NCBI GenBank assembly: GCA_017569285.1
Contig: CP069419.1
Location: forward strand, 868,001-932,000
Source: Clostridiales bacterium
GTDB taxonomy: Bacteria; Bacillota; Clostridia; Christensenellales; Aristaeellaceae
DNA: 64,000 bases
Direction: 5' to 3'
Shown: in pieces, positions 1 to 64,000 of the stretch
Numbering within the stretch: the stretch's first letter is position 1
How the letters are laid out: every line of letters starts with the position of its first letter
Translations under genes and position numbers: made by a program
Notes under the pieces: model-generated
Told to the model about the DNA's origin: nothing
The model's input: only the letters and a program-made list of their open reading frames with translations
Databases searched by the model: none

Positions 1-2
1 GG

Positions 3-485
3 CATATTGACTGCGGAATGGTCGGCACCGTCATTGCAGGACACGGCACCATTTCCGGCGAAGCGAACACGCAGTTCGACCTGACGGCGAACAACCGCGG
101 TTATAATTACGACCTGGCCGCGTCCATCGATGCGCCTGCCGGCAGAAGCGGTTCCGGCGAACGGATGGTCATCGGCCTGAAAGCTGCCGGCACCACGGAA
201 AAAACCGGCGAAGGAAAAGGTACCATTTCAGTGAGCGCTTCCGGCAGTGAGCTGTTTGCCGCGGATTACACCATCGGAAAAGGCGAAAAGATCACCCTCG
301 ACTTTGACGGGGAAAACCAGCGGGTGATCACCATCAGCGACCTGAACAACTCCGGCCGCACCGAGGAGGGCAAGAAACTGTCCATGGAAATCGCTTCCGG
401 CGTCCTGCGCATCTTCCAGCGGATTTCCGCCGCGATGCCCGATGAAGTGAACCAGCTGATGACCCTGATGACCCTGGTACAGTGA
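3..485 (+). CDS. C-terminal part of an unknown protein
   Basis: The reading frame is open from the left edge of the window, so this is the 3' end of a longer gene; the Met codon at 18 need not be a start. The visible 160 residues are rich in Gly, Thr, Ser and Ala with alternating polar and hydrophobic residues, which suggests a beta-rich domain. They end in a short amphipathic stretch containing a repeated MTL motif. No catalytic motif or membrane segment is visible. The next gene, on the same strand, is a secreted foldase lipoprotein with its own promoter. I do not recognise the family and assign no function. Confidence 0.6.
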   Translation, partial: HIDCGMVGTVIAGHGTISGEANTQFDLTANNRGYNYDLAASIDAPAGRSGSGERMVIGLKAAGTTEKTGEGKGTISVSASGSELFAADYTIGKGEKITLDFDGENQRVITISDLNNSGRTEEGKKLSMEIASGVLRIFQRISAAMPDEVNQLMTLMTLVQ

Positions 486-492
486 TTTTCCC

Positions 493-521
493 TTGCCCTT
501 CCCTTCCGGATTTGTTATAAT
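493..521 (+). promoter_or_regulatory. Promoter of the PrsA-like gene
   Basis: TTGCCC (493-498), a 17-base spacer and a perfect TATAAT (516-521). It lies just past the stop of the preceding gene and about 45 bases before the start of the foldase gene. Confidence 0.7.
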
Positions 522-567
522 ACCGGAAGTTACGGATCTGAATACTGTATGATTGGAGATGTCCCCC

Positions 568-1926
568 ATGCGTAAAAAAACCCTGCTGGCTGTGCTGCTT
601 GCAATGGTCCTGGTTCTTTCCGGATGTTCGACCATCATTGTAAAGGATCAGGCGGTTGAAGACGCCACCCCGATCCTGACCCTGGGCGACGAAGTAATCA
701 CCCGGAAGGATGTAATCAACACCCGGGATAACGTGCTGCTCAATCAGTATTATATGTATGCGTCCTACGGTATCGATCCCGCCCAGCTCGGGTTTGATAT
801 CAGCAATCCGGACACGATTGCCGCGGCGCAGGAATACGCGGTGACCGCCCTGAAGAACGACATGGTTCTCCGTGCCAAGGCAAAGGAACTCGGCCTGGAT
901 ACGCTGACCGACGAAGAAAATGCCAAACTGCAGGAAGAACTCGACAAGCGGGTCAGTAGTGACCGTGCGCAAGTGAAGGCCGAGCTTTTTGCCGATACCG
1001 AGCTCGAGGGCGATGCGCTGGAAGAAGCCATCACCGCAAAGATGGATGAACTCGGCCGGACAACGGAATATTACACCGAGCTGATCTCCGCTGAAATCAA
1101 GGATACCAAGATCAAGGATTACATCTGCAAGGATGTCACCGTCACAGATGACGAAGTCAAGGCGGATTTCGACAGCAAAGTTGCGGCGGACCAGGAAAAG
1201 TACGCGGAAAATGCCGGTTCCTACGCCACCGCCGCAAACGGCTCCACCACCCTGTACTGGACGCCTGCCGGTGTACGCCGTGTGAAGCAGATCCTCATCA
1301 AGTTCAAGGACGAGGACAGCAAAGCCATTTCCGATGCCCAGGCCAAAGTAACCTCCGCCAACGGCAGTATCGAAGCGGCCCAGCTGGTCGTGGATGATGA
1401 AGCGGCCGATACGGAAGCCAAAGAAGCTGCAAAGACCAGCCTTGAAACCGCAAAAGCGGAGCTCGAAGCCGCCCAGGCGGAACTGGATGCCGCGAAGAAG
1501 GCCGCCTACACCAATATCGACGCGGATGCGGACGCCGTGGTGGAAGCCCTGGCCAACGGAGAAGACTGGGCCAAGCTGGCTGAGGAGAAAAACGAAGATC
1601 CCGGCATGAAGTCCGGTGCCCCCAATGCCGAGCGCGGCTACGCAGTGGCTGCCGGAATGACCAACTTTGACGCCGCCTTTGTGGATGCCGCCCTGGCCCT
1701 GGAAAAGGTCGGCGATGTCTCCGGCAAAGTCGCGAGCGATGCCTATGGCTACTATATCATCAAGTATGAATCCGATGTACCGGAAGGCGCCATTGCGCTG
1801 GATTCCGTCAAGGATTCCATCCATGACGCGCTTCTGTCCTCCGCGCAGGACCAGGTTTACGACACCACCGTTGCCGAATGGGTCGAAGCCGCCGGCGTAA
1901 AGGAAAACCTCGGAGGCCTGAACTGA
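568..1926 (+). CDS. PrsA/SurA-like peptidyl-prolyl isomerase lipoprotein
   Basis: A probable extracytoplasmic foldase of 452 residues. I chose the ATG at 568 because GGAG lies 9 bases upstream; a TTG at 553 is in frame but has no such site. Residues 1-20 form a lipoprotein signal with lipobox LSGC, so Cys20 would be lipidated. Residues about 35-200 look like the helical SurA/trigger-factor-type chaperone region. Parvulin (PPIC rotamase) elements are seen at about 235-246 (VKQILIKF) and 330-402 (ANGEDWAKLAEE, then GYYIIKYE). Between them, about residues 253-318, is an Ala/Glu/Lys-rich heptad-like insert that should form a helical hairpin or coiled coil. Family knowledge: PrsA lipoproteins assist folding of exported proteins outside the membrane, and this window encodes many of those. 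The insert is unusual and may block or remodel the active site. Isomerase activity is inferred. Confidence 0.8.
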   Translation: MRKKTLLAVLLAMVLVLSGCSTIIVKDQAVEDATPILTLGDEVITRKDVINTRDNVLLNQYYMYASYGIDPAQLGFDISNPDTIAAAQEYAVTALKNDMVLRAKAKELGLDTLTDEENAKLQEELDKRVSSDRAQVKAELFADTELEGDALEEAITAKMDELGRTTEYYTELISAEIKDTKIKDYICKDVTVTDDEVKADFDSKVAADQEKYAENAGSYATAANGSTTLYWTPAGVRRVKQILIKFKDEDSKAISDAQAKVTSANGSIEAAQLVVDDEAADTEAKEAAKTSLETAKAELEAAQAELDAAKKAAYTNIDADADAVVEALANGEDWAKLAEEKNEDPGMKSGAPNAERGYAVAAGMTNFDAAFVDAALALEKVGDVSGKVASDAYGYYIIKYESDVPEGAIALDSVKDSIHDALLSSAQDQVYDTTVAEWVEAAGVKENLGGLN

Positions 1927-1943
1927 GCAATTCAGACTCTCAG

Positions 1944-1980
1944 ACCGGAGGGACATCGGATGATGTCCCTCCGGTTTTTT
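1944..1980 (+). terminator. Rho-independent terminator
   Basis: Perfect 14-base-pair stem (1944-1957 with 1962-1975), loop GGAT, followed by a run of T. It ends the PrsA-like gene 18 bases after its stop. Confidence 0.92.
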
Positions 1981-2028
1981 CGTTATTGCGCATGTTTTGA
2001 TTAATTTGGGTCTTTTAATGTATTTGCC

Positions 2029-2057
2029 TTGTTTTACCCCGGAATTCCCATTATAAT
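2029..2057 (+). promoter_or_regulatory. Promoter of the aminotransferase operon
   Basis: TTGTTT (2029-2034), 17-base spacer, perfect TATAAT (2052-2057), about 50 bases before the aminotransferase start. Confidence 0.75.
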
Positions 2058-2108
2058 ACCCTCGTGCTTTTTCAGGCACGCTTTGTATAGGAATGGAGGT
2101 ACTTCCCC

Positions 2109-3308
2109 ATGGCGCTGACGATTTCCCATCGCTGTCTCAACATCGCTCCCTCCCTGACGCTGCAGATCGATTCCCGGGCCAAGGAAATGAAAGCTTCCGG
2201 CCTCAACGTGATCGGCTTCGGCGCCGGCGAGCCGGACTTCCCTACACCCCCGCACATCTGCGAGGCTGCGAAGGAAGCGCTGGACCTGGGCATGACCCGT
2301 TATACGCCGGTTCCCGGTACCATGGAACTGCGCATGGCCATCACCCGGAAAATGGAGCGGGACCACGGGCTCACCTACTCTCCGCAGGAGATCCTGGTCT
2401 CCAATGGCGCCAAACATTCCCTTTTCACGATTTTCCAGACGATTCTCGACCCCGGTGATGAAGTCCTGATCCCGACGCCCTGCTGGGTTTCCTATCCGGA
2501 GCTTGTCCGCATGGCCGGTGGTGTTCCGGTCTTCATCCCCACCAATGAAGAGAACCGTTTTATCCCCAGCAACAGGGATATCGCGTCCAAGGTTTCCCGC
2601 CGGACAAAGGCGATCATCATCACCTCTCCCTCCAACCCGAACGGTTCTGTCTGGACCCGGGAGCAGCTGGAGTATGTGGGCAACCTCGCTGTCACGCATC
2701 CGTTCTACATCGTCTCCGACGAGATATATGAGAAACTGCTCTATGACGGACGCCAGCACCTGTCCATCGCCCAGCTCGGCGAACAGATCAAGGCGCAGAC
2801 GTTCATCGTCAACGGCGTTTCCAAGGCCTACGCAATGACCGGCTGGCGAATCGGTTACTGCGCCGCTCCCCGGCAGGAAATCGCCGCCATGAGCGCCTTC
2901 CAGTCCCAGGCAACCAGCAACGCCAACTCCATCGCCCAGCACGCAGCCGCTGTTGCCCTCGATGGAGACCAGACCTGCGTGGAGGAAATGCGCCAGCAGT
3001 TCGAAATCCGGCGCAACGTCATGGTGGACCGCATCAACGGCATTGAGGGCATCAGCTGCCTGAAGCCGGAGGGCGCCTTCTACGTGATGATGAACATCCG
3101 CAATCTGATCGGCCGCACCTATCACGGCCGTGTCCTGGAAGATTCCATGGATTTTGCGGAAATGCTTCTCGCGGAAAAACATGTCGCCGTTGTCCCCGGT
3201 ATCGCCTTTGAGGCGGAAGGCTTCTGCCGCCTGTCCTATGCGATTTCCACCGAAAAGATCAACGAAGGCCTTGACCGGGTCGCCGCCTTCATCGATGAAC
3301 TGAAGTAA
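2109..3308 (+). CDS. Class I pyridoxal-phosphate aminotransferase (aspartate aminotransferase-like)
   Basis: A fold-type I aminotransferase of 399 residues, close in length and motifs to the Bacillota aspartate aminotransferases (AAT subgroup Ib). Visible features are GAGEPDFPTP near residue 38, SPSNPNGS at 173-180, SDEIYEKL at 203-210, the PLP-lysine motif NGVSKAYAMTGWRIGY with Lys239, and a C-terminal Arg-containing LSYAIS motif for carboxylate binding. GGAGG lies 9 bases before the ATG. It would interconvert 2-oxoglutarate/glutamate with oxaloacetate/aspartate or a related pair in the cytosol. It is followed 24 bases later by a DRE-TIM acyl-CoA condensing enzyme in the same transcript, which suggests shared work around oxaloacetate, citrate and glutamate. 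Exact substrate cannot be read from sequence; an aromatic or alanine aminotransferase is possible. Confidence 0.88.
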   Translation: MALTISHRCLNIAPSLTLQIDSRAKEMKASGLNVIGFGAGEPDFPTPPHICEAAKEALDLGMTRYTPVPGTMELRMAITRKMERDHGLTYSPQEILVSNGAKHSLFTIFQTILDPGDEVLIPTPCWVSYPELVRMAGGVPVFIPTNEENRFIPSNRDIASKVSRRTKAIIITSPSNPNGSVWTREQLEYVGNLAVTHPFYIVSDEIYEKLLYDGRQHLSIAQLGEQIKAQTFIVNGVSKAYAMTGWRIGYCAAPRQEIAAMSAFQSQATSNANSIAQHAAAVALDGDQTCVEEMRQQFEIRRNVMVDRINGIEGISCLKPEGAFYVMMNIRNLIGRTYHGRVLEDSMDFAEMLLAEKHVAVVPGIAFEAEGFCRLSYAISTEKINEGLDRVAAFIDELK

Positions 3309-3332
3309 CCACGCGCAGTCAGGAGAAAACAA

Positions 3333-4727
3333 ATGCTGAAGTTTGACCAGACCACCAACCTGCTTATGCAGGCCAAATACCATTACGACCTGCAGGATGT
3401 CGCGGAGCCGAACCTTTACCGGGAGATCTATGACTACGAGCATGTCCCGAAGGTTGCTTTCAACATGCGCCATGTGCCCATGCAGATGCCCGATGAGATC
3501 TGGATGACGGATACCACTTTCCGGGATGGCCAGCAGTCCGTCTCCCCCTTCACACCGGAACAGATCCTTCACCTTTTCAAGCTCATGAGCCGCCTGGGCG
3601 GCCCCAACGGCATGGTCCGCCAGAGCGAGTTCTTCCTTTATACGGAAAACGACCAGAAGGCCCTGCGCCTCTGCCAGGATGCCGGCCTCCCCTTCCCGGA
3701 GATCACCACCTGGATTCGCGCCAATGAAAAGGACTTCGAGCTCGTCAAGAACGCGAATGTGGAGGAAACCGGCGTGCTGGTTTCCTGCAGCGATTATCAC
3801 ATTTTCAACAAGATGCACCTCACCCGTTCCCAGGCGATGGACAAATACCTGGGCATCGTGAAGTCTGCCCTCAGCTACGGCATTCGCCCGCGCTGCCACT
3901 TTGAGGACATCACCCGCGCGGATTTCTACGGTTTTGTGGTGCCCTTCGCCACCGAGCTCATGAAGCTCTCGCGGGAAAGTGGTATTCCGATCAAGATCCG
4001 CGCCTGCGATACCATGGGCTATGGCGTCAGTTATCCCGGCGCCGCCCTGCCCCGCAGCGTGCCCGGCATCATCTACGGCCTGCGCCACTATGCGGAAGTG
4101 CCTTCCGAGCAGCTCGAGTGGCACGGCCATAACGACTTCTACAAGGTCGTTTCCAATGCGGCAACCGCATGGCTTTACGGGTGCTCCAGCATCAACTGCA
4201 GCCTCCTGGGCATCGGGGAACGCACCGGCAACTGCCCGCTCGAAGCCATGGCAGTCGAATATGAATCCCTCCGCGGCGAGACGGCCGGTATGGACCTTAC
4301 CGCCATCACCGAGATTGCGGATTACATGGAGCGCGAAATCGGCATCGAGATCAGCCCCCGCCAGCCCTTTGTCGGCCGTCACTTCAATGTCACGCGCGCC
4401 GGCATCCATGCCGACGGCATGCTGAAGGATGAGGAAATCTACAACATCTTCGATACCGCGAAGATCCTGAACCGGCCGGCATCTGTCGCCGTGGACAACC
4501 GGGGCGGCACCGCTTCCATCGCCCACTGGATCAACAACTACTTCCGCCTCAACGGCGACAATACCATCGAAAAAACCGATCCTCTCGTAGTCAACATGCG
4601 CCATATGGTCGATGACCTCTATGCCAACGGCCGCAACACCGTCATGGGTGATGAGGAACTGGAAATCATGGTTCGCCGCTGTGATGTGGACCGCTACGAA
4701 CGCCTCCTGTTCCACAGGAGCAAATAA
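3333..4727 (+). CDS. DRE-TIM metallolyase family enzyme, probable Re-citrate synthase or 2-isopropylmalate synthase relative
   Basis: A 464-residue HMGL-like enzyme. The family signature is DTTFRDGQQS (residues 60-69), a variant of the usual DTTLRDGEQ. The metal-binding HxH is WHGHNDF with His264 and His266. The glycine-rich GIGERTGN motif and the C-terminal NVTRAGIHADG motif are present. The N-terminal extension of about 55 residues and motifs such as RCHFEDITRADFYGFVVPF match, from memory, the clostridial group that includes Re-citrate synthase, often annotated as isopropylmalate synthase. Such enzymes condense acetyl-CoA with a 2-oxoacid (oxaloacetate for Re-citrate synthase). No C-terminal leucine-binding regulatory domain is visible, which argues against a feedback-controlled LeuA. 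It shares a transcript with the aminotransferase upstream and ends in a strong terminator. The family is firm; the substrate is inference. Confidence 0.75.
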   Translation: MLKFDQTTNLLMQAKYHYDLQDVAEPNLYREIYDYEHVPKVAFNMRHVPMQMPDEIWMTDTTFRDGQQSVSPFTPEQILHLFKLMSRLGGPNGMVRQSEFFLYTENDQKALRLCQDAGLPFPEITTWIRANEKDFELVKNANVEETGVLVSCSDYHIFNKMHLTRSQAMDKYLGIVKSALSYGIRPRCHFEDITRADFYGFVVPFATELMKLSRESGIPIKIRACDTMGYGVSYPGAALPRSVPGIIYGLRHYAEVPSEQLEWHGHNDFYKVVSNAATAWLYGCSSINCSLLGIGERTGNCPLEAMAVEYESLRGETAGMDLTAITEIADYMEREIGIEISPRQPFVGRHFNVTRAGIHADGMLKDEEIYNIFDTAKILNRPASVAVDNRGGTASIAHWINNYFRLNGDNTIEKTDPLVVNMRHMVDDLYANGRNTVMGDEELEIMVRRCDVDRYERLLFHRSK

Positions 4728-4735
4728 CCGATTGT

Positions 4736-4786
4736 TCGGCCGGAATCCCCTGCCCGAAGGCAGGCGGTTCCGGCCGATACTTTTTT
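4736..4786 (+). terminator. Rho-independent terminator
   Basis: Long stem TCGGCCGGAA (4736-4745) with TTCCGGCCGA, extended by CTGCC/GGCAG around a CGAA loop, then six T. It ends the aminotransferase operon. Confidence 0.9.
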
Positions 4787-4807
4787 ATATTCCGTTTTCA
4801 GCCGGTT

Positions 4808-4838
4808 AAAAAAAGATCCGGGGCATTAGCCCTGGATC
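4808..4838 (-). terminator. Rho-independent terminator overlapping the murG stop
   Basis: On the minus strand GATCCAGGGC, a short loop, GCCCCGGATC and seven T. The stem includes the last codons and stop codon of murG. Confidence 0.85.
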
Positions 4839-5890
4839 TCTTCGATTAATTCAAGCACCCGTTCAGTCCCGTCCGCCGGAGGCGCGTTCTTCAGCGCTGC
4901 CTCCAGCTTCTCCCGGTCCGCCCATGTGTCCAGGATTGCTTTCACCAGCGTGTCCTTCGACATGTTTTCCTGCATCAGCACGTGGCAAAGACCGCGTTTT
5001 TCCAGGCTTTGCGCATTCAGGATCTGGTCGCCGCGGCTGGCGCCCTTCGGATACGGAATCAGCAGCATCGGCCGCCCCAGCGCCTGGAATTCGCACAGCG
5101 CGTTGGATCCGGCGCGGCTCAGCACCATATCGGTGCATGCCAGCGCGTCCGGCAGCTCTGCGTCCAGGAATTCCACCTGGCTGTATCCGGCTTTTCCTTC
5201 CAGTGCCGGATCCAGGTTTCCCCGGCCGCACACATGGAGGATATCAAACGTTCCGGTCAGGTCATCCAGTGCTTCCCGCAGGCATTTGTTCACGCTCTGC
5301 GCGCCGGAGGATCCGCCCATCATCATCATCACCGGCTTGCTTCCGTCAAACCCGGCTCGCTCCAGTCCCTTCGCCCGATCGCCGCGGAACAGCTCCGGCC
5401 GGAGCGGCGTCCCGGTCATTTCCGCTTTGGAACCCAGGGCTTCCGCGCATTCCGGAAAAGTGGTCGCGATCCGTTTTGCGAACGGCTTGCACAGTTTATT
5501 CGCCAGTCCGGGGGTCAGGTCGCTTTCATGGCACAGCACGGGGATCCGGTGGAGCCACGCCCCGAACACCACGGGCACCGCAACAAACCCGCCCTTGGAG
5601 AATACCACATCCGGCTTCAGCTTTCCCATCAGGTGGGCGCTCTGGAACGCCCCGGCGGCCACCCGGAACGGATCCGTGAAATTCTGCCAGGAAAAATACC
5701 GCCGCAGTTTTCCGCTCTTTACCGCGTGGTAGGTCACACCTTCCATGGAAGCCATTTTCCCGGCTTCCATGCCGTTCTCACTGCCCACGTAGTGGATTTC
5801 ATATCCCTTTTCCAGCAGCCGGGGAATCAGCGTCAGGTGGGGCGTCACATGCCCCATGGTTCCTCCGCCGGTCAGTACAATCTTCTTCAT
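4826..5890 (-). CDS. murG: UDP-GlcNAc:undecaprenyl-PP-MurNAc-pentapeptide GlcNAc transferase
   Basis: MurG adds GlcNAc to lipid I to make lipid II at the inner face of the membrane, the last cytoplasmic step of peptidoglycan precursor synthesis. The 354-residue GT-B protein begins with MKKIVLTGGGTMGHVTPHL, the donor/acceptor glycine loop. It has the central HESDLTPGLANK motif and the C-terminal sugar-nucleotide region LSRAGSNALCEFQALGRPMLLIPYP. I used the ATG at 5890, which has AGGAGG 10 bases upstream, rather than an in-frame TTG at 5896. The gene stands alone here, not in a division/cell-wall cluster, and has its own terminator. TGGGTMGHV and SRAGSNALCE vary slightly from the common TGGGTGGHV and SRAGA forms but are within what the family shows. 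Confidence 0.95.
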   Translation of the reverse strand: MKKIVLTGGGTMGHVTPHLTLIPRLLEKGYEIHYVGSENGMEAGKMASMEGVTYHAVKSGKLRRYFSWQNFTDPFRVAAGAFQSAHLMGKLKPDVVFSKGGFVAVPVVFGAWLHRIPVLCHESDLTPGLANKLCKPFAKRIATTFPECAEALGSKAEMTGTPLRPELFRGDRAKGLERAGFDGSKPVMMMMGGSSGAQSVNKCLREALDDLTGTFDILHVCGRGNLDPALEGKAGYSQVEFLDAELPDALACTDMVLSRAGSNALCEFQALGRPMLLIPYPKGASRGDQILNAQSLEKRGLCHVLMQENMSKDTLVKAILDTWADREKLEAALKNAPPADGTERVLELIEEIQG

Positions 5891-5992
5891 CGGCAAACTG
5901 CCTCCTCGGAATACAGCCGACTCCGCGGCCGGTTATTCTCTGTCCGTATTATATGCCACATTCCGTTTCCGCGCAACGACCAGCCCTTTTCC

Positions 5993-6021
5993 TTGCCATT
6001 TCAGGCCGGTTATGCTATAAT
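5993..6021 (+). promoter_or_regulatory. Promoter of tRNA-Leu
   Basis: TTGCCA (5993-5998), 17-base spacer, TATAAT (6016-6021), ten bases before the mature tRNA 5' end. Confidence 0.8.
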
Positions 6022-6031
6022 CCTCTCCGTT

Positions 6032-6114
<83 letters not shown>

Positions 6115-6119
6115 CAGAA

Positions 6120-6152
6120 ACGGCCTGCAGGTTTTCCTGCAGGCCGTTATTG
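6120..6152 (+). terminator. Terminator of tRNA-Leu
   Basis: Perfect 12-base-pair stem ACGGCCTGCAGG/CCTGCAGGCCGT with a TTTT loop (6120-6147), then TATTGTT. Confidence 0.8.
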
Positions 6153-6302
6153 TTGCCATCTTCTCGTTTTGATACCAGGCTTTTCTGTTCCGCATATAAT
6201 ACCGGCAGCAAACAAATGTGAAGTCTTATAACATAATCAAAACGGTTCAGGAAAGGCAGATTTATCCTTTTGTATTTTTTTCTGCTGATTTGTCTATCTG
6301 TA

Positions 6303-6331
6303 TTGGAACAGATTCAGTTTTCGGTTATAAT
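6303..6331 (+). promoter_or_regulatory. Promoter of the clostripain-like gene
   Basis: TTGGAA (6303-6308), 17-base spacer, TATAAT (6326-6331). The start codon is 34 bases further on. Confidence 0.75.
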
Positions 6332-6364
6332 GGGTTGGTTTGCAATCCGGAGGGAGGACGTAAT

Positions 6365-8332
6365 ATGAAAAAGGGACTTATCTGTTTGCTTCTGATGCTG
6401 GCAATGGTGCTGGCTGCCGGCTGCGCGCTGGCCGGGGAAACCACAACGCTGCTGGTGTATATGTGCGGTACGGATCTGCAGGATGCCGGCTGCATGGACC
6501 TGGTGGAGATGGCGGAAGTGGAAGCCGGGGATGCGATCAATGTCGTGGTGCTGGCCGGCGGCGCGTCGGAATGGGATCTTGAAGACCTGAAAGGCAACAC
6601 CCGGAACCTGGCAGTAATCCGGGACGGGTATTTTGAGGAACTGGAGCAATGGAAGCAGGCTTCCATGGGCAGCCCGGAAAGCCTGAAGGAATTTCTGGAA
6701 TTCGGACTGACCGAATATCCGGCTGACCGCACGATTGTGATCCTGTGGGACCACGGTGCCGGTTCCGAGGGCGGCGTCTGCTTTGACGAAACTGCCAACG
6801 ATGACGGGCTGACCATCGTGGAAATCAACGATGTCTTGAACAGCCTGAAGAAATCTGTTCCGGATTATCATATCAACATCTTCGGATGTGACGCATGCAT
6901 GATGGCCACCTATGAAATGGCCGCGATGCTGTCCCACCACAGCATTGACTATTATGTCGCCAGCGAGGAGCTGGAGCCCGGTGAAGGCTGGTATTATACC
7001 GGCTGGCTGGAAATGCTGAAGGACGATCCGTCCGTATCGGATACGGATCTCTGCGCGGGCATTATCGACAGCTTTATGGACGCGGGCCTGAATAATGATC
7101 CGGATGACTACCTGACGCTCAGCGCGGTCGAGCTGTCCAAAGTGGGCGAGCTGGAAAGCTGCATGGAAAAGTTTGCCTCCGTCATGGCCGGGAAGGTTGC
7201 GGACGGCCACCTGTCCGATATCCGCCGCGGCCGGAGCCGGATGTATACCTTTGGTTCCTTTGCGGACGGAAGCTGGGATATGGTCGATCTCGGCGCTATG
7301 CTGGACGCCTACGCGCAGTTTGACGCGGATACCGCAGCTGAAGCGAAACGCTGCCTGTCAAAGGCGGTCGTGTACAGCGGCCAGACCGATAACCTGAGCA
7401 CTTGTTCCGGCCTGTCTGTCCTGATTCCCCAGGACACTGCCGATGACTTTGGCGAATACAGCGACGGATTCAATCTCACCTCGGTCATCCCGAACTGGGT
7501 GGGTTTTGTCAACAGCTATGTGGATCAGCTGCAGGGTGGAAGTTGGCACTTCAACGCTTCCTCCGCCGGGCAGATCTCTTCCGGCATGGAATTCGATGAC
7601 ACCTTCTATTCCTGCGATTACTGGCCCTTCAGCTTCCTGATGTGGGATGATGAGGAAGAATGCTATCTGGAAGATTATGAAGCGCCGGAATACGCCATTT
7701 CGGATGAGGACGAGGGCTTCACCGCGGTTCTCCCGCAGGAGGACCTGGCCTATCTGGATTATGTGGAAGGCATGCTGCTCATGGACATGAGCGACGAGGA
7801 AATGGAATGCTATGTGGATTTCGGCCTCATGCAGAACAACCTGGTCGATTGGCAGTCTGGTACGGTAGTCAGCCTGTATGACGGTACCTGGCCGGTCTTC
7901 GGCGGTCAGCCGGTCCCGCTCTACGACCAGACAAGCAATGATCACAGCCGCCGGAGCCTGATCCCGGTCAAGCTCAACGGGGTTTATACCTACCTGGTGG
8001 TCGTCTTCCCCGCCGGCGGAACCGAAGGACGCATCATCGGTGCGAATGCCGGTTATGATGAAAACGGCCTTCCGATCCGTGAAACCACCCGCCTGAAGCC
8101 CGGTGATGAGATCATCCCCGTATACACCATGTATTACGAGGAAGACGGAAAAGAAGACCTGCAGGAGACTGAATTTGAAGGGGACAAGATCATCTGGCAG
8201 GAAGGCATAACCGTCACCTATGAAGACCTCAGCGATGAGACAGATGAGGCAACTCCGATGCTGTTCTGCTTCATCTACAATGATATTTTCGGTGAAAGCA
8301 CCATGGGCGATATGATCGAATTTGAACTGTGA
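6365..8332 (+). CDS. Clostripain-like (peptidase C11) lipoprotein
   Basis: A 655-residue predicted surface cysteine peptidase. The ATG at 6365 follows GGAGGGAGGA and begins a lipoprotein signal with lipobox LAAGC (Cys20). The clan CD catalytic pair is visible: His130 in ILWDHGAG and Cys178 in FGCDACMM. The motif order beta-strand, WDHG, then DAC is that of clostripain and related C11 peptidases, which cleave after basic residues (Arg for clostripain). The remaining 450 residues are acidic, rich in Asp, Glu and aromatic residues, and have no motif I recognise. Family members act outside the cell on proteins or in self-processing. It has its own promoter and no obvious partner gene. Substrate preference is not readable here. 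Confidence 0.88.
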   Translation: MKKGLICLLLMLAMVLAAGCALAGETTTLLVYMCGTDLQDAGCMDLVEMAEVEAGDAINVVVLAGGASEWDLEDLKGNTRNLAVIRDGYFEELEQWKQASMGSPESLKEFLEFGLTEYPADRTIVILWDHGAGSEGGVCFDETANDDGLTIVEINDVLNSLKKSVPDYHINIFGCDACMMATYEMAAMLSHHSIDYYVASEELEPGEGWYYTGWLEMLKDDPSVSDTDLCAGIIDSFMDAGLNNDPDDYLTLSAVELSKVGELESCMEKFASVMAGKVADGHLSDIRRGRSRMYTFGSFADGSWDMVDLGAMLDAYAQFDADTAAEAKRCLSKAVVYSGQTDNLSTCSGLSVLIPQDTADDFGEYSDGFNLTSVIPNWVGFVNSYVDQLQGGSWHFNASSAGQISSGMEFDDTFYSCDYWPFSFLMWDDEEECYLEDYEAPEYAISDEDEGFTAVLPQEDLAYLDYVEGMLLMDMSDEEMECYVDFGLMQNNLVDWQSGTVVSLYDGTWPVFGGQPVPLYDQTSNDHSRRSLIPVKLNGVYTYLVVVFPAGGTEGRIIGANAGYDENGLPIRETTRLKPGDEIIPVYTMYYEEDGKEDLQETEFEGDKIIWQEGITVTYEDLSDETDEATPMLFCFIYNDIFGESTMGDMIEFEL

Positions 8333-8385
8333 TTTGCGGTATCATATAAAATCATTTAAATTGTTGGATTTTGCCCTTTTCCCCC

Positions 8386-8413
8386 TTGTCAAAACAACGA
8401 ATTTCTGTATAAT
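8386..8413 (+). promoter_or_regulatory. Promoter of the small secreted protein gene
   Basis: TTGTCA (8386-8391), 16-base spacer, TATAAT (8408-8413). The 5' UTR of about 70 bases contains a short hairpin, TCAGGG/CCCTGA (8455-8472), directly before the ribosome site. Confidence 0.75.
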
Positions 8414-8488
8414 GGACAAGGTTTGTGTCGTCTGAACACGCCAGCCAAATAATGTCAGGGATCATACCCTGAGAGAAGAGGTAAAGAC

Positions 8489-9010
8489 ATGAAGAAACTG
8501 TTTGCTCTGATCCTGGCCCTGGGCCTGCTGTTCTCTTTCGCGATGGCGGAAGACGCCACTCTTGAACTGAGCTGGGACAACGTCTCCGAAGAAACCAAGG
8601 CTCTTGGTTCCTTCTACCCGATCGATATGCAGGAGTCCGGAAAGCTCATCTACTGGGTTCCGCAGAACATGGCTGCGCAGGATACTTCCGCGATTGAAGC
8701 GGTAGGTCTTGTGGCTGCTTTCGCTACAGCTGATGGTGAATACACCATTTCCGTGTATGGTCTGACGGTCGCTGATGGCTGGCAGGCGTATGTTGCCGGA
8801 CAGGGCATCACCGAAGAAAATGCGAAGCAGTTCACCACCAACGGCATCTACGCGATCGGTTTCGAGCAGGAAGAGCAGGGAATCGACATGGTGATTATTC
8901 CCGTTACCGATACTTCCGTGCTCGTATATGCCTTCACTCCCCTGAACGGTGATGAGGAATGGGATGAAGTCAAGGGTGCGATCGTTTCTTCCATTCAGCT
9001 GGCTGAATAA
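8489..9010 (+). CDS. Small exported protein of unknown function
   Basis: 173 residues. The first 20 residues form a Sec signal peptide ending in SFAMA, a signal peptidase I site, so the mature protein should be released or wall-trapped. The mature part is acidic, has no Cys, and alternates short beta-type stretches, for example YTISVYGLTV and DMVIIPVTDTSVLVYAF. Its signal peptide resembles that of the exported protein at 60910-61989, but I do not see convincing similarity in the mature parts. It has its own promoter and terminator, so it is an independent unit. No function assigned. Confidence 0.75.
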   Translation: MKKLFALILALGLLFSFAMAEDATLELSWDNVSEETKALGSFYPIDMQESGKLIYWVPQNMAAQDTSAIEAVGLVAAFATADGEYTISVYGLTVADGWQAYVAGQGITEENAKQFTTNGIYAIGFEQEEQGIDMVIIPVTDTSVLVYAFTPLNGDEEWDEVKGAIVSSIQLAE

Positions 9011-9038
9011 TTGAAGCAAGGGAGTTTTCCCGATGGAA

Positions 9039-9069
9039 AACCGGGGCAGCAGTTGCTGCCCCGGTTTTT
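9039..9069. terminator. Terminator between convergent genes
   Basis: Perfect 13-base-pair stem AACCGGGGCAGCA/TGCTGCCCCGGTT with a 2-base loop and T on the plus strand. On the minus strand it lies just past the punA stop with a shorter U tail, so it may work both ways. Confidence 0.88.
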
Positions 9070-9087
9070 CTGCGTTTTGGATGGGAT

Positions 9088-9915
9088 TCATCCATGCCGG
9101 ATGGAACCCGTAACGGCTTCAATCAGCGTGCACAGGCGTTCCCCGCTCTGCCGGGCTTTTGCCAGGACTGCCTCATGGGAATGAGCTTTCTTTGCGATCC
9201 CGGTCGCCATATTCGTAATGCAGGAAAGGCCCAGCACTTTCATTCCCAGATATCGGGCCGCGGTCGCTTCCGGTACCGTGGACATGCCGATCGCATCCGC
9301 CCCCAGCGTCCTGAACGCCCGGATTTCCGCCGCGGTCTCATACATCGGTCCGGGAAACAGGGCATATACCCCCTCCTTCAGGGGGATTTCCAGTGCTTCC
9401 GCCTGTTCCTTTGCCGCCCGGCGCAGGTCCGGGCTGTATACCTCTGTCATATCAGGGAACCGCGGCCCGAAGCGTTCATCGTTCGGTCCGATCAGCGGGT
9501 TGTTCCCCGTCAGGTTGATATGGTCCGTAATCAGCATCAGGTCCCCGGGTGTAAAGCTTTCGTTGATCCCGCCGCATGCATTGGTTACTATCAGGACCTG
9601 GGCGCCCATCTCATGCAGCACAAACAGGGGAAAGGTCACCTGCTTCATGGAATGTCCTTCATAGAAGTGGAACCGCCCGCACATGAGCACCACTTCCCGT
9701 CCGCCCAGCGTTCCGAAAATCATCCGGGCCGCATGGCCGGCCACGCTGGACACCGGAAATCCGGGAATCTCCGCATAGGGGATGGTATCCGCATCCTGGA
9801 CCCTGTCCATCAGGGCATCCAGCCCGCTGCCGAGGATAATGCAGGTTTCCGGCCGGTGTGCAGTCCTTCCGCGCAGGAATTCCGCCGCATTGGTCACGTC
9901 TTCATAAAAAGCCAT
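9088..9915 (-). CDS. punA: Purine nucleoside phosphorylase (inosine/guanosine type)
   Basis: Phosphorolysis of purine ribo- and deoxyribonucleosides to free base and (deoxy)ribose-1-phosphate, in the cytosol, for purine salvage. The 275-residue length and motifs fit the trimeric PNP-II family rather than hexameric DeoD: ILGSGLDAL near residue 27, GRFHFYEGH (phosphate binding), VTNACGGIN, FPGPMYET, and IGMSTVPEATAAR (the Met-Ser base/ribose loop). AHSHEAVL near the C terminus is also typical. It ends before the shared terminator. The gene upstream is a SARP-type regulator 26 bases away on the same strand, so the two may be co-transcribed. Strict specificity for 6-oxopurines is family knowledge. 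Confidence 0.93.
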   Translation of the reverse strand: MAFYEDVTNAAEFLRGRTAHRPETCIILGSGLDALMDRVQDADTIPYAEIPGFPVSSVAGHAARMIFGTLGGREVVLMCGRFHFYEGHSMKQVTFPLFVLHEMGAQVLIVTNACGGINESFTPGDLMLITDHINLTGNNPLIGPNDERFGPRFPDMTEVYSPDLRRAAKEQAEALEIPLKEGVYALFPGPMYETAAEIRAFRTLGADAIGMSTVPEATAARYLGMKVLGLSCITNMATGIAKKAHSHEAVLAKARQSGERLCTLIEAVTGSIRHG

Positions 9916-9941
9916 ATTCAGCCTCCAAAAAGAAGACTGCT

Positions 9942-11171
9942 TTACTCAGCAGTCTTCGGTGCTTCTTCATCCGGTCCCATTCCATTGGTTGACAATGGTC
10001 CAACCCGGTAATTGAATACAATATTGCTGTTCGGATAGCTTCTGTAAAATACGCGCTTTACGCGTTCCAGGACCATTCCGCCGGTGTTGTAGTTTACCGT
10101 CGGAAGCAGCAGTGCAAAGATGGTCGGGGCAAACCGTGTAATTGTATCACCCTTGCGCAGGTTCTTCCGAAGGATTTCCATCAGGCCGGTCATGATATTG
10201 TCCAGCCGCATGCTGTCAATTTCCTTGTCATTATAGGGGGATATCATGATGATCGCAAGGAACATGCTGGCGCCGAGGCGTTCCAGGTTTCGCATCTGCA
10301 GGTTGAATATTTCTTTGAACACAGTATATTCACACACAAACGCGCCGCGCCGTTCCCCGCTTTCACGAAGCTCGTTTCGGATAGATTCCAGGTTGAAGTC
10401 CAGCGTCTTTCCGGCAGAAACGATCTGTTTGTAGAATTCCTGGAGGTCTTCGCTCGGCTGGACACCCAGGTACCGGTAATTCAGCTGCACCACGTGCTTG
10501 TACTGCACCAGTGCTTCACCGGTCCGGTTGATCTTGATCAGGGCGGACATCAGCTCCATATGCAGCCGGTCATCAAATGAGTCAACATCCAGCGCCCGCC
10601 GGCATACACTGACAATATCCGCATACTGGGCTTTGCTTTTCAGCAGTTCGATATAGGCATAGATCGCGGCGATGAATTTGTTGTGCAGCGTGGTTGCCTT
10701 GGCCAGTGCCCATTCATTCTGTTCGCTGTGCTGCATCAGGTCGCCCTGGTATTTTTCCAGCAGGAGGTTGTACAGTGTCCGCTGTTCGGTAACCGGAACG
10801 TTGTTCTCACTCAGCCGGTTGAAGATCGCTTCAATCTCATACAGGTCAATGGTCATGCCTTCGATGCATTCCCAGTGATATGCGCCGCGGTCGGAAACAA
10901 TGCACGCGCCCAAGGCCGGATCAATCTGGTTCAACAGCACGCGCAGCCGGGAAACAAGTGTCTTGAGTGCGTTTTCCGGATTGGTGCTTTTGTCCTCATC
11001 CCACAGGGCATTCAGCAGCCGCTGGTTCGGCACCGGTTCTCCCTCATTCAGGATCAGGTATTGAATCAGCGCGGCGCCTTTCTTGGATTTAGCAGCCAGG
11101 TGATCCGTTTTTTTCTCATCGATATAGATGAGAAAATGATCCATCATCTGGATCCGAATGGTCTCGGCCAC
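9942..11171 (-). CDS. SARP-type transcriptional regulator (winged helix + BTAD) with a degenerate GGDEF domain
   Basis: 409 residues from a GTG at 11171, chosen because AAGGAGG lies 7 bases upstream; an in-frame ATG at 11201 would start upstream of that site. Residues 1-95 form an OmpR-like winged helix (KGAALIQYLILNEG, then NALKTLVSRLRVLL). Residues about 100-245 are the helical bacterial transcriptional activator (BTAD) region with TPR-like repeats. Residues about 275-395 have the outline of a diguanylate cyclase: LRKGDTITRF, then APTIFALLLP in place of GGDEF followed by the usual F-L-LP, then VLERVKRVF. All GGDEF catalytic residues are lost, so it cannot make cyclic di-GMP; it could sense a nucleotide or dimerise. 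A promoter is present upstream. Target genes are unknown; the nearest is punA downstream. Confidence 0.75.
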   Translation of the reverse strand: MAETIRIQMMDHFLIYIDEKKTDHLAAKSKKGAALIQYLILNEGEPVPNQRLLNALWDEDKSTNPENALKTLVSRLRVLLNQIDPALGACIVSDRGAYHWECIEGMTIDLYEIEAIFNRLSENNVPVTEQRTLYNLLLEKYQGDLMQHSEQNEWALAKATTLHNKFIAAIYAYIELLKSKAQYADIVSVCRRALDVDSFDDRLHMELMSALIKINRTGEALVQYKHVVQLNYRYLGVQPSEDLQEFYKQIVSAGKTLDFNLESIRNELRESGERRGAFVCEYTVFKEIFNLQMRNLERLGASMFLAIIMISPYNDKEIDSMRLDNIMTGLMEILRKNLRKGDTITRFAPTIFALLLPTVNYNTGGMVLERVKRVFYRSYPNSNIVFNYRVGPLSTNGMGPDEEAPKTAE

Positions 11172-11217
11172 AAAACAACCTCCTTGCTGCACTGATTTCA
11201 ATTCATATATTAGTTAC

Positions 11218-11246
11218 ATTTTATCAGCGTTTTTCAGCTTTGACAA
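11218..11246 (-). promoter_or_regulatory. Promoter of the SARP-type regulator
   Basis: Minus strand TTGTCA (11241-11246), 17-base spacer, TAAAAT (11218-11223), about 47 bases before the GTG start. Confidence 0.75.
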
Positions 11247-11584
11247 GTATTTTTTTGTTCAGATGTATCGATCCATGTAATTACGTCGAAAAAGCATAAA
11301 GACCCATACGCTTTGAATCGCATGCAAGGAAAAAGTTACTGCAGCACAAATGGTACTGTTTGGTTTGTCATTAACAATACAACCCGGTATTCCAGTTGCT
11401 TTTCCATTTCCGTAAACGTGTAACTTTATTCAGTTTCATTCCCGGCCCCGGATCATTCAATTATGCAAATCCATCCGTTTTTGCTCACAATTCACAATCC
11501 ACATCCGGATTCCATACTGTCAGGTACTTGGCATCTGCACTTTCTGGTGGATCTGTTTCCCGGCATCATTGACATATATTCCTT
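11247..11584. other. AT-rich intergenic spacer
   Basis: About 340 bases between the SARP promoter and the rnpB terminator. It is richer in A and T than its surroundings. I find no convincing gene, RNA signature, terminator or repeat in it. Confidence 0.6.
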
Positions 11585-11626
11585 CCAAAAATATAATAAC
11601 GTCTGTCCGGATCATACCGGACAGAC
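11585..11626 (-). terminator. Terminator of rnpB
   Basis: Minus strand GTCTGTCCGG, 6-base loop, CCGGACAGAC (11601-11626), followed by a T-rich tail. Confidence 0.85.
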
Positions 11627-11644
11627 GCAGTTGTCAGGAAACGG

Positions 11645-11980
11645 GCGAGCGTGACCATAAGCCGGGTTCTGTATTGGACGATCATCTATCCAGGCCGTAC
11701 GTTACCGCACGGCTCAAGCGATTGCGGAGGACGCGGCGGGCCGCCGGCTTGCCTCCATTGCATCTTGCACCGGGTGGGGTTTACAGCAGGAAACAGTTAC
11801 CTGATTCCTGGGTGAGCTCTTACCTCGCCTTTCCATCCTTACTGCCCGAAGGCAGCGGTTTATTTCTGTTGCACTCTCCTTGGAGTCGCCTCCACCGGCC
11901 GTTAGCCGGCACCCTTGCCCTCTGGTGCCCGGACTTTCCTCATGCCGCATGGGCACGCGATCGTCTGTTCACCTCGCTCC
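11645..11980 (-). ncRNA. rnpB: RNase P RNA
   Basis: The catalytic RNA that trims the 5' leaders of tRNA precursors. Conserved blocks read on the minus strand are GAGGAAAGTCCGGGC (near 11928-11942), GTGCAACAGA, AAACCGC, GGTAAGAG, GTAAACCCCACCCGG and, at the 3' end, ACAGAACCCGGCTTATGG (near 11656-11673). The ends were set by pairing of GAGC/GTGA with TCAC/GCTC; they may be off by several bases. The domain order is that of the common A-type RNA, about 336 nt. A consensus promoter lies just upstream and a terminator about 20 bases downstream. A tRNA cluster lies beyond traX. Confidence 0.95.
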
Positions 11981-11987
11981 GGATCCG

Positions 11988-12016
11988 ATTCTACCCCGAA
12001 AGGCTGTGATTGTCAA
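11988..12016 (-). promoter_or_regulatory. rnpB promoter
   Basis: Minus strand TTGACA (12011-12016), 17-base spacer, TAGAAT (11988-11993); transcription would begin near 11981. The -35 box touches the start codon of the divergent traX gene. Confidence 0.85.
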
Positions 12017-12888
12017 TGACCGTCCGGGCCAATGACCTGCATAACGATTCTCCCCGCGGTTCCATCATTCCCGCGGGAAATACGGCGACCGGCCTGCTGA
12101 AGCTGATCGCCCTGGCCTTCATGCTGATCGACCACAGCGGGAAAGTCCTGTTCAGCAACTGTCAGGAGATGCGTATCCTCGGGCGGATTGCGTTTCCGAT
12201 CTATGTATGGTGCATGATCGTCGGATTCTGGCGTACGCGCAGTGTTCTGAAATACCTGCTGCGGATTCTGGTCGTCGGTGCGGTTTCCCAGCCGCTGTAT
12301 GCCCTGGCGCTGGACGATAACGGCCATATCGGCGAGCTGATCCTGCAATTCACAACCCCTCTTGCTTCCGGCTTTACCTGGGCCGGACTCTGGCAGGTGA
12401 TTTCCAAAATATATGAAGATCCCAATATTTTCCTCACGCTTTTCCTGGGACTGGCTGCCCTGTGGGGTATCCGTGAAAAGAAATGCCTGAGCTTCATCTG
12501 GGCACCGGCTGCCGCCATCCTGCTCGCCACCGTGCTGAAAACGGACTACGGCTGGCGCGGAATCGTATTCATGATCCTGCTTTATTCCGTGCGCGGAAGC
12601 CGTGCCGGCATCGCAGCGGTCATGGTCGCCTTCTTCCTTTACTGGGGCACGGGATACAGCATCACCTCAAGGCTCTTCGGCTGGTCGTTCCGCATAGCTG
12701 ACCTGCCCCCCGCGGTCGCCCAGCCGCTCAGTGCCCTGATGCGGATGGAAACGTATGCCCTGATGTCCCTGCCGTTCATCCTGTGCCGTTTCCGTCGGGA
12801 TGTACGCCTGCCGAAATGGCTTGGCTACGGGCTTTATCCTGCCCACCTGGTGCTGCTGATCATACTTAAACTCCTCGTTTTCCATTGA
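12016..12888 (+). CDS. TraX family membrane protein
   Basis: A 290-residue multi-spanning membrane protein. The N-terminal family pattern is clear: [18 protein letters not shown], then [24 protein letters not shown] and KYLLRIL. In TraX of the F plasmid this fold N-acetylates pilin. Chromosomal Bacillota members are common and presumably acetylate some other surface or small-molecule target as membrane acyltransferases; that role is inferred. About eight hydrophobic segments follow. The ATG at 12016 has only a weak AAAGG 12 bases upstream, and a TTG at 12010 is an alternative. Because the start abuts the divergent rnpB promoter, its own promoter must lie within rnpB or is missing. A strong tRNA promoter follows its stop. 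Confidence 0.8.
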
Positions 12889-12896
12889 AAAATCAG

Positions 12897-12925
12897 TTGA
12901 CACCCCATGCCATTAATGATATAAT
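12897..12925 (+). promoter_or_regulatory. Promoter of the tRNA cluster
   Basis: Full consensus TTGACA (12897-12902), 17-base spacer, TATAAT (12920-12925), about 70 bases before the first tRNA. A stable-RNA-strength promoter. Confidence 0.9.
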
Positions 12926-12997
12926 CTGTTGCTGTCAGCGGAAAGACCACACTGCCCGCTGTGCGCCATAGAGTTCGGATTGCCGTCCATTGGTTTT

Positions 12998-13074
12998 GCG
13001 CCTGTAGCTCAGCCGGATAGAGCAACGGCCTTCTAAGCCGTGGGCCGGGGGTTCGAATCCCTCCAGGCGCGCCA
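12998..13074 (+). tRNA. tRNA-Arg (TCT)
   Basis: Acceptor GCGCCTG/CAGGCGC, anticodon loop CTTCTAA on stem ACGGC/GCCGT, anticodon TCT (reads AGA/AGG). CCA is encoded. Confidence 0.96.
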
Positions 13075-13079
13075 GATAT

Positions 13080-13157
13080 GGTGGGTATAGCGTAGTTGGT
13101 TAACGCGCCAGATTGTGGCTCTGGAGACCGTGGGTTCGAGTCCCACTACTCACCCCA
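13080..13157 (+). tRNA. tRNA-His (GTG)
   Basis: Acceptor GTGGGTA/TACTCAC, anticodon loop TTGTGGC, anticodon GTG. The extra G at position -1 (13080) faces C73, as expected for tRNA-His. CCA is encoded. Confidence 0.96.
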
Positions 13158-13198
13158 TTTTTCCCTGATAAAGCGTCATGCTGGCAGATTACCTACGT

Positions 13199-13270
13199 TG
13201 GGGTGTAGCCAAGTGGTAAGGCACGGGACTTTGACTCCCGCATTCGTAGGTTCGAGCCCTGCCACCCCAG
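13199..13270 (+). tRNA. tRNA-Gln (TTG)
   Basis: Acceptor TGGGGTG/CACCCCA, anticodon loop CTTTGAC, anticodon TTG. CCA is not encoded. Confidence 0.96.
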
Positions 13271-13276
13271 CTTTTT

Positions 13277-13349
13277 GACCCATTAGCTCAGTTGGCAGAG
13301 CACTTGACTTTTAATCAAGGTGTCTGGAGTTCGAATCTCCAATGGGTCA
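13277..13349 (+). tRNA. tRNA-Lys (TTT)
   Basis: Acceptor GACCCAT/ATGGGTC, anticodon loop CTTTTAA, anticodon TTT. CCA is not encoded. Only 6 bases separate it from tRNA-Gln. Confidence 0.96.
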
Positions 13350-13374
13350 CTTTTCTGCTCGCCGGGTCTGCTGC

Positions 13375-13455
13375 GCGGGCGTGGCGGAATGGCAGACGCG
13401 CCAGACTTAGGATCTGGTGTCGCAAGGCGTAAGAGTTCGAGTCTCTTCGTCCGCA
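13375..13455 (+). tRNA. tRNA-Leu (TAG)
   Basis: Acceptor GCGGGCG/CGTCCGC with one G-T pair, anticodon loop CTTAGGA, anticodon TAG, long class II variable arm. CCA is not encoded. Confidence 0.96.
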
Positions 13456-13485
13456 CAAGGTTTCCTTTATCCCGGTGAGGAGCAT

Positions 13486-13561
13486 GCGGTAGTAGCTCAG
13501 TTGGTAGAGTGCCACCTTGCCAAGGTGGATGTCGCGGGTCCGAGTCCCGTCTACCGCTCCA
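13486..13561 (+). tRNA. tRNA-Gly (GCC)
   Basis: Acceptor GCGGTAG/CTACCGC, anticodon loop TTGCCAA, anticodon GCC. CCA is encoded. Confidence 0.96.
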
Positions 13562-13564
13562 TTT

Positions 13565-13635
<71 letters not shown>

Positions 13636-13654
13636 CTTTTTTGTACCTAAATAT

Positions 13655-13688
13655 GAAGAGGGACTGTGAGAAATCACAGTCCCTCTTC
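13655..13688. terminator. Hairpin between tRNA cluster and histidine kinase
   Basis: Perfect 15-base-pair stem GAAGAGGGACTGTGA/TCACAGTCCCTCTTC with loop GAAA. It lies between convergent units and contains the stop codon of the kinase. The T tails are poor on both strands, so efficiency is uncertain. Confidence 0.65.
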
Positions 13689-14870
13689 CTGTTTGTCTTC
13701 CGGCAGGGCAAACCAGAACACGGTTCCTCCCTCCGGTGGGGTTTCCGCGCCGTACGGCGCATGGTGGTTCTCCAGGATCCCCCGGCAGATGTTCAGCCCC
13801 AGTCCGCTGCCGATCACAGCGCGCTTGTGGTTTTCGCGGCTGCGGTAATACCGGTCCCAGATAAAGGGGAGCTCTTCAGGCGGAATTCCTTCCCCGCTGT
13901 CCGCAATGGTGATGCGGATCATCCCGTCCTTCCGCTCCTGGCGGATCCGCACCGTCTTGTCCGCGCCTGTATATGTCAGCGCGTTTCCGGCCAGGTTGTA
14001 GATCACCTGGCTGATCCGTCCGCTGTCTGCATTCACAAAGGCGTCCCCGGCTGCCTCAAAGGTCACGGTATACCCTTCCACCGCGGTCATGCGGCTGATC
14101 CGTTCCACAATCTTCCGGATCAGTTCTGTCAGGTTGAACCGGGTCATGGTCAGCTCCAGGCTTCCGGTCCGCAGCCGGCTGAAGTCCAGCACTTCATTGA
14201 CCATGGTGGAAAGCCGTTCCGTCTCGTCGATGATGATCTGCATATTCTCCGGGGTAATCTCATCCGGAATATCCCGCATGGCCTCTGCGTATCCCTCAAT
14301 CATGGTCAGCGGCGTCCGGAGGTCATGGGAAATATTCGCGATCAGTTCCCGCTGCAGGTCCTCCACCTTCCGCAGGTCCTCCGCGGTCTGAACCAGCGTA
14401 TCATTCAGCTCGGCAATTTCGCGGTATCCGCCGCTGTGGGGAGGCCGCTGGTATCTGGCCCGGCTCAGCTCCCGGGCCGCCTCATTGGTCTCGATAATCG
14501 GCTCAGAGATGCTCCTGGACATCGTATAGCCCACCATTCCGGTTGCCAGCAGGATCGCGGCTACAATCAGCACAAACTGCCACCGCATCACCTCGTCCAG
14601 GCGCACCATGCTGACGCCGGCCGTTCCCTCTGGCAGCGGATTTCCGTCCTGTTCCGTGCCCTGCACTACCATGATCGATGCCGGCGGCCGGGCAATGCCG
14701 TCCGGTGCGCGGAAGACGTAGAAGAACATGGCATTCTGCAGCAGCCATACCATGGAGATGAAAAACCCGGCCAGCACCAGCAGGTAGACCAGGATTTTCC
14801 GGCGGATTCCGATCCGCCCGGCCAGGAAGGTCTCCCGGAAAGCCAGGGATCCCCGCTTATTCCTTTTCAA
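13674..14870 (-). CDS. Sensor histidine kinase
   Basis: Membrane sensor of the two-component pair with the preceding OmpR-type regulator; it would phosphorylate that regulator in response to an envelope signal. Read from a TTG at 14870, which overlaps the regulator's last codons by 14 bases and follows a G-rich stretch; the exact start is uncertain. 398 residues: membrane segment 1 near 25-45, a short extracytoplasmic loop of about 60 residues, membrane segment 2 near 110-130, a HAMP-like linker, then the HisKA H-box NISHDLRTPLTMIEGYAEAM. The ATPase domain has the N-box QVIYNLAGNALTYTG, the G1 box DSGEGIP, the F region FIWDRYYRS and the G2 box GSGLGLNICR. The small sensor loop gives no ligand clue. 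Two carboxypeptidase genes upstream suggest a wall-related stimulus, which is inference. Confidence 0.88.
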   Translation of the reverse strand: MKRNKRGSLAFRETFLAGRIGIRRKILVYLLVLAGFFISMVWLLQNAMFFYVFRAPDGIARPPASIMVVQGTEQDGNPLPEGTAGVSMVRLDEVMRWQFVLIVAAILLATGMVGYTMSRSISEPIIETNEAARELSRARYQRPPHSGGYREIAELNDTLVQTAEDLRKVEDLQRELIANISHDLRTPLTMIEGYAEAMRDIPDEITPENMQIIIDETERLSTMVNEVLDFSRLRTGSLELTMTRFNLTELIRKIVERISRMTAVEGYTVTFEAAGDAFVNADSGRISQVIYNLAGNALTYTGADKTVRIRQERKDGMIRITIADSGEGIPPEELPFIWDRYYRSRENHKRAVIGSGLGLNICRGILENHHAPYGAETPPEGGTVFWFALPEDKQEEGL

Positions 14871-15525
14871 AGCGATACCCCACCCCTCTGAGCGTGGTGA
14901 TCCGGTCCGCATACCTGCCCAGCTGCCGGCGCAGCAGCTTGATGTGCGTGTCCAGCGTGCGGTCATCGCCGAAGAAGTCGTATCCCCAGACGTCGCTGAT
15001 CAGCTTTTCCCGGCTCAGGGCGATTCCCCGGTTCCGGACCATGTAGAACAGCAGGTCATATTCCTTCGGGCTCAGGTCCAGCTCCTGCCCGTCCACCGTC
15101 ACGCGGCGTGCCGTGAAGTTCACCGTCAGCCCGTCGATTGTTACGGTTTCTTCGGTTGTCTTGTCACTTCCGCTGCGTTTCAGCACCGCCCCGACCCGCA
15201 TCATCAGTTCCTTCGGGGAGAAGGGCTTGACCACATAATCGTCAATTCCAAGCTCAAAGCCGTGGATCCGGTCATATTCCTCTCCGCGGGCGGACAGCAT
15301 GATCACGGGCGTATCGCTGTGTTTCCGGATCTCCCGTACGGCAGAAAAACCGTCCAGTTCCGGCATCATCACGTCCATGATGATCAGGTCATACCGGCGT
15401 TCCCGGCACATGGTCACCGCCTGCATGCCGTCCTCAGCCTCATCGGTTTCATACCCTTCAAAGGAAGCATACTTGGCAATCAGTGCCCGGATCCGTTTCT
15501 CATCATCCACGATCAGCAGTTTCAT
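14857..15525 (-). CDS. OmpR/PhoB family response regulator
   Basis: 222-residue DNA-binding regulator. Receiver domain residues 1-115: acidic pocket IVDDE, phospho-acceptor in LIIMDVMMPELDG (Asp51), conserved Thr/Ser switch in VIMLSARG and Lys in DDYVVKPFSPKEL. C-terminal winged helix about 125-222 with LSPKEYDLLFYMVRN, REKLISDVWGYD, RTLDTHIKLLRRQL and a TLRGVGYRFE end. Overlap with the kinase gene downstream and a 12-base gap to the VanY-type gene upstream show one transcript. The set resembles VanRS-type pairs in layout, but there are no vanHAX genes here. Confidence 0.93.
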   Translation of the reverse strand: MKLLIVDDEKRIRALIAKYASFEGYETDEAEDGMQAVTMCRERRYDLIIMDVMMPELDGFSAVREIRKHSDTPVIMLSARGEEYDRIHGFELGIDDYVVKPFSPKELMMRVGAVLKRSGSDKTTEETVTIDGLTVNFTARRVTVDGQELDLSPKEYDLLFYMVRNRGIALSREKLISDVWGYDFFGDDRTLDTHIKLLRRQLGRYADRITTLRGVGYRFEKE

Positions 15526-15537
15526 GGGTACCCCCTG

Positions 15538-16377
15538 TTATTGTTCCGTCGGTTTCTGGATATAGGCACTCACCAGCTGCAGGTCTCCGCCGTCATCCAG
15601 GAATTTGTCAATAGCTGCCTGCAGCTGTTCATTGAACTCTTCCAGGCAGAGTCCGTTTTCCATAATATAGGTTGCCGCCGGAATTCCCACATACCGCAGG
15701 TGCCACGGCTCATAGTTGATCTCTGTTACGTCTTCCTTGTCCGCCGGATAGCGGATCACAAAGCCATACTCCTGGCAGTGCTCCGCCATCCAGATACACT
15801 CTGGCTCCTTCCCCATCTTGCCGTTCATGGATTTATCCCGCCAGGAGCGCGGTACCACGTCACAGCCGAGCCCGGTCTGGTGGTCGCTGGCTCCCGGCTT
15901 GGATACCCATCCGTCATCCTTGCCCTTGTTCTTCTTCAGCCGGTTGTAATACATCGTGTTCTGCGTCTGGTAGGAGCGGTAGGCACTCTTCAGGTACAGG
16001 TTGTAACCGTCCTCCCGTGCCCCGTCTGCCATGGCAATCAGGGCCTGCGCACACGTTTCGTTCAGTTCCATGCCCTTGGAAACCACATACATATCCCCGC
16101 TCTTTTTGCTTCCGTCCTTGTTCAGGGACATACTTTTGATTTTCACCAGCGGTTTGCATACGAATTTGGAATCCAGCAGGTAGTGCTTGTTCGCCAGCAC
16201 CACAAAATCCGGCTCCATATCCTCCAGCGCAACCGGGAAATCCCATACTGCGTCCCCGTACACAGTCGCGTCCAGGTCGATGATCTCAATGATTTCCTCA
16301 ATTTCCAGGTCGCTGTCCGCAATCGCGGCCGGTATCAGCAGCATCAGCGCAAGCACCGCGCAAAGCAGTCTTTTCAT
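15538..16377 (-). CDS. VanY-family D-alanyl-D-alanine carboxypeptidase (peptidase M15B), copy 2
   Basis: 279-residue exported zinc peptidase that would remove the terminal D-Ala from peptidoglycan stem peptides or their precursors. The ATG at 16377 overlaps the upstream stop as ATGA and follows GGAGG. The signal peptide is MKRLLCAVLALMLLIPAAIA. Zinc-binding motifs of M15B are present: SDHQTGLGCDV (His and Asp) and EPWHLRYVG (catalytic Glu and second His); YRSYQTQ is the conserved substrate-side motif. An acidic Glu/Ile-rich segment follows the signal. It is translationally coupled to another VanY-type gene with only moderate similarity, so the pair are paralogues or neighbours with distinct targets. 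Confidence 0.9.
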   Translation of the reverse strand: MKRLLCAVLALMLLIPAAIADSDLEIEEIIEIIDLDATVYGDAVWDFPVALEDMEPDFVVLANKHYLLDSKFVCKPLVKIKSMSLNKDGSKKSGDMYVVSKGMELNETCAQALIAMADGAREDGYNLYLKSAYRSYQTQNTMYYNRLKKNKGKDDGWVSKPGASDHQTGLGCDVVPRSWRDKSMNGKMGKEPECIWMAEHCQEYGFVIRYPADKEDVTEINYEPWHLRYVGIPAATYIMENGLCLEEFNEQLQAAIDKFLDDGGDLQLVSAYIQKPTEQ

Positions 16378-17057
16378 TCTTCCTCCTTCAGCAGGTCCGC
16401 GATCAGGTTCATCCGGTGCTGGATCAGCCATGTTTCCAGCGGAACATCCGCTTCATGGATCTCCTGTGCCAGCTTCTTCCCGACGTAGCGGAAATGCCAT
16501 GGCTCATACTTGTATCCCGTTATATCCTCCCAGGTTTCCCCGTAGCGCAGGATGAAGCCGAAGCGCCAGCAGTTTTCCGCCACCCATTTTCCGCCGACCG
16601 TATTGCGGAATTTCTCATTCAGCGCGGCGGCATTCTTCTGCCCAACGTCCATGGCCAGTCCGGTTTGGTGCTCGCTGGCTCCGGGCGGTGCCACATATTC
16701 CTGGGCTTTTGCCTCGTTGTGCTTTACGCTGACCAGTTTCCGGTGGTAGATGTTGTACTGGGACCGGTAGGCCCGATATCCGCTTACGGAGATTAGGGTC
16801 ATCCCCGTCTCTTCCTTGCAGGCGGCGTACATTTCCTCCAGGGCTTCCGCAGCGTCATCCCGCATCCGGCGTACGGATCCCGGCACCTGCGCTTCCCGCA
16901 GGTTGTCCGGTTCGAAGCCTTCGGAAACCATCCACTGGCGGTTTACCAGGAACAGGTTCCCGCGGGGATTGTTCTGCGGTGCTGCCGTGTCCAGCGGCAC
17001 GGAAAGCAGCATCAGGCCGGCTACCGCCATGGATACCAGTTGACTCAAAAGGCTCAT
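16374..17057 (-). CDS. VanY-family D-alanyl-D-alanine carboxypeptidase (peptidase M15B), copy 1
   Basis: 227 residues, shorter than its neighbour. The N terminus (MSLLSQLVSMAVAGLMLLSV) is a signal peptide or anchor. It has the M15B motifs SGYRAYRSQYNIY, PGASEHQTGLAMDVG (zinc His and Asp) and YEPWHFRYVG (catalytic Glu, zinc His). The gene starts inside the trmB stop codon (ATGA) and its own stop overlaps the next carboxypeptidase in the same way. Action is predicted on peptidoglycan stem peptides outside the membrane. Confidence 0.9.
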   Translation of the reverse strand: MSLLSQLVSMAVAGLMLLSVPLDTAAPQNNPRGNLFLVNRQWMVSEGFEPDNLREAQVPGSVRRMRDDAAEALEEMYAACKEETGMTLISVSGYRAYRSQYNIYHRKLVSVKHNEAKAQEYVAPPGASEHQTGLAMDVGQKNAAALNEKFRNTVGGKWVAENCWRFGFILRYGETWEDITGYKYEPWHFRYVGKKLAQEIHEADVPLETWLIQHRMNLIADLLKEEE

Positions 17058-17815
17058 CTTCCGTCTCCTTCTTTGTTCACGTCACGGTCCAGGCGTTTCA
17101 GCGCCTCTGCCCGGATCCCCGGTGTCAGCCGGTACCGGGTGGGATCAAATTCCGGCGCTTCTTCCTTCATCCGGAAAATACCGAATTTGATCGGCACCCC
17201 CAGGTCCGTAAACTTCCGTTCATGCTCCGATATATAGTTCGGAGCAAAGCCGGCTGCGTGCAGGTCATGTGTCAGGTACCGGATTTCAAATCCGCAGAGG
17301 TCCAGGTAAACCAGTGAATCCTGGAACAGGGTGTCATCGTCCGTCTTGAACCAGATCTCCCCGCCCGGCTTCAGGATCTCGCGGTACTGCATCAGCTGGC
17401 GCGGATGCGTCAGCCGCCGCTTTGCATGTTTGGGATGTTCCGTCCACGGGTTGCAGAAGTGAATATAGATTCTTTCCGCTCCGTCTTCCGGCCCGAATAC
17501 CCGTCCGATAAAGCAGATATCCGTGCGGATGATCTGGATGTTCCCGGGGTTTTCCCCGCAGGCGGCGATGATGTTCCGCCGGGCGGTACCCAGCACGTCC
17601 GGGCTCATATCGCAGACAGCGTAATTGATATCCGGGTTGTCCGCGACCATTGCCGCGGTGCTGACGCCCTTGCCGCATCCCATTTCCAGGTGCAGCGGCC
17701 TTTCCGGTGCCGCAAAGCGCTGCCGCCAGGCATTCCGGTATTCTTCTCCGCCGTTTGTGTAGAACGGGCAGGCATCGAGCTCGGGCCTGGCCCATTTCTT
17801 GGTCCGCATGTGCAT
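17054..17815 (-). CDS. trmB: tRNA (guanine-N7-)-methyltransferase
   Basis: SAM-dependent methylation of G46 in the tRNA variable loop. 253 residues from an ATG at 17815 with GGAGAAG 9 bases upstream. SAM motif I is LEMGCGKGVST; the later acidic motif is AVCDMSPDVLG. The tRNA-binding/catalytic motif reads FCNPWTEHPKHAKRRLTHP, a variant of the usual PDPWPKxRHxKRRL in which PDPW has become CNPW. The C terminus has the family TxFE-like region changed to IKFGIFRMKEE. It heads an operon with two cell-wall carboxypeptidases and a two-component pair, joined by ATGA overlaps. A functional link between them is not known. Confidence 0.85.
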   Translation of the reverse strand: MHMRTKKWARPELDACPFYTNGGEEYRNAWRQRFAAPERPLHLEMGCGKGVSTAAMVADNPDINYAVCDMSPDVLGTARRNIIAACGENPGNIQIIRTDICFIGRVFGPEDGAERIYIHFCNPWTEHPKHAKRRLTHPRQLMQYREILKPGGEIWFKTDDDTLFQDSLVYLDLCGFEIRYLTHDLHAAGFAPNYISEHERKFTDLGVPIKFGIFRMKEEAPEFDPTRYRLTPGIRAEALKRLDRDVNKEGDGR

Positions 17816-17941
17816 CCGGGTTCACTTCTCCAGTTCTTTTTCTTTCCGCGGCTGTCCCGGTTCCGGCATCGGAACCCGATAAACAACCATATTCCTTATT
17901 CTCCGTGCATATCCTTCAATCCTGCCTGCGGCTTTTCCGGC

Positions 17942-17970
17942 TTGAACCCGCCTTCTTCTTCCGATATAAT
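17942..17970 (+). promoter_or_regulatory. Promoter of the EamA transporter gene
   Basis: TTGAAC (17942-17947), 17-base spacer, TATAAT (17965-17970), 50 bases before the start. Confidence 0.75.
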
Positions 17971-18020
17971 AGACAACGGTTTTTGAACCGGATCCATTCC
18001 ATTTCAGGAAAGGCATTTTC

Positions 18021-18929
18021 ATGAAGAACAGATCAATTCAGGGCAGTCTGCTCCTCCTGCTGGGCGCCGTTGTCTGGGGAGCCGCTTTTGTGGCCCAGCG
18101 TGCCGGCATGGATCATATGCCTCCGTTTGCTTTCTCCGGTATCCGGATGCTGCTCGGCTTTACCGTCCTGTACCCGTTTTCCCGGATCACCCGCCGGAAG
18201 ACGATGACCGTCGGAAACCCCACTGCCTTCCGTGCCCTGCAATGGAAAAGCGGCCTCCTGTGCGGTTTCTTCCTGTTCCTGGCCACCTCGCTGCAGCAGG
18301 TCGGCCTGGTGTCCACCGGTGCCGGCAAAGCCGGGTTTATTACCGCGCTGTATGTGGTGCTTGTTCCCGTCGCGGGACTGCTGCTTTTCCGGGCCAACCC
18401 CGGCCGGCTGGTCTGGATCGGGGTGGCGCTGGCGGTCGCAGCGCTCTGGCTGCTGTGCGTGCCGCCGGAAGGGTTTGTCGTTGAAACCGGCGACCTCCTG
18501 CTGGTCGGCTGTGCGGTCTGCTTTACTGCCCAGATCCTCTGTGTGGACCGTTTTGCCCCGCGGGTGGACGGAGTCACGCTGGCCCGGGATGAATTCCTGG
18601 TTACCGGCATCCTGTCCATGATCGTCTCCCTCTGTACGGAAACGGTCACCCTGGAAGGGATTGCGGAAGCGCTGATTCCGATCCTGTATACCGGCATATT
18701 CTCCTGCGGTGTCGGCTACACCCTGCAGGTGCTCGGCCAGCAGCGGGTCAACCCGACGGTTGCCTCATTGATCATGTGCCTGGAGTCCGTCTTTGCGGTG
18801 CTCACCGGCGCGCTGATTCTCGGGGAAGTGATGTCCGGCCGCGAGCTGGCCGGCTGCGCGCTGATGTTCACCGCCGTCATCCTGGCCCAGCTTTCCCCCT
18901 TCCTTTTCCGGAAGCGGAACGCCGGGTGA
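18021..18929 (+). CDS. EamA/DMT superfamily transporter
   Basis: 302-residue membrane protein of the drug/metabolite transporter superfamily: about ten hydrophobic segments arranged as two five-helix EamA repeats. The first begins GAVVWGAAFVAQRAG, typical of the family, and the second ends with the QRVNPTVASLIMCLESVFAVLTGALILGE block that closes most EamA proteins. Such carriers export amino acids, nucleosides or other small metabolites; no substrate can be read. AGGAAAGG lies upstream of the ATG. It is divergent from the trmB operon, with a promoter in the gap, and is followed by a hairpin shared with the convergent phosphofructokinase gene. Confidence 0.88.
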   Translation: MKNRSIQGSLLLLLGAVVWGAAFVAQRAGMDHMPPFAFSGIRMLLGFTVLYPFSRITRRKTMTVGNPTAFRALQWKSGLLCGFFLFLATSLQQVGLVSTGAGKAGFITALYVVLVPVAGLLLFRANPGRLVWIGVALAVAALWLLCVPPEGFVVETGDLLLVGCAVCFTAQILCVDRFAPRVDGVTLARDEFLVTGILSMIVSLCTETVTLEGIAEALIPILYTGIFSCGVGYTLQVLGQQRVNPTVASLIMCLESVFAVLTGALILGEVMSGRELAGCALMFTAVILAQLSPFLFRKRNAG

Positions 18930-18948
18930 GATATTCACTTACATAAAC

Positions 18949-18976
18949 AGGCCGCGCCGGAAATCCGGCGCGGCCT
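18949..18976. terminator. Hairpin between convergent genes
   Basis: Perfect 12-base-pair stem AGGCCGCGCCGG/CCGGCGCGGCCT with loop AAAT. The tails TCATTGT (plus) and GTTTATG (minus) are only moderately T-rich. Confidence 0.7.
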
Positions 18977-18992
18977 TCATTGTCTCCTGGAA

Positions 18993-20264
18993 TTACTTCT
19001 TTTTCTTGGTGTCGGTAACCCAGTCGTAGTCCTTCATGTTCACGTTCAGGTGACGCGGCAGGCCTTCGACCATCATGGGAGTGTAGTGGCCCTGGATCAG
19101 GGGACGTACATAGTCCAGGAACTCTTCGGTCACATAGTTGCCTTCCTTGTTGATCCACTTCCGCGGAACAACCTTTTCGTCGTTGGCGATGCGGTGTACG
19201 TCGAACACGTGCGTGGTGCTCTGGTACGGATCATCGGAAACACGGTCGATAACGACCATCACGCCGGAAGAACCTTCGTCCGCCGCCTTGATGGTGGCGC
19301 CGCCGACGCTGAACGCTTCGTCAACGTCCACACGGCTGGCCATATGTGCGGCCGCCCGCTGCAGGGTGCTCAGTTCGATCGCGCGGGTCTTGCAGCCCAG
19401 TTCGCTCTGCACCAGCTGCGCCAGGTAGGAAGCGGTACCGGTCATCTGGATGTGGCCGAACGCATCGGTGGTGCTGGAGCCGGCAGTGTATTCGCAGACG
19501 TACTTGCCTTCAGGCGTCTTGATGCCTTCGGAAACGACGGCCACGATCACGTCCTTCTTCTCGAGCAGGTCCTTGATTGTCTGGACAAAGCCGGCGATGT
19601 CGAAAGCGACCTCAGGCAGGTAAATCAGGTCGGGGCCTTCGCAGTCTTCGCTGCGGCTCAGCCCGGCGGCGCCGGTCAGCCATCCGGCATTGCGGCCCAT
19701 AACCTCGATGATGTTGACGTTCTTCTTCTTGTAGGAGAAGCCCATCGCGTCACGGATGATTTCCTTGGTGGAAGTGGCAATGTACTTGGCAGCGCTGCCG
19801 AAACCAGGGGTGTGGTCGGTGATCGCCAGGTCGTTGTCGATGGTCTTGGGGCAGCCGACGAACTTCTGCTTCGCTCCCACCAGCAGGGAGTAGTCATACA
19901 GCTTGCGGATGGTGTCCATGGAGTCGTTGCCGCCGATGTAGATGAACACTTCGATATCCAGCTTGTCCAGCAGCTCGAAGATCCGCTCGTAAACGGCCTT
20001 GTCTTCATGAATTTCCGGCAGCTTGTAGCGGCAGGTGCCCAGGAAGGCGGAAGGAGTCCGCTTCAGCAGTTCCAGGTCCAGCTCATTCTTGATGTGCTCG
20101 GACATATCAACGTACTGCTCATCCATGAAACCCTGGATGCCGTACCGCATGCCGTACACCTTGGTGAAGCCGCGCTCCATCGCAGTTTTGTACACGCCCG
20201 CCAGGCTGGAATTGATCACAGCGGTGGGACCTCCGGACTGACCAACAAGAACATTACCCTTCAT
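18993..20264 (-). CDS. pfp: Diphosphate-dependent 6-phosphofructokinase (PPi-PFK)
   Basis: Phosphorylates fructose-6-phosphate in glycolysis, probably using pyrophosphate reversibly instead of ATP. 423 residues, longer than the 320 of ATP-PFK. VGQSGGPTAVIN opens the nucleotide/phosphate site. The motif IGGNDSMDT replaces the GGDGS of ATP enzymes, and CPKTIDNDL has Lys where ATP enzymes have Gly (PGTIDND); that Lys is the known marker of PPi use. EVMGRNAGWLTG is the substrate-binding MGR motif. The Lys-rich tail ends in TKKKK. GGAGA precedes the ATG. purA lies 65 bases upstream on the same strand with no clear terminator between, so co-transcription is possible. The PPi assignment rests on motif rules. 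Confidence 0.88.
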   Translation of the reverse strand: MKGNVLVGQSGGPTAVINSSLAGVYKTAMERGFTKVYGMRYGIQGFMDEQYVDMSEHIKNELDLELLKRTPSAFLGTCRYKLPEIHEDKAVYERIFELLDKLDIEVFIYIGGNDSMDTIRKLYDYSLLVGAKQKFVGCPKTIDNDLAITDHTPGFGSAAKYIATSTKEIIRDAMGFSYKKKNVNIIEVMGRNAGWLTGAAGLSRSEDCEGPDLIYLPEVAFDIAGFVQTIKDLLEKKDVIVAVVSEGIKTPEGKYVCEYTAGSSTTDAFGHIQMTGTASYLAQLVQSELGCKTRAIELSTLQRAAAHMASRVDVDEAFSVGGATIKAADEGSSGVMVVIDRVSDDPYQSTTHVFDVHRIANDEKVVPRKWINKEGNYVTEEFLDYVRPLIQGHYTPMMVEGLPRHLNVNMKDYDWVTDTKKKK

Positions 20265-20329
20265 TGTTTGTTTCTCCTCTTTCTCTCTTCATATATGTCA
20301 ATTTCATTGACCCCTGTGTTGGATGCCGC

Positions 20330-21607
20330 TTATCCGCGGCGGATGATGCTGTCGCGTTCCGGGCCGACGGAGATCCAGCGGACAATCCGTCCCACAGAGC
20401 GCTCAATGCGGTTGACGTAGGCCTTGGCTTCCTCGGGCAGGTCCCACCAGTTCCGCACCCCGGAGATGTCGCATTTCCATCCCGGCATGGTTTCGATCAC
20501 GGGTTCGCACTGGTCCAGCGCCGCCGGGAAGGGGAACTCATCGATCTCCTGCCCGTTCAGGCGGTATTTCACGCACAGCGGGATTTCATCCAGCGCGCTC
20601 AGGATATCCAGCTTCGTCAGAGCGATCTCCGTTGCGGTCTGTACCTGCACACCGTACCGGGTAGCCACCAGGTCGATCGGGCCGACCCGGTAGGGATGAC
20701 CGTCCTTCTCGCTGAATTCGCCGCCCAGCTTCCGCAGCCGGTCCGCTTCCTCGCCGAAGAGCTCGCATACAAACGGTCCCTCTCCGAGGCAGGAGGAGTA
20801 GGCTTTCACCACGCCGATGGTCCGGTCGATCTGCGCGTCCGGAAGTCCGGCGCCGATCGGAGCATAGGCCACCACCGTGCTGGAGGAAGTGGTGTAAGGG
20901 TAGGTACCGAAATCCAGGTCCCGCAGGGCGCCCAGCTGCGCCTCGAACAGGATGCGCTTGTCATCCTTCTGCGCTTCGGACAGGTAGGCTCGCGTATCCC
21001 GGATGAACGGCTTGATCTTTTCGCAGCTGTTCTTCAGCCACTTTTCGATGTCTTCTTCGGATACCGGATCCGCGCCGTAAACGCCGGTCAGGATCAGGTT
21101 CTTCCACTCCCGCAGAGCATTCAGGTGCGCCTTCAGCCGTTCCGGATAGAATAGCTCGCCTGCCATCACCGTCTTCTTCTGGAACTTGTCTGAATAGAAC
21201 GGCGCGATTCCCTGCTTGGTGGAGCCGAATTTCTTATCCTTCAGGCGGGCTTCCTCCAGCACGTCCAGTGTCCGGTGCCAGGGAAGCAGCAGCGACGCCC
21301 GGTCACTGATCATCAGGTTGTCCGGCGTCACATTGATGCCCTTGCTCTTTACATCCTTGATTTCCCGGAGCAGGCTCTCAGGATCCAGCGCCACGCCGTT
21401 GCCAAGCACGTTCATCACGCCCTTGCGGCATACGCCCGACGGGAGCAGGTGCAGCGCAAAGGTGCCCAGCTCGTTCTTGACGGTATGCCCGGCGTTTCCG
21501 CCGCCCTGGAACCGTACAACCACGTCAAAGTCTTCCGTCAGCAGGTCAACCATCCTGCCTTTTCCTTCGTCACCCCAGTTGATTCCGACAATTGCGGTAC
21601 AAGCCAT
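20330..21607 (-). CDS. purA: Adenylosuccinate synthetase
   Basis: GTP-dependent joining of IMP and aspartate, the first committed step to AMP. 425 residues with the hallmark N terminus VGINWGDEGKGRMVD (usual VGxQWGDEGKGKxVD; Asp and His of the active site follow), GGGNAGHTV, the SDRASLLLPWH region, IGVVKAYSSCLGEGPF and the C-terminal LPEEAKAYVNRIE plus ISVGPERDSII, which binds GTP and aspartate. GGAGG stands before the ATG. A promoter lies upstream, with a small hairpin in the leader at 21640-21659. Confidence 0.96.
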   Translation of the reverse strand: MACTAIVGINWGDEGKGRMVDLLTEDFDVVVRFQGGGNAGHTVKNELGTFALHLLPSGVCRKGVMNVLGNGVALDPESLLREIKDVKSKGINVTPDNLMISDRASLLLPWHRTLDVLEEARLKDKKFGSTKQGIAPFYSDKFQKKTVMAGELFYPERLKAHLNALREWKNLILTGVYGADPVSEEDIEKWLKNSCEKIKPFIRDTRAYLSEAQKDDKRILFEAQLGALRDLDFGTYPYTTSSSTVVAYAPIGAGLPDAQIDRTIGVVKAYSSCLGEGPFVCELFGEEADRLRKLGGEFSEKDGHPYRVGPIDLVATRYGVQVQTATEIALTKLDILSALDEIPLCVKYRLNGQEIDEFPFPAALDQCEPVIETMPGWKCDISGVRNWWDLPEEAKAYVNRIERSVGRIVRWISVGPERDSIIRRG

Positions 21608-21667
21608 GGAAGTTCCTCCTTCCGGGTCGTTTCCAGAGCGCGTGCAATCATCTGCACGCTACCGTTC

Positions 21668-21697
21668 ATTTTACCCCCTGCACCCGTTATTTGTCAA
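21668..21697 (-). promoter_or_regulatory. purA promoter
   Basis: Minus strand TTGACA (21692-21697), 18-base spacer, TAAAAT (21668-21673). The leader carries a GCGTGCA/TGCACGC hairpin at 21640-21659. I do not see a purine riboswitch signature. Confidence 0.78.
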
Positions 21698-21721
21698 TGC
21701 GCCGGGGACTTTCCGGACATG

Positions 21722-21760
21722 AAAAAAACGGGCTCTTTCATGATGCCATAAAAGAGCCCG
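21722..21760 (-). terminator. Terminator of the HU gene
   Basis: Minus strand CGGGCTCTTT, 12-base loop, AAAGAGCCCG, then seven T. Confidence 0.9.
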
Positions 21761-21775
21761 CCGGGTGATCTGGAA

Positions 21776-22060
21776 TTACTTCTTTTTCTTGGCAACGGCA
21801 TCCTTCATGCCTTTGCCGGCCTTGAAAGCGGGAGCCTTCGTCGCGGCGATCTTGATCTTCTCGCCCGTGCGGGGATTCCGTCCGGTGCGGGCGCTGCGGG
21901 CGCGGGTCTCGAAGGTGCCGAATCCGGGCAGGATCACTTTGCCGTCCTTGACGATGCCGCCCACGATGGCGTCCAGGGTAGCAGTAACAACCTTCTGGGC
22001 TTCAACCTTGGTGATTTCCGCTTTGGAAGCAACGACTTCGACCAGTTCAGTTTTGTTCAT
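21776..22060 (-). CDS. hup: DNA-binding protein HU
   Basis: 94-residue nucleoid protein of the HU/IHF family, a dimer that bends DNA without strong sequence preference. MNKTELVEVVASKAEITK is the typical N-terminal helix pair, GFGTFETRARSARTGRNPRTGE the beta-arm with the conserved RNP intercalation motif, and IKIAATKAPAFKAGKGMKDAV the C-terminal block. It ends in a KKKK tail, slightly longer and more basic than in Bacillus HU. Single gene with its own promoter (TATAAT at 22111-22116) and a strong terminator, as fits an abundant protein. Confidence 0.96.
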   Translation of the reverse strand: MNKTELVEVVASKAEITKVEAQKVVTATLDAIVGGIVKDGKVILPGFGTFETRARSARTGRNPRTGEKIKIAATKAPAFKAGKGMKDAVAKKKK

Positions 22061-22110
22061 GGAATAATCCTTCCTTTCCGGGCATTTCGCCCCTGATCAT
22101 TGTTGCTTTT

Positions 22111-22139
22111 ATTATACACCCTTTTGCCGAGCCCCGCAA
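22111..22139 (-). promoter_or_regulatory. Promoter of the HU gene
   Basis: Minus strand TTGCGG (22134-22139), 17-base spacer, perfect TATAAT (22111-22116). Confidence 0.72.
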
Positions 22140-22168
22140 CCCCCTGTTTTCAAGCGTTTCAGCCGGTT

Positions 22169-23143
22169 TTATTCCCCGTAGGGGAAGATCTTCTCGATCG
22201 TGCCGTCCTCGTGGATGGTCAGTTCGGTGAATTTGACATTCCGGCGGTGGTTGATGCCGTTGGAAAGCTCGCAGTCATGGTAGAACAGGTACCACTTTCC
22301 GTTGTATTCCACGATGGAGTGATGCGTGGTCCAGCCCAGCACCGGCTCCATGATCCGTCCCTTGTAGGTGAAGGGGCCGTCCGGCCGGTCGCCTTCCGCG
22401 TACACCAGGTAATGCGTGGTACCCGTGGAATAGGACAGGTAGTACTTGCCGTTGAACTTGTGTATCCAGGGGCCTTCAAAATAGCGCCGTTCCTCGTCTT
22501 CGGCCTTCAGCGGCTCGCCGTTCTCGTCGAGGATCTGCAGATGCTTCGGCTCGGTTTTGAAATGCTTCATGTCCGCGTCCAGTTCGGCGAACATCGGTCC
22601 GATTGCGGGTTCCTTCCCTTCCGGCCGGTGCTCATCAGGATTGAAGGAACCGCTCTGCCACATCTCCAGCTGGCCGCCCCACAGGCCGCCGTAGTAGATA
22701 TAGCTGCGCCCGTCGTCATCCACCAGCACGGCCGGGTCGATGCTGTAGCTGCCCGGGATATAGTTTTCTTCCGGGGTGAACGGGCCGGCGGGATCATCGG
22801 AAACTGCCACGCCGAGGCGGAAGATGCCGTCCTTGTCGCGTGCCGGGAAATACAGGTAGTACTTTCCGTTTTTGAACGCGGCGTCCGGGGCCCACATCTG
22901 CTTGCTCACCCACGGAACGTCCTTCATGTGCAGCGCACAGCCGTGGTCCACGCATTCCGCGTCCGGTCCGTCCATGGACAGGATATGGTAATCCTCCATC
23001 CGGTACTCATCCCCGTCATCGTTATCCTCGCCCTCATGCGGGATATCGTGGGAGGGATAGATGTAGATTTTTCCGTTGAATACATGGGCGGAGGGATCGG
23101 CTGTAAAGATGTGGCTCACCAGCGGTTTTCTTTCCTGACTCAT
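22169..23143 (-). CDS. Glycoside hydrolase family 43 (beta-xylosidase/arabinofuranosidase-type)
   Basis: 324-residue five-bladed propeller glycosidase. GH43 landmarks: the catalytic-base Asp in IFTADPSAHVFNGKIYIYPSHD, the pKa-modulating Asp in WAPDAAFKNGKYYLYFPA, and the acid Glu in RRYFEGPWIHKFNGKYYLSYS. The IDPAVLVDDDG and HHSIVEYNGKWYLFYHD blocks complete the propeller. No signal peptide, so it would act in the cytosol on imported xylo- or arabino-oligosaccharides. It lies 25 bases behind a MerR-family regulator, probably in one transcript, which suggests local control. The exact sugar is not resolvable by eye. Confidence 0.9.
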   Translation of the reverse strand: MSQERKPLVSHIFTADPSAHVFNGKIYIYPSHDIPHEGEDNDDGDEYRMEDYHILSMDGPDAECVDHGCALHMKDVPWVSKQMWAPDAAFKNGKYYLYFPARDKDGIFRLGVAVSDDPAGPFTPEENYIPGSYSIDPAVLVDDDGRSYIYYGGLWGGQLEMWQSGSFNPDEHRPEGKEPAIGPMFAELDADMKHFKTEPKHLQILDENGEPLKAEDEERRYFEGPWIHKFNGKYYLSYSTGTTHYLVYAEGDRPDGPFTYKGRIMEPVLGWTTHHSIVEYNGKWYLFYHDCELSNGINHRRNVKFTELTIHEDGTIEKIFPYGE

Positions 23144-23168
23144 CGCTTTCCGGTTCCTTTCGTTCCTG

Positions 23169-23558
23169 TTATTTGGCTTCCTTGGCTTCCCGGGATTCGT
23201 ATTCCTCGAGTTTCCGGGAGAAATAGCTGACCTTCCAGGTCACCTTCTCCAGGTGCTTTTGCATTTCGGCAATCCGGGCAATCACATTCTCCCGGTGTTC
23301 CGTCAGCATGTTCACGCGTTCGCGCAGGGTATACTCCCCGGCCTGGGTCAGCTGCACAAACCGGGCAATCTCCTGCAGGGACATCCCCGTGTTCTTCAGG
23401 CAGCAGATCAGGCCGAGCGCCTCCAGGTCCTCGTCCGTGTACTGGCGGATGCCGCCCTGGCTCCGCTCGATGCTGTGAATCAGGCCTTCCTTCTCATAGT
23501 ACCGCAGGGTGTGGGCGGTCAGGCCGGTTTTTCTGCTGACATCCTGGATTGAGTACAT
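23169..23558 (-). CDS. MerR family transcriptional regulator
   Basis: 129 residues. N-terminal winged helix-turn-helix MYSIQDVSRKTGLTAHTLRYYEKEGLI, then the RQYTDEDLEALGLICCLKNTGMSLQEIARFV wing and second helix pair, then a long coiled-coil dimer helix from about residue 75 (RERVNMLTEHRENVIARIAEMQKHLEKV). No C-terminal Cys pair or ligand domain, so it is not a metal sensor of the MerR/CueR type; it resembles the YyaN/AdhR-like small regulators that respond to aldehydes or stay of unknown signal. GGAGG precedes the ATG. A dyad fitting MerR operators lies between promoter and start, implying autoregulation and control of the GH43 gene behind it. Confidence 0.9.
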   Translation of the reverse strand: MYSIQDVSRKTGLTAHTLRYYEKEGLIHSIERSQGGIRQYTDEDLEALGLICCLKNTGMSLQEIARFVQLTQAGEYTLRERVNMLTEHRENVIARIAEMQKHLEKVTWKVSYFSRKLEEYESREAKEAK

Positions 23559-23582
23559 ATGCGGCGCCTCCGATCCTCTTGA

Positions 23583-23600
23583 CTTAGAGTAAACTTTAAG
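23583..23600 (-). promoter_or_regulatory. Probable MerR-type operator
   Basis: Imperfect dyad CTTAGAGTAAACTTTAAG; the CTTA-AGT/ACT-TAAG arms match the class of sites used by AdhR-like MerR proteins. It sits just downstream of the predicted start point of the merR transcript. Confidence 0.6.
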
Positions 23601-23609
23601 AACAGATAG

Positions 23610-23638
23610 ATTATACGGTCTGTACCGCTGTATGTCAA
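23610..23638 (-). promoter_or_regulatory. Promoter of the merR-GH43 unit
   Basis: Minus strand TTGACA (23633-23638), 17-base spacer, TATAAT (23610-23615): full consensus, so basal transcription should be strong unless blocked at the dyad downstream. Confidence 0.82.
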
Positions 23639-23653
23639 CCGCTTCCGGTCAAT

Positions 23654-23684
23654 CGAAAAACCGGAAGAGGAACCTCTTCCGGTC
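23654..23684 (-). terminator. glyA terminator
   Basis: Minus strand ACCGGAAGAGG, short loop, CCTCTTCCGGT, then a T run. Confidence 0.88.
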
Positions 23685-23691
23685 ATCAGGC

Positions 23692-24927
23692 TTACTTGTA
23701 CAGGGGATACCCGGCCATCAGGTCTTCGACCTGCTTTTTCACTTCCGGCACGGCAGCTTCGCCTTCCCGCAGGATGCGGGCAATCCAGCCGGCAACCTTC
23801 TTCATTTCGGGCTCTTTCAGGCCGCGCGTGGTGGCCGCAGGGGTACCGACGCGGATACCGCTGGTCACGAAGGGGCTCCGGGTTTCATTCGGAACGGTGT
23901 TCTTGTTCACGGTGATGTTGGACGCCTCCAGCAGGGCTTCCATCTGCTTTCCGGTCATCTCGGTGCCGGTGAAGTCCAGCAGCAGCAGGTGGTTGTCCGT
24001 TCCGCCGGACACCATACGCACGCCTTCCTCGCGGAAAGCGTTTTCCAGTGCCTTGGCGTTCAGCACGATCTGGTGCTGGTAGGCTTTGAATTCATCAGAC
24101 AGCGCTTCCTGGAAGGAAACGGCCTTCGCGGCAATCACATGTTCCAGCGGACCGCCCTGGGTTCCGGGGAAGATCGCCTTGTCAATCGCCTTCGCGTACT
24201 CTTCCCGGCAGAGGATCATACCGCCGCGGGGGCCGCGCAGGGTCTTGTGGGTTGTGGTGGTCACGAAATCCGCGTAAGGCACGGGGCTGGGATGCTCACC
24301 CGCGGCCACCAGGCCCGCGATGTGGGCCATATCCACCATCAGCATGGCGCCGACTTCATCGGCGATCTCACGCAGGGTTTTGAAGTCAATGATCCGGGGA
24401 TAGGCGGACGCACCGGCCACAATCAGCTTCGGATTGTTTTCCTTCGCCAGGCGGCGTACTTCATCATAATCGATCATTTCCGTCTCAGCGGAAACACCGT
24501 ATGGAACAAAGTTGAAATAGGAACCGCTCAGGTTCACCGGGCTTCCGTGGGTCAGGTGCCCGCCGTTGGACAGGCTCATGCCCATCACGGTGTCACCGGG
24601 CTTCAGCATTGCGAAGTACACGGCGGTGTTCGCCTGTGCGCCGCTGTGCGGCTGTACGTTCGCATGGTCGGCGCCGAACAGTTCGCAGGCCCGTTTCCGT
24701 GCCAGCTCTTCCACGATATCCACATATTCGCAGCCGCCGTAGTAGCGCTTTCCCGGATATCCTTCGGCGTATTTATTCGTCAGGCAGGTACCCATCGCCG
24801 CCATCACAGCCGGGGAAACGAAGTTCTCGCTGGCGATCAGTTCGATGTGGGTCCTCTGCCGGTTCAGTTCCAGTTCAATTGCCTCAGCCACCTGTGGATC
24901 CGCCTGGCGGATCAGTTCCAGTTCCAT
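23692..24927 (-). CDS. glyA: Serine hydroxymethyltransferase
   Basis: PLP enzyme converting serine and tetrahydrofolate to glycine and methylene-tetrahydrofolate; main one-carbon source. 411 residues with the family motifs [60 protein letters not shown], the PLP lysine in [15 protein letters not shown] and the C-terminal [16 protein letters not shown]. Stands alone between its promoter and terminator. The start ATG at 24927 follows a GGGGGT stretch rather than a strong ribosome site. Confidence 0.96.
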
Positions 24928-24958
24928 GTGCCCATACCCCCGTCAAAAGAATCAGCTT

Positions 24959-24986
24959 AGTATATCATATATCCCCGATCGCACAA
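24959..24986 (-). promoter_or_regulatory. glyA promoter
   Basis: Minus strand TTGTGC (24981-24986), 16-base spacer, TATACT (24959-24964). The leader is about 25 bases, too short for a riboswitch. Confidence 0.65.
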
Positions 24987-25012
24987 TGGCTGAAACATAA
25001 AAAAAGCAGCCC

Positions 25013-25042
25013 AAAAAACCCCTCCGCGCCGCGGAGGGGTTC
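25013..25042 (-). terminator. Terminator of the liv operon
   Basis: Minus strand AACCCCTCCGC/GCGGAGGGGTT stem with a tiny loop, then TTTT and a second T run. Confidence 0.88.
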
Positions 25043-25050
25043 GGGTTGGT

Positions 25051-25773
25051 TTATTTGCCCAGGTATGCTTTCCGGACGTCGTCATTCTGCAGCAGGTCCT
25101 GTGCATCGCCGGACATGGAAATGGTCCCGGTTTCCAGCACATACGCGCGGTTTGCGACGGACAGCGCCATCTGCGCGTTCTGTTCCACCAGCAGGATCGT
25201 CACGCCGGAAGAGTGCAGTTCCCGGATGATGTCGAAGATCTGGTCCACCAGGATCGGTGCAAGGCCCATCGACGGTTCATCCAGCATCATCAGTTTCGGC
25301 TTGCTCATCAGCGCGCGGCCCATGGCCAGCATCTGCTGCTCGCCGCCGGACAGCGTGCCGGCAATCTGCTTTTCGCGTTCCTTCAGCCGCGGGAAGAAGG
25401 AGTATACATGCTCCATGGATTCCTGCAGTTCTTCGTTCGGGCGGGAGAATCCGCCCATCACCAGGTTGTCCTTTACGGTCATCTGCTGGAAAATCCGCCG
25501 TCCTTCCGGGCACAGGCTCAGTCCCCGGTAAACCATTTTCGACGCGGGGATCCCGTCCACCGGCATTCCGGCAAAGGCGATGGACCCCTGCCGGGGCTTC
25601 AGCAGTCCCACAATGGTGTTCAGTGTGGTGGATTTTCCGGCGCCGTTGGCGCCGATCAGGGTCACAATTTCCCCCTCATTCACTTCCAGCGTGATCCCCT
25701 TGATCGCGTGGATCGCGCCGTAGTAGACGTGCAGGTTGTTGACCTTCAGCAGCGGAAGCTGGTTCTCGCTCAT
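25051..25773 (-). CDS. livF: Branched-chain amino acid ABC transporter, ATPase LivF
   Basis: 240-residue ABC ATPase. Walker A GANGAGKSTTLN, signature LSGGEQQMLAMGRALM, Walker B KLMMLDEPSMGLAP, H-loop VEQN. The Q-loop region has the LivF-typical LCPEGRRIFQQMTVKDNL. It starts inside the livG stop codon (ATGA), so translation is coupled, and it is the last gene of the liv operon. Pairs with LivG to drive import. Confidence 0.93.
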   Translation of the reverse strand: MSENQLPLLKVNNLHVYYGAIHAIKGITLEVNEGEIVTLIGANGAGKSTTLNTIVGLLKPRQGSIAFAGMPVDGIPASKMVYRGLSLCPEGRRIFQQMTVKDNLVMGGFSRPNEELQESMEHVYSFFPRLKEREKQIAGTLSGGEQQMLAMGRALMSKPKLMMLDEPSMGLAPILVDQIFDIIRELHSSGVTILLVEQNAQMALSVANRAYVLETGTISMSGDAQDLLQNDDVRKAYLGK

Positions 25774-26627
25774 GCCTGCGCCTCCTTCTGTTTGCCCAGG
25801 TAGGCTTCAATCACCGCGGGGTTCCGCTGGATCTCGTCCGGCGTACCCTTGGCAATAATCCGGCCGAAGTTCAGCACACAGATGTCCTCGCAGATTCCCA
25901 TCACCAGGTTCATGTCATGCTCAATCAGGAGGATCGCAATCTGGAACTGGTCGCGGATCCGGATGATGTTGTCCATCAGTTCTTCGGTCTCGTGCGGGTT
26001 CATGCCGGCGGCCGGCTCGTCCAGCAGCAGCAGCTTCGGATGCGTTGCCAGGGCGCGCACGATTTCCAGCCGGCGCTGTGCGCCGTAGGGCAGGCTGCCC
26101 GCCCGCATATCCGCCATCGAAGCCATATCGAAGATATTCAGCAGCTCCAGGGCTTCTTCATGCTGTTTCTTTTCCGCCTTCCAGTACTTCGGCATCCGCA
26201 GGATCCCGCTGAACATGCCGTACCGGATCTGGTTGTGCAGACCGATGCGCACGTTCTCTTCCACGGTCATGTTGTCAAACAGCCGGATATTCTGGAACGT
26301 CCGGGCAATGCCCGCCTTGTTGGCGTCAACGGTGGTCATGGAGCCCATGTCGCGCCCTTCCAGCATCATCGTGCCGCGCGTCGGCTGGTATACCCGCGTC
26401 AGCAGGTTGAACACCGTCGTCTTCCCGGCACCGTTCGGGCCGATCAGGCCGCCGATCTCCGTTTTGCCCATGATGACATTGAAATCATCCACAGCCTTCA
26501 GGCCGCCGAAATCAATCCCCAGGTGGCTGCACTCCAGCACCGGCATGGTGCCCAGGTCCCGTTCCGGGACGAATGCGCCGGAGGGATACGGCACCATCGG
26601 CGTCTGCTGTCTTCTCGTTTCGCTCAT
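25770..26627 (-). CDS. livG: Branched-chain amino acid ABC transporter, ATPase LivG
   Basis: 285 residues from the ATG at 26627, which overlaps the livM stop as ATGA. Walker A GPNGAGKTTVFN, Q-loop IARTFQNIRLFDNMTVEENV (LivG hallmark), signature variant LPYGAQRRLEIVRAL (LSYGxQRRLEI in LivG), Walker B KLLLLDEPAAGMNPHET, H-loop IEHDMNLVMG. An N-terminal extension of about 30 residues before the first strand is longer than usual. Confidence 0.93.
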   Translation of the reverse strand: MSETRRQQTPMVPYPSGAFVPERDLGTMPVLECSHLGIDFGGLKAVDDFNVIMGKTEIGGLIGPNGAGKTTVFNLLTRVYQPTRGTMMLEGRDMGSMTTVDANKAGIARTFQNIRLFDNMTVEENVRIGLHNQIRYGMFSGILRMPKYWKAEKKQHEEALELLNIFDMASMADMRAGSLPYGAQRRLEIVRALATHPKLLLLDEPAAGMNPHETEELMDNIIRIRDQFQIAILLIEHDMNLVMGICEDICVLNFGRIIAKGTPDEIQRNPAVIEAYLGKQKEAQA

Positions 26628-27673
26628 GCCTTCAGCGCCTCCTCTCCGTCCTGTTTCCGGCCGGGAATCAGCCTGCGCCACAGGCTCTTCACCGTCGGGT
26701 TGTTGCTCAGCAGCATCACCAGGATCAGCAGGACCGCATAGGCCAGCATCCGGTAATTCTGCAGGAAGCGCAGCCGCTCCGGCAGGATGGTCAGCGCCGT
26801 GGCCGCCACGATCGATCCGGGAATATTCCCGATGCCACCCAGCACCACGAATACCAGCACGTTGATGGATTCGTTGAAGCTGAACTTGGTCGGCACCAGC
26901 GTGGCCATGCTCAGTCCGTACAGCGCACCAGCCATGCCTGCCAGCACCGCGGCGGTTACAAAGGCCATCATCTTGTATTTGGTAATGCTGATTCCCATGG
27001 CTTCCGCCGCGATCCGGTTGTCCCGCGCGGCCATAATCGCGCGGCCGGACCGGGAGTTCACCAGGTTCAGCACCACAACCAGTGTCAGCATCACCAGGAT
27101 AAACCCGGCGGTAAAAGTCGAGATCGCCTTCACCTTCACGGCGCCCATCGGGCCGTTCAGCAGCAGGGTTCCCGGCAGCGCACTGTTCAGGAAACCGAAA
27201 TGCAGCGCCTTTCCGTCCACAGAGGCATAGACGCAGTTCATGACATTCTTGATGATTTCACCGAAGGCCAGCGTCACAATCGCCAGGTAGTCGCCCCGGA
27301 GCCGCAGCACGGGAATGCCGATCAACACGCCGAAAATGCCGGCAATCAGCCCGCCCGCAGCAATCGCGATCAGCAGCCGCAGCGTCGGATCCTGCATTTC
27401 AAATCCGTTCAGCAGCCAGCCCGATGTCACGATGCCGGTAAATGCGCCGATGCTCATGAATCCGGCATGGCCGAGGCTCAGCTCGCCGCTGATGCCGACC
27501 ACCAGGTTCAGGGAGACCGCCATCACGATCCAGCTGCAGATCGGGATCAACTGGCCCTTCAGGGTGCGGGTAATCGTGTTGTTGTTGATCATGACCGTCA
27601 GGACGATAAACAGGGCGGTCAGCACACCGTAGGTGACGGCATTGGTAATCATCCGGGCTTTCTTCGTCTTCAT
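26624..27673 (-). CDS. livM: Branched-chain amino acid ABC transporter, permease LivM
   Basis: 349-residue membrane permease, about nine hydrophobic segments. Family blocks are VMAVSLNLVVGISGELSLGHAGFMSIGAF near residue 50, IPVLRLRGDYLAIVTLAFGEI near 125, RSGRAIMAARDNRIAAEAMGI (cytosolic coupling loop) and the VLGGIGNIPGSIVAAT motif near 285. The ATG at 27673 has GAGGTGGGC upstream; eleven bases separate it from livH. Confidence 0.92.
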   Translation of the reverse strand: MKTKKARMITNAVTYGVLTALFIVLTVMINNNTITRTLKGQLIPICSWIVMAVSLNLVVGISGELSLGHAGFMSIGAFTGIVTSGWLLNGFEMQDPTLRLLIAIAAGGLIAGIFGVLIGIPVLRLRGDYLAIVTLAFGEIIKNVMNCVYASVDGKALHFGFLNSALPGTLLLNGPMGAVKVKAISTFTAGFILVMLTLVVVLNLVNSRSGRAIMAARDNRIAAEAMGISITKYKMMAFVTAAVLAGMAGALYGLSMATLVPTKFSFNESINVLVFVVLGGIGNIPGSIVAATALTILPERLRFLQNYRMLAYAVLLILVMLLSNNPTVKSLWRRLIPGRKQDGEEALKA

Positions 27674-27683
27674 GCCGCCCACC

Positions 27684-28565
27684 TCACACTTTCTCCCGTA
27701 CGGGCTTTCCGAGCAGGCCGGTCGGCCGTACGAGCAGTACAATAATCAGCACCGCGAAAACGATCGCGTCGCCCAGTTCCGTGGAGATATATGCCTTGCC
27801 CAGGATCTCGATCACACCCAGCAGCACACCTCCCAGCATGGCGCCGGGGATCGATCCGATCCCGCCGAACACCGCGGCGGTAAATGCCTTGATGCCCGGC
27901 ATGGAGCCGGTTGTCGGCTGGAGCATCGGATAGGAGGAGCACAGCAGCAGGCCTGCAATGGCCGCCAGTGCCGAGCCGATGGCAAACGTCACGGAGATCG
28001 TGGTGTTCACATTGATGCCCATCAGTTCCGCGGCGCCCTTGTCCTCCGATACGCAGCGCATGGCCTTGCCCGTGCGGCTGCGGGAAATAAACAGCGTCAG
28101 TGCCGACATGATCACAATATTGACCAGGATGGTGATCAGGGTCTCGCCCTTGATGATCAGTCTCCCGCCGAACAGGGAAATGGAGCCGATGTTCAGCATG
28201 TCCGGGAACACCTTCGGATTGGCGCCCCAGATCAGCAGCGCCGTATTCTGCAGCAGGTAGCTCATGCCGATGGCGGTAATGAGCACTGCCAGGCTGGTTG
28301 CCTGCCGGAGCGGTTTATACGCCAGCTTTTCAATCGTGATGCCCAGTGCCGTGCAGACGAGCATCGCGATCAGCAGCGATACCGGCAGCGGCATATTCCA
28401 GTACTGGGCGGCGCAGAAGGTAATGTACGCGCCGACCATGATGACGTCGCCATGGGCAAAGTTCAGCATCTTCGCGATTCCGTACACCATGGTATATCCC
28501 AGTGCGATAATCGCGTAGATGCTGCCCAGGCTGATTCCGTTCACCAGGTTGGACAGGAATATCAT
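27684..28565 (-). CDS. livH: Branched-chain amino acid ABC transporter, permease LivH
   Basis: 293-residue permease, about eight membrane segments. Typical LivH blocks: NGISLGSIYAIIALGYTMVYGIAKMLNFAHGDVIMVGAY in the first 45 residues, RSRTGKAMRCVSEDKGAAELMGI coupling loop and FTAAVFGGIGSIPGAMLGG. Lies downstream of a hairpin that may reduce its expression relative to the binding protein. Confidence 0.92.
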   Translation of the reverse strand: MIFLSNLVNGISLGSIYAIIALGYTMVYGIAKMLNFAHGDVIMVGAYITFCAAQYWNMPLPVSLLIAMLVCTALGITIEKLAYKPLRQATSLAVLITAIGMSYLLQNTALLIWGANPKVFPDMLNIGSISLFGGRLIIKGETLITILVNIVIMSALTLFISRSRTGKAMRCVSEDKGAAELMGINVNTTISVTFAIGSALAAIAGLLLCSSYPMLQPTTGSMPGIKAFTAAVFGGIGSIPGAMLGGVLLGVIEILGKAYISTELGDAIVFAVLIIVLLVRPTGLLGKPVREKV

Positions 28566-28638
28566 GCTTGTTCTCCTCCCCTGTCATGCCAATGGAAAAA
28601 ACCTTTTTCCGCCTGTTTCCCTGCCGGAAAACAAGCAA

Positions 28639-28665
28639 TCCGGTCCGGGAGAATCCCGGACCGGA
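28639..28665 (-). terminator. Intra-operon hairpin between livJ and livH
   Basis: Perfect 12-base-pair stem TCCGGTCCGGGA/TCCCGGACCGGA with a 3-base loop. On the minus strand it is followed by TTGCTTGTTTT, a weak U tail: a partial terminator or mRNA-stabilising hairpin. Confidence 0.6.
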
Positions 28666-28682
28666 AATGCAGCTGCAATAAA

Positions 28683-29906
28683 TCAGTTGTCCAGTCCGAC
28701 GTAAGCGCCGTCCTTGATCACCATGGCGGTAGGCACCTTGTCCACTTCGCCGTTGGCGCTCCAGCTCATGGTGCCGGTCAGGCCGGAAATCTTCAGTTCC
28801 TGCATGGCCTTGATCATGTTGTCGCAGATCGCTTCGGCCTTGTCACCGCTCTGGACACCGGCCTTCTGGGCCGCTTCCACCAGCGCGTACACGCAGTCAT
28901 AGGCGTCCGCAGCAAACTGGTTGGGGATCTCGTTGTACAGTTCCTGGTACTTGGTCACGAACTTCACGGTCAGGTCATCCTTCGCGTCCGCGACGAAGGG
29001 GGTCAGCAGCATCACGCCTTCCGCCAGCTTCGTGTCGAAGCCTTCGAGGGTCAGGATGCCGTCCATGCCGTCCACGCCGAAGAAGGTGGGCGCATAGCCG
29101 ATGCTGTTCGCAGCAATCAGGATCTGGGAAGCCGGCGTGTAGTAGATGGGCAGGAACACGAGGTCAGCGCCCTTGTTCTGCGCATCCGCCACCTGCACGG
29201 AGTAGTCGGTGGTTTCATCAGTGAATGTGGTGGTGGAAACGATCTCCAGGCCCAGTTCAGCGGCCTTTTCCACGAAGGTCTGGTAGATACCCGTGGAATA
29301 GGCGTCCGCATTGTTGTAGATCACGGCGATCTTGGTGCCCAGGTTCTTTTCCTTGATAACAGCGGCGGAAGCGGAGCCCTGGTTCGGGTCCGTGAAGCAC
29401 AGCTGGTATACGTTATCCTTGTCCGCGGTCACGTCCGTGGAGGATGCGGAGGGAGTCAGCATGAAAACGCGCTCTTCGAACGCCTTGGCGCCGACAGCAA
29501 TGCAGGGAGCGGTTGTCGTGGTGCCCACGATCATCTGTGCGCCCTTTTCCATAACGCTGTTGTACGCGTTCACGGCCTTCTCGGCATCGTGTGTGTCATC
29601 TTCGTTCAGCAGGACGATCTTGACGCCGTTATCCGCGGCAGTAATCTCGTCAGCAGCAATCTGCGCGCCCCGGTAGGTCGCCAGGCCGTATACGGCAGCG
29701 CCGCCGGTCTGCGGGCCGATGTGCGCAATGGTCAGTGTCAGTTCGGTCTTGGCTTCTTCAGCAGGCGCCGCCTCTTCAGCGGGAGCTTCCGTGGCAGCGG
29801 GGGCCTCGGTCGCAGCGGGTTTTGCTTCTTCCTTCTGGCAGCCGGTCATCACCAGACAAAGGATGGCAACAAGCACCAGGCACAGAATTTTCAGGGTGTT
29901 CTTCAT
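28683..29906 (-). CDS. livJ: Branched-chain amino acid ABC transporter, substrate-binding lipoprotein
   Basis: 407-residue surface lipoprotein that captures the ligand and delivers it to LivHM. Signal with lipobox VMTGC; Cys23 is followed by a low-complexity linker of Pro-Ala-Thr-Glu repeats to about residue 53, likely a wall-spanning tether. The periplasmic-binding-protein type I fold begins TLTIAHIGPQTGGAAVYG, with the ligand loops IVGTTTTAPCIAVG and MLTPSASSTDV. GGAGG precedes the ATG. It is the first gene of the liv operon; a hairpin follows it. Members of this family can prefer Leu/Ile/Val or other amino acids, amides or urea, so exact substrate is open. Confidence 0.92.
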   Translation of the reverse strand: MKNTLKILCLVLVAILCLVMTGCQKEEAKPAATEAPAATEAPAEEAAPAEEAKTELTLTIAHIGPQTGGAAVYGLATYRGAQIAADEITAADNGVKIVLLNEDDTHDAEKAVNAYNSVMEKGAQMIVGTTTTAPCIAVGAKAFEERVFMLTPSASSTDVTADKDNVYQLCFTDPNQGSASAAVIKEKNLGTKIAVIYNNADAYSTGIYQTFVEKAAELGLEIVSTTTFTDETTDYSVQVADAQNKGADLVFLPIYYTPASQILIAANSIGYAPTFFGVDGMDGILTLEGFDTKLAEGVMLLTPFVADAKDDLTVKFVTKYQELYNEIPNQFAADAYDCVYALVEAAQKAGVQSGDKAEAICDNMIKAMQELKISGLTGTMSWSANGEVDKVPTAMVIKDGAYVGLDN

Positions 29907-29964
29907 CTTCTCTTCCTCCTTACTGGCTTATCATATTCGGCAGTCTTGCCTTACCGGATGCCTC

Positions 29965-29970
29965 ATTATA
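29965..29970 (-). promoter_or_regulatory. -10 box of the liv operon
   Basis: Minus strand TATAAT, about 60 bases before the livJ start. No good -35 at the normal distance, so an activator may be needed. Tentative. Confidence 0.5.
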
Positions 29971-30038
29971 CTCGTTTTGATGCGTTTGGGATACCGCAGG
30001 GATGTACATTCCTTGTATTTCCGCCAAAAAACAAAAAA

Positions 30039-30163
30039 CCGCGGCACTCAGATCGGGCAGCCCCGCAGCACATCTCTCTAACGCTTACTGCTGCTTCCGT
30101 CAGGACCTGACAGGGTTCACGCCGGGAGATCGCACAGGACCCGGTCTTCATCGCGCACGCGGC
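30039..30163 (-). ncRNA. ffs: Signal recognition particle RNA, small bacterial type
   Basis: Minus strand core GTCAGGTCCTGACGGAAGCAGC is the conserved SRP domain that binds Ffh (shown here in part: GTCAGGTCC, then GGAAGCAGC). Flanking strands pair as a long rod, closed by CCGCG near the 5' end and CGCGG at the 3' end, giving about 125 nt. A T-rich run, TTTTTTGTTTTTT, follows the closing stem at 30025-30038 as terminator. No Alu domain is visible, so it is the short form. Ends are approximate. Confidence 0.92.
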
Positions 30164-30170
30164 AACATTC

Positions 30171-30199
30171 AGTATATCCGGTTTTCCCTTGAATTGCAA
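30171..30199 (-). promoter_or_regulatory. ffs promoter
   Basis: Minus strand TTGCAA (30194-30199), 17-base spacer, TATACT (30171-30176), about 8 bases before the predicted RNA 5' end. Confidence 0.75.
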
Positions 30200-30326
30200 T
30201 GTTTCGGTAAATGTTTTTTCACTTTCTTTTTGGAAAAGTTGCCTTTTTGACCATTGACCTTCCGTTGTCCGCAAGAGTAAAATAAGCATGTTTTGGGAAA
30301 CCATCGCGATACGGGAGGCAGGCAGT

Positions 30327-31808
30327 ATGAAAATCGGTTTTGATCATGAACAGTATACCCGCATGCAGTCGGAGCGCATTATCCAGCGCATTGACGAGTT
30401 CGGCGGAAAGCTCTACCTGGAGCTGGGCGGCAAACTGTTTGATGACTACCATGCCAGCCGTGTCCTTCCCGGCTTCCAGCCGGACAGCAAAGTCCAGATG
30501 CTCCTGAAGCTCAAGGATAAGGAAGAAATCCTCATCGCAATCAATGCGGACGACATCGAAAAGAGCAAGGTCCGCGGCGATCTGGGCATCACCTACGACC
30601 TGGACACCCTCCGCCTGATCGACGCGTTCCGCGGCATCGGCCTGTATGTCGGGTCCGTCGTGCTCACCCGCTGGACCGGCCAGCAGGCGGCCGTCGCCTT
30701 CGAGCAGCGGCTGAATTCCCTGGGGATCAAAACCTACCGTCATTATCCCATCGAAGGGTATCCCACCGATGTGGAGCATATCGTCAGCGACGAGGGCTTC
30801 GGCCGCAATGATTACGTCGAGACCACCCGCCCGCTGGTGCTGGTCACGGCGCCCGGCCCCGGAAGCGGAAAAATGGCCACCTGCCTGTCCCAGCTGTATC
30901 AGGAAAACCGCCGCGGCATCAAGGCCGGCTATGCCAAGTTCGAAACCTTCCCTATCTGGAATCTCCCGCTCAAGCATCCGGTCAACGTAGCCTATGAGGC
31001 CGCCACTGCGGACCTGAGCGATGTGAATATGATCGACCCCTACCATCTCGAAGCGTACGGGATCACCACTGTCAACTACAACCGGGATATCGAGATTTTC
31101 CCGGTGCTCAACGCCCTCTTCGAGCACGTCTGGGGCAAGTCCCCCTACAAGAGCCCGACGGATATGGGCGTCAATATGGCCGGCATGTGCATCACGGATG
31201 ACCAGGCCTGCCGCGAAGCGGCCGAGAAGGAAATCCTCCGCCGCTGGTATACCGCCCGCTGCCAGTTCCTACAGGGACATGCCGCACGTGAGGAAGCCGA
31301 GAAAATCCGCCTCCTGATGAACCACCTCAACCTGAGCGACAGCATCCGTCCCGTGATTGCGGCCGCCCGCACCCGTGCGGAGGACACCGGCAGTCCCGCC
31401 CTGGCGATTGAACTGCCGGACGGCGAAATCGTCACCGGCAAGACCACCAACCTGCTCGGCCCGTCCGCCGCCGTTATCCTGAACGCGGTCAAGCGCCTGG
31501 GCAATATTCCGAAGAATGTGCACCTGATCTCCCCGGAGGTCATCGGTCCTGTGCAGGATCTGAAGTGCAAGTACCTGGGCAATCATAACCCCCGCCTGCA
31601 TTCCGATGAGGTCCTGGTCGCGCTCTCCGTTTCCGCCGCGTCCGACCCGAACGCCGCAAAAGCCCTGAGCATGCTGCCGCTGCTGAAAAACTGTGAAGCC
31701 CATTCCACGGTGATCCTCCCCGCGGTGGATGACAATACCTTCCGCCGCCTGGGCGTCAACCTCACCTGCGACCCGAGCTACCAGTCCCACAAGCTGTACC
31801 ACAAATAA
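30327..31808 (+). CDS. DUF1846 family protein
   Basis: 493 residues from the ATG at 30327, which follows GGGAGG; an upstream in-frame start at 30288 lacks such a site. This is a conserved Bacillota family, DUF1846, of unproven function. Visible features: the N-terminal MKIGFDHEQYTRMQSERI, the nucleotide-loop-like VLVTAPGPGSGKMATCLSQLY near residue 175, FPIWNLPLKHPVNVAYEAATADL, and the C-terminal ALSVSAASDPNAAKALSMLPLL. The GPGSGK loop suggests nucleotide or phosphate binding. No membrane segment; cytosolic. It stands alone between ffs and the aro operon and shares a terminator with the latter. Confidence 0.9.
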   Translation: MKIGFDHEQYTRMQSERIIQRIDEFGGKLYLELGGKLFDDYHASRVLPGFQPDSKVQMLLKLKDKEEILIAINADDIEKSKVRGDLGITYDLDTLRLIDAFRGIGLYVGSVVLTRWTGQQAAVAFEQRLNSLGIKTYRHYPIEGYPTDVEHIVSDEGFGRNDYVETTRPLVLVTAPGPGSGKMATCLSQLYQENRRGIKAGYAKFETFPIWNLPLKHPVNVAYEAATADLSDVNMIDPYHLEAYGITTVNYNRDIEIFPVLNALFEHVWGKSPYKSPTDMGVNMAGMCITDDQACREAAEKEILRRWYTARCQFLQGHAAREEAEKIRLLMNHLNLSDSIRPVIAAARTRAEDTGSPALAIELPDGEIVTGKTTNLLGPSAAVILNAVKRLGNIPKNVHLISPEVIGPVQDLKCKYLGNHNPRLHSDEVLVALSVSAASDPNAAKALSMLPLLKNCEAHSTVILPAVDDNTFRRLGVNLTCDPSYQSHKLYHK

Positions 31809-31828
31809 TCCAGTCCGTGCTGATATGA

Positions 31829-31860
31829 AACGCGGCCGGGGGAAATCCCCCGGCCGCGTT
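31829..31860. terminator. Bidirectional hairpin between DUF1846 gene and aro operon
   Basis: Perfect 14-base-pair GC-rich stem AACGCGGCCGGGGG/CCCCCGGCCGCGTT, loop AAAT. Each side carries a short T stretch (TTCTGTT plus, TTTCAT minus). Confidence 0.8.
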
Positions 31861-31863
31861 CTG

Positions 31864-32892
31864 TTATACCTGCTCGGCGATTTCGAGCACCAGCTTTTCC
31901 GTCTTTTCCCATCCGAGGCATGGATCAGTAATCGACTGTCCGTAAACCCCGCCGCCGACCTTCTGGTTCCCGTCCACCAGGTAGCTTTCGATCATCAGGC
32001 CTTTTACCAGCTTTCGCAGCGACTCGTTGTACCGCCGGCTGTGCAGCACTTCCTTGGAGATCCGGATCTGCTCGATGTACTGCTTGCCGGAGTTCGCATG
32101 GTTCACATCCACCACCACCGCCGGATTCTGCAGCTCCCGTTCTTGGTAGAAATCCTTGATTCGGATCAGGTCTTCGTAGTGGTAGTTCGGCTGGGGTTGG
32201 CCATGCTTGTTGGTCGATCCGCGCAGGATGGCATGGGCGTAGGGATTGCCCTCGGAGCGCGCCTCCCATCCGCGGTAGATGAACGTATGTCCGTGCTGGG
32301 CCGCCTGGATGGCATTCAGCATCACCTGGAAATCGCCGCTGGTCGGGTTTTTCATGCCCACCGGCACCTCGATTCCGCTGGCCGTCAGCCGGTGCTGCTG
32401 GTCCTCCACGGACCGTGCGCCGACCGCCACATATCCCAGCATATCATCCAGGTACTTGTGGTTTTCCGGATACAGCATTTCATCGGCCGCCGCCATCCCG
32501 GTCTCTTGCAGCACCCGCATATGCAGCTTCCGGATCGCGATGATTCCCTTGAACATATCCGGTTTTTCGTCCGGATCCGGCTGGTGCAGCATGCCCTTGT
32601 AGCCTTCCCCCGTGGTACGCGGCTTGTTGGTGTAGATCCGCGGAACAATGAACAGCTTGTCCTTCACCTTTTCCGCCAGCTCACCCAGCCGCAGCACATA
32701 TTCCATCACGCTGTCCTCATGATCCGCGCTGCACGGTCCGATCACCAGGATAAACCGGTCGTCCCGGCCGGCAAAAATGCTTTTCAGCTCGGCAATCCGC
32801 TTCTCCACTGTCCGGCTCATTTCCCCGGTCAGCGGGTACATTTCCTTAACCTCCATGGGGATGGCCAGTTTCCGTTCAAATATCATGTTCAT
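31864..32892 (-). CDS. aroF: 3-deoxy-7-phosphoheptulonate (DAHP) synthase, class I
   Basis: First step of the shikimate pathway: condensation of phosphoenolpyruvate and erythrose-4-phosphate. 342 residues, the usual size of the AroF/G/H type. Motifs: VIGPCSADH (PEP/metal Cys), IVPRIYTNKPRTTGEGYKG, VGARSVEDQQHR, GMKNPTSGD, ILRGSTN and VDVNHANSGK (metal His). The N terminus is shortened compared with E. coli enzymes, where that arm binds the feedback amino acid, so its feedback control is uncertain. AAGGAGA lies 9 bases upstream. It is the last gene of the aromatic operon, 14 bases behind tyrA. The symbol aroF is by family, not by feedback type. Confidence 0.93.
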   Translation of the reverse strand: MNMIFERKLAIPMEVKEMYPLTGEMSRTVEKRIAELKSIFAGRDDRFILVIGPCSADHEDSVMEYVLRLGELAEKVKDKLFIVPRIYTNKPRTTGEGYKGMLHQPDPDEKPDMFKGIIAIRKLHMRVLQETGMAAADEMLYPENHKYLDDMLGYVAVGARSVEDQQHRLTASGIEVPVGMKNPTSGDFQVMLNAIQAAQHGHTFIYRGWEARSEGNPYAHAILRGSTNKHGQPQPNYHYEDLIRIKDFYQERELQNPAVVVDVNHANSGKQYIEQIRISKEVLHSRRYNESLRKLVKGLMIESYLVDGNQKVGGGVYGQSITDPCLGWEKTEKLVLEIAEQV

Positions 32893-32906
32893 GGGTTCCG
32901 CTCTCC

Positions 32907-33764
32907 TTACTTTTTATCAAACAGTGCCCGCCGCTGCGTCGACAGCCGCATCTTCTCCCGCATGCCTTCCCGGTCTCCCGCCGCCAGCATGTCCCGGAAC
33001 CGGCTGACCTCTGCCAGGAACACGTCCATCTGCTTCAGCAGCGGTTCCCGATTCATCAGGAAAAGCTCGCTCCACATCGCGTCGTTGATCCGCGCGATCC
33101 GGGTCAGGTCCCGGAAGGAGTCGCCGGTGTAATCCACCAGGTGTGTGTTGTCCGAGCAGGTCATCAGGCTCACCGCGATCACATGCGTCAACTGCGATAC
33201 GAAGCCGATCATCTCGTCATGCTGTTCCGGTGTCAGCTCCGCAATGTGGCGGAAGCCCAGGATCCGTCCGAGGCTCCGGCACCATTCAATTGCTTCCGGC
33301 GTATTCTTCTCCGTGGGGACCACAATATAGTTCGCGTCCCGGAAAATCCGCTCGTCGCTGTTCTGCACGCCGTACACCTCGCGGCCGGCCATCGGGTGGG
33401 CGGCGATAAACTCTACGTCATCCCGCAGCGCCGCCTGGATATCATACACCACGCAGCTCTTCACGCCGGTCACGTCCGTCATCATCAGGCCAGGCTTGAA
33501 CAGGTGCTGCCAGTCGCGGACCCATTCCAGGAATACGCCGGGGTACAGTGCGAAGATCGCTGCGTCTGCCTCCCGCACGGTCGTTTCGTCCACATGGTCA
33601 TATCCGCGGTCAATCACGTCATGCTCCAGCGCCCAGCGAATGGCTTCCGGATCCCGGTCAATCGCGCTGACGTGGAATCCCAGCCGCTTCAGTCCCCGGG
33701 CATAGCTTCCGCCCATCAGTCCGAGACCGACAATCAGGATATTTTTCCTGCTGATCCATTCCAT
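32907..33764 (-). CDS. tyrA: Prephenate dehydrogenase
   Basis: NAD(P)-dependent oxidative decarboxylation of prephenate to 4-hydroxyphenylpyruvate, the tyrosine branch. 285 residues from the ATG at 33764, which follows GGAGGTGG and lies 31 bases inside the end of aroA. Rossmann motif ILIVGLGLMGGSYARGL; Asp after strand 2 (AIDRD) suggests NAD preference. The HPMAGREVYGVQNSD block and the SQLTHVIAVSLM catalytic His motif are typical. No C-terminal ACT domain, so tyrosine inhibition through ACT is not expected. Chorismate mutase activity is supplied by PheA. Confidence 0.93.
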   Translation of the reverse strand: MEWISRKNILIVGLGLMGGSYARGLKRLGFHVSAIDRDPEAIRWALEHDVIDRGYDHVDETTVREADAAIFALYPGVFLEWVRDWQHLFKPGLMMTDVTGVKSCVVYDIQAALRDDVEFIAAHPMAGREVYGVQNSDERIFRDANYIVVPTEKNTPEAIEWCRSLGRILGFRHIAELTPEQHDEMIGFVSQLTHVIAVSLMTCSDNTHLVDYTGDSFRDLTRIARINDAMWSELFLMNREPLLKQMDVFLAEVSRFRDMLAAGDREGMREKMRLSTQRRALFDKK

Positions 33765-34966
33765 GGTTCCACCTCCGCCTGTATTCCCAGCGCGGCCAGC
33801 CGGTCCCAGTAGTCCGGCAGGCTTTTGCGGACCGCCTCCGCGCCGTCCAGCGTCCCGCCGGTCCTCGCACACACTGCCGCCAGCGCCATCACGATCCGGT
33901 GGTCGTTGTGGCCGTCCAGCGGCTCCGCCGGTGCCTCCGGCATCTTGCCGGGAATCAGGATTTCATTTTCCTTATTTTCCAGGATGATACCGAACTTGGC
34001 CATTTCTTCCCGCATGGCTTCACCCCGGTCGCTTTCCTTCATCCGCAGTCTCCGGGTTCCGGTCAGCTTAGCGCCGTGGTTCAGCGCCGCGGCGGCAATC
34101 AGGGCCGGCGCCAGGTCCGGGCAGTCCGTCAGATCCAGCTCCGGCGTTCCTTTCCGGATCTCCGCCAGGTAGCGGCTGTATACCCGGTCTCCCTGCAGGC
34201 TGTCCGTCCGCAGCCCGGTCAGCTCCACTTTCCCGCCTGCGTCATTCAGGATATCCAGGTACGCGGCGTTGGAATAGTCGCCTTCCACCATCGTCTCCCG
34301 TGCCCGGTATGCGCCGGCGGGAATGTTCAGGGCATATTCCCCGTCCCATTCCGCTTCAATCCCGGAATCCCGCAGTGCCTGCACCGTCAGGTCCAGGTAC
34401 GGGCGGCTTTCCAGCGGTGGCAGGATCCCGATCCGGCTGTCCGCACCGGTCAGCGGCAGGGCCAGCATCAGGCCGGAAATAAACTGGCTGCTGATGTCCC
34501 CGCGCACGGTATACGCCCCGGACGTCAGCGTCCCGCGCACCCGCAGTCCGCCGTCTTCCCGGACAAATACCATTCCGCGCTCCGCGCAGAGCGCTTCATA
34601 CACCGTCAGTGGCCGGCTCATCAGTCGCTCGCTGCCGGTAAACCGGATATCTTTTCCGCACAGCAGCGCAGCGGGAATCATAAACCGCAGGGTGCTTCCG
34701 CTCTCCCGGCAGGCCAGGAGCGCTTCCCCCGCCTTCCGCGGATCGCATCCGCGGATATATGCTGTTTCTTCTTCGATCCGGACCTCCGCTCCAAGCGCGC
34801 GCAGGCAGTCTGCCGTAGCCAGGATATCCTCACTTGCGTCCACATGGCGGATCACGCTTTCACCTTCCGCGAATCCCGCGCAGATCAGCAGGCGGTGGGC
34901 CATGGACTTGGAGGGCGGCGCTTCCATCCGGCCCCGGGGATTTCCGGGCTGAATTACCGCCCTCAT
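33734..34966 (-). CDS. aroA: 3-phosphoshikimate 1-carboxyvinyltransferase (EPSP synthase)
   Basis: Sixth shikimate-pathway step, joining PEP to shikimate-3-phosphate. 410 residues. Motifs are PPSKSMAHRLLICAG (substrate Lys/Ser/Arg), ESGSTLRFMIP, VRGDISSQFISGLMLALP, ESRPYLDLT, RLRMKESDR and GHNDHRIVMALA. The start overlaps the aroQ stop (ATGA) and its end overlaps tyrA. Active-site positions LFLGNAGTAMRPL-type in class I enzymes are here in the divergent ESGSTLRF form, so by motif it groups with the Bacillota enzymes; glyphosate sensitivity class cannot be judged safely by eye. Confidence 0.95.
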   Translation of the reverse strand: MRAVIQPGNPRGRMEAPPSKSMAHRLLICAGFAEGESVIRHVDASEDILATADCLRALGAEVRIEEETAYIRGCDPRKAGEALLACRESGSTLRFMIPAALLCGKDIRFTGSERLMSRPLTVYEALCAERGMVFVREDGGLRVRGTLTSGAYTVRGDISSQFISGLMLALPLTGADSRIGILPPLESRPYLDLTVQALRDSGIEAEWDGEYALNIPAGAYRARETMVEGDYSNAAYLDILNDAGGKVELTGLRTDSLQGDRVYSRYLAEIRKGTPELDLTDCPDLAPALIAAAALNHGAKLTGTRRLRMKESDRGEAMREEMAKFGIILENKENEILIPGKMPEAPAEPLDGHNDHRIVMALAAVCARTGGTLDGAEAVRKSLPDYWDRLAALGIQAEVEPWNGSAGKIS

Positions 34967-35400
34967 TTCCCGTCCTCCGTACCGGCAAGGTAGTCCATCG
35001 CTTCCAGGTATCCGTCCGTTCCATGGCCGGAGATCGTTTTCTCGCAGGCCGCGCGGATATAGCTCACCTTCCGGAATTCCTCCCGGGCATTCACGTCGGA
35101 GATATGTACCTCCACCGCCCGGATGCCGACCGCCTTCATTGCGTCCAGGATGGCAATGCTCGTATGCGTATACGCGCCGGGATTGATCACAATGCCGTCC
35201 TCCCGGCCGTAGGCCGACTGGATGGCATCCACCAGCGCGCCTTCATGGTTGGACTGGAAAAGGGTGACCTCAATCCCCCGCTTCTCAGCATGCTCCCGGA
35301 TCTTCCGGCACAGGCTCTCATAGGTCTCCCGGCCGTAGATATCCGGTTCCCGGATTCCCAGCATATTCAGGTTCGGTCCGTTGATCACCAGGATCCTCAT
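34963..35400 (-). CDS. aroQ: 3-dehydroquinate dehydratase, type II
   Basis: Third pathway step, anti-elimination of water from 3-dehydroquinate. 145 residues, typical for the dodecameric type II enzyme. NGPNLNMLGIREPDIYG carries the catalytic Tyr loop; NPGAYTHTSIAILDA and VEVHISDVNAREEFR bind substrate, with ISGHGTDGY near the C terminus. The ATG at 35400 overlaps the aroE-aroK stop (ATGA), and the stop overlaps aroA in the same way. Confidence 0.95.
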   Translation of the reverse strand: MRILVINGPNLNMLGIREPDIYGRETYESLCRKIREHAEKRGIEVTLFQSNHEGALVDAIQSAYGREDGIVINPGAYTHTSIAILDAMKAVGIRAVEVHISDVNAREEFRKVSYIRAACEKTISGHGTDGYLEAMDYLAGTEDGK

Positions 35401-36635
35401 GCGTTCCACCTGCTTTCCGTTTCATCGGCCGTATCCTCTGCGCTGCCCGTCACCGCGATCCGCTCATCCGCGGTCGCACGGTAGATCGGCTCCCGCGCGG
35501 CATATAGTGCCGCCATCTTTTCCCGGGAATCCGCCAGCGGCCGGTCATCCGTCGGAACCAGGTCCTCCGGTTTCCGGTCCAGCCATACCAGCCGGCCGTT
35601 CCGCCGCAGCGCTTCCACGTTTTCCTCCCGCAGGACGGCTCCGCCGCCCGTGGAGATAATCACCCCGGCGCAGGCCGCCGCCTCACGGATCACTTCGCTC
35701 TCCAGGTCCCGGAAATGCTTTTCGCCGTACCGGCGGAAGATCTCCGTGATTTCCATCCCGGCCTTCTCCACAATCATCCGGTCCGTGTCAATCACTTCCC
35801 GGCCGGTCCGCGCTCCCAGGATGGACGATACCGCGCTTTTTCCGCTGCCCGGCATCCCGGTCAGTACGATGTTTTCCTTGTCCCGGGCCATCCGGCGGTA
35901 AATCTTCTCCGTCAGTCCTTCTTCATACCGGATCCCGCGGAATACCTCCGCTGCCCGGACCGCCTGGGCCACCAGCATGTACAGTCCGCCCTCCGCCGGG
36001 ATGCCCCGCCGCATGGCGGCCAGCACCAGCTTCGTTCGCAGGGGATTGTAAATCACGTCCACCACGCCCCGCAGTTCCGGGAATCCGGTGATATCCACGG
36101 GCATATCCTCCGCTGCCGGGAACATGCCGCACGGCGTAGTATTGATCAGGATTTCCGCATCCCGGTGGTCCCGCAGCGCTTCCTCGTAGGTCACCGCGTC
36201 TTCCCGGGCGCTCCGGCTCACCCGGATCACCGGCTCCGCGCCCATGACCTTTGCGGTATACACGGCTGTTTTGCTCGTTCCGCCGGTACCGAGCACCAGC
36301 GTCTTCCGGCCCCGGATATCCGGACAGACCCGCGCAATCAGCGCCTGCAGCCCGGCCGCGTCCGTGTTGGTTCCGTACAGGCACCCATCCCGGTTGACGA
36401 TGGTATTCACCGCGCCGATCTCCCGTGCCGTATCGCTGATTTCATCCAGGTATGGAATCACGTCCTGTTTGTAGGGAATCGTCACATTGATCGCCCGGAA
36501 CTCCTTCCGGATCATAAATGTTCCCAGGTCCGCCGGCGCGATTTCCCGCAGCTCGTAGTCCTCGCCGCTGATCAGCCGGTGAATCGGCACGGAATAGCTG
36601 TGGCCGAGGTGTTCCCCGATCAGTCCGTACTGCAT
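35397..36635 (-). CDS. aroE-aroK: Bifunctional shikimate dehydrogenase / shikimate kinase (AroE-AroK fusion)
   Basis: 412 residues in one frame, covering steps four and five. Residues 1 to about 258 are AroE: GLIGEHLGHSYSVPIHR (substrate Ser), INVTIPYKQDVIPYLD (catalytic Lys), GAVNTIV, TNTDAAGLQALI (Asp), LVLGTGGTSKTAVY (NADP loop), VDVIYNPLRTKLV and a C-terminal LYMLVAQAV. Residues about 262-412 are AroK: P-loop LTGMPGSGKSAVSS, IDTDRMI, FRDLESEVIREAA, ISTGGGAVLRE and the LID-region DDRPLADSREKM. All key residues of both halves seem intact, so both should be active. The ATG at 36635 shares one base with the aroC stop (TGATG) and follows GGAGGA. Elsewhere these are usually separate genes; AroE-AroK fusions occur in some Clostridia. 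Confidence 0.93.
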   Translation of the reverse strand: MQYGLIGEHLGHSYSVPIHRLISGEDYELREIAPADLGTFMIRKEFRAINVTIPYKQDVIPYLDEISDTAREIGAVNTIVNRDGCLYGTNTDAAGLQALIARVCPDIRGRKTLVLGTGGTSKTAVYTAKVMGAEPVIRVSRSAREDAVTYEEALRDHRDAEILINTTPCGMFPAAEDMPVDITGFPELRGVVDVIYNPLRTKLVLAAMRRGIPAEGGLYMLVAQAVRAAEVFRGIRYEEGLTEKIYRRMARDKENIVLTGMPGSGKSAVSSILGARTGREVIDTDRMIVEKAGMEITEIFRRYGEKHFRDLESEVIREAAACAGVIISTGGGAVLREENVEALRRNGRLVWLDRKPEDLVPTDDRPLADSREKMAALYAAREPIYRATADERIAVTGSAEDTADETESRWNA

Positions 36636-37729
36636 CAGTCTGCTCCTCCCGGCCATTCCGGCCCGAAGCGCGTAACCAGCATGTCGTACAGTACGATTGC
36701 CGTCATGCAGTCCGCCACCACGCGGGCCCGGTGCACAATCGCCGGATCATGCCGCCCGCCCGCGGCCAGCGTCGTTTCGCAGTTTTTCGTGATATCCACC
36801 GTCTGCTGCTCCTTCCGGATGGTGGGGGTCGGTTTCACCGCGCAGCGGAACAGCACCGGCATTCCGTTGGTGATGCCGCCGTTGATCCCGCCGTTGCGGT
36901 TGGTGGCGGTCTCCACCTTTCCGTCCCGCATCACAAACGGATCGTTGGCCTCGCTCCCCCGCATATCCGCGAGTGCGAATCCGTCGCCGAATTCAACGCC
37001 CTTCACCGCAGGAATGGAAAACAGCGCATGGGAAAGCACGCCTTCCATCGTGTCGAACCAGGGTTCCCCTACACCTGCGGGCACACCTGTCACCAGCGTT
37101 TCCAGCACGCCGCCGACACTGTCGCCTTCCTCTGCCGCGCGTTCCGCCGCGGCGCGCATCTCCTCGCCCCGGGCCTCATCCAGCACGGCAAACTCCATCC
37201 GGTTCAGCTTTTCTATGTCCTTCTCCGGCCGGTCCGAAAAACCGGCGTCCGCAATGCCCGCGCACCGGGCGATATGGGTTCCGATCCGGATTCCCTTCCG
37301 CTCCAGCGCGTAAGAGAGAACCGCCCCTGCCGCCACCAGCGCCGCGGTAATCCGTCCGCTGAAATGGCCGCCGCCCCGGTAATCCTCAAACCCGCCGTAC
37401 CGGATATGCCCGGTATAGTCTGCGTGTCCCGGCCGTACCGGTCCGAATGTATAGTCCTGACTCCGGGTGTCCCCGTTCGGAATCAGGATGGTCAGCGGCG
37501 TCCCGGTGGTCCGCCCGTTGAAAACCCCGCTCACAATCCGGAAGGGATCCGTTTCCCGCCGCGCGGTGGAAATCTTCCCCGCCGGCCGGCGCAGGCGCAG
37601 CTTTTCCGCGATATACGATTCGTCCACCGGAATTCCTGCAACCAGTCCGTCCAGCACGGCGCCGATCTCCGGTCCGTGGCTCTCGCCGAACAGCGTCACC
37701 GTCACGTTTCCGCCGAAAGTATTTTTCAT
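36635..37729 (-). CDS. aroC: Chorismate synthase
   Basis: Seventh step: trans-elimination of phosphate from EPSP to chorismate, needing reduced FMN. 364 residues. Signature blocks: LFGESHGPEIGAVLDG, RRPAGKISTARRETD, GPVRPGHADYT, DYRGGGHFSGRITAA, GDSVGGVLET, NRNGGINGGITNGMPV and GRHDPAIVHRARVVAD. Start ATG at 37729 follows GGAGGGG. An upstream in-frame codon at 37744 lies before that site. Confidence 0.96.
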   Translation of the reverse strand: MKNTFGGNVTVTLFGESHGPEIGAVLDGLVAGIPVDESYIAEKLRLRRPAGKISTARRETDPFRIVSGVFNGRTTGTPLTILIPNGDTRSQDYTFGPVRPGHADYTGHIRYGGFEDYRGGGHFSGRITAALVAAGAVLSYALERKGIRIGTHIARCAGIADAGFSDRPEKDIEKLNRMEFAVLDEARGEEMRAAAERAAEEGDSVGGVLETLVTGVPAGVGEPWFDTMEGVLSHALFSIPAVKGVEFGDGFALADMRGSEANDPFVMRDGKVETATNRNGGINGGITNGMPVLFRCAVKPTPTIRKEQQTVDITKNCETTLAAGGRHDPAIVHRARVVADCMTAIVLYDMLVTRFGPEWPGGAD

Positions 37730-37753
37730 GGTGTTCCCCTCCATGCTTCTGTC

Positions 37754-38764
37754 TTATCCGAACTGGGCTGTATAGCGTTCCCGCAGTTCCTCCGGCGTCA
37801 TCGGTATGATCCGGCAGCTGCCGGCTTTCTCGCATACAACCGCCATAATCTTTCCGTGATCCGCCTTCTTGTCATGGATTACCGCCGCCATCACGCGGCC
37901 GGGATCCGCGCCGCACACGGTCGGCAGCCCGAGCCGTTCCAGCACGGTCTTCAGCCGCGGCCGCACCGCGTCCGAGCACATCGGCAGCATGCCCAGTGCC
38001 ACGCATTCCCCGTGGTACAGGCCGTTTTCCGCGTGCAGGCTTTCAATTCCGTGCCCCAGTGTATGTCCGAAATTCAGTGCCCGGCGCAGGCCCTGCTCCT
38101 TCACGTCTTCTTCCACCACGCGTTTCTTGATCCGCAGGGCGTTCTCGATCAGCCGGTCCGGACGGTCGCCGATCCGGTATCCTTCCGCCAGGGCAAATCC
38201 CTCCGCGTCAAAGCACACCGCCATCTTCACTGCTTCCGCCATGCCGTTCGCGACCTGCCGGTCCGGCAGTGTTTCCAGCACCTCCGGATCGATCAGCACC
38301 CGCTTCGGCTGGTAAAACGCGCCCACAATATTCTTGATGCCGTCCAGGTCAATCGCGGTCTTTCCGCCGATGGAGGAGTCCACCTGGCTCAGGACCGTCG
38401 TGGGAATATTGTAGAAGTCGATTCCCCGCATATAGCACGCCGCGGCAAACCCGGCCATATCGCCGATGACGCCGCCTCCCACGGCTGCCACGCAGTCCTT
38501 CCGGGTCATGCCGAAATCCAGCATGGCCCGCAGCAGCCGTTCAAAGCCCGCAAAGTTCTTGTTCTCCTCACCCTGCGGCAGGGTTTCGATCCGTGCTTCC
38601 CCGCACTGGTCTGCCACGGTTTTCGCGTATGCTTCCGGCACGCCGTCATCCGTCACCACCAGCACCTTCCGGTCCAGCCGGAGCAGTTCCCCCGCGCGGC
38701 GGATGCATCCGCGTTCCAGCACGATATCATAGCTGTCTGTTCCCAGGTTCACGGGAATGATCAT
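37754..38764 (-). CDS. aroB: 3-dehydroquinate synthase
   Basis: Second step: NAD- and metal-dependent cyclisation of DAHP. 336 residues. GGGVIGDMAGFAAACYMRG binds NAD, IPTTVLSQVDSSIGGKTAIDL is the family block, NGMAEAVKMAV the active-site Glu motif, and NFGHTLGHGIESL with HGECVALGM hold the metal His residues. The ATG overlaps the pheA stop (ATGA). It ends 24 bases before aroC. Confidence 0.96.
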   Translation of the reverse strand: MIIPVNLGTDSYDIVLERGCIRRAGELLRLDRKVLVVTDDGVPEAYAKTVADQCGEARIETLPQGEENKNFAGFERLLRAMLDFGMTRKDCVAAVGGGVIGDMAGFAAACYMRGIDFYNIPTTVLSQVDSSIGGKTAIDLDGIKNIVGAFYQPKRVLIDPEVLETLPDRQVANGMAEAVKMAVCFDAEGFALAEGYRIGDRPDRLIENALRIKKRVVEEDVKEQGLRRALNFGHTLGHGIESLHAENGLYHGECVALGMLPMCSDAVRPRLKTVLERLGLPTVCGADPGRVMAAVIHDKKADHGKIMAVVCEKAGSCRIIPMTPEELRERYTAQFG

Positions 38765-39873
38765 GCTTCATCCTCCTGCAGGCTGATTTCCGGCGAGAAC
38801 CTTCCGGCCACTTTCACTACATTGCAGTGTTCCGCCAGTTCCCGCATCATCTGCTGCCCTTCTTCGCTCCGGTCGTCGCCTTCCATTTCCGCAAAGAAGT
38901 AGTACTGCCAGGGCAGCTCCTTCATCGGCCGGGAACGAAGCGCCTTCATATTGAAGCCGTGCCGGCCGATCACGGTAATCGCATTGGCCAGCGCGCCGGC
39001 CACGTGGTTCACCGTAAACAGCAGCAGGAAGCTTGTCCCGCCGGAAAGCGGCGTCCGGTTCTCCGCCCGGGAGAACACCGCAAACCGAGTTGCGTTCAGC
39101 CCGCTTTCATTAATATTTTTTTCCAGTACCTCCAGCCCGTACAGCCGGGCGGTTTCCATGCTCGCGATCGCCGCTGTGGCGGGATCCCCCTGTTCCATCA
39201 CCGCCTGGGCTGCCCGCGCTGTGTTGGATGCCTGCACCGTTTCCAGCCCGTGCCGCCGGATATATCCGCCGCACTGGCTCAGCGCCTGGGGATGGCTCAC
39301 CACCCGCCGGATATTTTCTGCCTTCGCGCCGGGTACGCCCAGCAGGTGGTGGTTCACCGGCAGGGTATAAACGCCTGTCACATGCAGGCTTCCGGTGAAC
39401 ATCAGGTCCGTCACCTGGCCGACCTCGCCGGCATAGCTGTTTTCCAGCGGGAGCACACATACGTCGCATCCGCCGTTTTCCACCTCGCGGTAGGCTTCCG
39501 CAAAATCCTGGCAGGATACCGCTTCGCCTTCCGGGAAGATGCGTTTTGCCGCGATATACGCAAACGCGCCTTCCACACCGCTGTAAGCCGCCCGGATTCC
39601 CTTCATCAGCCGCCGCTGGTACCCGCGGGAGCAGCTCATCACATTCCGGATAAACAGGTCGTAGTCCGCCTGCAGTTCATCGTTCCGGATATACGCCATG
39701 TTCCGTGCGATGACTTCCTGCTCCCGTCCCGCGTCCAGGATCGGCAGTCCGTGTTCCTTCTTCCACAGCGCGATCTGCTTCACGGCCTCCATGCGCTGCT
39801 CAAACAGGCGGGCCATCTCCCGGTCCGTTTCGTTGATAATTGCCCGCTGGGCAGTCAGTACTTCCGTGTCCAT
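38761..39873 (-). CDS. pheA: Bifunctional chorismate mutase / prephenate dehydratase (P-protein)
   Basis: 370 residues with three domains. Residues 1-85: AroQ-type chorismate mutase (INETDREMARLFEQRMEAVKQIALWKKEHG, then DAGREQEVI). Residues about 93-270: prephenate dehydratase, with YSGVEGAFAYIAA, LPLENSYAGEVGQV, HPQALSQCGGYI and the catalytic NATRFAVFSR. Residues about 283-365: ACT domain with GALANAITV and RSRPMKELPWQYYFFAE, where ESRP of the E. coli enzyme reads RSRP; phenylalanine feedback is expected. It is the first structural gene of the aromatic operon and sits directly behind the leader peptide and attenuator. The mutase also feeds TyrA. Confidence 0.95.
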   Translation of the reverse strand: MDTEVLTAQRAIINETDREMARLFEQRMEAVKQIALWKKEHGLPILDAGREQEVIARNMAYIRNDELQADYDLFIRNVMSCSRGYQRRLMKGIRAAYSGVEGAFAYIAAKRIFPEGEAVSCQDFAEAYREVENGGCDVCVLPLENSYAGEVGQVTDLMFTGSLHVTGVYTLPVNHHLLGVPGAKAENIRRVVSHPQALSQCGGYIRRHGLETVQASNTARAAQAVMEQGDPATAAIASMETARLYGLEVLEKNINESGLNATRFAVFSRAENRTPLSGGTSFLLLFTVNHVAGALANAITVIGRHGFNMKALRSRPMKELPWQYYFFAEMEGDDRSEEGQQMMRELAEHCNVVKVAGRFSPEISLQEDEA

Positions 39874-39897
39874 CGTTCATCCTCCGGTTCAGGTATT

Positions 39898-39934
39898 AAA
39901 AAACCACCGCTCTTCCTACGACAAGAAGCGGTGG
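39898..39934 (-). terminator. Attenuator terminator in front of pheA
   Basis: Minus strand CCACCGCT, an internal partly paired TCTT/AGGA segment and loop, AGCGGTGG, then TTTTTT. It lies between the Phe/Tyr leader gene and pheA, 25 bases before the pheA start, and its 5' arm is shared with the antiterminator. Confidence 0.88.
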
Positions 39935-39980
39935 ATGCTGTCTTTTATTCCGGCTTTCCGGTCTGTCAGCTATCCATCGC
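39928..39980 (-). promoter_or_regulatory. Antiterminator of the pheA attenuator
   Basis: 5' arm GCGATGGATAGCTGAC (39965-39980) pairs with GACAGCATCCACCGC (39928-39942): 13 pairs with two mismatches and one bulged A. The 3' arm contains the 5' strand of the terminator, so the two folds exclude each other. The 5' arm is the last codons and stop of the leader gene, so a ribosome at the leader stop blocks it while a ribosome stalled at the Phe/Tyr codons leaves it free. Confidence 0.8.
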
Positions 39981-40016
39981 GATGCTATAAAAGTAAAAGT
40001 AGGAGTATGCGAACAT
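39966..40016 (-). CDS. Phe/Tyr leader peptide of the aromatic operon
   Basis: 16-codon open frame reading MFAYSYFYFYSIAMDS: three Phe and four Tyr codons in the first ten. It starts at ATG 40016, 12 bases after AGGAAAGG, and ends inside the antiterminator arm. This is the classical arrangement of amino-acid attenuators such as E. coli pheL. Low charged tRNA-Phe or tRNA-Tyr should stall the ribosome and favour read-through into pheA. An overlapping frame from the ATG at 40023 (MKHVRILLLLLL) has a closer ribosome site, but its six Leu codons make no metabolic sense here; it might still affect initiation. Confidence 0.82.
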   Translation of the reverse strand: MFAYSYFYFYSIAMDS

Positions 40017-40049
40017 GCTTCATGGTTTCCTTTCCTAAGGGTCTGCATC

Positions 40050-40078
40050 AGCATACAGCCGGATGCCGCCCCTGTCAA
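40050..40078 (-). promoter_or_regulatory. Promoter of the aromatic operon
   Basis: Minus strand TTGACA (40073-40078), 17-base spacer, TATGCT (40050-40055). Transcription would begin near 40043, giving a leader of about 170 bases before pheA. Confidence 0.82.
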
Positions 40079-40124
40079 TCACTCTCCGGCCGGGCATCCG
40101 TTTTTTCTCTGTTTTTCCCGGCCC

Positions 40125-40154
40125 TTGTCTTTTTTCTTTTGCTTGTGCTATCAT
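40125..40154 (+). promoter_or_regulatory. Promoter of the M16 peptidase gene
   Basis: TTGTCT (40125-40130), 18-base spacer, TATCAT (40149-40154); divergent from the aromatic operon promoter. Confidence 0.6.
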
Positions 40155-40208
40155 ACCACATAATGGATTATATTTCCATGAGCCCATCAGAAAGGTGGTA
40201 TTTTCAGT

Positions 40209-43200
40209 ATGAAAAAAATCCTGTCCCTGGTTCTCGCCCTGGCCATGCTGCTGGGGATTGTCCCTGCGTTCGGCGAAGCTCCCGCCGCCTCCGCGCTTCC
40301 CGCTGTCGGTGATACAGTGGAAGGCTTCGAGGTAAAGGAAATCCGCGAATTCGGCCTGATCGGCGCGCAGCTGGTATACTTCGAGCATGCGCAGACCGGC
40401 GCGAAACTGCTCTATATCGCCAACAGCGATACAAACCGTGCCTTCCAGCTCACATTTGTCACCCGGATGGAAAATGATATGGGTCTCCCCCATGTCTTTG
40501 AGCACGGAACCCTCAGCGGATCGGAAAAATATCCCTCCACGGACCTGTGGTTCAATGTCGCTTACCAGACATACAACACCTACATCAATGCCTATACAAC
40601 AGATGCCATGACCAGTTTTCCTGTTGCCTCCCTTTCCGAGGAGCAGTTGTTGAAACTGGCGGATCTTTACACGGATTCGTGCCTGAATCCGATGATCATG
40701 TCTGATGAAAGCATCTACCGTACCGAAGCCTGGCGCTACGAGATGACGGATCCCGATGCCGATCTGACACTGAATGGCACCGTATATACCGAAATGACAG
40801 GCGCCATGGATCTTGGCGAAGCGGCGCTGTATGCCGCCAATAAGGCAACCTTCCCGGGTGCCTCCATCTCTTACAACTATGGCGGCGATCCGGACCATAT
40901 CCCGGAAATGGTCTGGCAGGACCTCAAGGATTACCACAACAAGTATTATCATCCTTCCAACTGTCTGGCCCTGCTGTACGGTTCCTTCAGCGACTACACC
41001 GCGTTCCTGAAACTCCTGAACGAGGCGTTCGCCTCCTTTGACCGCAAGGAAATCAGCCTGGAGGAGAACTATACCCGGATTACTGAACCGGTAACCACCC
41101 ATGCTGCCTGGCGGATGGCGGAAGGATCCGATCCGGCCAACCAGACAGCAATCTACTACTATATTGTATGCCCCGGCATGCGGGATGACCGTGCACAGGA
41201 GCTGCTGATTGACCATGCCTGTGAGCTGCTGGGCGATTCCGCTTCCCCGTTGATGCAGGCCCTGAAGAAAGCCTTCCCGACCGGCTCCTTCAGTATCGGC
41301 CGCGAGGTCGCCGCGCCTGATGACGCGATCGTCATCGTCGCCAATGGAGTTAACGACGGCGATGAGAAACAGTTTAAGGCGATTGTTGATGAAAACCTCG
41401 CAGCTGCCGCTCAGAACGGCTTCGGTGCGGAACTGGTGGACAATATCGTCACCCTTCTGAAGTTCAACGCCAAGCTCGCCAATGAAAACAGCAGTCCCGT
41501 GCAAGGCCTCATGTACCATCTGGCTTATGACTACGCTGTCAGCGGCAATGTGTTCGCCTATGTGGAAAGCTACGAAGCCCTGAACAGTATCGAAGACGAA
41601 AACAGCCAGGGGCTCCTGGCCGGTGCTGTACAGAAATGGCTCGTCAATCCTGAACTGTACACGGTCACTGTTACCGTTCCTGCTCCCGGCGAACAGGAAG
41701 TCCATGACGCAGCCCTGGCCGCTTCTCTTGCGGAGATCAAGGCTGCCATGACTCCCGAAGAAATTCAGGCAATCATCGATGCCACCAATGCCGAGGATCC
41801 CGATGATGACACCACCGCCATGGTGGAGAGCCTGACTGCCGTCAGCCTGGCCACCCTGCCGGAAGAGGTCAAAAAATATGAAATCAAGGACAGCACCGAT
41901 GAGAGCGGTGTCCGCCGCATTGAAGCAGTATCCGGCGTGGACGGGCTCTCCTACATCATGCTGAATCTGGACGCGATGACACTGCCGCAGGAAGACATCC
42001 ATTACATGCGGCTCTTCACCCGCCTGCTGGGCAAGATGGATACCGATGCCCATACCTGGGAGGAACTGGATTCCCTGATCTCCCGCTACCTCTATAATGG
42101 CACCTTCGGCGTCTTTGTCAGCGGCTATAAAGATACCTTCCATCCCTATATGGTGGCTGAATGGTATTCGCTCGATGAGGACCTGGAAGCAGGCTATAAC
42201 CTGGCTGAGGAAATCCTGTACCGCACACAGTTCACAGATACCGAAACGCTGCTGAAGCGGATCCAGGACCAGAAGAACTATGTGCGCAACCAGATCAACG
42301 GTTCTCCCTACCAGGTACTCCTGTACCGCCAGTGGGGCATCAGTTCCGAACACTATCGCTATTACAGCTACCTGAACTTCCTGGAGTACTATGACTTCCT
42401 CACAAAGATCGAAGCTCTCATGGAAGAGAATCCGGACGAGGTCGTTGCCCGCCTGCAGCGGGTCCAGCAGTTCTTCGCCAGCCGTTCCGGTGCCGTTGCG
42501 GCCATCGCCGCCAGCGAGGACTCCCTGGCGCTGAACCGTCCGCTGACCGACGCTTTCTTCGCGAAGCTGGACGGAACCGCCCGCGATGCTGTGGAATACA
42601 GCCTGCCTGTTCCTGCAAATAAAGAAGCCATCATCGCCGATACCAACGTGCAGTTCAACGGTATCTGCATCAACTGGAAGGATATTGATCCTGAAATCGA
42701 CGGTGAAGCTTATGATGTTGCCGCCCAGCTTGTGACCGACAGGCTGCTGATTTCAGACCTGCGTGACAAAATGGGTGTCTACACGCCCTGGTGCAGTTCC
42801 GGCAATGAAACTTTCTACATCCTGACCTACCGTGATCCCAACCTGGCGGAAACCTTCACCTACTATGACGGGCTGCCGGACCTGATCAACGCCCTGGATG
42901 TGGATCAGTCCACAATTGACAAGTATATCCTCAGCACCTATTCCGGCCTTGCACAGCCCGAAGGTGAGATGACCGGGGCAATCTCCGCGCTGAACAATTA
43001 CATCAACGGCGTGCCGGAAGATCTCAAGCTGCAGAACATGAGGGCCCTCAAGAGCGTCACACCGGAAACCGTAAAGGCATTTGCACTTTCCCTGGCGGAT
43101 GTTCTGAATTCCGGTATCCGCGGAACGGCCGGCAGCGCTGCGGCGATTAACGCCAACGCCGAAATGTTCGATGTCGTCTACAACCCCTTCAACGCGGTCG

Positions 43201-43601
43201 ACCTGAGCGCCGTCGAATTCGAGGATGTACCGGAAGGGCATGAACAGTATGAGAGCATCCACTTCGCGGTGGATAACAAGTTCATGGCGCCGCTGTCCGA
43301 TACCGTCTTCGGTGTGGATGAACCCGCGACCGTCGGCGACTTCCTCGCCTCCGTCTACGCGCTCATGGGTGGTCCTGCCGGTGATCCGGAAGGTGCCCGC
43401 GCATGGCTGGCCAGCTACGAACTTGTCGATGCAGATGCAGATCTGTCTGCCCCACTGACGGAAGATCTCTTCTGCCTCATCATGCAGGCAATCGGCGTCG
43501 GCTACACCACGGACACACCGGACACAGTCGTCCCGCGCGGCGACCTGGCGGATGTGCTCATGCAGGTCAATGAAATGCTGAGCCAGCAGGGTGCGGCGTA
43601 A
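40209..43601 (+). CDS. Secreted M16C metallopeptidase (presequence-protease-like) with SLH-like C terminus
   Basis: 1130 residues. Signal peptide MKKILSLVLALAMLLGIVPAFG, cleaved near residue 22. The inverted zinc motif is HVFEH (His95, Glu98, His99) with the distal Glu195 in TVYTEMTGAM. Four M16 domains fill residues 40 to about 1000, with a helical linker near 500-545, as in PreP/falcilysin enzymes that degrade peptides inside a closed chamber. Residues 1014-1130 differ: HFAVDNKFMAPLSDTVFGVDEPATVGDFL and a second, weaker unit (ARAWLASYELV, then LTEDLFCLIMQAIGVG) follow the S-layer homology pattern, though the usual Arg of the TRGxF/TRAEF motif is missing. That suggests wall attachment. AGAAAGGTGG stands before the ATG. 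Probably an extracellular or wall-bound peptide scavenger; the bound polymer is not known. Confidence 0.87.
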   Translation: MKKILSLVLALAMLLGIVPAFGEAPAASALPAVGDTVEGFEVKEIREFGLIGAQLVYFEHAQTGAKLLYIANSDTNRAFQLTFVTRMENDMGLPHVFEHGTLSGSEKYPSTDLWFNVAYQTYNTYINAYTTDAMTSFPVASLSEEQLLKLADLYTDSCLNPMIMSDESIYRTEAWRYEMTDPDADLTLNGTVYTEMTGAMDLGEAALYAANKATFPGASISYNYGGDPDHIPEMVWQDLKDYHNKYYHPSNCLALLYGSFSDYTAFLKLLNEAFASFDRKEISLEENYTRITEPVTTHAAWRMAEGSDPANQTAIYYYIVCPGMRDDRAQELLIDHACELLGDSASPLMQALKKAFPTGSFSIGREVAAPDDAIVIVANGVNDGDEKQFKAIVDENLAAAAQNGFGAELVDNIVTLLKFNAKLANENSSPVQGLMYHLAYDYAVSGNVFAYVESYEALNSIEDENSQGLLAGAVQKWLVNPELYTVTVTVPAPGEQEVHDAALAASLAEIKAAMTPEEIQAIIDATNAEDPDDDTTAMVESLTAVSLATLPEEVKKYEIKDSTDESGVRRIEAVSGVDGLSYIMLNLDAMTLPQEDIHYMRLFTRLLGKMDTDAHTWEELDSLISRYLYNGTFGVFVSGYKDTFHPYMVAEWYSLDEDLEAGYNLAEEILYRTQFTDTETLLKRIQDQKNYVRNQINGSPYQVLLYRQWGISSEHYRYYSYLNFLEYYDFLTKIEALMEENPDEVVARLQRVQQFFASRSGAVAAIAASEDSLALNRPLTDAFFAKLDGTARDAVEYSLPVPANKEAIIADTNVQFNGICINWKDIDPEIDGEAYDVAAQLVTDRLLISDLRDKMGVYTPWCSSGNETFYILTYRDPNLAETFTYYDGLPDLINALDVDQSTIDKYILSTYSGLAQPEGEMTGAISALNNYINGVPEDLKLQNMRALKSVTPETVKAFALSLADVLNSGIRGTAGSAAAINANAEMFDVVYNPFNAVDLSAVEFEDVPEGHEQYESIHFAVDNKFMAPLSDTVFGVDEPATVGDFLASVYALMGGPAGDPEGARAWLASYELVDADADLSAPLTEDLFCLIMQAIGVGYTTDTPDTVVPRGDLADVLMQVNEMLSQQGAA

Positions 43602-43616
43602 GCACACGAAAAAACC

Positions 43617-43646
43617 TTGTATATCAACCGTCTGATGTGATATACT
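43617..43646 (+). promoter_or_regulatory. Promoter of the NifU-like/GGGtGRT operon
   Basis: TTGTAT (43617-43622), 18-base spacer, TATACT (43641-43646), about 45 bases before the first start. Confidence 0.7.
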
Positions 43647-43690
43647 GAATTGGTTACTGATACTATTCTGAGACAGGAGGAACCGCTCAA

Positions 43691-44392
43691 ATGCAATACA
43701 CCAAAGAAGTGGAAGAAATGGTCTGTGTTGCGAAGGGCCCGAATCACGGCCCCGCCCCTATTCCTGAAGAGGGAAAATGGATTCAGGCCAAGGAAATCAA
43801 AGACATCTCCGGTTACACCCATGGTATTGGCTGGTGCGCTCCGCAGCAGGGTACCTGCAAGCTGAGCCTCAACGTCAAGAATGGTGTGATTGAGGAAGCC
43901 CTCGTCGAAACGATCGGCTGCTCCGGCATGACCCACTCCGCCGCCATGGCCAGTGAAATCCTGCCCGGCAAGACCATCCTCGAAGCCCTCAACACTGACC
44001 TGGTTTGCGATGCCATCAACACCGCCATGCGGGAACTGTTCCTGCAGATCGTGTACGGCCGCACCCAGTCCGCTTTCTCCGATGACGGTCTCCGCATCGG
44101 CGCCGGCCTGGAAGACCTGGGCAAGGGTCTCCGTTCCATGGTAGGTACCATGTACGGCACCCGCGAAAAGGGAACCCGCTACCTGGAAATGACCGAAGGC
44201 TACGTAGTCAAGATGGCCCTCGACAAGGACGATCAGGTCTGCGGCTATCAGTTCCTGAGCCTCGGCAAGATGATGGACGCCATCAAAAAGGGCATGTCTC
44301 CGAATGAAGCGTACGAGAAGAACCTCGGCACGTACGGCCGCTTCAAGGCGGAAGACGGCGCGGTCAAGTGGATTGACCCGCGCAAAGAATAA
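43691..44392 (+). CDS. NifU/IscU-like iron-sulfur scaffold-type protein (GGGtGRT partner)
   Basis: 233 residues. The region GIGWCAPQQGTCKLSLNVKNGVIEEALVETIGCSGMTHSAAMASEIL resembles the NifU N-terminal scaffold; candidate cluster ligands are Cys49, Cys56, Cys77 and perhaps Cys106. The C-terminal 90 residues (YLEMTEGYVVKMALDKDDQVCGYQF onward) are an extra domain not seen in IscU. From memory, this protein is regularly found next to GGGtGRT proteins in Clostridia and annotated as a scaffold; the biochemical role is unproven. AGGAGG precedes the ATG. It is cytosolic and 14 bases ahead of its partner in the same transcript. Confidence 0.78.
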   Translation: MQYTKEVEEMVCVAKGPNHGPAPIPEEGKWIQAKEIKDISGYTHGIGWCAPQQGTCKLSLNVKNGVIEEALVETIGCSGMTHSAAMASEILPGKTILEALNTDLVCDAINTAMRELFLQIVYGRTQSAFSDDGLRIGAGLEDLGKGLRSMVGTMYGTREKGTRYLEMTEGYVVKMALDKDDQVCGYQFLSLGKMMDAIKKGMSPNEAYEKNLGTYGRFKAEDGAVKWIDPRKE

Positions 44393-44406
44393 GGGAGGTG
44401 TGACGG

Positions 44407-45426
44407 ATGGCTCTGTTTGAAAACTATGAAGGCCGCATGCCTCAGCTGCAGCCTGTCCTGGACAAGTACGGTTTCAAAAACTTCGAAGAAGTCAAAGCTT
44501 TCACCAACGGCAAGGGCGTTGACGCCTACACCATCGTGGAGAGCACCCAGCCCATCTGCTTTGAAAACGTAAAGTGGGCATACGAACTGGGCGCTGCCAT
44601 CGCCATCAAGGAAGGCGCGAAGAACGCTGCGGAAGCCGCCAAGTGGATCGGCACCGCCCTGCAGGCCTTCTGTATCCCCGGTTCTGTTGCGGACCAGCGC
44701 CAGGTCGGTATCGGCCACGGCAACCTGGGCGCCATGCTGCTGGATGAGGAAACCGAATGCTTCGCGTTCCTCGCCGGCCACGAATCCTTCGCTGCTGCCG
44801 AAGGCGCCATCAAAATCGCGCTGAACGCCAACAAGGTTCGGAAAAAGCCCCTCCGCGTCATCCTGAACGGCCTGGGCAAGGACGCCGCCATGATCATCAG
44901 CCGGATCAACGGCTTCACCTACGTGCAGACCAAGTATGACTACCTGTCTGCGGACGTGAAGGAAGACCATGCACTGACCGTCGTCAGCAAGACCGCCTAC
45001 TCCAACGGAGACCGGGCGAAGGTCAACTGCTATGGCGCGGATGATGTCCGTGAAGGTGTTGCCATCATGTGGCATGAAGGTGCCGATATCTCCATCACCG
45101 GCAACTCCACCAACCCCACCCGTTTCCAGCATCCCGTTGCGGGCACCTACAAGAAGGAACGCTGGGAAGCCGGCAAGAAGTACTTCTCCGTGGCTTCCGG
45201 CGGCGGCACCGGCCGTACCCTGCATCCCGACAACATGGCCGCCGGCCCTGCCTCCTACGGCATGACCGATACCATGGGCCGTATGCACTCTGACGCGCAG
45301 TTCGCCGGTTCCTCTTCCGTGCCTGCCCACGTGGAAATGATGGGTTTCCTCGGCGCCGGCAACAACCCCATGGTGGGTATGACCGTTGCGGTCGCCGTTG
45401 CGGTTCAGGAAGCGCTGAACAAGTAA
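44407..45426 (+). CDS. GGGtGRT family protein (non-selenocysteine form)
   Basis: 339 residues, cytosolic, named for the GGGTGRT motif, found here at residues 265-271. In some relatives the variable residue is selenocysteine; here codon 268 is ACC (Thr), and no in-frame TGA is present. Other visible blocks are VDAYTIVESTQPICFENVKWAYELGAA, GHGNLGAMLLDEETECFAFLAGHESFAAAEG, FTYVQTKYDYLSADVKEDHALTVVSKTAYSNGDRAKVNC and VEMMGFLGAGNNPMVGMTVAVAVAVQEAL. No known cofactor motif. It is always, to my knowledge, beside the NifU-like gene, so the pair probably handles a thiol, selenium or iron-sulfur reaction. Function unknown. GGAGGTG precedes the ATG and a strong terminator follows. Confidence 0.82.
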   Translation: MALFENYEGRMPQLQPVLDKYGFKNFEEVKAFTNGKGVDAYTIVESTQPICFENVKWAYELGAAIAIKEGAKNAAEAAKWIGTALQAFCIPGSVADQRQVGIGHGNLGAMLLDEETECFAFLAGHESFAAAEGAIKIALNANKVRKKPLRVILNGLGKDAAMIISRINGFTYVQTKYDYLSADVKEDHALTVVSKTAYSNGDRAKVNCYGADDVREGVAIMWHEGADISITGNSTNPTRFQHPVAGTYKKERWEAGKKYFSVASGGGTGRTLHPDNMAAGPASYGMTDTMGRMHSDAQFAGSSSVPAHVEMMGFLGAGNNPMVGMTVAVAVAVQEALNK

Positions 45427-45441
45427 TCCCCGTATCCATTC

Positions 45442-45470
45442 ACTCCCGGGTCTCACCCGGGAGTTTTTCT
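45442..45470 (+). terminator. Terminator of the NifU-like/GGGtGRT operon
   Basis: Perfect 10-base-pair stem ACTCCCGGGT/ACCCGGGAGT, loop CTC, followed by TTTTCTTTTCT. Confidence 0.9.
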
Positions 45471-45947
45471 TTTCTCATAATTCACGGTCATACTGCTGTT
45501 CGGGTTTGATTGTTCTGCCGGATACACACACAAGGGCTGCGGGGCGCAGCCCCGCCACCAACTAATCCCCATCTCCGAGGGCTGCGGATCGTTACAAGCT
45601 TGCTCGGAACTGCGGGACTGTCCTGCTCGTCACGCTCCGCTTCGAAACAGCTTGTAAGAGTCGATAATTGTACACTGATACAACTGGAGTGTGACCACAG
45701 GACTGTCCCTGCTGTTTCGAACATTGAACCAGCGTTTCCTGCAGGGTGCGGTGCGAAGCCCCGCCACTATATTCTCCCCGTCCCCGCACCAGCCAGGCAG
45801 CACAACTGTATTGCAGCGGTGCGGGGAAGGGGTGCAGGGGAAGAGGTACAGGAGAATGGACTGTTTTTGTTTCATTACGTACTTGCGTATGGCCCTGGAA
45901 ACGCTTAAAATATTCAGGTAAACTTTATGCGAAAGGGCTGAAACAGC
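45471..45947. other. Gene-free region of unusual, repeat-bearing sequence
   Basis: About 475 bases with no convincing gene; the open frames have atypical composition (for example many Arg, Cys and Pro) and no ribosome site. It holds two copies of a GC-rich hairpin element and inverted copies of CTGTTTCGAA, listed separately. The promoter of the SDR gene must lie near its right end, but I see no clear -35/-10 pair. Confidence 0.6.
45534..45767. repeat. Two copies of a degenerate GC-rich element with flanking repeats
   Basis: Copy 1 at 45534-45558 begins GGGCTGCGGGGCGCAGCC and ends CCGCCAC; copy 2 at 45744-45767 begins GGGTGCGGTGCGAAGCC and also ends CCGCCAC. Copy 1 folds as GGGCTGC/GCAGCCC. 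Between them GGACTGTCC(C)TGCT occurs twice, once in GCGGGACTGTCCTGCT and once in ACAGGACTGTCCCTGCT, and TTCGAAACAG recurs inverted as CTGTTTCGAA. The whole looks like a decayed mobile or nested repeat. Confidence 0.55.
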
Positions 45948-46769
45948 ATGGTTCAGCAGAAAACAGTCTGGATCACCGGCGCTTCCAGCGGCCTCGGTCT
46001 CCATACTGCCATGGCCTTCCGCGATGACGGCTGGCAGGTCATCGCCGGCGCGCGGAGCTTCGGCAAAGACGGCGTCGGAATTGATGGTATCACCTGCCTT
46101 CCGCTGGACGTCACCAGCGAAGATTCCATCCGGGCCTTCTGCGAATCTGCTGCAGCCATCGCTGCTCCGGATGCGCTCGTCCAGTGTGCCGGTATGCTGG
46201 TGCTCGGCTCCTGTGAGGAGACGGATCCGGAGGAATTCCGCCGGGTCATCGATACCAATTACCTTGGCATGGTCCGTGTCAACCGGGAAGTGCTCCCCCT
46301 GATGCGGGCGCATGGCGGCGGGAAAATCGTCCTCTTCTCCTCAATCAACGGGCTGATGGGTATTCCCTTCCAGAGCGCTTACACCGCAAGCAAGCACGCA
46401 ATCGAGGGCTATGCGGAATGCCTTTCCATGGAAGTAAAACCCTTTGGCATCCAGGTCATGCTCGTGGAACCGGGCGATCATCGCAGCGGCAGCGACAAGT
46501 ACCGTCCGCATGCAGCCGCCATGAGCGAAAATTCGCCTTATGCCGCGGCTTATGAAAGCGCTGTCCGGCAGATCCACCATGACGAATCCAATGGTTCCGA
46601 CCCGGATATTCTCGGGCGGAAGATTGCGAAAACGCTGGACCGGAAACGGATTCCCTTCCGCAGGCGGATTGCCAGTGCCGATCAGCATCTGGCCGTGTAT
46701 GTGCACCGTTTTCTCGGCGCGCGGATCAATTCCGCCATCCTGCGGAAATACTATATCAGACAGGGGTAA
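45948..46769 (+). CDS. Short-chain dehydrogenase/reductase
   Basis: 273-residue classical SDR. Cofactor motif VWITGASSGLGLHTA, followed by VIAGAR, where the Arg suggests NADP preference. The catalytic Ser lies in IVLFSSINGLMGIP, and Tyr/Lys in SAYTASKHAIEGYAE; the structural NNAG motif reads QCAG, a variant. The C-terminal helix region PDILGRKIAKTLDRKRIPFRRRIA is longer than the minimal SDR. It is followed 4 bases later by an exported lipoprotein gene, so the two are co-transcribed. Substrate unknown. The C-terminal pattern resembles the short-chain reductases acting on retinoid, steroid or acyl substrates, but that is not evidence of function here. Confidence 0.9.
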   Translation: MVQQKTVWITGASSGLGLHTAMAFRDDGWQVIAGARSFGKDGVGIDGITCLPLDVTSEDSIRAFCESAAAIAAPDALVQCAGMLVLGSCEETDPEEFRRVIDTNYLGMVRVNREVLPLMRAHGGGKIVLFSSINGLMGIPFQSAYTASKHAIEGYAECLSMEVKPFGIQVMLVEPGDHRSGSDKYRPHAAAMSENSPYAAAYESAVRQIHHDESNGSDPDILGRKIAKTLDRKRIPFRRRIASADQHLAVYVHRFLGARINSAILRKYYIRQG

Positions 46770-46772
46770 CTG

Positions 46773-47828
46773 ATGATGAAACGGCTCTTTTCCCTTATCC
46801 TGTGCACAGTGCTGCTCTTCTCCTTTGCCGGTTGCGCCGCAGCTTCTTCCGGCGATACCGAAGTGTCCGTCAGTGAGGATGCTTCCGGCTCCGCGGCACC
46901 CGCGGAAGATGAAGCGGTGACCGAAAAGGATGGCTGGCATTTTAATGCCAGAGGCTTCCTGGTCGGAGAAAACCCCGGGGATGAATATCTCCTGGAGGAT
47001 GAAAAGAACGGCTCCTGGCAGTATGCATCCCCGGACCTGGCCGTCACCATCACCCGGACCCAGGAAACCGTCAAGGTCAAAGCCGGCAAGCGGACGCGGG
47101 AGCTCTATATCGTCGATATCCAGGCATCTGAAACCTCTCCCCTGTTCTCCATCATGACTCCGCCGACCAAAAAACGGCCTGCCGGATATAAGAAGAGCAA
47201 GCCGATCGACCTGGTCAAGGCAAATCCCGTTGTGCTGGCCGTATCGGATGACTATTACGGTCACCGCATGCAGGGGCGTGACAATGGTTCCGCTAAATGG
47301 CCGGATGGCATCATTATCCGGAACGGAGAACTCATCAGCAGCAAAACCCGTACCAACGGAAAGGTCGAATTCCCGCCCCTGGATACCCTTGCGGTTTATC
47401 CGGACGGCAGCATGAGGGCAGATCCGATCGGTGAGAAAAATGCCGATGATTTCGCTTCGGAAGGGGCACTCCAGGTATATTCCTTCGGCCCCTGGCTGAT
47501 CCGGAACGGGGAAATCAACGTCAAAGGGGTGGACAGTTCCAAATCCTATATGTACAATACCGCCCAGTACAGCGATTCCCGCATTGCCATCGGGATGATT
47601 GAGCCTTTCCATTACCTGGTTGTCATGGCAAAAGGCCGTCCGGACAATAAGTACATCGGGGTCAACTTCGACATCCTGGCAAATAGAATGCTGGAGTTGG
47701 GCTGCACCGAAGCCCTGAACCTGGACGGCGGCGGAACCGCGTGTATCATTTTTAACGGGAAAGTCATTGCCCAGGGCGACAAAACCGTTCGTCCCCTCGG
47801 CAGCATGATCGCCTTCGGTAAGAAATAA
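46773..47828 (+). CDS. Phosphodiester glycosidase (NAGPA-like) lipoprotein
   Basis: 351 residues. Lipoprotein signal with lipobox SFAGC (Cys20 from the ATG at 46776, Cys21 from 46773), then an acidic Ser/Glu linker to about residue 50. The C-terminal phosphodiester glycosidase domain has VVLAVSDDYYGHRM, GPWLIRNGEI, SRIAIGMIEPFHYLVVMAKG, and the family hallmark EALNLDGGGTACIIFNGKVI near residue 315, which supplies active-site Asp. The family includes the mammalian enzyme that uncovers mannose-6-phosphate; bacterial members occur with wall or exopolysaccharide genes. Probable role: cleaving a sugar-phosphodiester on the cell surface. The ribosome site for its start lies inside the SDR end. Confidence 0.86.
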   Translation: MMKRLFSLILCTVLLFSFAGCAAASSGDTEVSVSEDASGSAAPAEDEAVTEKDGWHFNARGFLVGENPGDEYLLEDEKNGSWQYASPDLAVTITRTQETVKVKAGKRTRELYIVDIQASETSPLFSIMTPPTKKRPAGYKKSKPIDLVKANPVVLAVSDDYYGHRMQGRDNGSAKWPDGIIIRNGELISSKTRTNGKVEFPPLDTLAVYPDGSMRADPIGEKNADDFASEGALQVYSFGPWLIRNGEINVKGVDSSKSYMYNTAQYSDSRIAIGMIEPFHYLVVMAKGRPDNKYIGVNFDILANRMLELGCTEALNLDGGGTACIIFNGKVIAQGDKTVRPLGSMIAFGKK

Positions 47829-47839
47829 GCCTGAAATGC

Positions 47840-47876
47840 AAAGGACCAGCCCGGCCGTTGGCCGGGCTGGTCCTTT
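47840..47876. terminator. Bidirectional terminator
   Basis: Perfect 17-base-pair stem AAAGGACCAGCCCGGCC/GGCCGGGCTGGTCCTTT with loop GTT, between convergent units. Confidence 0.88.
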
Positions 47877-47892
47877 ATACTTCTGCAGGGAA

Positions 47893-48567
47893 TCACAGCA
47901 TCTTCAGCACTTCCCGGATGACCCGGAATGCTTTTTCCGCGCTGCGCCTTACATTGGTATTGAAGTCCTCTCCGTTTCCATCAAACGTATCGCTGATGCA
48001 TTTGATGCTCAGGCACTTCACCCCGCTGCGCTCGCAGGTACGGGCAATCGCGGCAAGCTCCATTTCGCAGATACCGCATCCCGTATTCCGCAGGCGGAGC
48101 TTCTCCGCCTTGTCCTCGACGAACTTGTCGGCGCTGGCCACCGCGATCTTCCGGATGCCCGGAATCCGTTCAGTTACCAGCTGCACAAGTTCTGCGTCCA
48201 GGGGGATGAATTCATCCGGGTATTCCTCATACTGTCCCGGTTTGACGTTTTCAAACGCGGAGATGTCGAAATCATAGTGGCAGACTTTTTCGGCTACAAA
48301 GAGATCCTCCACCTTCAGGTCCGCTTCCAGCGCGCCGGTCACGCCGAAATTCATCACCAGCTCACATCCGCAGTGGACAATCAGCAGCATCGTCGCAGCC
48401 GCCGCATCGATTTCCCCGCATCCGGACCGGACCGCGTAGATGTCATGTCCTTCCATCCGGGTTTTGTATATGGTTCTGCCCGCCGCAATTTCTTCCGTCC
48501 GCTCTTCCCCGCTCTGCAGGAAAGCTTCCAGTTCCCGGTCCACCGCAATCAGCAGTCCGATTTTCAT
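47893..48567 (-). CDS. 5'-methylthioadenosine/S-adenosylhomocysteine nucleosidase family protein
   Basis: 224-residue phosphorylase/nucleosidase-fold protein. N terminus MKIGLLIAVDRELEAFL fits MtnN (catalytic Glu in the usual IGxIxAMxxE is here Glu12). Further on, GCGEIDAAAATMLLIVHCGCELVMNFGVTGAL, then CHYDFDISAF, and the substrate motif GICEMELAAIARTCERSGVKCLSIKCISDTFDG with Glu and Asp in ME and SD. It would hydrolyse MTA and SAH (and perhaps 5'-deoxyadenosine) in methyl-cycle salvage. Sequence drift in the middle means a futalosine hydrolase or other nucleosidase cannot be excluded. AAGGAGAAG lies upstream. It is separated from tsf by a terminator. Confidence 0.82.
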   Translation of the reverse strand: MKIGLLIAVDRELEAFLQSGEERTEEIAAGRTIYKTRMEGHDIYAVRSGCGEIDAAAATMLLIVHCGCELVMNFGVTGALEADLKVEDLFVAEKVCHYDFDISAFENVKPGQYEEYPDEFIPLDAELVQLVTERIPGIRKIAVASADKFVEDKAEKLRLRNTGCGICEMELAAIARTCERSGVKCLSIKCISDTFDGNGEDFNTNVRRSAEKAFRVIREVLKML

Positions 48568-48609
48568 ACGCTTCTCCTTCTCACCGGGATACCGCCCGGA
48601 TTTGTTTCT

Positions 48610-48639
48610 GAAAAAGGGGCTGTCGTCTGACAGCCCCTT
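48610..48639 (-). terminator. Terminator of the rpsB-tsf operon
   Basis: Minus strand AAGGGGCTGTC, loop, GACAGCCCCTT, then TTT. Confidence 0.88.
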
Positions 48640-48653
48640 GAATGGATGGGTTC

Positions 48654-49580
48654 TTACTTCTGCATCGCGGCGATTTCAGCGGCCAGGTCATCCTTGCGCT
48701 TCTCGATGCCTTCGCCCCGTTCAAAGCGGGTGAAGCGGACGATGTCCAGCGCGGCGCCGGCTTCCTTGGCGATCTCCGCCATCAGGCCCTTGATGTTCTT
48801 GTCGCCGTCCTTGACGAAGGGCTGCTCAAGCAGGCAGACTTCCTTGTAGTACTTCTCGATCCGGCCTTCGACCATCCGGTCGACGATCTTCTCGGGCTTG
48901 CCTTCGTTCAGCGCCTGCGCCCGCAGGATCTCCTTTTCCTTCTCAAGCTTCTCAGTGTCCACTTCTTCACGGCGGACCGCTTCGGGCTTGGCAGCCGCGA
49001 TCTGCAGCGCCAGGTCATGCGCGAAGGTCTTCACAGCGTCATTCTTGCGGCCGGCTTCATCAGCGGAAACCTCAACCATAACGCCAACCTTGCCGCCCAG
49101 GTGGATGTAGGTGGAAACCACACCGGTGGTCTCATACCGGCTGAAACGGCGGACGCTGATCTTCTCGCCGATCGCGACGGTCGCGTCGCTGATCAGGTCG
49201 GAGATGGTCTTGCTGTTGTCATCCACGAAGGCCTGCGCCAGCAGGGCGTCCACGTCGGCGGGGTTCGCCAGCGCGACATGCTTCGCGACGTTGTTGGCGA
49301 AGCCGATGAAGTTATCGGTCTTGGCCACGAAGTCCGTTTCACAGTTCACCTCGACGATCGCGCCGATGGTGCCTTCTTCGTTCACATACTGGGCAACCAC
49401 GCCTTCAGCGGCAATGCGGCTGGCCTTCTTGGCGGCCTGGCTCAGTCCCTTTTCACGCAGCCACTCGATGGCCTTTTCCATATCGCCGTCGCTCTCGACC
49501 AGCGCTTTCTTGCAGTCCATCATGCCGGCGCTGGTGCGCTCGCGCAGTTCCTTAACCATGGCGGAAGTAATTGCTGCCAT
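48654..49580 (-). CDS. tsf: Elongation factor Ts
   Basis: 308-residue guanine-nucleotide exchange factor for EF-Tu. N-terminal UBA-like domain with [20 protein letters not shown], then the [10 protein letters not shown] core signature ([10 protein letters not shown]), and two core subdomains ending with [21 protein letters not shown]. It follows rpsB by 72 bases in the usual rpsB-tsf order. Ribosome site AAAGGAT before the ATG. Confidence 0.97.
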
Positions 49581-49652
49581 TGTAAATCATCCTTTCGTTG
49601 TTAGCGTTTGCGCGGAAATCTGTTTCCGGATCAGCGGTCCGTACAGAATCCA

Positions 49653-50405
49653 TTAAGCCTCGGTGGCTTCTTCGGCCTTGGCTTCCTCAGCGGGAGCTTC
49701 GGCTTCTTCGGCTTCGTTCTGTTCACCCTGCTTGCCTTCGAGGACGGCGTCCGCCATCTTGCCGGCAATCAGTTTCACGGCGCGGATGGCATCATCGTTG
49801 CCGGGGATCACGTAGTCGATTTCATCGGGATCGCAGTTGGTATCAACGATACCCACGATCGGGATACCCAGGATGCGGGCTTCGGTCACGGCGATGTGCT
49901 CCTTGCGGGGGTCCACAACGAACAGGGCGCCGGGCAGCTTCTTCATCTCACGGATACCGCCCAGGTTGGTTTCCAGCTTTTCCCGCTCGTGGATCAGCTT
50001 GATAACTTCCTTCTTGGGCAGGACGTCGAACTGGCCGTTCTGTTCCATCTTGTCGATCTGGTTCAGCCGTTCGATCCGGGTGCGGATGGTCTTGAAGTTG
50101 GTCAGCATGCCGCCCAGCCAGCGGTTGTTGACATAGAACATGTTGCAGCGCTTCGCTTCGCTCTCGATGGATTCCTGCGCCTGCTTCTTGGTGCCGACAA
50201 ACAGGATGGTCTTGCCTTCCATCGCGATGTCGCGGACGAACGCGTAAGCTTCGTCAACCTTGCGGACGGTCTTCTGCAGGTCGATGATGTAGATGCCGTT
50301 GCGTTCGGTGAAGATGTACTGCGCCATCTTCGGGTTCCACCGGCGGGTCTGGTGACCAAAGTGCACGCCGGCTTCCAGGAGCTGTTTCATGGAAATGACT
50401 GCCAT
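49653..50405 (-). CDS. rpsB: 30S ribosomal protein S2
   Basis: 250 residues. Family blocks: [24 protein letters not shown], the [19 protein letters not shown] helix pair, [17 protein letters not shown], and [36 protein letters not shown]. The C terminus ends in an acidic Glu/Ala tail (residues about 225-250) longer than in E. coli, as seen in many Clostridia. A strong promoter and a structured leader precede it; tsf follows. Confidence 0.97.
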
Positions 50406-50431
50406 TAGGGGTTCCCTCCTTGTTATTTTCC

Positions 50432-50497
50432 ACCCTTTTCCCCGTTGCGGCTGGCCACCGCGTCATCGCGGCACAAGCAACCGCAGGGAAAAGGTGC
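50432..50497 (-). promoter_or_regulatory. Structured 5' leader of rpsB
   Basis: Minus strand outer stem CACCTTTTCCC/GGGAAAAGGGTG (one bulged base), inner GCGG/CCGC pairing and an apical CCGCG-ATGA-CGCGG hairpin. It fills most of the leader between the promoter and the ribosome site. A candidate for autogenous control by S2, by analogy with known rpsB leaders; not proven. Confidence 0.5.
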
Positions 50498-50509
50498 GTA
50501 ATCGGATGG

Positions 50510-50538
50510 ATTTTAGCATAGAACCCGACCAAAATCAA
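50510..50538 (-). promoter_or_regulatory. rpsB-tsf promoter
   Basis: Minus strand TTGATT (50533-50538), 17-base spacer, TAAAAT (50510-50515). Confidence 0.75.
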
Positions 50539-50588
50539 GGGTTTTCAGCTTTTTGAACGAAATTCCTGTCCGTTTTTTTCCGTACGGC

Positions 50589-50630
50589 AGAAAATCCCCT
50601 CTTCCCGCAGCGGGGAAAAGGGGATTTCTG
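50589..50630 (-). terminator. Terminator of the LacI-type regulator
   Basis: Minus strand stem AGAAATCCCC..., paired with ...GGGGATTTTCT around the CCCCGC-TGC-GGG core, with a few mismatches. The U tail is short. Confidence 0.7.
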
Positions 50631-50646
50631 TGGAATCGTGCAGGAA

Positions 50647-51642
50647 TCAGATCGTGGCCACTGTTTCGCCTTCGATCATCGTTCCTTCCACGGTAACCTG
50701 GTGGAACTGGTGTTCATCCGGGTTCTCAATCGCGTCCATCAGCATATTGATTGCCTCTTCCGCGATCTTCTGCACGTTCTGCCGGTAGGTTGCCAGCTTC
50801 GGCTGGATCAGCTGGCCGATATTGATACCGTCATAGCCGATCAGGCTGATATCGTCCGGAACGTGGATTCCTTCGCTCTCCAGCGCCAGCACGGCGCCCA
50901 GGCAGCTGTAATCGTCCGGGCAGAGAATGCAGGTCGGACGGTCTTCCATCTGCATCATCTTGTGAATGAGCTCCACGCAGTTTTCCGGATTGGCGAACAG
51001 GCCTTCCCGGACAAATCCTTCCTTCACCCGGATACCGAGTTCCGCGCATACCTTGTAGAAACCGGCCAGCCGTTCCCGGCTTACGGATCCGATTTCACCG
51101 TGGATCATGGCGATCCGGCGGTGTCCCTGTCCCCACGCGTAGCGGACAATCCGTTCCATGCTCGCCCGGTTGTCGCTGGATACGCAGTCGCAGCCTTCAT
51201 AGAAATGGTCGATGATTACCGACGGAATCGCGCTGGTGACCAGGCGGATGACGTTGGAGGAATCAAAATCCGCGGAGATCACCGCGACGCCGTCCAGGTT
51301 CCGGCGGCGGACGTGTTCAAAGTAATTGCCGCTCTTGTCGCCACGCCAGTCGCCGATCATCATCAGGTCATAACCCCGCATATCGGCCTGCCGGCGCAGC
51401 GCCTCCAGCACGGAACTGAAGTATTCATGCGTCATTACGTTTTCATACAGGACGCCGATCGTGTTGCTGCGGCTGGTTTTCAGCGTCCGGGCTGCAACGT
51501 TGGGATAGTATCCCATTTCCTTGGCAGTCCGGAGAATATAGGCGGTCCGTTCCCGGTTTTCATTGGTCAGGCCGTTCAGTGCGCGGGAAACTGTTGCAAC
51601 GGAGACCCCGCATACCTCCGCGATGTCCTTTAATCGAACCAT
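50647..51642 (-). CDS. LacI family transcriptional regulator
   Basis: 331 residues. Helix-turn-helix and hinge: MVRLKDIAEVCGVSVATVSRALNG, then GYYPNVAARTLKTSRSNTIGVLYE. The periplasmic-binding-protein-like sensor domain contains RRRNLDGVAVISADFDSS, IPSVIIDHFYEGCDCVSSDN, YAWGQGHRRIAMIHGEIGSVSRERLAGF, CPDDYSCLGAVLALESEGIHVPDDISLIGYDGI. It binds a sugar or related effector; which one is not readable, and no sugar-use genes lie next to it, so its targets may be elsewhere. A LacI-type operator overlaps the start of its own transcript. Confidence 0.92.
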   Translation of the reverse strand: MVRLKDIAEVCGVSVATVSRALNGLTNENRERTAYILRTAKEMGYYPNVAARTLKTSRSNTIGVLYENVMTHEYFSSVLEALRRQADMRGYDLMMIGDWRGDKSGNYFEHVRRRNLDGVAVISADFDSSNVIRLVTSAIPSVIIDHFYEGCDCVSSDNRASMERIVRYAWGQGHRRIAMIHGEIGSVSRERLAGFYKVCAELGIRVKEGFVREGLFANPENCVELIHKMMQMEDRPTCILCPDDYSCLGAVLALESEGIHVPDDISLIGYDGINIGQLIQPKLATYRQNVQKIAEEAINMLMDAIENPDEHQFHQVTVEGTMIEGETVATI

Positions 51643-51692
51643 CAGTCAAAACCCCTTTCCGGTCGTTATGAAATTGAAAACAGAACGTAACG

Positions 51693-51710
51693 AACGCAAT
51701 CGATTTCATT
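51693..51710 (-). promoter_or_regulatory. Probable LacI-type operator
   Basis: Dyad centred on CG at 51701-51702: AATCGATT is a perfect 8-base palindrome, with further matches outward (AACGCAATCGATTTCATT). It lies just downstream of the -10 box, where binding would block the promoter: autoregulation. Confidence 0.55.
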
Positions 51711-51713
51711 TGC

Positions 51714-51742
51714 AGTTTATCTCATTTTTTGCAATATGTCAA
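51714..51742 (-). promoter_or_regulatory. Promoter of the LacI-type regulator
   Basis: Minus strand TTGACA (51737-51742), 17-base spacer, TAAACT (51714-51719). Confidence 0.8.
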
Positions 51743-51797
51743 CAATGAATTTGAAAATCATGAAATTATTTTCGTTTTTGCATTTTATGTAACTGCC

Positions 51798-51840
51798 AAA
51801 AAATCAGGAAGGCCGGCGCGGCAATGCTGCTCCCGGCCTT
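51798..51840 (-). terminator. Terminator of the exported-protein gene
   Basis: Minus strand AAGGCCGG and CCGGCCTT pair around an imperfect inner stem; CCTGA then TTTTTT follows. Confidence 0.8.
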
Positions 51841-51865
51841 GTCCTGCATACATTTCAGGCGATTC

Positions 51866-52726
51866 TCACTTTCCGGCGAAGATAATATCATCCCGCAGGC
51901 GGTAAATCGTTGCGCCGCGTTTTTTCTTGCAAAAAGCGTCCGCCCACCATTCAATGGACTCCGATTCGTCAAACTGCACCTTTCCGTACCGTTCGCCGTT
52001 GATCTTCTTGCCCACCATATTGCTGTCCATCCAGCGGACGGTATCGGTGTCCGGATCGTAATCGGCGATCATGATGGCGCTGTGCGCGCCGTTTCCGTGG
52101 GAATATTCCGCCGTCATCTGGAAGAAATCCCCCCGTCGGACCTGGCGCATGAATTCCATGGCTTTTTCCATATTCTCATCCTTCGTCAGGCTCGTATCGT
52201 ACAGGAATTGTGCGGCGATCTCAAAGGGGTTTCCCTCGGAGGCCGGCACTTCCTTCCAGGCATATCCGTACGCGTACGGCCGGCACTCAGCCGACGGCAG
52301 GTTGTCCGGTATTTTCAGCTTTACGTCGGGGTATTCCGCCATGCGGTATCCGTCCCGGGTGGAGCGGAACAGGTATACCGTAAAGTTTTTGCAGATGTAG
52401 ATGTCTTCCTTATATTGGGCGCGCTGCAGCTTCCCCCGGGTCTTATCAAACTCTTTTTTCCCCCGCTCGATAATATCATCGATAAACGCGGTCCGGGCAG
52501 GGTTTTCCGCTTCCGGTTCCGCTTGCGCTTCCGGTTCCGCGGGTTCTTCTTCGTCGCTGAAAAGCTCCGAAAACCAGTCTTCATCCGTTGTGTCTTCCAG
52601 GATGATTTCCTCGATTTCAAGCTCCGTTTCATCCGCTCCGGCTGCGGCTGCTTTGGGTGCGGGCAGCAGGAACAGAACCGCCAGGATCAGTGCGGTAATG
52701 GAAACCCATCCGGGCTGCCGGTTCAT
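51866..52726 (-). CDS. Exported protein, possible papain-like (NlpC/P60 or CHAP-type) hydrolase
   Basis: 286 residues from the ATG at 52726, which follows GGAGGCG. Signal peptide MNRQPGWVSITALILAVLFLLPAPKAAAA, then an acidic segment of Glu/Asp repeats to about residue 75. The C-terminal domain has the order CKNFTVYLFRSTRDG (candidate nucleophile Cys at the start of a helix), GDFFQMTAEYSHGNGAHSAIMIADYDPD (candidate His) and WMDSNMVG (candidate polar third residue), a layout that fits papain-like peptidoglycan amidases. The match is by pattern only; motif spacing is unusual, so it is tentative. It could alternatively be a transglutaminase-like or a non-enzymatic domain. It stands alone with a terminator, next to a LacI regulator. 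Confidence 0.6.
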   Translation of the reverse strand: MNRQPGWVSITALILAVLFLLPAPKAAAAGADETELEIEEIILEDTTDEDWFSELFSDEEEPAEPEAQAEPEAENPARTAFIDDIIERGKKEFDKTRGKLQRAQYKEDIYICKNFTVYLFRSTRDGYRMAEYPDVKLKIPDNLPSAECRPYAYGYAWKEVPASEGNPFEIAAQFLYDTSLTKDENMEKAMEFMRQVRRGDFFQMTAEYSHGNGAHSAIMIADYDPDTDTVRWMDSNMVGKKINGERYGKVQFDESESIEWWADAFCKKKRGATIYRLRDDIIFAGK

Positions 52727-52857
52727 TCTGCTTCGCCTCCGTTTCAGTCGTTCATTGCTATTGTACTGCGGTTCTCCGGAAAATGGAACTGTTTTCATTG
52801 GGTTGATGTCTTTTTTCCGCCCTTTCCATTGAAATTGTATGCACAACGTCAAAAACA

Positions 52858-52866
52858 TGATATAAT
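52858..52866 (+). promoter_or_regulatory. Extended -10 promoter of the adenylation-ACP-AONS gene
   Basis: TGA directly before TATAAT (52861-52866) forms an extended -10. A possible -35, TTGTAT at 52835-52840, is 20 bases away, longer than ideal. The leader is about 100 bases. Confidence 0.6.
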
Positions 52867-52976
52867 AAACTGATGCGGATTTGCATCGGGGCGCATAATT
52901 GATTATATATACGCTATTATTTATGCTCCGGCCTTTCCGCAAAAACGCTCAATCCGAAATCCGAAAGGAGAGACCC

Positions 52977-55900
52977 ATGAGCAATAAGGATACCCTGACT
53001 GTCACTGCGCGGATCGCGGCTGACAAAACGTTTGCTGCACTCTTTGACACAATCCGGGAGCACGGCGATGCACCGGCCGCATACTGGCTGAAGGGCGAGG
53101 AGGAGCTCTCCATGACCTATGCGGAAATGTGCCGCCGGGCAGACGATTTCGCATCCTTCCTGGGTTCCCTGGCGCCGGACTCCGGCTGGATCGCCATCGC
53201 GGTGGATACCTGCCGTGACTGGCCCACCCTCTTCTGGGGTGTGCTCCGTTCCGGGCACAACGTGCTGCTGCTCGACTCTGCTGCGCCGGATGCGCAGATC
53301 CAGGGCCTGCTCGATGAAGCCGGGTGCAAGGTCATCATCTCCAAGAAACCCCGCGGCCTGGCCGGCAACGTCCGCCAGCTGGATTTCAAGGCGATCATGG
53401 ACGCGCCCCGCACCATCGGGTTTACCCCCGTCTGGGGCGAATACGTCGCCATGTGCACCAGCGGCACCACCGGCCGCAGCCGGATCTTCGCCTATTCCGG
53501 TGAAGCCGTCTGCGAACAGGCCCTCGCTTCCGTGGATATTTTCCGGCGGAACAGCCGTGTGATTCATGAGGAGAACCACGGCCGGAAAGCGCTGGCCTTC
53601 CTGCCGCTGCACCATGTGCTCGGCTTCATGGCCAACATCGTCCTGGTTCAGTCCCTGGGCGCAGCCAATGTGTTCCTGCCGGACCGCACGCCGAACTCCA
53701 TCCTCAATGTATGCCGTCACTTCCCGCCGAATCTGCTCATCGTTGTGCCGCTGGTGGGCAACAGCCTTGTCAAATCCATCGACAAGACCCTGAAAAAGGA
53801 AAAGCCTGCCCGCCGTGCGATGTTCAAGGTGCTGAACACGGTCTCCATGGGTCTCCAGCGCATCGCGCCGACTGCCGGCCTCAATCTTGCGCAGAAGAAG
53901 CTCTTCGCCCCGGTCAACAGCCGCCTGCTGGGTACCGAGGTGGACGCTGTCATTCTCGGCGGCAGCCACACCCCCATCGAAACCCTGCGTGCCCTGAACG
54001 CGCTGGGCTACTATACCATCAACGGCTTCGGCATGACTGAAACCGCCATTGACGGTTTTGAAACCTCCATGAGCCTGAAAAAGCGTCTCTGCGGTTCTGT
54101 CGGCCAGTCCCTCGGCGCTGCCGAGTACCGGATTGTCCCGCAGGAAGGTGCCTCGGACAACAGCGGTGAGCTGCAGATCCGCGGCGGGGTCATCCATTCC
54201 GGCCGGGTCGTAAAGGGTGAAATCCTCCCACCGGATACGCTGGAGGACGGCTGGTTCCCCACCGGGGACGTGGCCTCCATCGATGCTTCCGGCCGGGTCT
54301 ATATCCGTGGCCGCCTCAAGGACGTCATCATCAACGAGTCCGGCGAAAATGTCTATCCGGACGACCTGGAAGACGCCTTCTCCTCCCTTTCCGGTGTGGA
54401 ACAGTTCTGCGTCGTCGGATTCCGGCGCAACAAGCGGGATAACAACGAGGATGTTGTGCTTGTGCTGAACGTCGGCGAAAACTACACCGACAGTGCCTAC
54501 CTGAACACATTGGCCGGCAAAGTGGCCGCCGCCAATTCCCGCCTGCCGCTCTTTGCCCAGCTGGACCGCGTGCTTGTCACGCCCACGCCCCTGCCGATGG
54601 TGAACGGCATCAAGGTCCGCCGTCTTGAACTTAAGCGGATGTATGACGAGAAGGAACTCATCTACCGTGAGCTGGACCTCAGCTCCGCAAGCGTCGGTTC
54701 CGAAGTCGGCGCCGTCCGGAAGGATTCCACGGGAACCACGGCCGTCCGGGAGGATATCCGCCATAAGGTCCGCGCCATGTATGCCGAAGCGCTGGATATG
54801 CCGGAAAGTGAAATCAGCGATACCGCCAATTTCATTGAGGACCTCCAGGGCGACAGCCTGCAGGTGCTCAGCATTGCCCTGAAAGCCGAAGAGGAATGGG
54901 GCATCACGATCCCTGCTGAGGAATACGGCCAGTGCGCCACCGTGGACAGCATGTCCCGCGTGGTGGAGTCCCTGCTGAACGGTTCTGCCGCCAGCGACAA
55001 GCCGGCGGAACGCGTTCCGCTCCGGCCGATCACCCGCTTTGAGGATACGCCCGAATACCTGCATTTCCTGGAACGCCAGAAGGCGCTCGTCGGCAACGGC
55101 GACAATCCCTATTTCGTGGCGCATGAATCCCCGCTGCTGGATACCGGCATCGTGGATGGCAAGGAAATCCTCGAGTTCGGCAGCTACAACTACGTTGGAA
55201 TGTCCGGCCGGAAGGAAGTCAAGGATGCCGCGAAGGCCGCCATCGACAAATACGGCACCTCCGCCAGCGGCAGCCGCCTGCTGGCCGGTGAAAAGCAGGT
55301 CCACAAGGACCTTGAACGGGAAATCGCCGACTGGAAGCATACCGAGGACGCGATTGTCTGCGTCGGCGGCCACTCCACCAACGTCACCTTCGTTGGCAAC
55401 TTCTGCGGCAAGAATGACCTGATCCTGTATGATGCGCTGGCACACAACTCCATCGAGCAGGGCTGCAAGCTCAGCGATGCCACCGCGCGTCCCTTCCCGC
55501 ACAGCGATATTGCCGCCCTGGAAGCGATTCTGCGGAGCCAGCGTGCGTATTATGAGAAGGTCCTCATCGTCATTGAAGGCGCCTACAGCATGGACGGCGA
55601 CATTGCCCCCGTGCCGGACTTCGTCCGTGTGAAGAAGGAATACGGCTGCTTCCTCATGGTCGACGAAGCGCACAGCGCCTGCGTCATCGGCAAAACCGGC
55701 GGCGGTGTGGACGAATACTTCGGCCTCGACGGAAACGACATCGATATCAAATACGGCACCCTGTCCAAGGGCCTGGGCACCTGTGGCGGCTACCTGGCCG
55801 GCAAAAAGTGCCTGATTGATTACCTGCGGTACAACATGCCCGGCTTCGTCTTCAGCGTCGGTATCTCCCCGGCCCTGGCCGCCGGTTCCCTGGCTGCCAT

Positions 55901-56252
55901 CCGTACCCTCCGGACCCATCCGGAGATCATGGAGCACCTGCGCACCGCCATCAAGGCGTTCGCGGACAGTGCGCGCCGCCGCCACCTGGATATCTGCCTG
56001 GCCGGTGAAACCGCGGTCCTGCCCGTCCTGGTCGGCAAGGACGAGGATGCCTGGCTCCTGTCCAACGAACTGAAAAAGCGGGGCGTCAGTGTGCCCCCCG
56101 CCATGTATCCCGCCGTTCCCAAGGGCAAGGCCCGCCTGCGCTTCTGCGTCATCAGCGAGCATAAGCCCGAGCAGATCGAGCGCGCGCTGGATATCCTCGA
56201 ATCCACGGCCCGGGAGTTCGGCATCGAACTGCCCCGCCGCAACTACGACTGA
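52977..56252 (+). CDS. Trimodular adenylation (acyl-AMP ligase) - acyl carrier - alpha-oxoamine synthase fusion
   Basis: 1091 residues from ATG 52977 with GGAG upstream. Module 1, residues about 20-565: ANL-type adenylation enzyme with P-loop CTSGTTGRSRIF (161-166 is TSGTTG), GFGMTETAI (351-358), FPTGDVASID, RGRLKDVIINESGENVYP and catalytic Lys546 in PMVNGIK. Module 2, about 590-670: acyl carrier domain with phosphopantetheine Ser627 in LQGDSLQVLS. Module 3, about 690-1085: PLP-dependent alpha-oxoamine synthase (BioF/KBL/serine palmitoyltransferase family) with SYNYVGMSG, GTSASGSRLLAGE, DALAHNSIEQG, IEGAYSMDGDIAP, VDEAHSACVIG (His899) and PLP Lys931 in GTLSKGLG. All key residues are intact. 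Predicted: activate an acid, load its own carrier, then decarboxylative condensation with an amino acid, giving an alpha-amino ketone. Cytosolic, no neighbours in the pathway. Product unknown. Confidence 0.9.
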   Translation: MSNKDTLTVTARIAADKTFAALFDTIREHGDAPAAYWLKGEEELSMTYAEMCRRADDFASFLGSLAPDSGWIAIAVDTCRDWPTLFWGVLRSGHNVLLLDSAAPDAQIQGLLDEAGCKVIISKKPRGLAGNVRQLDFKAIMDAPRTIGFTPVWGEYVAMCTSGTTGRSRIFAYSGEAVCEQALASVDIFRRNSRVIHEENHGRKALAFLPLHHVLGFMANIVLVQSLGAANVFLPDRTPNSILNVCRHFPPNLLIVVPLVGNSLVKSIDKTLKKEKPARRAMFKVLNTVSMGLQRIAPTAGLNLAQKKLFAPVNSRLLGTEVDAVILGGSHTPIETLRALNALGYYTINGFGMTETAIDGFETSMSLKKRLCGSVGQSLGAAEYRIVPQEGASDNSGELQIRGGVIHSGRVVKGEILPPDTLEDGWFPTGDVASIDASGRVYIRGRLKDVIINESGENVYPDDLEDAFSSLSGVEQFCVVGFRRNKRDNNEDVVLVLNVGENYTDSAYLNTLAGKVAAANSRLPLFAQLDRVLVTPTPLPMVNGIKVRRLELKRMYDEKELIYRELDLSSASVGSEVGAVRKDSTGTTAVREDIRHKVRAMYAEALDMPESEISDTANFIEDLQGDSLQVLSIALKAEEEWGITIPAEEYGQCATVDSMSRVVESLLNGSAASDKPAERVPLRPITRFEDTPEYLHFLERQKALVGNGDNPYFVAHESPLLDTGIVDGKEILEFGSYNYVGMSGRKEVKDAAKAAIDKYGTSASGSRLLAGEKQVHKDLEREIADWKHTEDAIVCVGGHSTNVTFVGNFCGKNDLILYDALAHNSIEQGCKLSDATARPFPHSDIAALEAILRSQRAYYEKVLIVIEGAYSMDGDIAPVPDFVRVKKEYGCFLMVDEAHSACVIGKTGGGVDEYFGLDGNDIDIKYGTLSKGLGTCGGYLAGKKCLIDYLRYNMPGFVFSVGISPALAAGSLAAIRTLRTHPEIMEHLRTAIKAFADSARRRHLDICLAGETAVLPVLVGKDEDAWLLSNELKKRGVSVPPAMYPAVPKGKARLRFCVISEHKPEQIERALDILESTAREFGIELPRRNYD

Positions 56253-56266
56253 TATCCCGGTTATAC

Positions 56267-56303
56267 GAATGCCGGCAGGATTTCTTCCTGCCGGCATTCT
56301 TCT
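56267..56303 (+). terminator. Terminator of the fusion gene
   Basis: Perfect 14-base-pair stem GAATGCCGGCAGGA/TCCTGCCGGCATTC with loop TTTC, followed by a T-rich tail TTCTTTATTCTTC. Confidence 0.85.
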
Positions 56304-58178
56304 TTATTCTTCTTTCTGTTTTTCTTCCTGCTTCCGCCGTTCCAGCCATACCGTCAGCACGGCGACATCCGCGGGGTTGACCCCGGGGATCCGCCCGGCT
56401 GCTCCCAGGGAAACCGGCTTCTGCTTTGCCAGCTTCTGGCGGGCCTCCAGCCGCAGGTGCTCAATCTGTTCGTACGGGATATCGTCCGGAAGCAGTGTCT
56501 CTTCCATCCGGCGGGCCTGTTCAATCAGGTGATCCTGCTTTTCCAGGTATCCGGCATACTTGATGGCGATCTCCGCCTGTTCCGCCGCGGCGGGCAGCGT
56601 ATCTCCCAGTTCCGGGGCCAGCTCCTGCAGGTCCTTCATCCCGATTCCGGGCCGCCGCAGGAGTTCCTCCGCGCTCAGCGAGCCGGTGGCTTCCGGCTCC
56701 CCGCACTTCAGCAGGAAACTGTTCAGCGCTTCACCGGGTGCAAACCGTGTGGTCCGCAGCTGCCGTTCCAGCTCCCCGGTCTTCGCGCGCTTTTCATTCA
56801 TCCGTTCCAGGCGTTCCTTCCCCGCCAGCCCGGCATGATAGCCGATCTCCGTCAGGCGCAGGTCCGCGTTATCCTGCCGCAGGTACAGCCGGTGTTCCGC
56901 GCGGGAGGTCATCATCCGGTACGGTTCATCCGTTCCCTTCGTGGTCAGGTCATCGGTCAGTACGCCGATATAGGCCATATCCCGGGTCAGGATCACCTGG
57001 GGCTTTCCCTGGATTTCCAGCGCCGCGTTCATGCCGGCCAGCAGGCCCTGGCACGCGGCTTCCTCGTATCCGCTCGTTCCGTTGATCTGCCCGGCAAAGA
57101 ACAGTCCGCCGATCCGCAGGCTTTCCAGCGTCGGCCGAAGCTCGCGGCTGTCGATGCAGTCATACTCAATCGCGTATCCCAGCCGGGTAAACTCGCAGCG
57201 CCGCAGTCCGGGAATCGTCCGGTACATAGCCCACTGCACGTCCTCCGGCATAGAGGTGGACATCCCCTGCACATACCATTCCCGGCTTTCCTTCCCTTCC
57301 GGTTCCAGGAAGATCTGGTGCCGCTCCTTGTCGGCAAATCGGACAATCTTGTCCTCGATGCTGGGGCAGTACCGCGGTCCGATGCCGTGGATCTGCCCGC
57401 TGTACAGCGGAGCCCTGTGCAGGTTGTCCAGGATAATCCGGTGGGTCTCCGCGTTGGTCCAGGTCAGGTAGCAGCTGTAGGTGTTTTCCAGCTTTCGGTC
57501 CGTCATAAAGGAAAACGGAATCACCGGGTTGTCGCCTTTCTGCTCCTCCATCTCGTCAAAGTCGATGCTGCGGACGTCCACGCGGGCCGGTGTACCGGTC
57601 TTGAACCGGCGCAGCTCAAATCCCAGTTCCTGCAGCGAGGCGGACAGCAGCGGGGCGTTCATCAGTCCCTGGGGGCCGCTTTCCTTCCGGTATTCCCCGA
57701 TGATAATGCTGCTCTTCAGGTACACGCCGGTGGATGCCACCACCGCCCGGCACGGAATGCGTGCGCCGGTCGCCGTGGTCACCGCGGTAACATGCCCGTT
57801 TTCCGTCTCAATGGACGCGGCTTCTCCCTGACGCACGGTCAGGCGCTCCTGGGTCAGGAGCGCCCGCCGCATCCGGTTCTGATATGCCTGTTTGTCCGCC
57901 TGTGCCCGCAGGGAATGGACCGCCGGTCCCTTCCCGGTGTTCAGCATGCGGCTCTGCAGAAATGTATCGTCGATTGCCAGTCCCATTTCTCCGCCCAGGG
58001 CATCCAGTTCCCGTACCAGGTGTCCCTTTGCGGATCCGCCGATCACCGGATTGCAGGCCATCAGGGCCACGCCGTCCATGTTCAGTGTCAGCAGCAGGGT
58101 ATCAATTCCCATGCGCGCGGCAGCGAGTGCGGCCTCGCACCCTGCATGCCCCGCGCCGATAACCACCAGATCAGCCAT
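56304..58178 (-). CDS. mnmG: tRNA uridine-5-carboxymethylaminomethyl modification enzyme MnmG (GidA)
   Basis: 624-residue FAD enzyme that, with MnmE, modifies U34 of tRNAs reading split boxes. The N terminus is VIGAGHAGCEAALAAARMG (FAD), with the MACNPVIGGSAKGHLVRE block and LNTGKGPAVHSLRAQAD, which contain the family Cys and catalytic region. TGTPARVD, YCPSIEDKIVRFADKERHQIFLEPEG and GQINGTSGYEEAACQGLLAG follow, and the C terminus holds the tRNA-binding helices (PVSLGAAGRIPGVNPADVAVLTVWLE). Start overlaps the end of the Big_2 gene upstream by 8 bases, so it is translationally coupled to a surface-protein gene, which is odd for a housekeeping enzyme. Confidence 0.95.
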   Translation of the reverse strand: MADLVVIGAGHAGCEAALAAARMGIDTLLLTLNMDGVALMACNPVIGGSAKGHLVRELDALGGEMGLAIDDTFLQSRMLNTGKGPAVHSLRAQADKQAYQNRMRRALLTQERLTVRQGEAASIETENGHVTAVTTATGARIPCRAVVASTGVYLKSSIIIGEYRKESGPQGLMNAPLLSASLQELGFELRRFKTGTPARVDVRSIDFDEMEEQKGDNPVIPFSFMTDRKLENTYSCYLTWTNAETHRIILDNLHRAPLYSGQIHGIGPRYCPSIEDKIVRFADKERHQIFLEPEGKESREWYVQGMSTSMPEDVQWAMYRTIPGLRRCEFTRLGYAIEYDCIDSRELRPTLESLRIGGLFFAGQINGTSGYEEAACQGLLAGMNAALEIQGKPQVILTRDMAYIGVLTDDLTTKGTDEPYRMMTSRAEHRLYLRQDNADLRLTEIGYHAGLAGKERLERMNEKRAKTGELERQLRTTRFAPGEALNSFLLKCGEPEATGSLSAEELLRRPGIGMKDLQELAPELGDTLPAAAEQAEIAIKYAGYLEKQDHLIEQARRMEETLLPDDIPYEQIEHLRLEARQKLAKQKPVSLGAAGRIPGVNPADVAVLTVWLERRKQEEKQKEE

Positions 58179-60270
58179 TCGCGCCTCCGTCGCTGCCCGG
58201 TACCGGCACCGGGGTGGGAGTAGGTGTCCACATGTTCCGGCTGTAAGCCGGCTGAGTGGCTACCCAGTATTCCTCCGGGATCTTCCACTCCTGTCCGTTG
58301 TCAAAGGTGAACCCGGTAATAATCAGCGTTACCGAGCCCAGCGTGCCGCTCTCCCGGTAGTTGCCGAAATTGAAGCGCCCGTGCTGGGTCCGTTCGCCGG
58401 GGTTCAGGGTCAGCGGATAGCTTCCGTCAAATCCGTTCGTCACACCGTCCGTGTTGCAGATCAGCGGATAGTTCATCGTGTCGTAGCACAGCACGCGGAA
58501 TTTCACCCGCGTAATCGTGTAGTTGCTGGTGTTCCACAGTACGATCCGGATCTTGTTGTCCGCCGTAATTTCGAGGTTCTCCAGGCGGACCGCGTTGTCA
58601 TAGTCGCCCACTTCCACATTGGCGGATGCGGTGAACCCGCCTTCCTCCGTGGTCGTGGTCACCACCGTGGTTCCCGGCCAGTTGCCGGTCACCTTGCCGG
58701 TCGATGTACCGTTGGAGCGGACAGAAGCGATCGTCGGATCCGCGATATCCCAGTTCACCTTCTGGTTGTTCGCGTCGCTCGGCTGTACCGCCGCCTTGAT
58801 GTTCACACCCCGGCCGATCGGTACATAGTAGGTATACTGCGGCAGGTTCACGCCTTCCACCGGCTGGGTCACATTCACCTTGATGTTCGCGCTCTTGTTG
58901 GATCCGTCCGCCGTGGTCACGGTAATCGTTGCGCTGCCGCGGCTGATGCCGGTCACCACGCCGTATTCGTCCACGGTCGCGATCTTCGGCGCGTTCGATT
59001 TGAACGTCACCGCTTTGTTGGTCGTGTTCGACGGTTCAATCACCCAGTCCAGCTGCTGGCTGGTTCCCTTGTGGAACGAAATGCCGTTCTGCGTCGTAAA
59101 GGAAATCTTTGTCGCCGGCTGATACACCGTAACCATCAGCGATGCTGAAACGGAGGGATTCGAAACGCTTCGGGCGGTCACATAGCATGTTCCGGGGCTG
59201 ATGCCCGTGATCGTTCCGGCCTTGACCGTCGCGATGGATTCATCGGAGGATTCCCAGGACACCTGGCGGTTGTTCGCCTCCGCCGGCTGTGCGCTGGCAT
59301 TTACCTGCACCTGGCGCTTGGTTGCCACGGTTACATTGTCCTGCTTCAGTGTGATCGATGTCACTTCCTGCTGCACATTCACGGTAAAGGATCCGGTTAC
59401 CTTCGATCCGTCCAGGGCGGTGGCTTCAATTGTCGCCTGGCCCTTCGCAACACCGGTCACCACGCCGTTTTCATCCACCGTGGCAACACTCGGGCGCTTG
59501 GACGTCCAGGTGACCTTCCGGATGCTGGCCTTGTCCGGGGAGCAGACTGCGTCCAGTTCCATGGTTTCCCCGGCGAACATCGTCTTGGACGGCGCTTCGA
59601 TTGAAATCTTCTTCACCGGTTCAACCACCAGCACGCGGTACAGCTCCACGATTTCCGGGTTCTGCACGCTGGAAACCGTCAGCACGCACTCACCCGCTTC
59701 CATGCCGCGCAGGTTGCCTTCCTTCGACACTTTGGCAATGCCGACGTCCGAGGATGCGTACTCAACCCTCCGGTTGTTCGCGTCTTCCGGTGTGCAGGAA
59801 GCGCTCAGGTTCACGCCCCGCGATACCGGAAGCACAATCACCGGCAGGTCCATGTCGTCCGCGGCAATCAGCACGCCGTCCAGCAGGGGATCTCCCGCCT
59901 CCATCACCGTCAGGTTCTTCCGGCTCAGGGTGACCTTGGTTACCCGCCGGATCACCTGGATTTCGATGGTCGCCCGGCGCACGGTTTTGCCGTCCTGCTT
60001 CAGGGCGGCGGTCACCGTTGCACGGCCTTTGGCAACCGGGGTTACGGTTCCGTCATCCGACACCGTCAGCGCCCGGGCATTGTCGCTTGAAAAGGTAATT
60101 TCCCCTTCTGCGTATTTTCCTTCCTGGCGAAGCGCCAGGGTCACTTCCTCGTCCTCAAAGACGCGGATACTCCGCTCGGCAAAAGCAAATGTATCCGCAG
60201 CCATGGCCGGTACAGCCGCCAACAGGCACAGCACAGCAGCAAGCACCACGATCAGAAGCTTTCTCTTCAT
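58171..60270 (-). CDS. Surface protein with six Ig-like (Big_2) domains
   Basis: 699 residues from the ATG at 60270, which follows GGAGG; a longer upstream frame has no such site. Signal peptide MKRKLLIVVLAAVLCLLAAVPAMA. Then six bacterial Ig-like repeats (about residues 27-110, 111-270, 210-290, 290-370, 370-455 and 455-535) that share patterns like ATVDENGVVTGVAKGQATI and paired Asn-Asn-Arg/Lys motifs before W or F. Residues about 535-670 form a C-terminal domain (ITRVKFRVLCYD, LNPGERTQHGRFNFGN) resembling FxLYD-type beta domains; a TPTPTPVPVPG tail closes the protein. No sorting signal or SLH unit is seen, so attachment is unknown; a likely adhesive or stalk protein. A relative starts beyond the right edge (62689 onward). 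Confidence 0.87.
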   Translation of the reverse strand: MKRKLLIVVLAAVLCLLAAVPAMAADTFAFAERSIRVFEDEEVTLALRQEGKYAEGEITFSSDNARALTVSDDGTVTPVAKGRATVTAALKQDGKTVRRATIEIQVIRRVTKVTLSRKNLTVMEAGDPLLDGVLIAADDMDLPVIVLPVSRGVNLSASCTPEDANNRRVEYASSDVGIAKVSKEGNLRGMEAGECVLTVSSVQNPEIVELYRVLVVEPVKKISIEAPSKTMFAGETMELDAVCSPDKASIRKVTWTSKRPSVATVDENGVVTGVAKGQATIEATALDGSKVTGSFTVNVQQEVTSITLKQDNVTVATKRQVQVNASAQPAEANNRQVSWESSDESIATVKAGTITGISPGTCYVTARSVSNPSVSASLMVTVYQPATKISFTTQNGISFHKGTSQQLDWVIEPSNTTNKAVTFKSNAPKIATVDEYGVVTGISRGSATITVTTADGSNKSANIKVNVTQPVEGVNLPQYTYYVPIGRGVNIKAAVQPSDANNQKVNWDIADPTIASVRSNGTSTGKVTGNWPGTTVVTTTTEEGGFTASANVEVGDYDNAVRLENLEITADNKIRIVLWNTSNYTITRVKFRVLCYDTMNYPLICNTDGVTNGFDGSYPLTLNPGERTQHGRFNFGNYRESGTLGSVTLIITGFTFDNGQEWKIPEEYWVATQPAYSRNMWTPTPTPVPVPGSDGGANG

Positions 60271-60384
60271 TCCTTCAACCTCCGTCCTTCTGTGACTCCG
60301 ATCCTTCGCCGGGAACCTGGAAAACACGGCCCCGTTCATATCAATCAACGAACGGAAAGCCCGGCTCATTCCCGCTTTTTGTAA

Positions 60385-60419
60385 ACATAAACAGACGGCG
60401 CCACCCGGGCGCCGTCTGA
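60385..60419 (-). terminator. Terminator of ireB
   Basis: Minus strand CAGACGGCGCC, short loop, GGCGCCGTCTG, then TTTATGTTT. Confidence 0.82.
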
Positions 60420-60424
60420 AACCG

Positions 60425-60676
60425 TCAATGCGTATCCAGATAGTATCGGACAAGCTCTTCCAGAATCTCGTCCCGTTCCAGCCGGCGGATCAGGCTCCGC
60501 GCTGAATTGAAGCTGGTGATATATGTCGGGTCTCCGGAGAAAAGGTACCCCACCAGCTGGCTGATCGGGTCGTATCCTTTGGCCTGCAGTGCGCGGTAAA
60601 CGTTAATCAGAATATCGTGTGCTTCATTTCCCGTCTCAACGATGGCCGGAAGCTTCTGGGTTTCCTGATTGTCCAC
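60425..60676 (-). CDS. ireB: IreB family regulatory phosphoprotein (UPF0297)
   Basis: 83 residues. I chose the GTG at 60676, which has AGGAGG 8 bases upstream; the GTG at 60685 overlaps that site. The sequence from [36 protein letters not shown] to [16 protein letters not shown] is the UPF0297 signature. In Enterococcus IreB is a substrate of the Ser/Thr kinase IreK and tunes resistance to cell-wall antibiotics. A single candidate phosphosite in the N-terminal tail is Thr6. It is commonly found beside ruvX and DUF1292 genes; those are not here. Own promoter and terminator. Confidence 0.92.
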
Positions 60677-60707
60677 GCTGATCACCTCCTGGTTCTGCCG
60701 TTATAGT

Positions 60708-60737
60708 ATTATACCCTATTTCTCCCCGGAATGACAA
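60708..60737 (-). promoter_or_regulatory. ireB promoter
   Basis: Minus strand TTGTCA (60732-60737), 18-base spacer, TATAAT (60708-60713). Confidence 0.8.
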
Positions 60738-60831
60738 GCATTTCCACACGCAAATTGCCATTTTTTGCGCTTTTTTATCGGATGCTTCCCGTATCCGGTA
60801 CTTCGGATGTCCGGAACCGCCTGTCTGAACA

Positions 60832-60862
60832 GAAAACCGGCGTGGATTCAATCCACGCCGGT
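60832..60862 (-). terminator. Terminator after the exported-protein gene
   Basis: Minus strand 13-base-pair stem ACCGGCGTGGATT/AATCCACGCCGGT with one-base loop region, then TTTTCTG. A second small hairpin, GCGGCATGG/CCATGCCGC, lies at 60881-60900 nearer to the stop. Confidence 0.8.
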
Positions 60863-60909
60863 ATCATTCCGGTAAGCTCCGCGGCATGGCTCCATGCCGC
60901 TGTTTCCGG

Positions 60910-61989
60910 TTACTGCCAGGGGGTGTAGAAGCGCTCTGCGCGCACCATGTTTCCGTCATCGTCAAAGGTAACTTTCACATTGTCCGAAGCAAAGTCCGGA
61001 TATCCGCCGGCTGCCAGCATCGCGGCAAACTCTGCGGCGGTATGCTCAGTCGGTTCATCCAGGATGTCACCGGTTTCCGGATCAATCCCGTCCGCAAAAA
61101 CCATATTCTCCGGGATTTCCAGCGTCATCGTGGCAATCGTATCCATATACTCATGTTCAAAAGACGAAACGCGCACGTAATCCTCCTGGATGGTCAGGTC
61201 AATCTCGTCGTTGACGGTCGCACCGAACTCATCCCGTTCCAGGGTCTCCACCGGAATAACTTCCTGGCCGATGGTCAGCAGATCGCCCACTTCCAGGTTG
61301 TCCAGGACTTCCTCGTCCAGGTGGATCGGCCGTTTCACTTCAGCCTTCACGGTATTGGCTTCCGCGTTGTATTCCGTCAGGTTGGTCGTGAAGGTCTGGC
61401 CGGCGATTGTCTTCCGGTTGACAACCGGGGTATTGGCAGGAATGAAATCCAGGTCCGTCAGGAAGTCCACGCTCAGCCGCAGCTGCTCTTCCGTCAGGTT
61501 CTTGTCCTCCGCAGTCAGGGACGGCGCCAGCACAAACTCAACGCAGTATCCCTTGTAGATGGAGAAGAACGCAATATAATCCATCTCTTCGGTTTCATGC
61601 CGGGCAATCAGCAGCAGGGTGCCGTACCCGGTTTCGCCGTAGGTAATCTCAACGAACGGATCGTCCTCAACATATGTTTCTTCCAGCTGGGCCAGTTCCT
61701 CCGCTGTCAGGTCGTTCATCCGTTCCACGTCATAGTATTTTTCATCAAAAGCCACGGACAGCTGCATAATCGGCGCTTCCGGATCCTGGGAACGGATGAT
61801 CGCTGTCACAGAACTGGGGGTCACCAGGCCGGGAATCGGTTCATATCCTTCCGGAATGCCACACTGCAGGGTGAATTCCCCGTTGATACTGACACTGCCG
61901 ATGGTCACCTTGCCTGCGGATTCCGCCACGGCGGAAACGGCGCAGAGCATCATCATGAGGCTCAGAATAACCGCAATCAGCTTTTTCAT
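60910..61989 (-). CDS. Exported protein of unknown function
   Basis: 359 residues. Signal peptide MKKLIAVILSLMMMLCAVSAVA. The mature protein is acidic with beta-rich stretches: a first region (residues about 30-190) with GIPEGYEPIPGLVTPSSVTAIIRS and a second half (about 210-355) with EVKRPIHLDEEVLDNLEVGDLL. Two copies of a TI(G/P)E-like turn are visible but no motif I know. It lies in a run of exported proteins (SH3b protein and Big_2 protein upstream). Own terminator after it; probably co-transcribed with the SH3b gene 29 bases upstream. No function assigned. Confidence 0.7.
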   Translation of the reverse strand: MKKLIAVILSLMMMLCAVSAVAESAGKVTIGSVSINGEFTLQCGIPEGYEPIPGLVTPSSVTAIIRSQDPEAPIMQLSVAFDEKYYDVERMNDLTAEELAQLEETYVEDDPFVEITYGETGYGTLLLIARHETEEMDYIAFFSIYKGYCVEFVLAPSLTAEDKNLTEEQLRLSVDFLTDLDFIPANTPVVNRKTIAGQTFTTNLTEYNAEANTVKAEVKRPIHLDEEVLDNLEVGDLLTIGQEVIPVETLERDEFGATVNDEIDLTIQEDYVRVSSFEHEYMDTIATMTLEIPENMVFADGIDPETGDILDEPTEHTAAEFAAMLAAGGYPDFASDNVKVTFDDDGNMVRAERFYTPWQ

Positions 61990-62018
61990 TTTTCTTATCC
62001 TCCTGCCATTTCCTTATC

Positions 62019-62651
62019 TTACTTCACAACGTATTTCTTGCTGATAAAGCCTACGTCTCCGGTACTCTGGTCTTCCACCTGGTACCAGTTTTTCAGTTCC
62101 TTGATCACCAGCAGCTTATCATTCTGTTTGTAGGTTGCCATGATTTCTGCGGACAGGCTGGGAGCCCACCGGAGGTTGACCCATCCGCTGGCGCGGGAAG
62201 GCCTCACAGTCACGGTGAAAGGTTCCACATCCTTCGCACTCCTGAATTCCTTGTTCACGTCCGCCAGGGTGTCCGTGGAGGTGGAAGAAGAGGAAGAGGA
62301 GGAAGAGGAGTCCGGCTTGGCCGCCGGCTTGCTCTTCTGCAGGTAGCGGTTGGAAACATAGCATGCGTATGTTCCATAACCGTATGTGGGATGATTGAAG
62401 GTGTAATCAATCAGCGCCCATCCGTTACCTGTGTCCAGGTAGTAGCAGTAAACCCGGGCGCCGTATTTCAGGGAGCCGATTTTCTCACCGCCGGGGGTAA
62501 AACGGACGTTCAGGCTCTTGCCGTTCTCGGTATATACATAGTAGTGACCGGCAGTAGTATCGATCGCCTGGTCTTCAGCCGTCACAGCGGGAATCAGCAG
62601 CATCAGGGACATCATTGCAGCAAGGATCAGGGAGAAAATACGCTTGGTCAT
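62019..62651 (-). CDS. Exported protein with two SH3b-type domains
   Basis: 210 residues. Signal peptide MTKRIFSLILAAMMSLMLLIPAVTA. First SH3-like unit at about 36-105 (SLNVRFTPGGEKIGSLKYGARVYCYYLD...GWALIDY), a linker with nine Ser (residues about 115-124), and a second at about 145-210 (VNLRWAPSLSAEIMATYKQNDKLLVIKELKNWYQVE...GFISKKYV). SH3b domains often bind the cell wall, so it could anchor or sense peptidoglycan. GGAGG precedes the ATG. Partner genes may be the Big_2 protein upstream and the unknown exported protein downstream, in one transcript. Confidence 0.85.
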   Translation of the reverse strand: MTKRIFSLILAAMMSLMLLIPAVTAEDQAIDTTAGHYYVYTENGKSLNVRFTPGGEKIGSLKYGARVYCYYLDTGNGWALIDYTFNHPTYGYGTYACYVSNRYLQKSKPAAKPDSSSSSSSSSTSTDTLADVNKEFRSAKDVEPFTVTVRPSRASGWVNLRWAPSLSAEIMATYKQNDKLLVIKELKNWYQVEDQSTGDVGFISKKYVVK

Positions 62652-62688
62652 GATGGGTAAACCTCCTTCTTATTCCTGTCTGTCCGGA

Positions 62689-64000
62689 TTACAGATGCAC
62701 CGGGCATTTCTGGGTCGGCTGGTTGTTCTTCCGGATCACCTTGATCCAGTCATGGTCAATCTCAAACTCAGTGACCTTCACCACATATTCATGTACTGTC
62801 GGAGAATCCGGAAGCTTGAAGTTAACCGTCTTCCAGTCCTTCTCTTTCGTGACGTCACCGGGTTCAAGCGTCTTTTTGTAAGTCATCACATAGGTGTTGC
62901 TGTCATCCTTGCTGTTGCAGGGAACCGGTTTCCCTTCATTGTCGAAAACGGAAACCTCCACCTTGATGGATGTAATCGTCAGGTCGCTGACGTTCTTAAC
63001 CTTCAATAGCGCGTCCGCGCCTTTCACCTTGGCTTCCTGGATCTTCAGCGATTTTTCCCAGTGTCCGACCAGGACCGGAATGGATGTCTGGAATCCGCCG
63101 TCTTCCGTCGTGCCGGTAATTACGGTAACACCTTCGCTCACGCCGTAAATCGAAATCCGCTGCGGCTGATTCCGGATCGGTTCCACTGTCGCGATGGAAG
63201 GATCAGCGCTCACCCAGGTCATATTGTGGTTCGTGGCGGTATCCGGCTCCAGGATCGCGGTGGTGGTGGACTTGGTCCGCAGGTCAATATACGCTGTGTT
63301 CCGCTTCATATGCACGCCGGTCACATGCTGGTATACCCGGACCTTGATCTTGGCCTGGCGGTTGGATCCGTCGGTGCTCATCACGGTCACCCAGGTTTCA
63401 CCGGCTTTGATCCCGGTGATTGTCCCGTCCTCACTGACCGTCAGCACTTTTTCGTTTCCGGCTTTGAATGTGACCGACGGATTGCTGGCGTTGGCCGGTT
63501 CCGTGGTCCAGGACAGCTGTGCGGTTTCACCGGCATATACCGCCGGTGCCTCACCGAGCGTCACCTTGGTTACCGGCTGCTGTACATGGACAACCGCCGA
63601 TGCCTGGACCGTTCCGGTCTGCTTGTCCGTGCAGATGATCGTGCATTCACCCAGCGCCACACCGGTCACGCGCCCGTCCGCGTTCACCTTGGCAATGCTT
63701 TCATCGGAAGACGCCCACACCACATTTTTGTTGTTCGCATCCTTCGGAAGGACGGTGGCCCGTATTGCGGTGCTCCGCCCGGTATCGATGGTCAGCTCCG
63801 GCTTATCCAGCGTGATCTCCTCCGGGTTCTGGTTCACCTGGATGCTGATGCTGGCTTTGATATTGCTTCCATCCTTCGCCGTAGCGGTGATTCTCGCAGT
63901 CCCGCGCTTCACACCCGTCACATTTCCTTCTCCGTCCACGGTGGCGATCTTCTCATCCTGGGAAGCCCATTCCACTTCCTTCATCGCCGAGTTCTCCGGC
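62689..64000 (-). CDS. Second Big_2 surface protein, truncated at the right window edge
   Basis: 437 residues visible from the right edge to the stop; the gene starts outside the window, and the Met at 63984 is internal (PENSAMKEVEWASQ). At least four Ig-like (Big_2) repeats are seen (ATVDGEGNVTGVKRGTARI, AKVNADGRVTGVALGECTI, LTVSEDGTITGIKAGETWV, and a fourth). The C-terminal domain, about 125 residues starting at WEKSLKIQEAKV, matches in shape the end of the protein at 58171-60270: VSDLTITSIKVEVSVFDNEG parallels NTSNYTITRVKFRVLCYD. So the two are paralogues, perhaps from a duplicated surface-protein locus. No anchor is visible in this part. Confidence 0.85.
   Translation of the reverse strand, partial: PENSAMKEVEWASQDEKIATVDGEGNVTGVKRGTARITATAKDGSNIKASISIQVNQNPEEITLDKPELTIDTGRSTAIRATVLPKDANNKNVVWASSDESIAKVNADGRVTGVALGECTIICTDKQTGTVQASAVVHVQQPVTKVTLGEAPAVYAGETAQLSWTTEPANASNPSVTFKAGNEKVLTVSEDGTITGIKAGETWVTVMSTDGSNRQAKIKVRVYQHVTGVHMKRNTAYIDLRTKSTTTAILEPDTATNHNMTWVSADPSIATVEPIRNQPQRISIYGVSEGVTVITGTTEDGGFQTSIPVLVGHWEKSLKIQEAKVKGADALLKVKNVSDLTITSIKVEVSVFDNEGKPVPCNSKDDSNTYVMTYKKTLEPGDVTKEKDWKTVNFKLPDSPTVHEYVVKVTEFEIDHDWIKVIRKNNQPTQKCPVHL

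Follow-up and report, generated by a model that had tools for sequence, protein, structure and literature searches.

The window (the whole stretch of 64,000 nucleotides analysed here) carries on its minus strand a set of aromatic amino acid genes, listed in Table 1. An eight-gene aro operon had been proposed at this place, and domain and profile searches bear it out: the order is pheA-aroB-aroC-aroEK-aroQ-aroA-tyrA-aroF, with aroE and aroK fused. The genes are tightly packed, with short gaps or overlaps, from the start of pheA at 39873 onwards, and are probably co-transcribed. They cover the shikimate pathway and the Phe and Tyr branches, and none of the eight is a Trp gene. A divergent long ORF on the plus strand (40209-43601), which we take to resemble an M16-type metallopeptidase, begins about 130 nt from the promoter in front of pheA. 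Elsewhere the window contains an RNase P RNA (11642-11976, minus strand), a small SRP RNA (30048-30146, minus strand) and seven clustered tRNA genes (12998-13636, plus strand).

The initial annotation described an attenuator between promoter and pheA on the minus strand, made up of a Phe/Tyr leader, an antiterminator and a terminator with six T. All of these parts are present in the places proposed. The promoter is of the sigma-70 type, with a spacer of 17 nt between the -35 and -10 boxes. The two segments that had been suggested to pair were located as GCGATGGATAGCTGAC (39980-39965) and GACAGCATCCACCGC (39942-39928). The conserved core of the antiterminator 5' arm is GCGATGGAT (39972-39980), and the final seven bases of the 3' arm double as the 5' arm of the terminator.

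Table 1. Features of the attenuator and of the genes that follow it.
Feature	Position in window	Strand	Basis
-35 box, TTGACA	40073-40078	-	sequence inspection
-10 box, TATGCT	40050-40055	-	sequence inspection
Shine-Dalgarno-like sequence, AGGAAAGG	40029-40036	-	sequence inspection
Overlapping ORF, MKHVRILLLLLL, in another frame and closer to the Shine-Dalgarno-like sequence	39985-40023	-	sequence inspection
Leader ORF, MFAYSYFYFYSIAMDS, ATG to TGA, 16 codons, 3 Phe and 4 Tyr	39966-40016	-	homologous leaders in relatives
Antiterminator 5' arm, GCGATGGATAGCTG, overlaps the end of the leader ORF	39967-39980	-	folding and covariation
Small hairpin in the antiterminator loop, CCGG-AAAG-CCGG	39950-39961	-	folding
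Antiterminator 3' arm, CAGCATCCACCGC, overlaps the terminator 5' arm	39928-39940	-	folding and covariation
Intrinsic terminator, CCACCGCTTCTT..AAGAGCGGTGG and T6	39898-39934	-	folding
pheA, chorismate mutase and prephenate dehydratase	38761-39873	-	domain/profile matches
aroB	37754-38764	-	profile match (TIGR01357, 304.2 bits, cut-off 305)
aroC	36635-37744	-	profile match
aroE-aroK fusion	35397-36632	-	domain/profile matches
aroQ, type II dehydroquinase	34963-35409	-	profile match
aroA	33734-34966	-	profile match (TIGR01356, 261.6 bits, cut-off 287)
tyrA, prephenate dehydrogenase	32907-33761	-	domain match
aroF-type DAHP synthase	31864-32892	-	domain/profile matches

When five pieces of the leader were folded alone and compared with dinucleotide shuffles, the antiterminator piece (39928-40000, z -3.22) and the terminator piece (39896-39945, z -3.41) deviated most, the other three having z of -1.94, -1.59 and -2.94. 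The stability of the whole 150-nt leader was discarded as evidence, its z of -0.85 being no better than shuffles, and so was the Phe/Tyr run alone, since the genome has 9 occurrences of TTYTAYTTYTAY versus 17 of a reversed control. It is the arrangement of the parts and their conservation that exceed chance, not the Phe/Tyr run by itself. The locus has a short ORF with a run of end-product codons, a terminator before the first structural gene, and a covarying antiterminator that shares the terminator 5' arm.

The overlapping ORF MKHVRILLLLLL was absent from the earlier reading of the locus. Its ATG (40021-40023) lies 5 nt past the AAGG of AGGAAAGG and is better spaced than the Phe/Tyr ATG, which lies 12 nt past it, and the genome G015 carries a similar ORF, MKHVREFLLLLL. 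The ORF translated in the window genome might on this ground be the Leu-rich one, the device then sensing Leu or merely coupling termination to translation. We regard this as improbable, however. In G020, G031, G035 and G210, a comparable run of Leu was absent from all ORFs with starts up to 75 nt before the arm, and the starts in the other frame sit further upstream than the Phe/Tyr start. Alternating TTT/TAC codons yield a Leu-rich reading as a by-product, and the products of the operon are Phe and Tyr.

Four genomes of the same genus have a homologous leader before pheA or aroB (MFANSYYYFYSPAMDG, MRKVFGYYYFRNAMDG, MRPYVSGFFFSRSAMD and MKGYSYYFTGAMDERRDASV). Both arm cores are identical in the window genome and these relatives (5 of 5), and the hairpin between the arms has the same stem in G015 and different sequences in G020, G031 and G035. 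The exact pattern GCGATGGAT..ATCCACCGC was rejected as a search tool, having matches in only 4 of 45 genomes of the genus, and covariance models were used instead. A first model (R1), built from the window leader and the four relatives, matched 30 of 308 genomes of the family at E ≤ 1, 28 of these at E ≤ 4.6e-4; the matches in G171 (E 0.558) and G229 (E 0.462) have no Phe/Tyr leader and terminator before an aromatic gene and were rejected as chance. Of 80 loci taken around related pheA genes, many of them from ruminant gut assemblies, R1 also matched 22, four of which coincide with the records G015, G020, G206 and G210; many relatives of the window pheA are without the element. A second model (R2), built from 50 elements, matched 26 of 396 genomes of the order and 5 of 391 genomes of the class, the window genome included, the genomes surveyed being mostly incomplete assemblies that are related to each other. 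Eight of the order-level matches (G048, G346, G395, G410, G496, G498, G599 and G611) were judged to be chance, as they show no Phe/Tyr leader plus terminator preceding an aromatic gene. In the window genome, R2 finds at E ≤ 10 two elements only, the copy at the aro operon and one before a phenylacetate-CoA ligase homologue. Five families of the class (f1, f16, f41, f61 and f107) were found to carry the element. The window attenuator is thus a single member of a family of elements that stand before other operons too, and the finding is broader than the first reading assumed.

The alignment analysed below (A8) holds 64 elements from 65 sources, L198 falling below the R2 threshold. Fifty of its rows had trained R2, and 14 had not (11 of f16, and L200, L201 and L202). 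Extra weak matches were removed by a lower E-value (nine in A5 and one in A7), near-copies or duplicates were left out of the search (L146; L072 and L199; L098, L099, L107 and L149), and the leader ORFs of L059 and L186 were chosen by hand. One weak match, L091 (G206:C99, R1 E 0.608), was retained because of its leader, the perfect re-pairing of its stem and the gene that follows; its R2 score gives no independent support, because L091 was in the training set. A TTGACN-N16-18-TANNNT pair is found upstream of 63 of the 64 elements, versus 12 of 3200 mononucleotide-shuffled upstream sequences, and the terminator has z < -1.5 in all 64.

Compensatory changes in the antiterminator, whose absence the initial annotation had named as refuting its reading, are seen. 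In the 64 elements, aligned by a model of the tested stem that 50 of the rows had themselves trained, there are 31 double-changed cells versus 5.6 in shuffles, a number reached in 0 of 500 shuffles. The outer stem is paired in 97.1% of cells; five of its eight pairs have changes on both sides and three show no double change, with a covariation score of 0.217 versus at most 0.070 in slid controls. The signal is weaker in the 26 aro-operon elements alone (4 double-changed cells versus 1.2, at 2 of 8 pairs). Examples of paired arms are GCGATGGAT/ATCCACCGC, GCGATTGAT/TTCAACCGC, GCGATGTGT/ACGCACCGC, GCGATGTGA/TCACACCGC and GCGGCAGAC/ATCTGCCGC. In a genus that belongs to another family, 11 leaders have the arm GCGATGTG; seven of them end in AM, AMC or AMCN and four in SDV. 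The same arm is read in two frames, and is therefore conserved as RNA. At position 4 of the 5' arm, an A-C mismatch with the partner is kept in 62 of 64 elements, with G-C in L091 and G-U in L202; this mismatch perhaps tunes the balance with the terminator.

Homologous leaders retain their Phe/Tyr codons, whose loss would likewise have spoken against the initial reading, while the neighbouring residues vary. The two amino acids are not used evenly. The 22 leaders of pheA operons have on average 3.4 Phe and 3.7 Tyr codons. The averages are 3.3 Phe and 0.8 Tyr for the 25 leaders that precede phenylacetate-CoA ligase, where Tyr ranges from 0 to 2, and 3.5 Phe and 0.7 Tyr for the 11 of f16. Where the operon shows tyrA, the leader has at least three Tyr codons in 17 of 17 cases (range 3 to 5); where no tyrA is visible, it has at most two in 7 of 7 (range 0 to 2), an association with a Fisher probability of 2.9e-6, not corrected for relatedness. 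This count left out 40 of the 64 elements, namely the 25 before phenylacetate-CoA ligase, 7 of the 11 of f16, 2 before transporters, and 6 aro elements whose contig or stretch ends before the tyrA position (L058, L082, L105, L134, L140 and L145). In L148, L164, L165, L172 and L177, tyrA was missed by tblastn but found by Pfam, and the ORFs behind aroF were therefore also scanned with Pfam in seven operons (L049, L095, L155, L207, L208, L209 and L211), where no prephenate dehydrogenase was found behind aroF; in L095, L155 and L209 less than 1 kb of sequence lies behind aroF. The clearest case is L155, with the order pheA-aroB-aroC-aroEK-aroA-aroF, where tyrA is missing from its usual slot between aroA and aroF and the leader has FFFF and one Tyr. 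The poorest fit is L080, pheA-aroF with two Tyr codons. Judged from sequence, the Phe/Tyr codon mix of each element appears to match the product of the operon behind it.

These observations bear on two other readings. Some leader peptides, such as TnaC, arrest the ribosome as nascent peptides and sense a metabolite. Ala-Met-Asp is found at the C-terminus in 44 of 64 leaders, and could be an arrest sequence of this sort, sensing a free metabolite rather than acting by codon-dependent stalling. This is very improbable, since 20 of the 64 leaders lack it (having AID, AMC, AME, AMG, SDV or others), the same RNA arm is in the SDV frame in 4 of the 11 leaders described above, the arm co-varies with its partner, and Tyr content tracks tyrA. 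Given the two-frame reading of the arm, the best account of Ala-Met-Asp is that it follows incidentally from the RNA pairing. It is hardly credible that the element is a plain leader terminator, or a riboswitch for an unknown ligand, with the short ORF incidental: the terminator does deviate most from shuffles (median z -5.70 versus -3.63 for the antiterminator), but Phe/Tyr codons persist despite changes in other residues, the codon mix tracks operon content, and there is no matching Rfam family.

We consider it highly likely that the element at the aro operon is a ribosome-mediated transcription attenuator, sensing charged tRNA-Phe and tRNA-Tyr. This is based on its anatomy, the covariation, the codon tuning, and mutual exclusion on the nascent RNA, as shown by sequence and computation; in the cell, the leader would be translated, and ribosome stalling and termination would follow from the supply of Phe and Tyr. 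RNA polymerase would initiate at the promoter (40050-40078), with a ribosome translating MFAYSYFYFYSIAMDS behind it. When Phe or Tyr is scarce, the ribosome would stall within the Phe/Tyr run and leave GCGAUGGAUAGCUG free, which would pair with CAGCAUCCACCGC once this is made; the terminator 5' arm would then be engaged, giving read-through to pheA-...-aroF. When both are plentiful, the ribosome would run on to the UGA, situated in the overlap with the antiterminator 5' arm, and cover the arm, so that the terminator would form. The switch would be kinetic, in that the antiterminator would pair before the terminator 3' arm exists.

The nascent RNA was modelled as a transcript that ends at the 3' arm, with a ribosome whose mask starts 17 nt upstream of the first base of the A-site codon and ends 12 nt downstream of it. 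When the ribosome stands at the middle Phe/Tyr codon, all 64 elements have a predicted antiterminator probability above 0.5; the number is 63 for the first Phe/Tyr codon, 46 for the last and 13 for the stop. For the window genome, the probabilities are 0.99 (middle), 0.99 (first), 0.59 (last), 0.98 (no ribosome) and 0.00 (stop). The 13 exceptions at the stop all belong to the 20 long-tailed leaders (of 64), in which the stop follows the arm at a distance of more than 9 nt; there the model would place a ribosome at the stop within the antiterminator loop. Full-transcript equilibrium with ribosome masks was discarded as support, since it gives mostly terminator in all states, the antiterminator exceeding the terminator in 12 of 64 elements with no ribosome, 5 at the middle codon, 2 at the last and 1 at the stop. 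Because the terminator mostly wins at equilibrium, the choice must be made during transcription. In trp-type attenuators, a separate 1:2 protector hairpin causes termination when there is no translation, a feature not required of the general kind. No such hairpin is predicted in the present elements, the antiterminator exceeding 0.5 without a ribosome in 61 of 64, and read-through is predicted in the absence of translation.

A homologue of phenylacetate-CoA ligase follows 25 of the 64 elements; the gene was matched in 24, and in L089 the contig ends just after its first codons. The second copy in the window genome, outside the window, is of this type (G000:C1:2603913-2604007, minus strand; L086 5914-6008). 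Its leader is MLYTAAFAFRSLAMDE, followed by a ligase matching TIGR02155 (E 3.9e-157, under the equivalog cut-off) and then by an ACT-pair protein. Since attenuation turns genes on at Phe shortage, we infer a Phe-making role for the element-linked ligase. Rumen bacteria were reportedly found by Allison in 1965 to make phenylalanine from phenylacetate. Making phenylpyruvate from phenylacetyl-CoA requires indolepyruvate ferredoxin oxidoreductase as a partner; its alpha subunits are found above cut-off in 41 of 45 genomes of the genus, with two in the window genome. Passages in the literature state that enzymes of this type also run in the opposite direction in gut bacteria (PMC13290082), and report Phe synthesis from phenylacetate in the rumen (PMC7356843). 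Two further elements (L091 874-989; L202/L212) precede ABC transporter operons, whose binding proteins match TrpX under the cut-off; they have Phe/Tyr leaders and a re-paired antiterminator stem.

Taken together, it is on balance likely that we are dealing with a portable, undescribed attenuator class of gut Clostridia that defines a Phe/Tyr regulon, in which one core with re-tuned codons would control aro/phe/tyr biosynthesis, phenylacetate salvage and TrpX-like import. The salvage arm would, as part of the same proposal, consist of the phenylacetate-CoA ligase and ACT protein together with the ferredoxin oxidoreductase working in the carboxylating direction. If this is true, the Phe leader would mark these phenylacetate-CoA ligases of the gut as anabolic enzymes that serve to make Phe. 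A Phe-form element before the ligase homologue makes the old rumen report of phenylalanine from phenylacetate testable at gene level.

A second leader architecture was observed at 17 of the 80 pheA loci (L108, L110, L111, L113, L114, L116-L121, L124, L125, L128, L131, L151 and L161). Here different Phe/Tyr leaders, with peptides of the ARFYAGFYC type, lie upstream with a different terminator. The core pattern is held by 16 of the 17, and AACAGGTGCT pairs with AGCGGTTCTGTT, or near copies of these (five fragments). L166 and L167 have Phe/Tyr-rich leaders upstream of pheA that are outside both classes, one of them with CCFANFFCYYYYYWF.

The window genome has 10 T-box (RF00230) matches at E ≤ 0.01, two of them above the gathering score, and none at the aro-operon leader. 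They precede a symporter gene, leuA-, MocR- and TrpB-like genes, two genes with MbcS-like domains, asnB, thrS, proS and one unclassified stretch. A genome with 10 T-box matches seems to run its aromatic genes by a ribosome-read switch. In L225 and L227 (C1:2347697 and 1048641), the T-box is followed by MbcS-like acyl-CoA synthetase domains behind a helix-turn-helix-like N-terminal stretch, possibly a salvage of volatile acids to amino acids under tRNA control.

Rfam gives no match to the attenuator in a search of the whole window at the gathering threshold, and a single, unrelated match at 39800-40150 with E ≤ 10. The covariance model RF01859, which we take to be Phe_leader, has no match at the locus. 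The attenuators of gammaproteobacterial pheA and pheST have in common with the window family a Phe-codon leader peptide, a choice between antiterminator and terminator, and aromatic genes. Unlike them, the window family has Tyr codons mixed in, lacks a predicted competing 1:2 hairpin, and reuses one conserved RNA core before different operons. The open-licence literature, among the matches listed, holds no description of leaders for Phe/Tyr, whether from Clostridia or in front of phenylacetate-CoA ligase, nor of the attenuator RNA family, its regulon or its codon tuning. A survey by Lopatovskaya et al. from 2010 is said to be directly relevant.

A pheL-type device had been called unusual for Bacillota. 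Reports of amino acid genes under leader-peptide control are sparse there, to judge from parts of PMC2965389, PMC5794164 and PMC4833913, but such control is not confined to Gammaproteobacteria, as there are His and Leu cases in Bacillota. Parts of PMC2965389 describe His leader peptides of hisS*/hisZ in Bacilli, where a codon-sensing leader peptide likewise replaces a T-box, but for histidine and other genes; the word phenylalanine has no occurrence in its main text. The hisZ leaders of Clostridium difficile and Bacillus are also cited in a passage of PMC4833913. The ilv-leu operon of Staphylococcus aureus has an experimentally supported, Leu-rich attenuator peptide, according to sections of PMC5794164, and is likewise a Bacillota biosynthetic operon under leader-peptide control, but for Leu/Ile, in Staphylococcus and with other genes. 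The mechanism belongs to a known kind, of which His and Leu examples from Bacillota have been published. Because the present element recurs in front of different operons, with a codon content that follows the end product, it can help in assigning gene functions. It shares with T-box leaders the tRNA-dependent antitermination of amino acid genes, but at the aro operon it is the ribosome that would read the tRNA.
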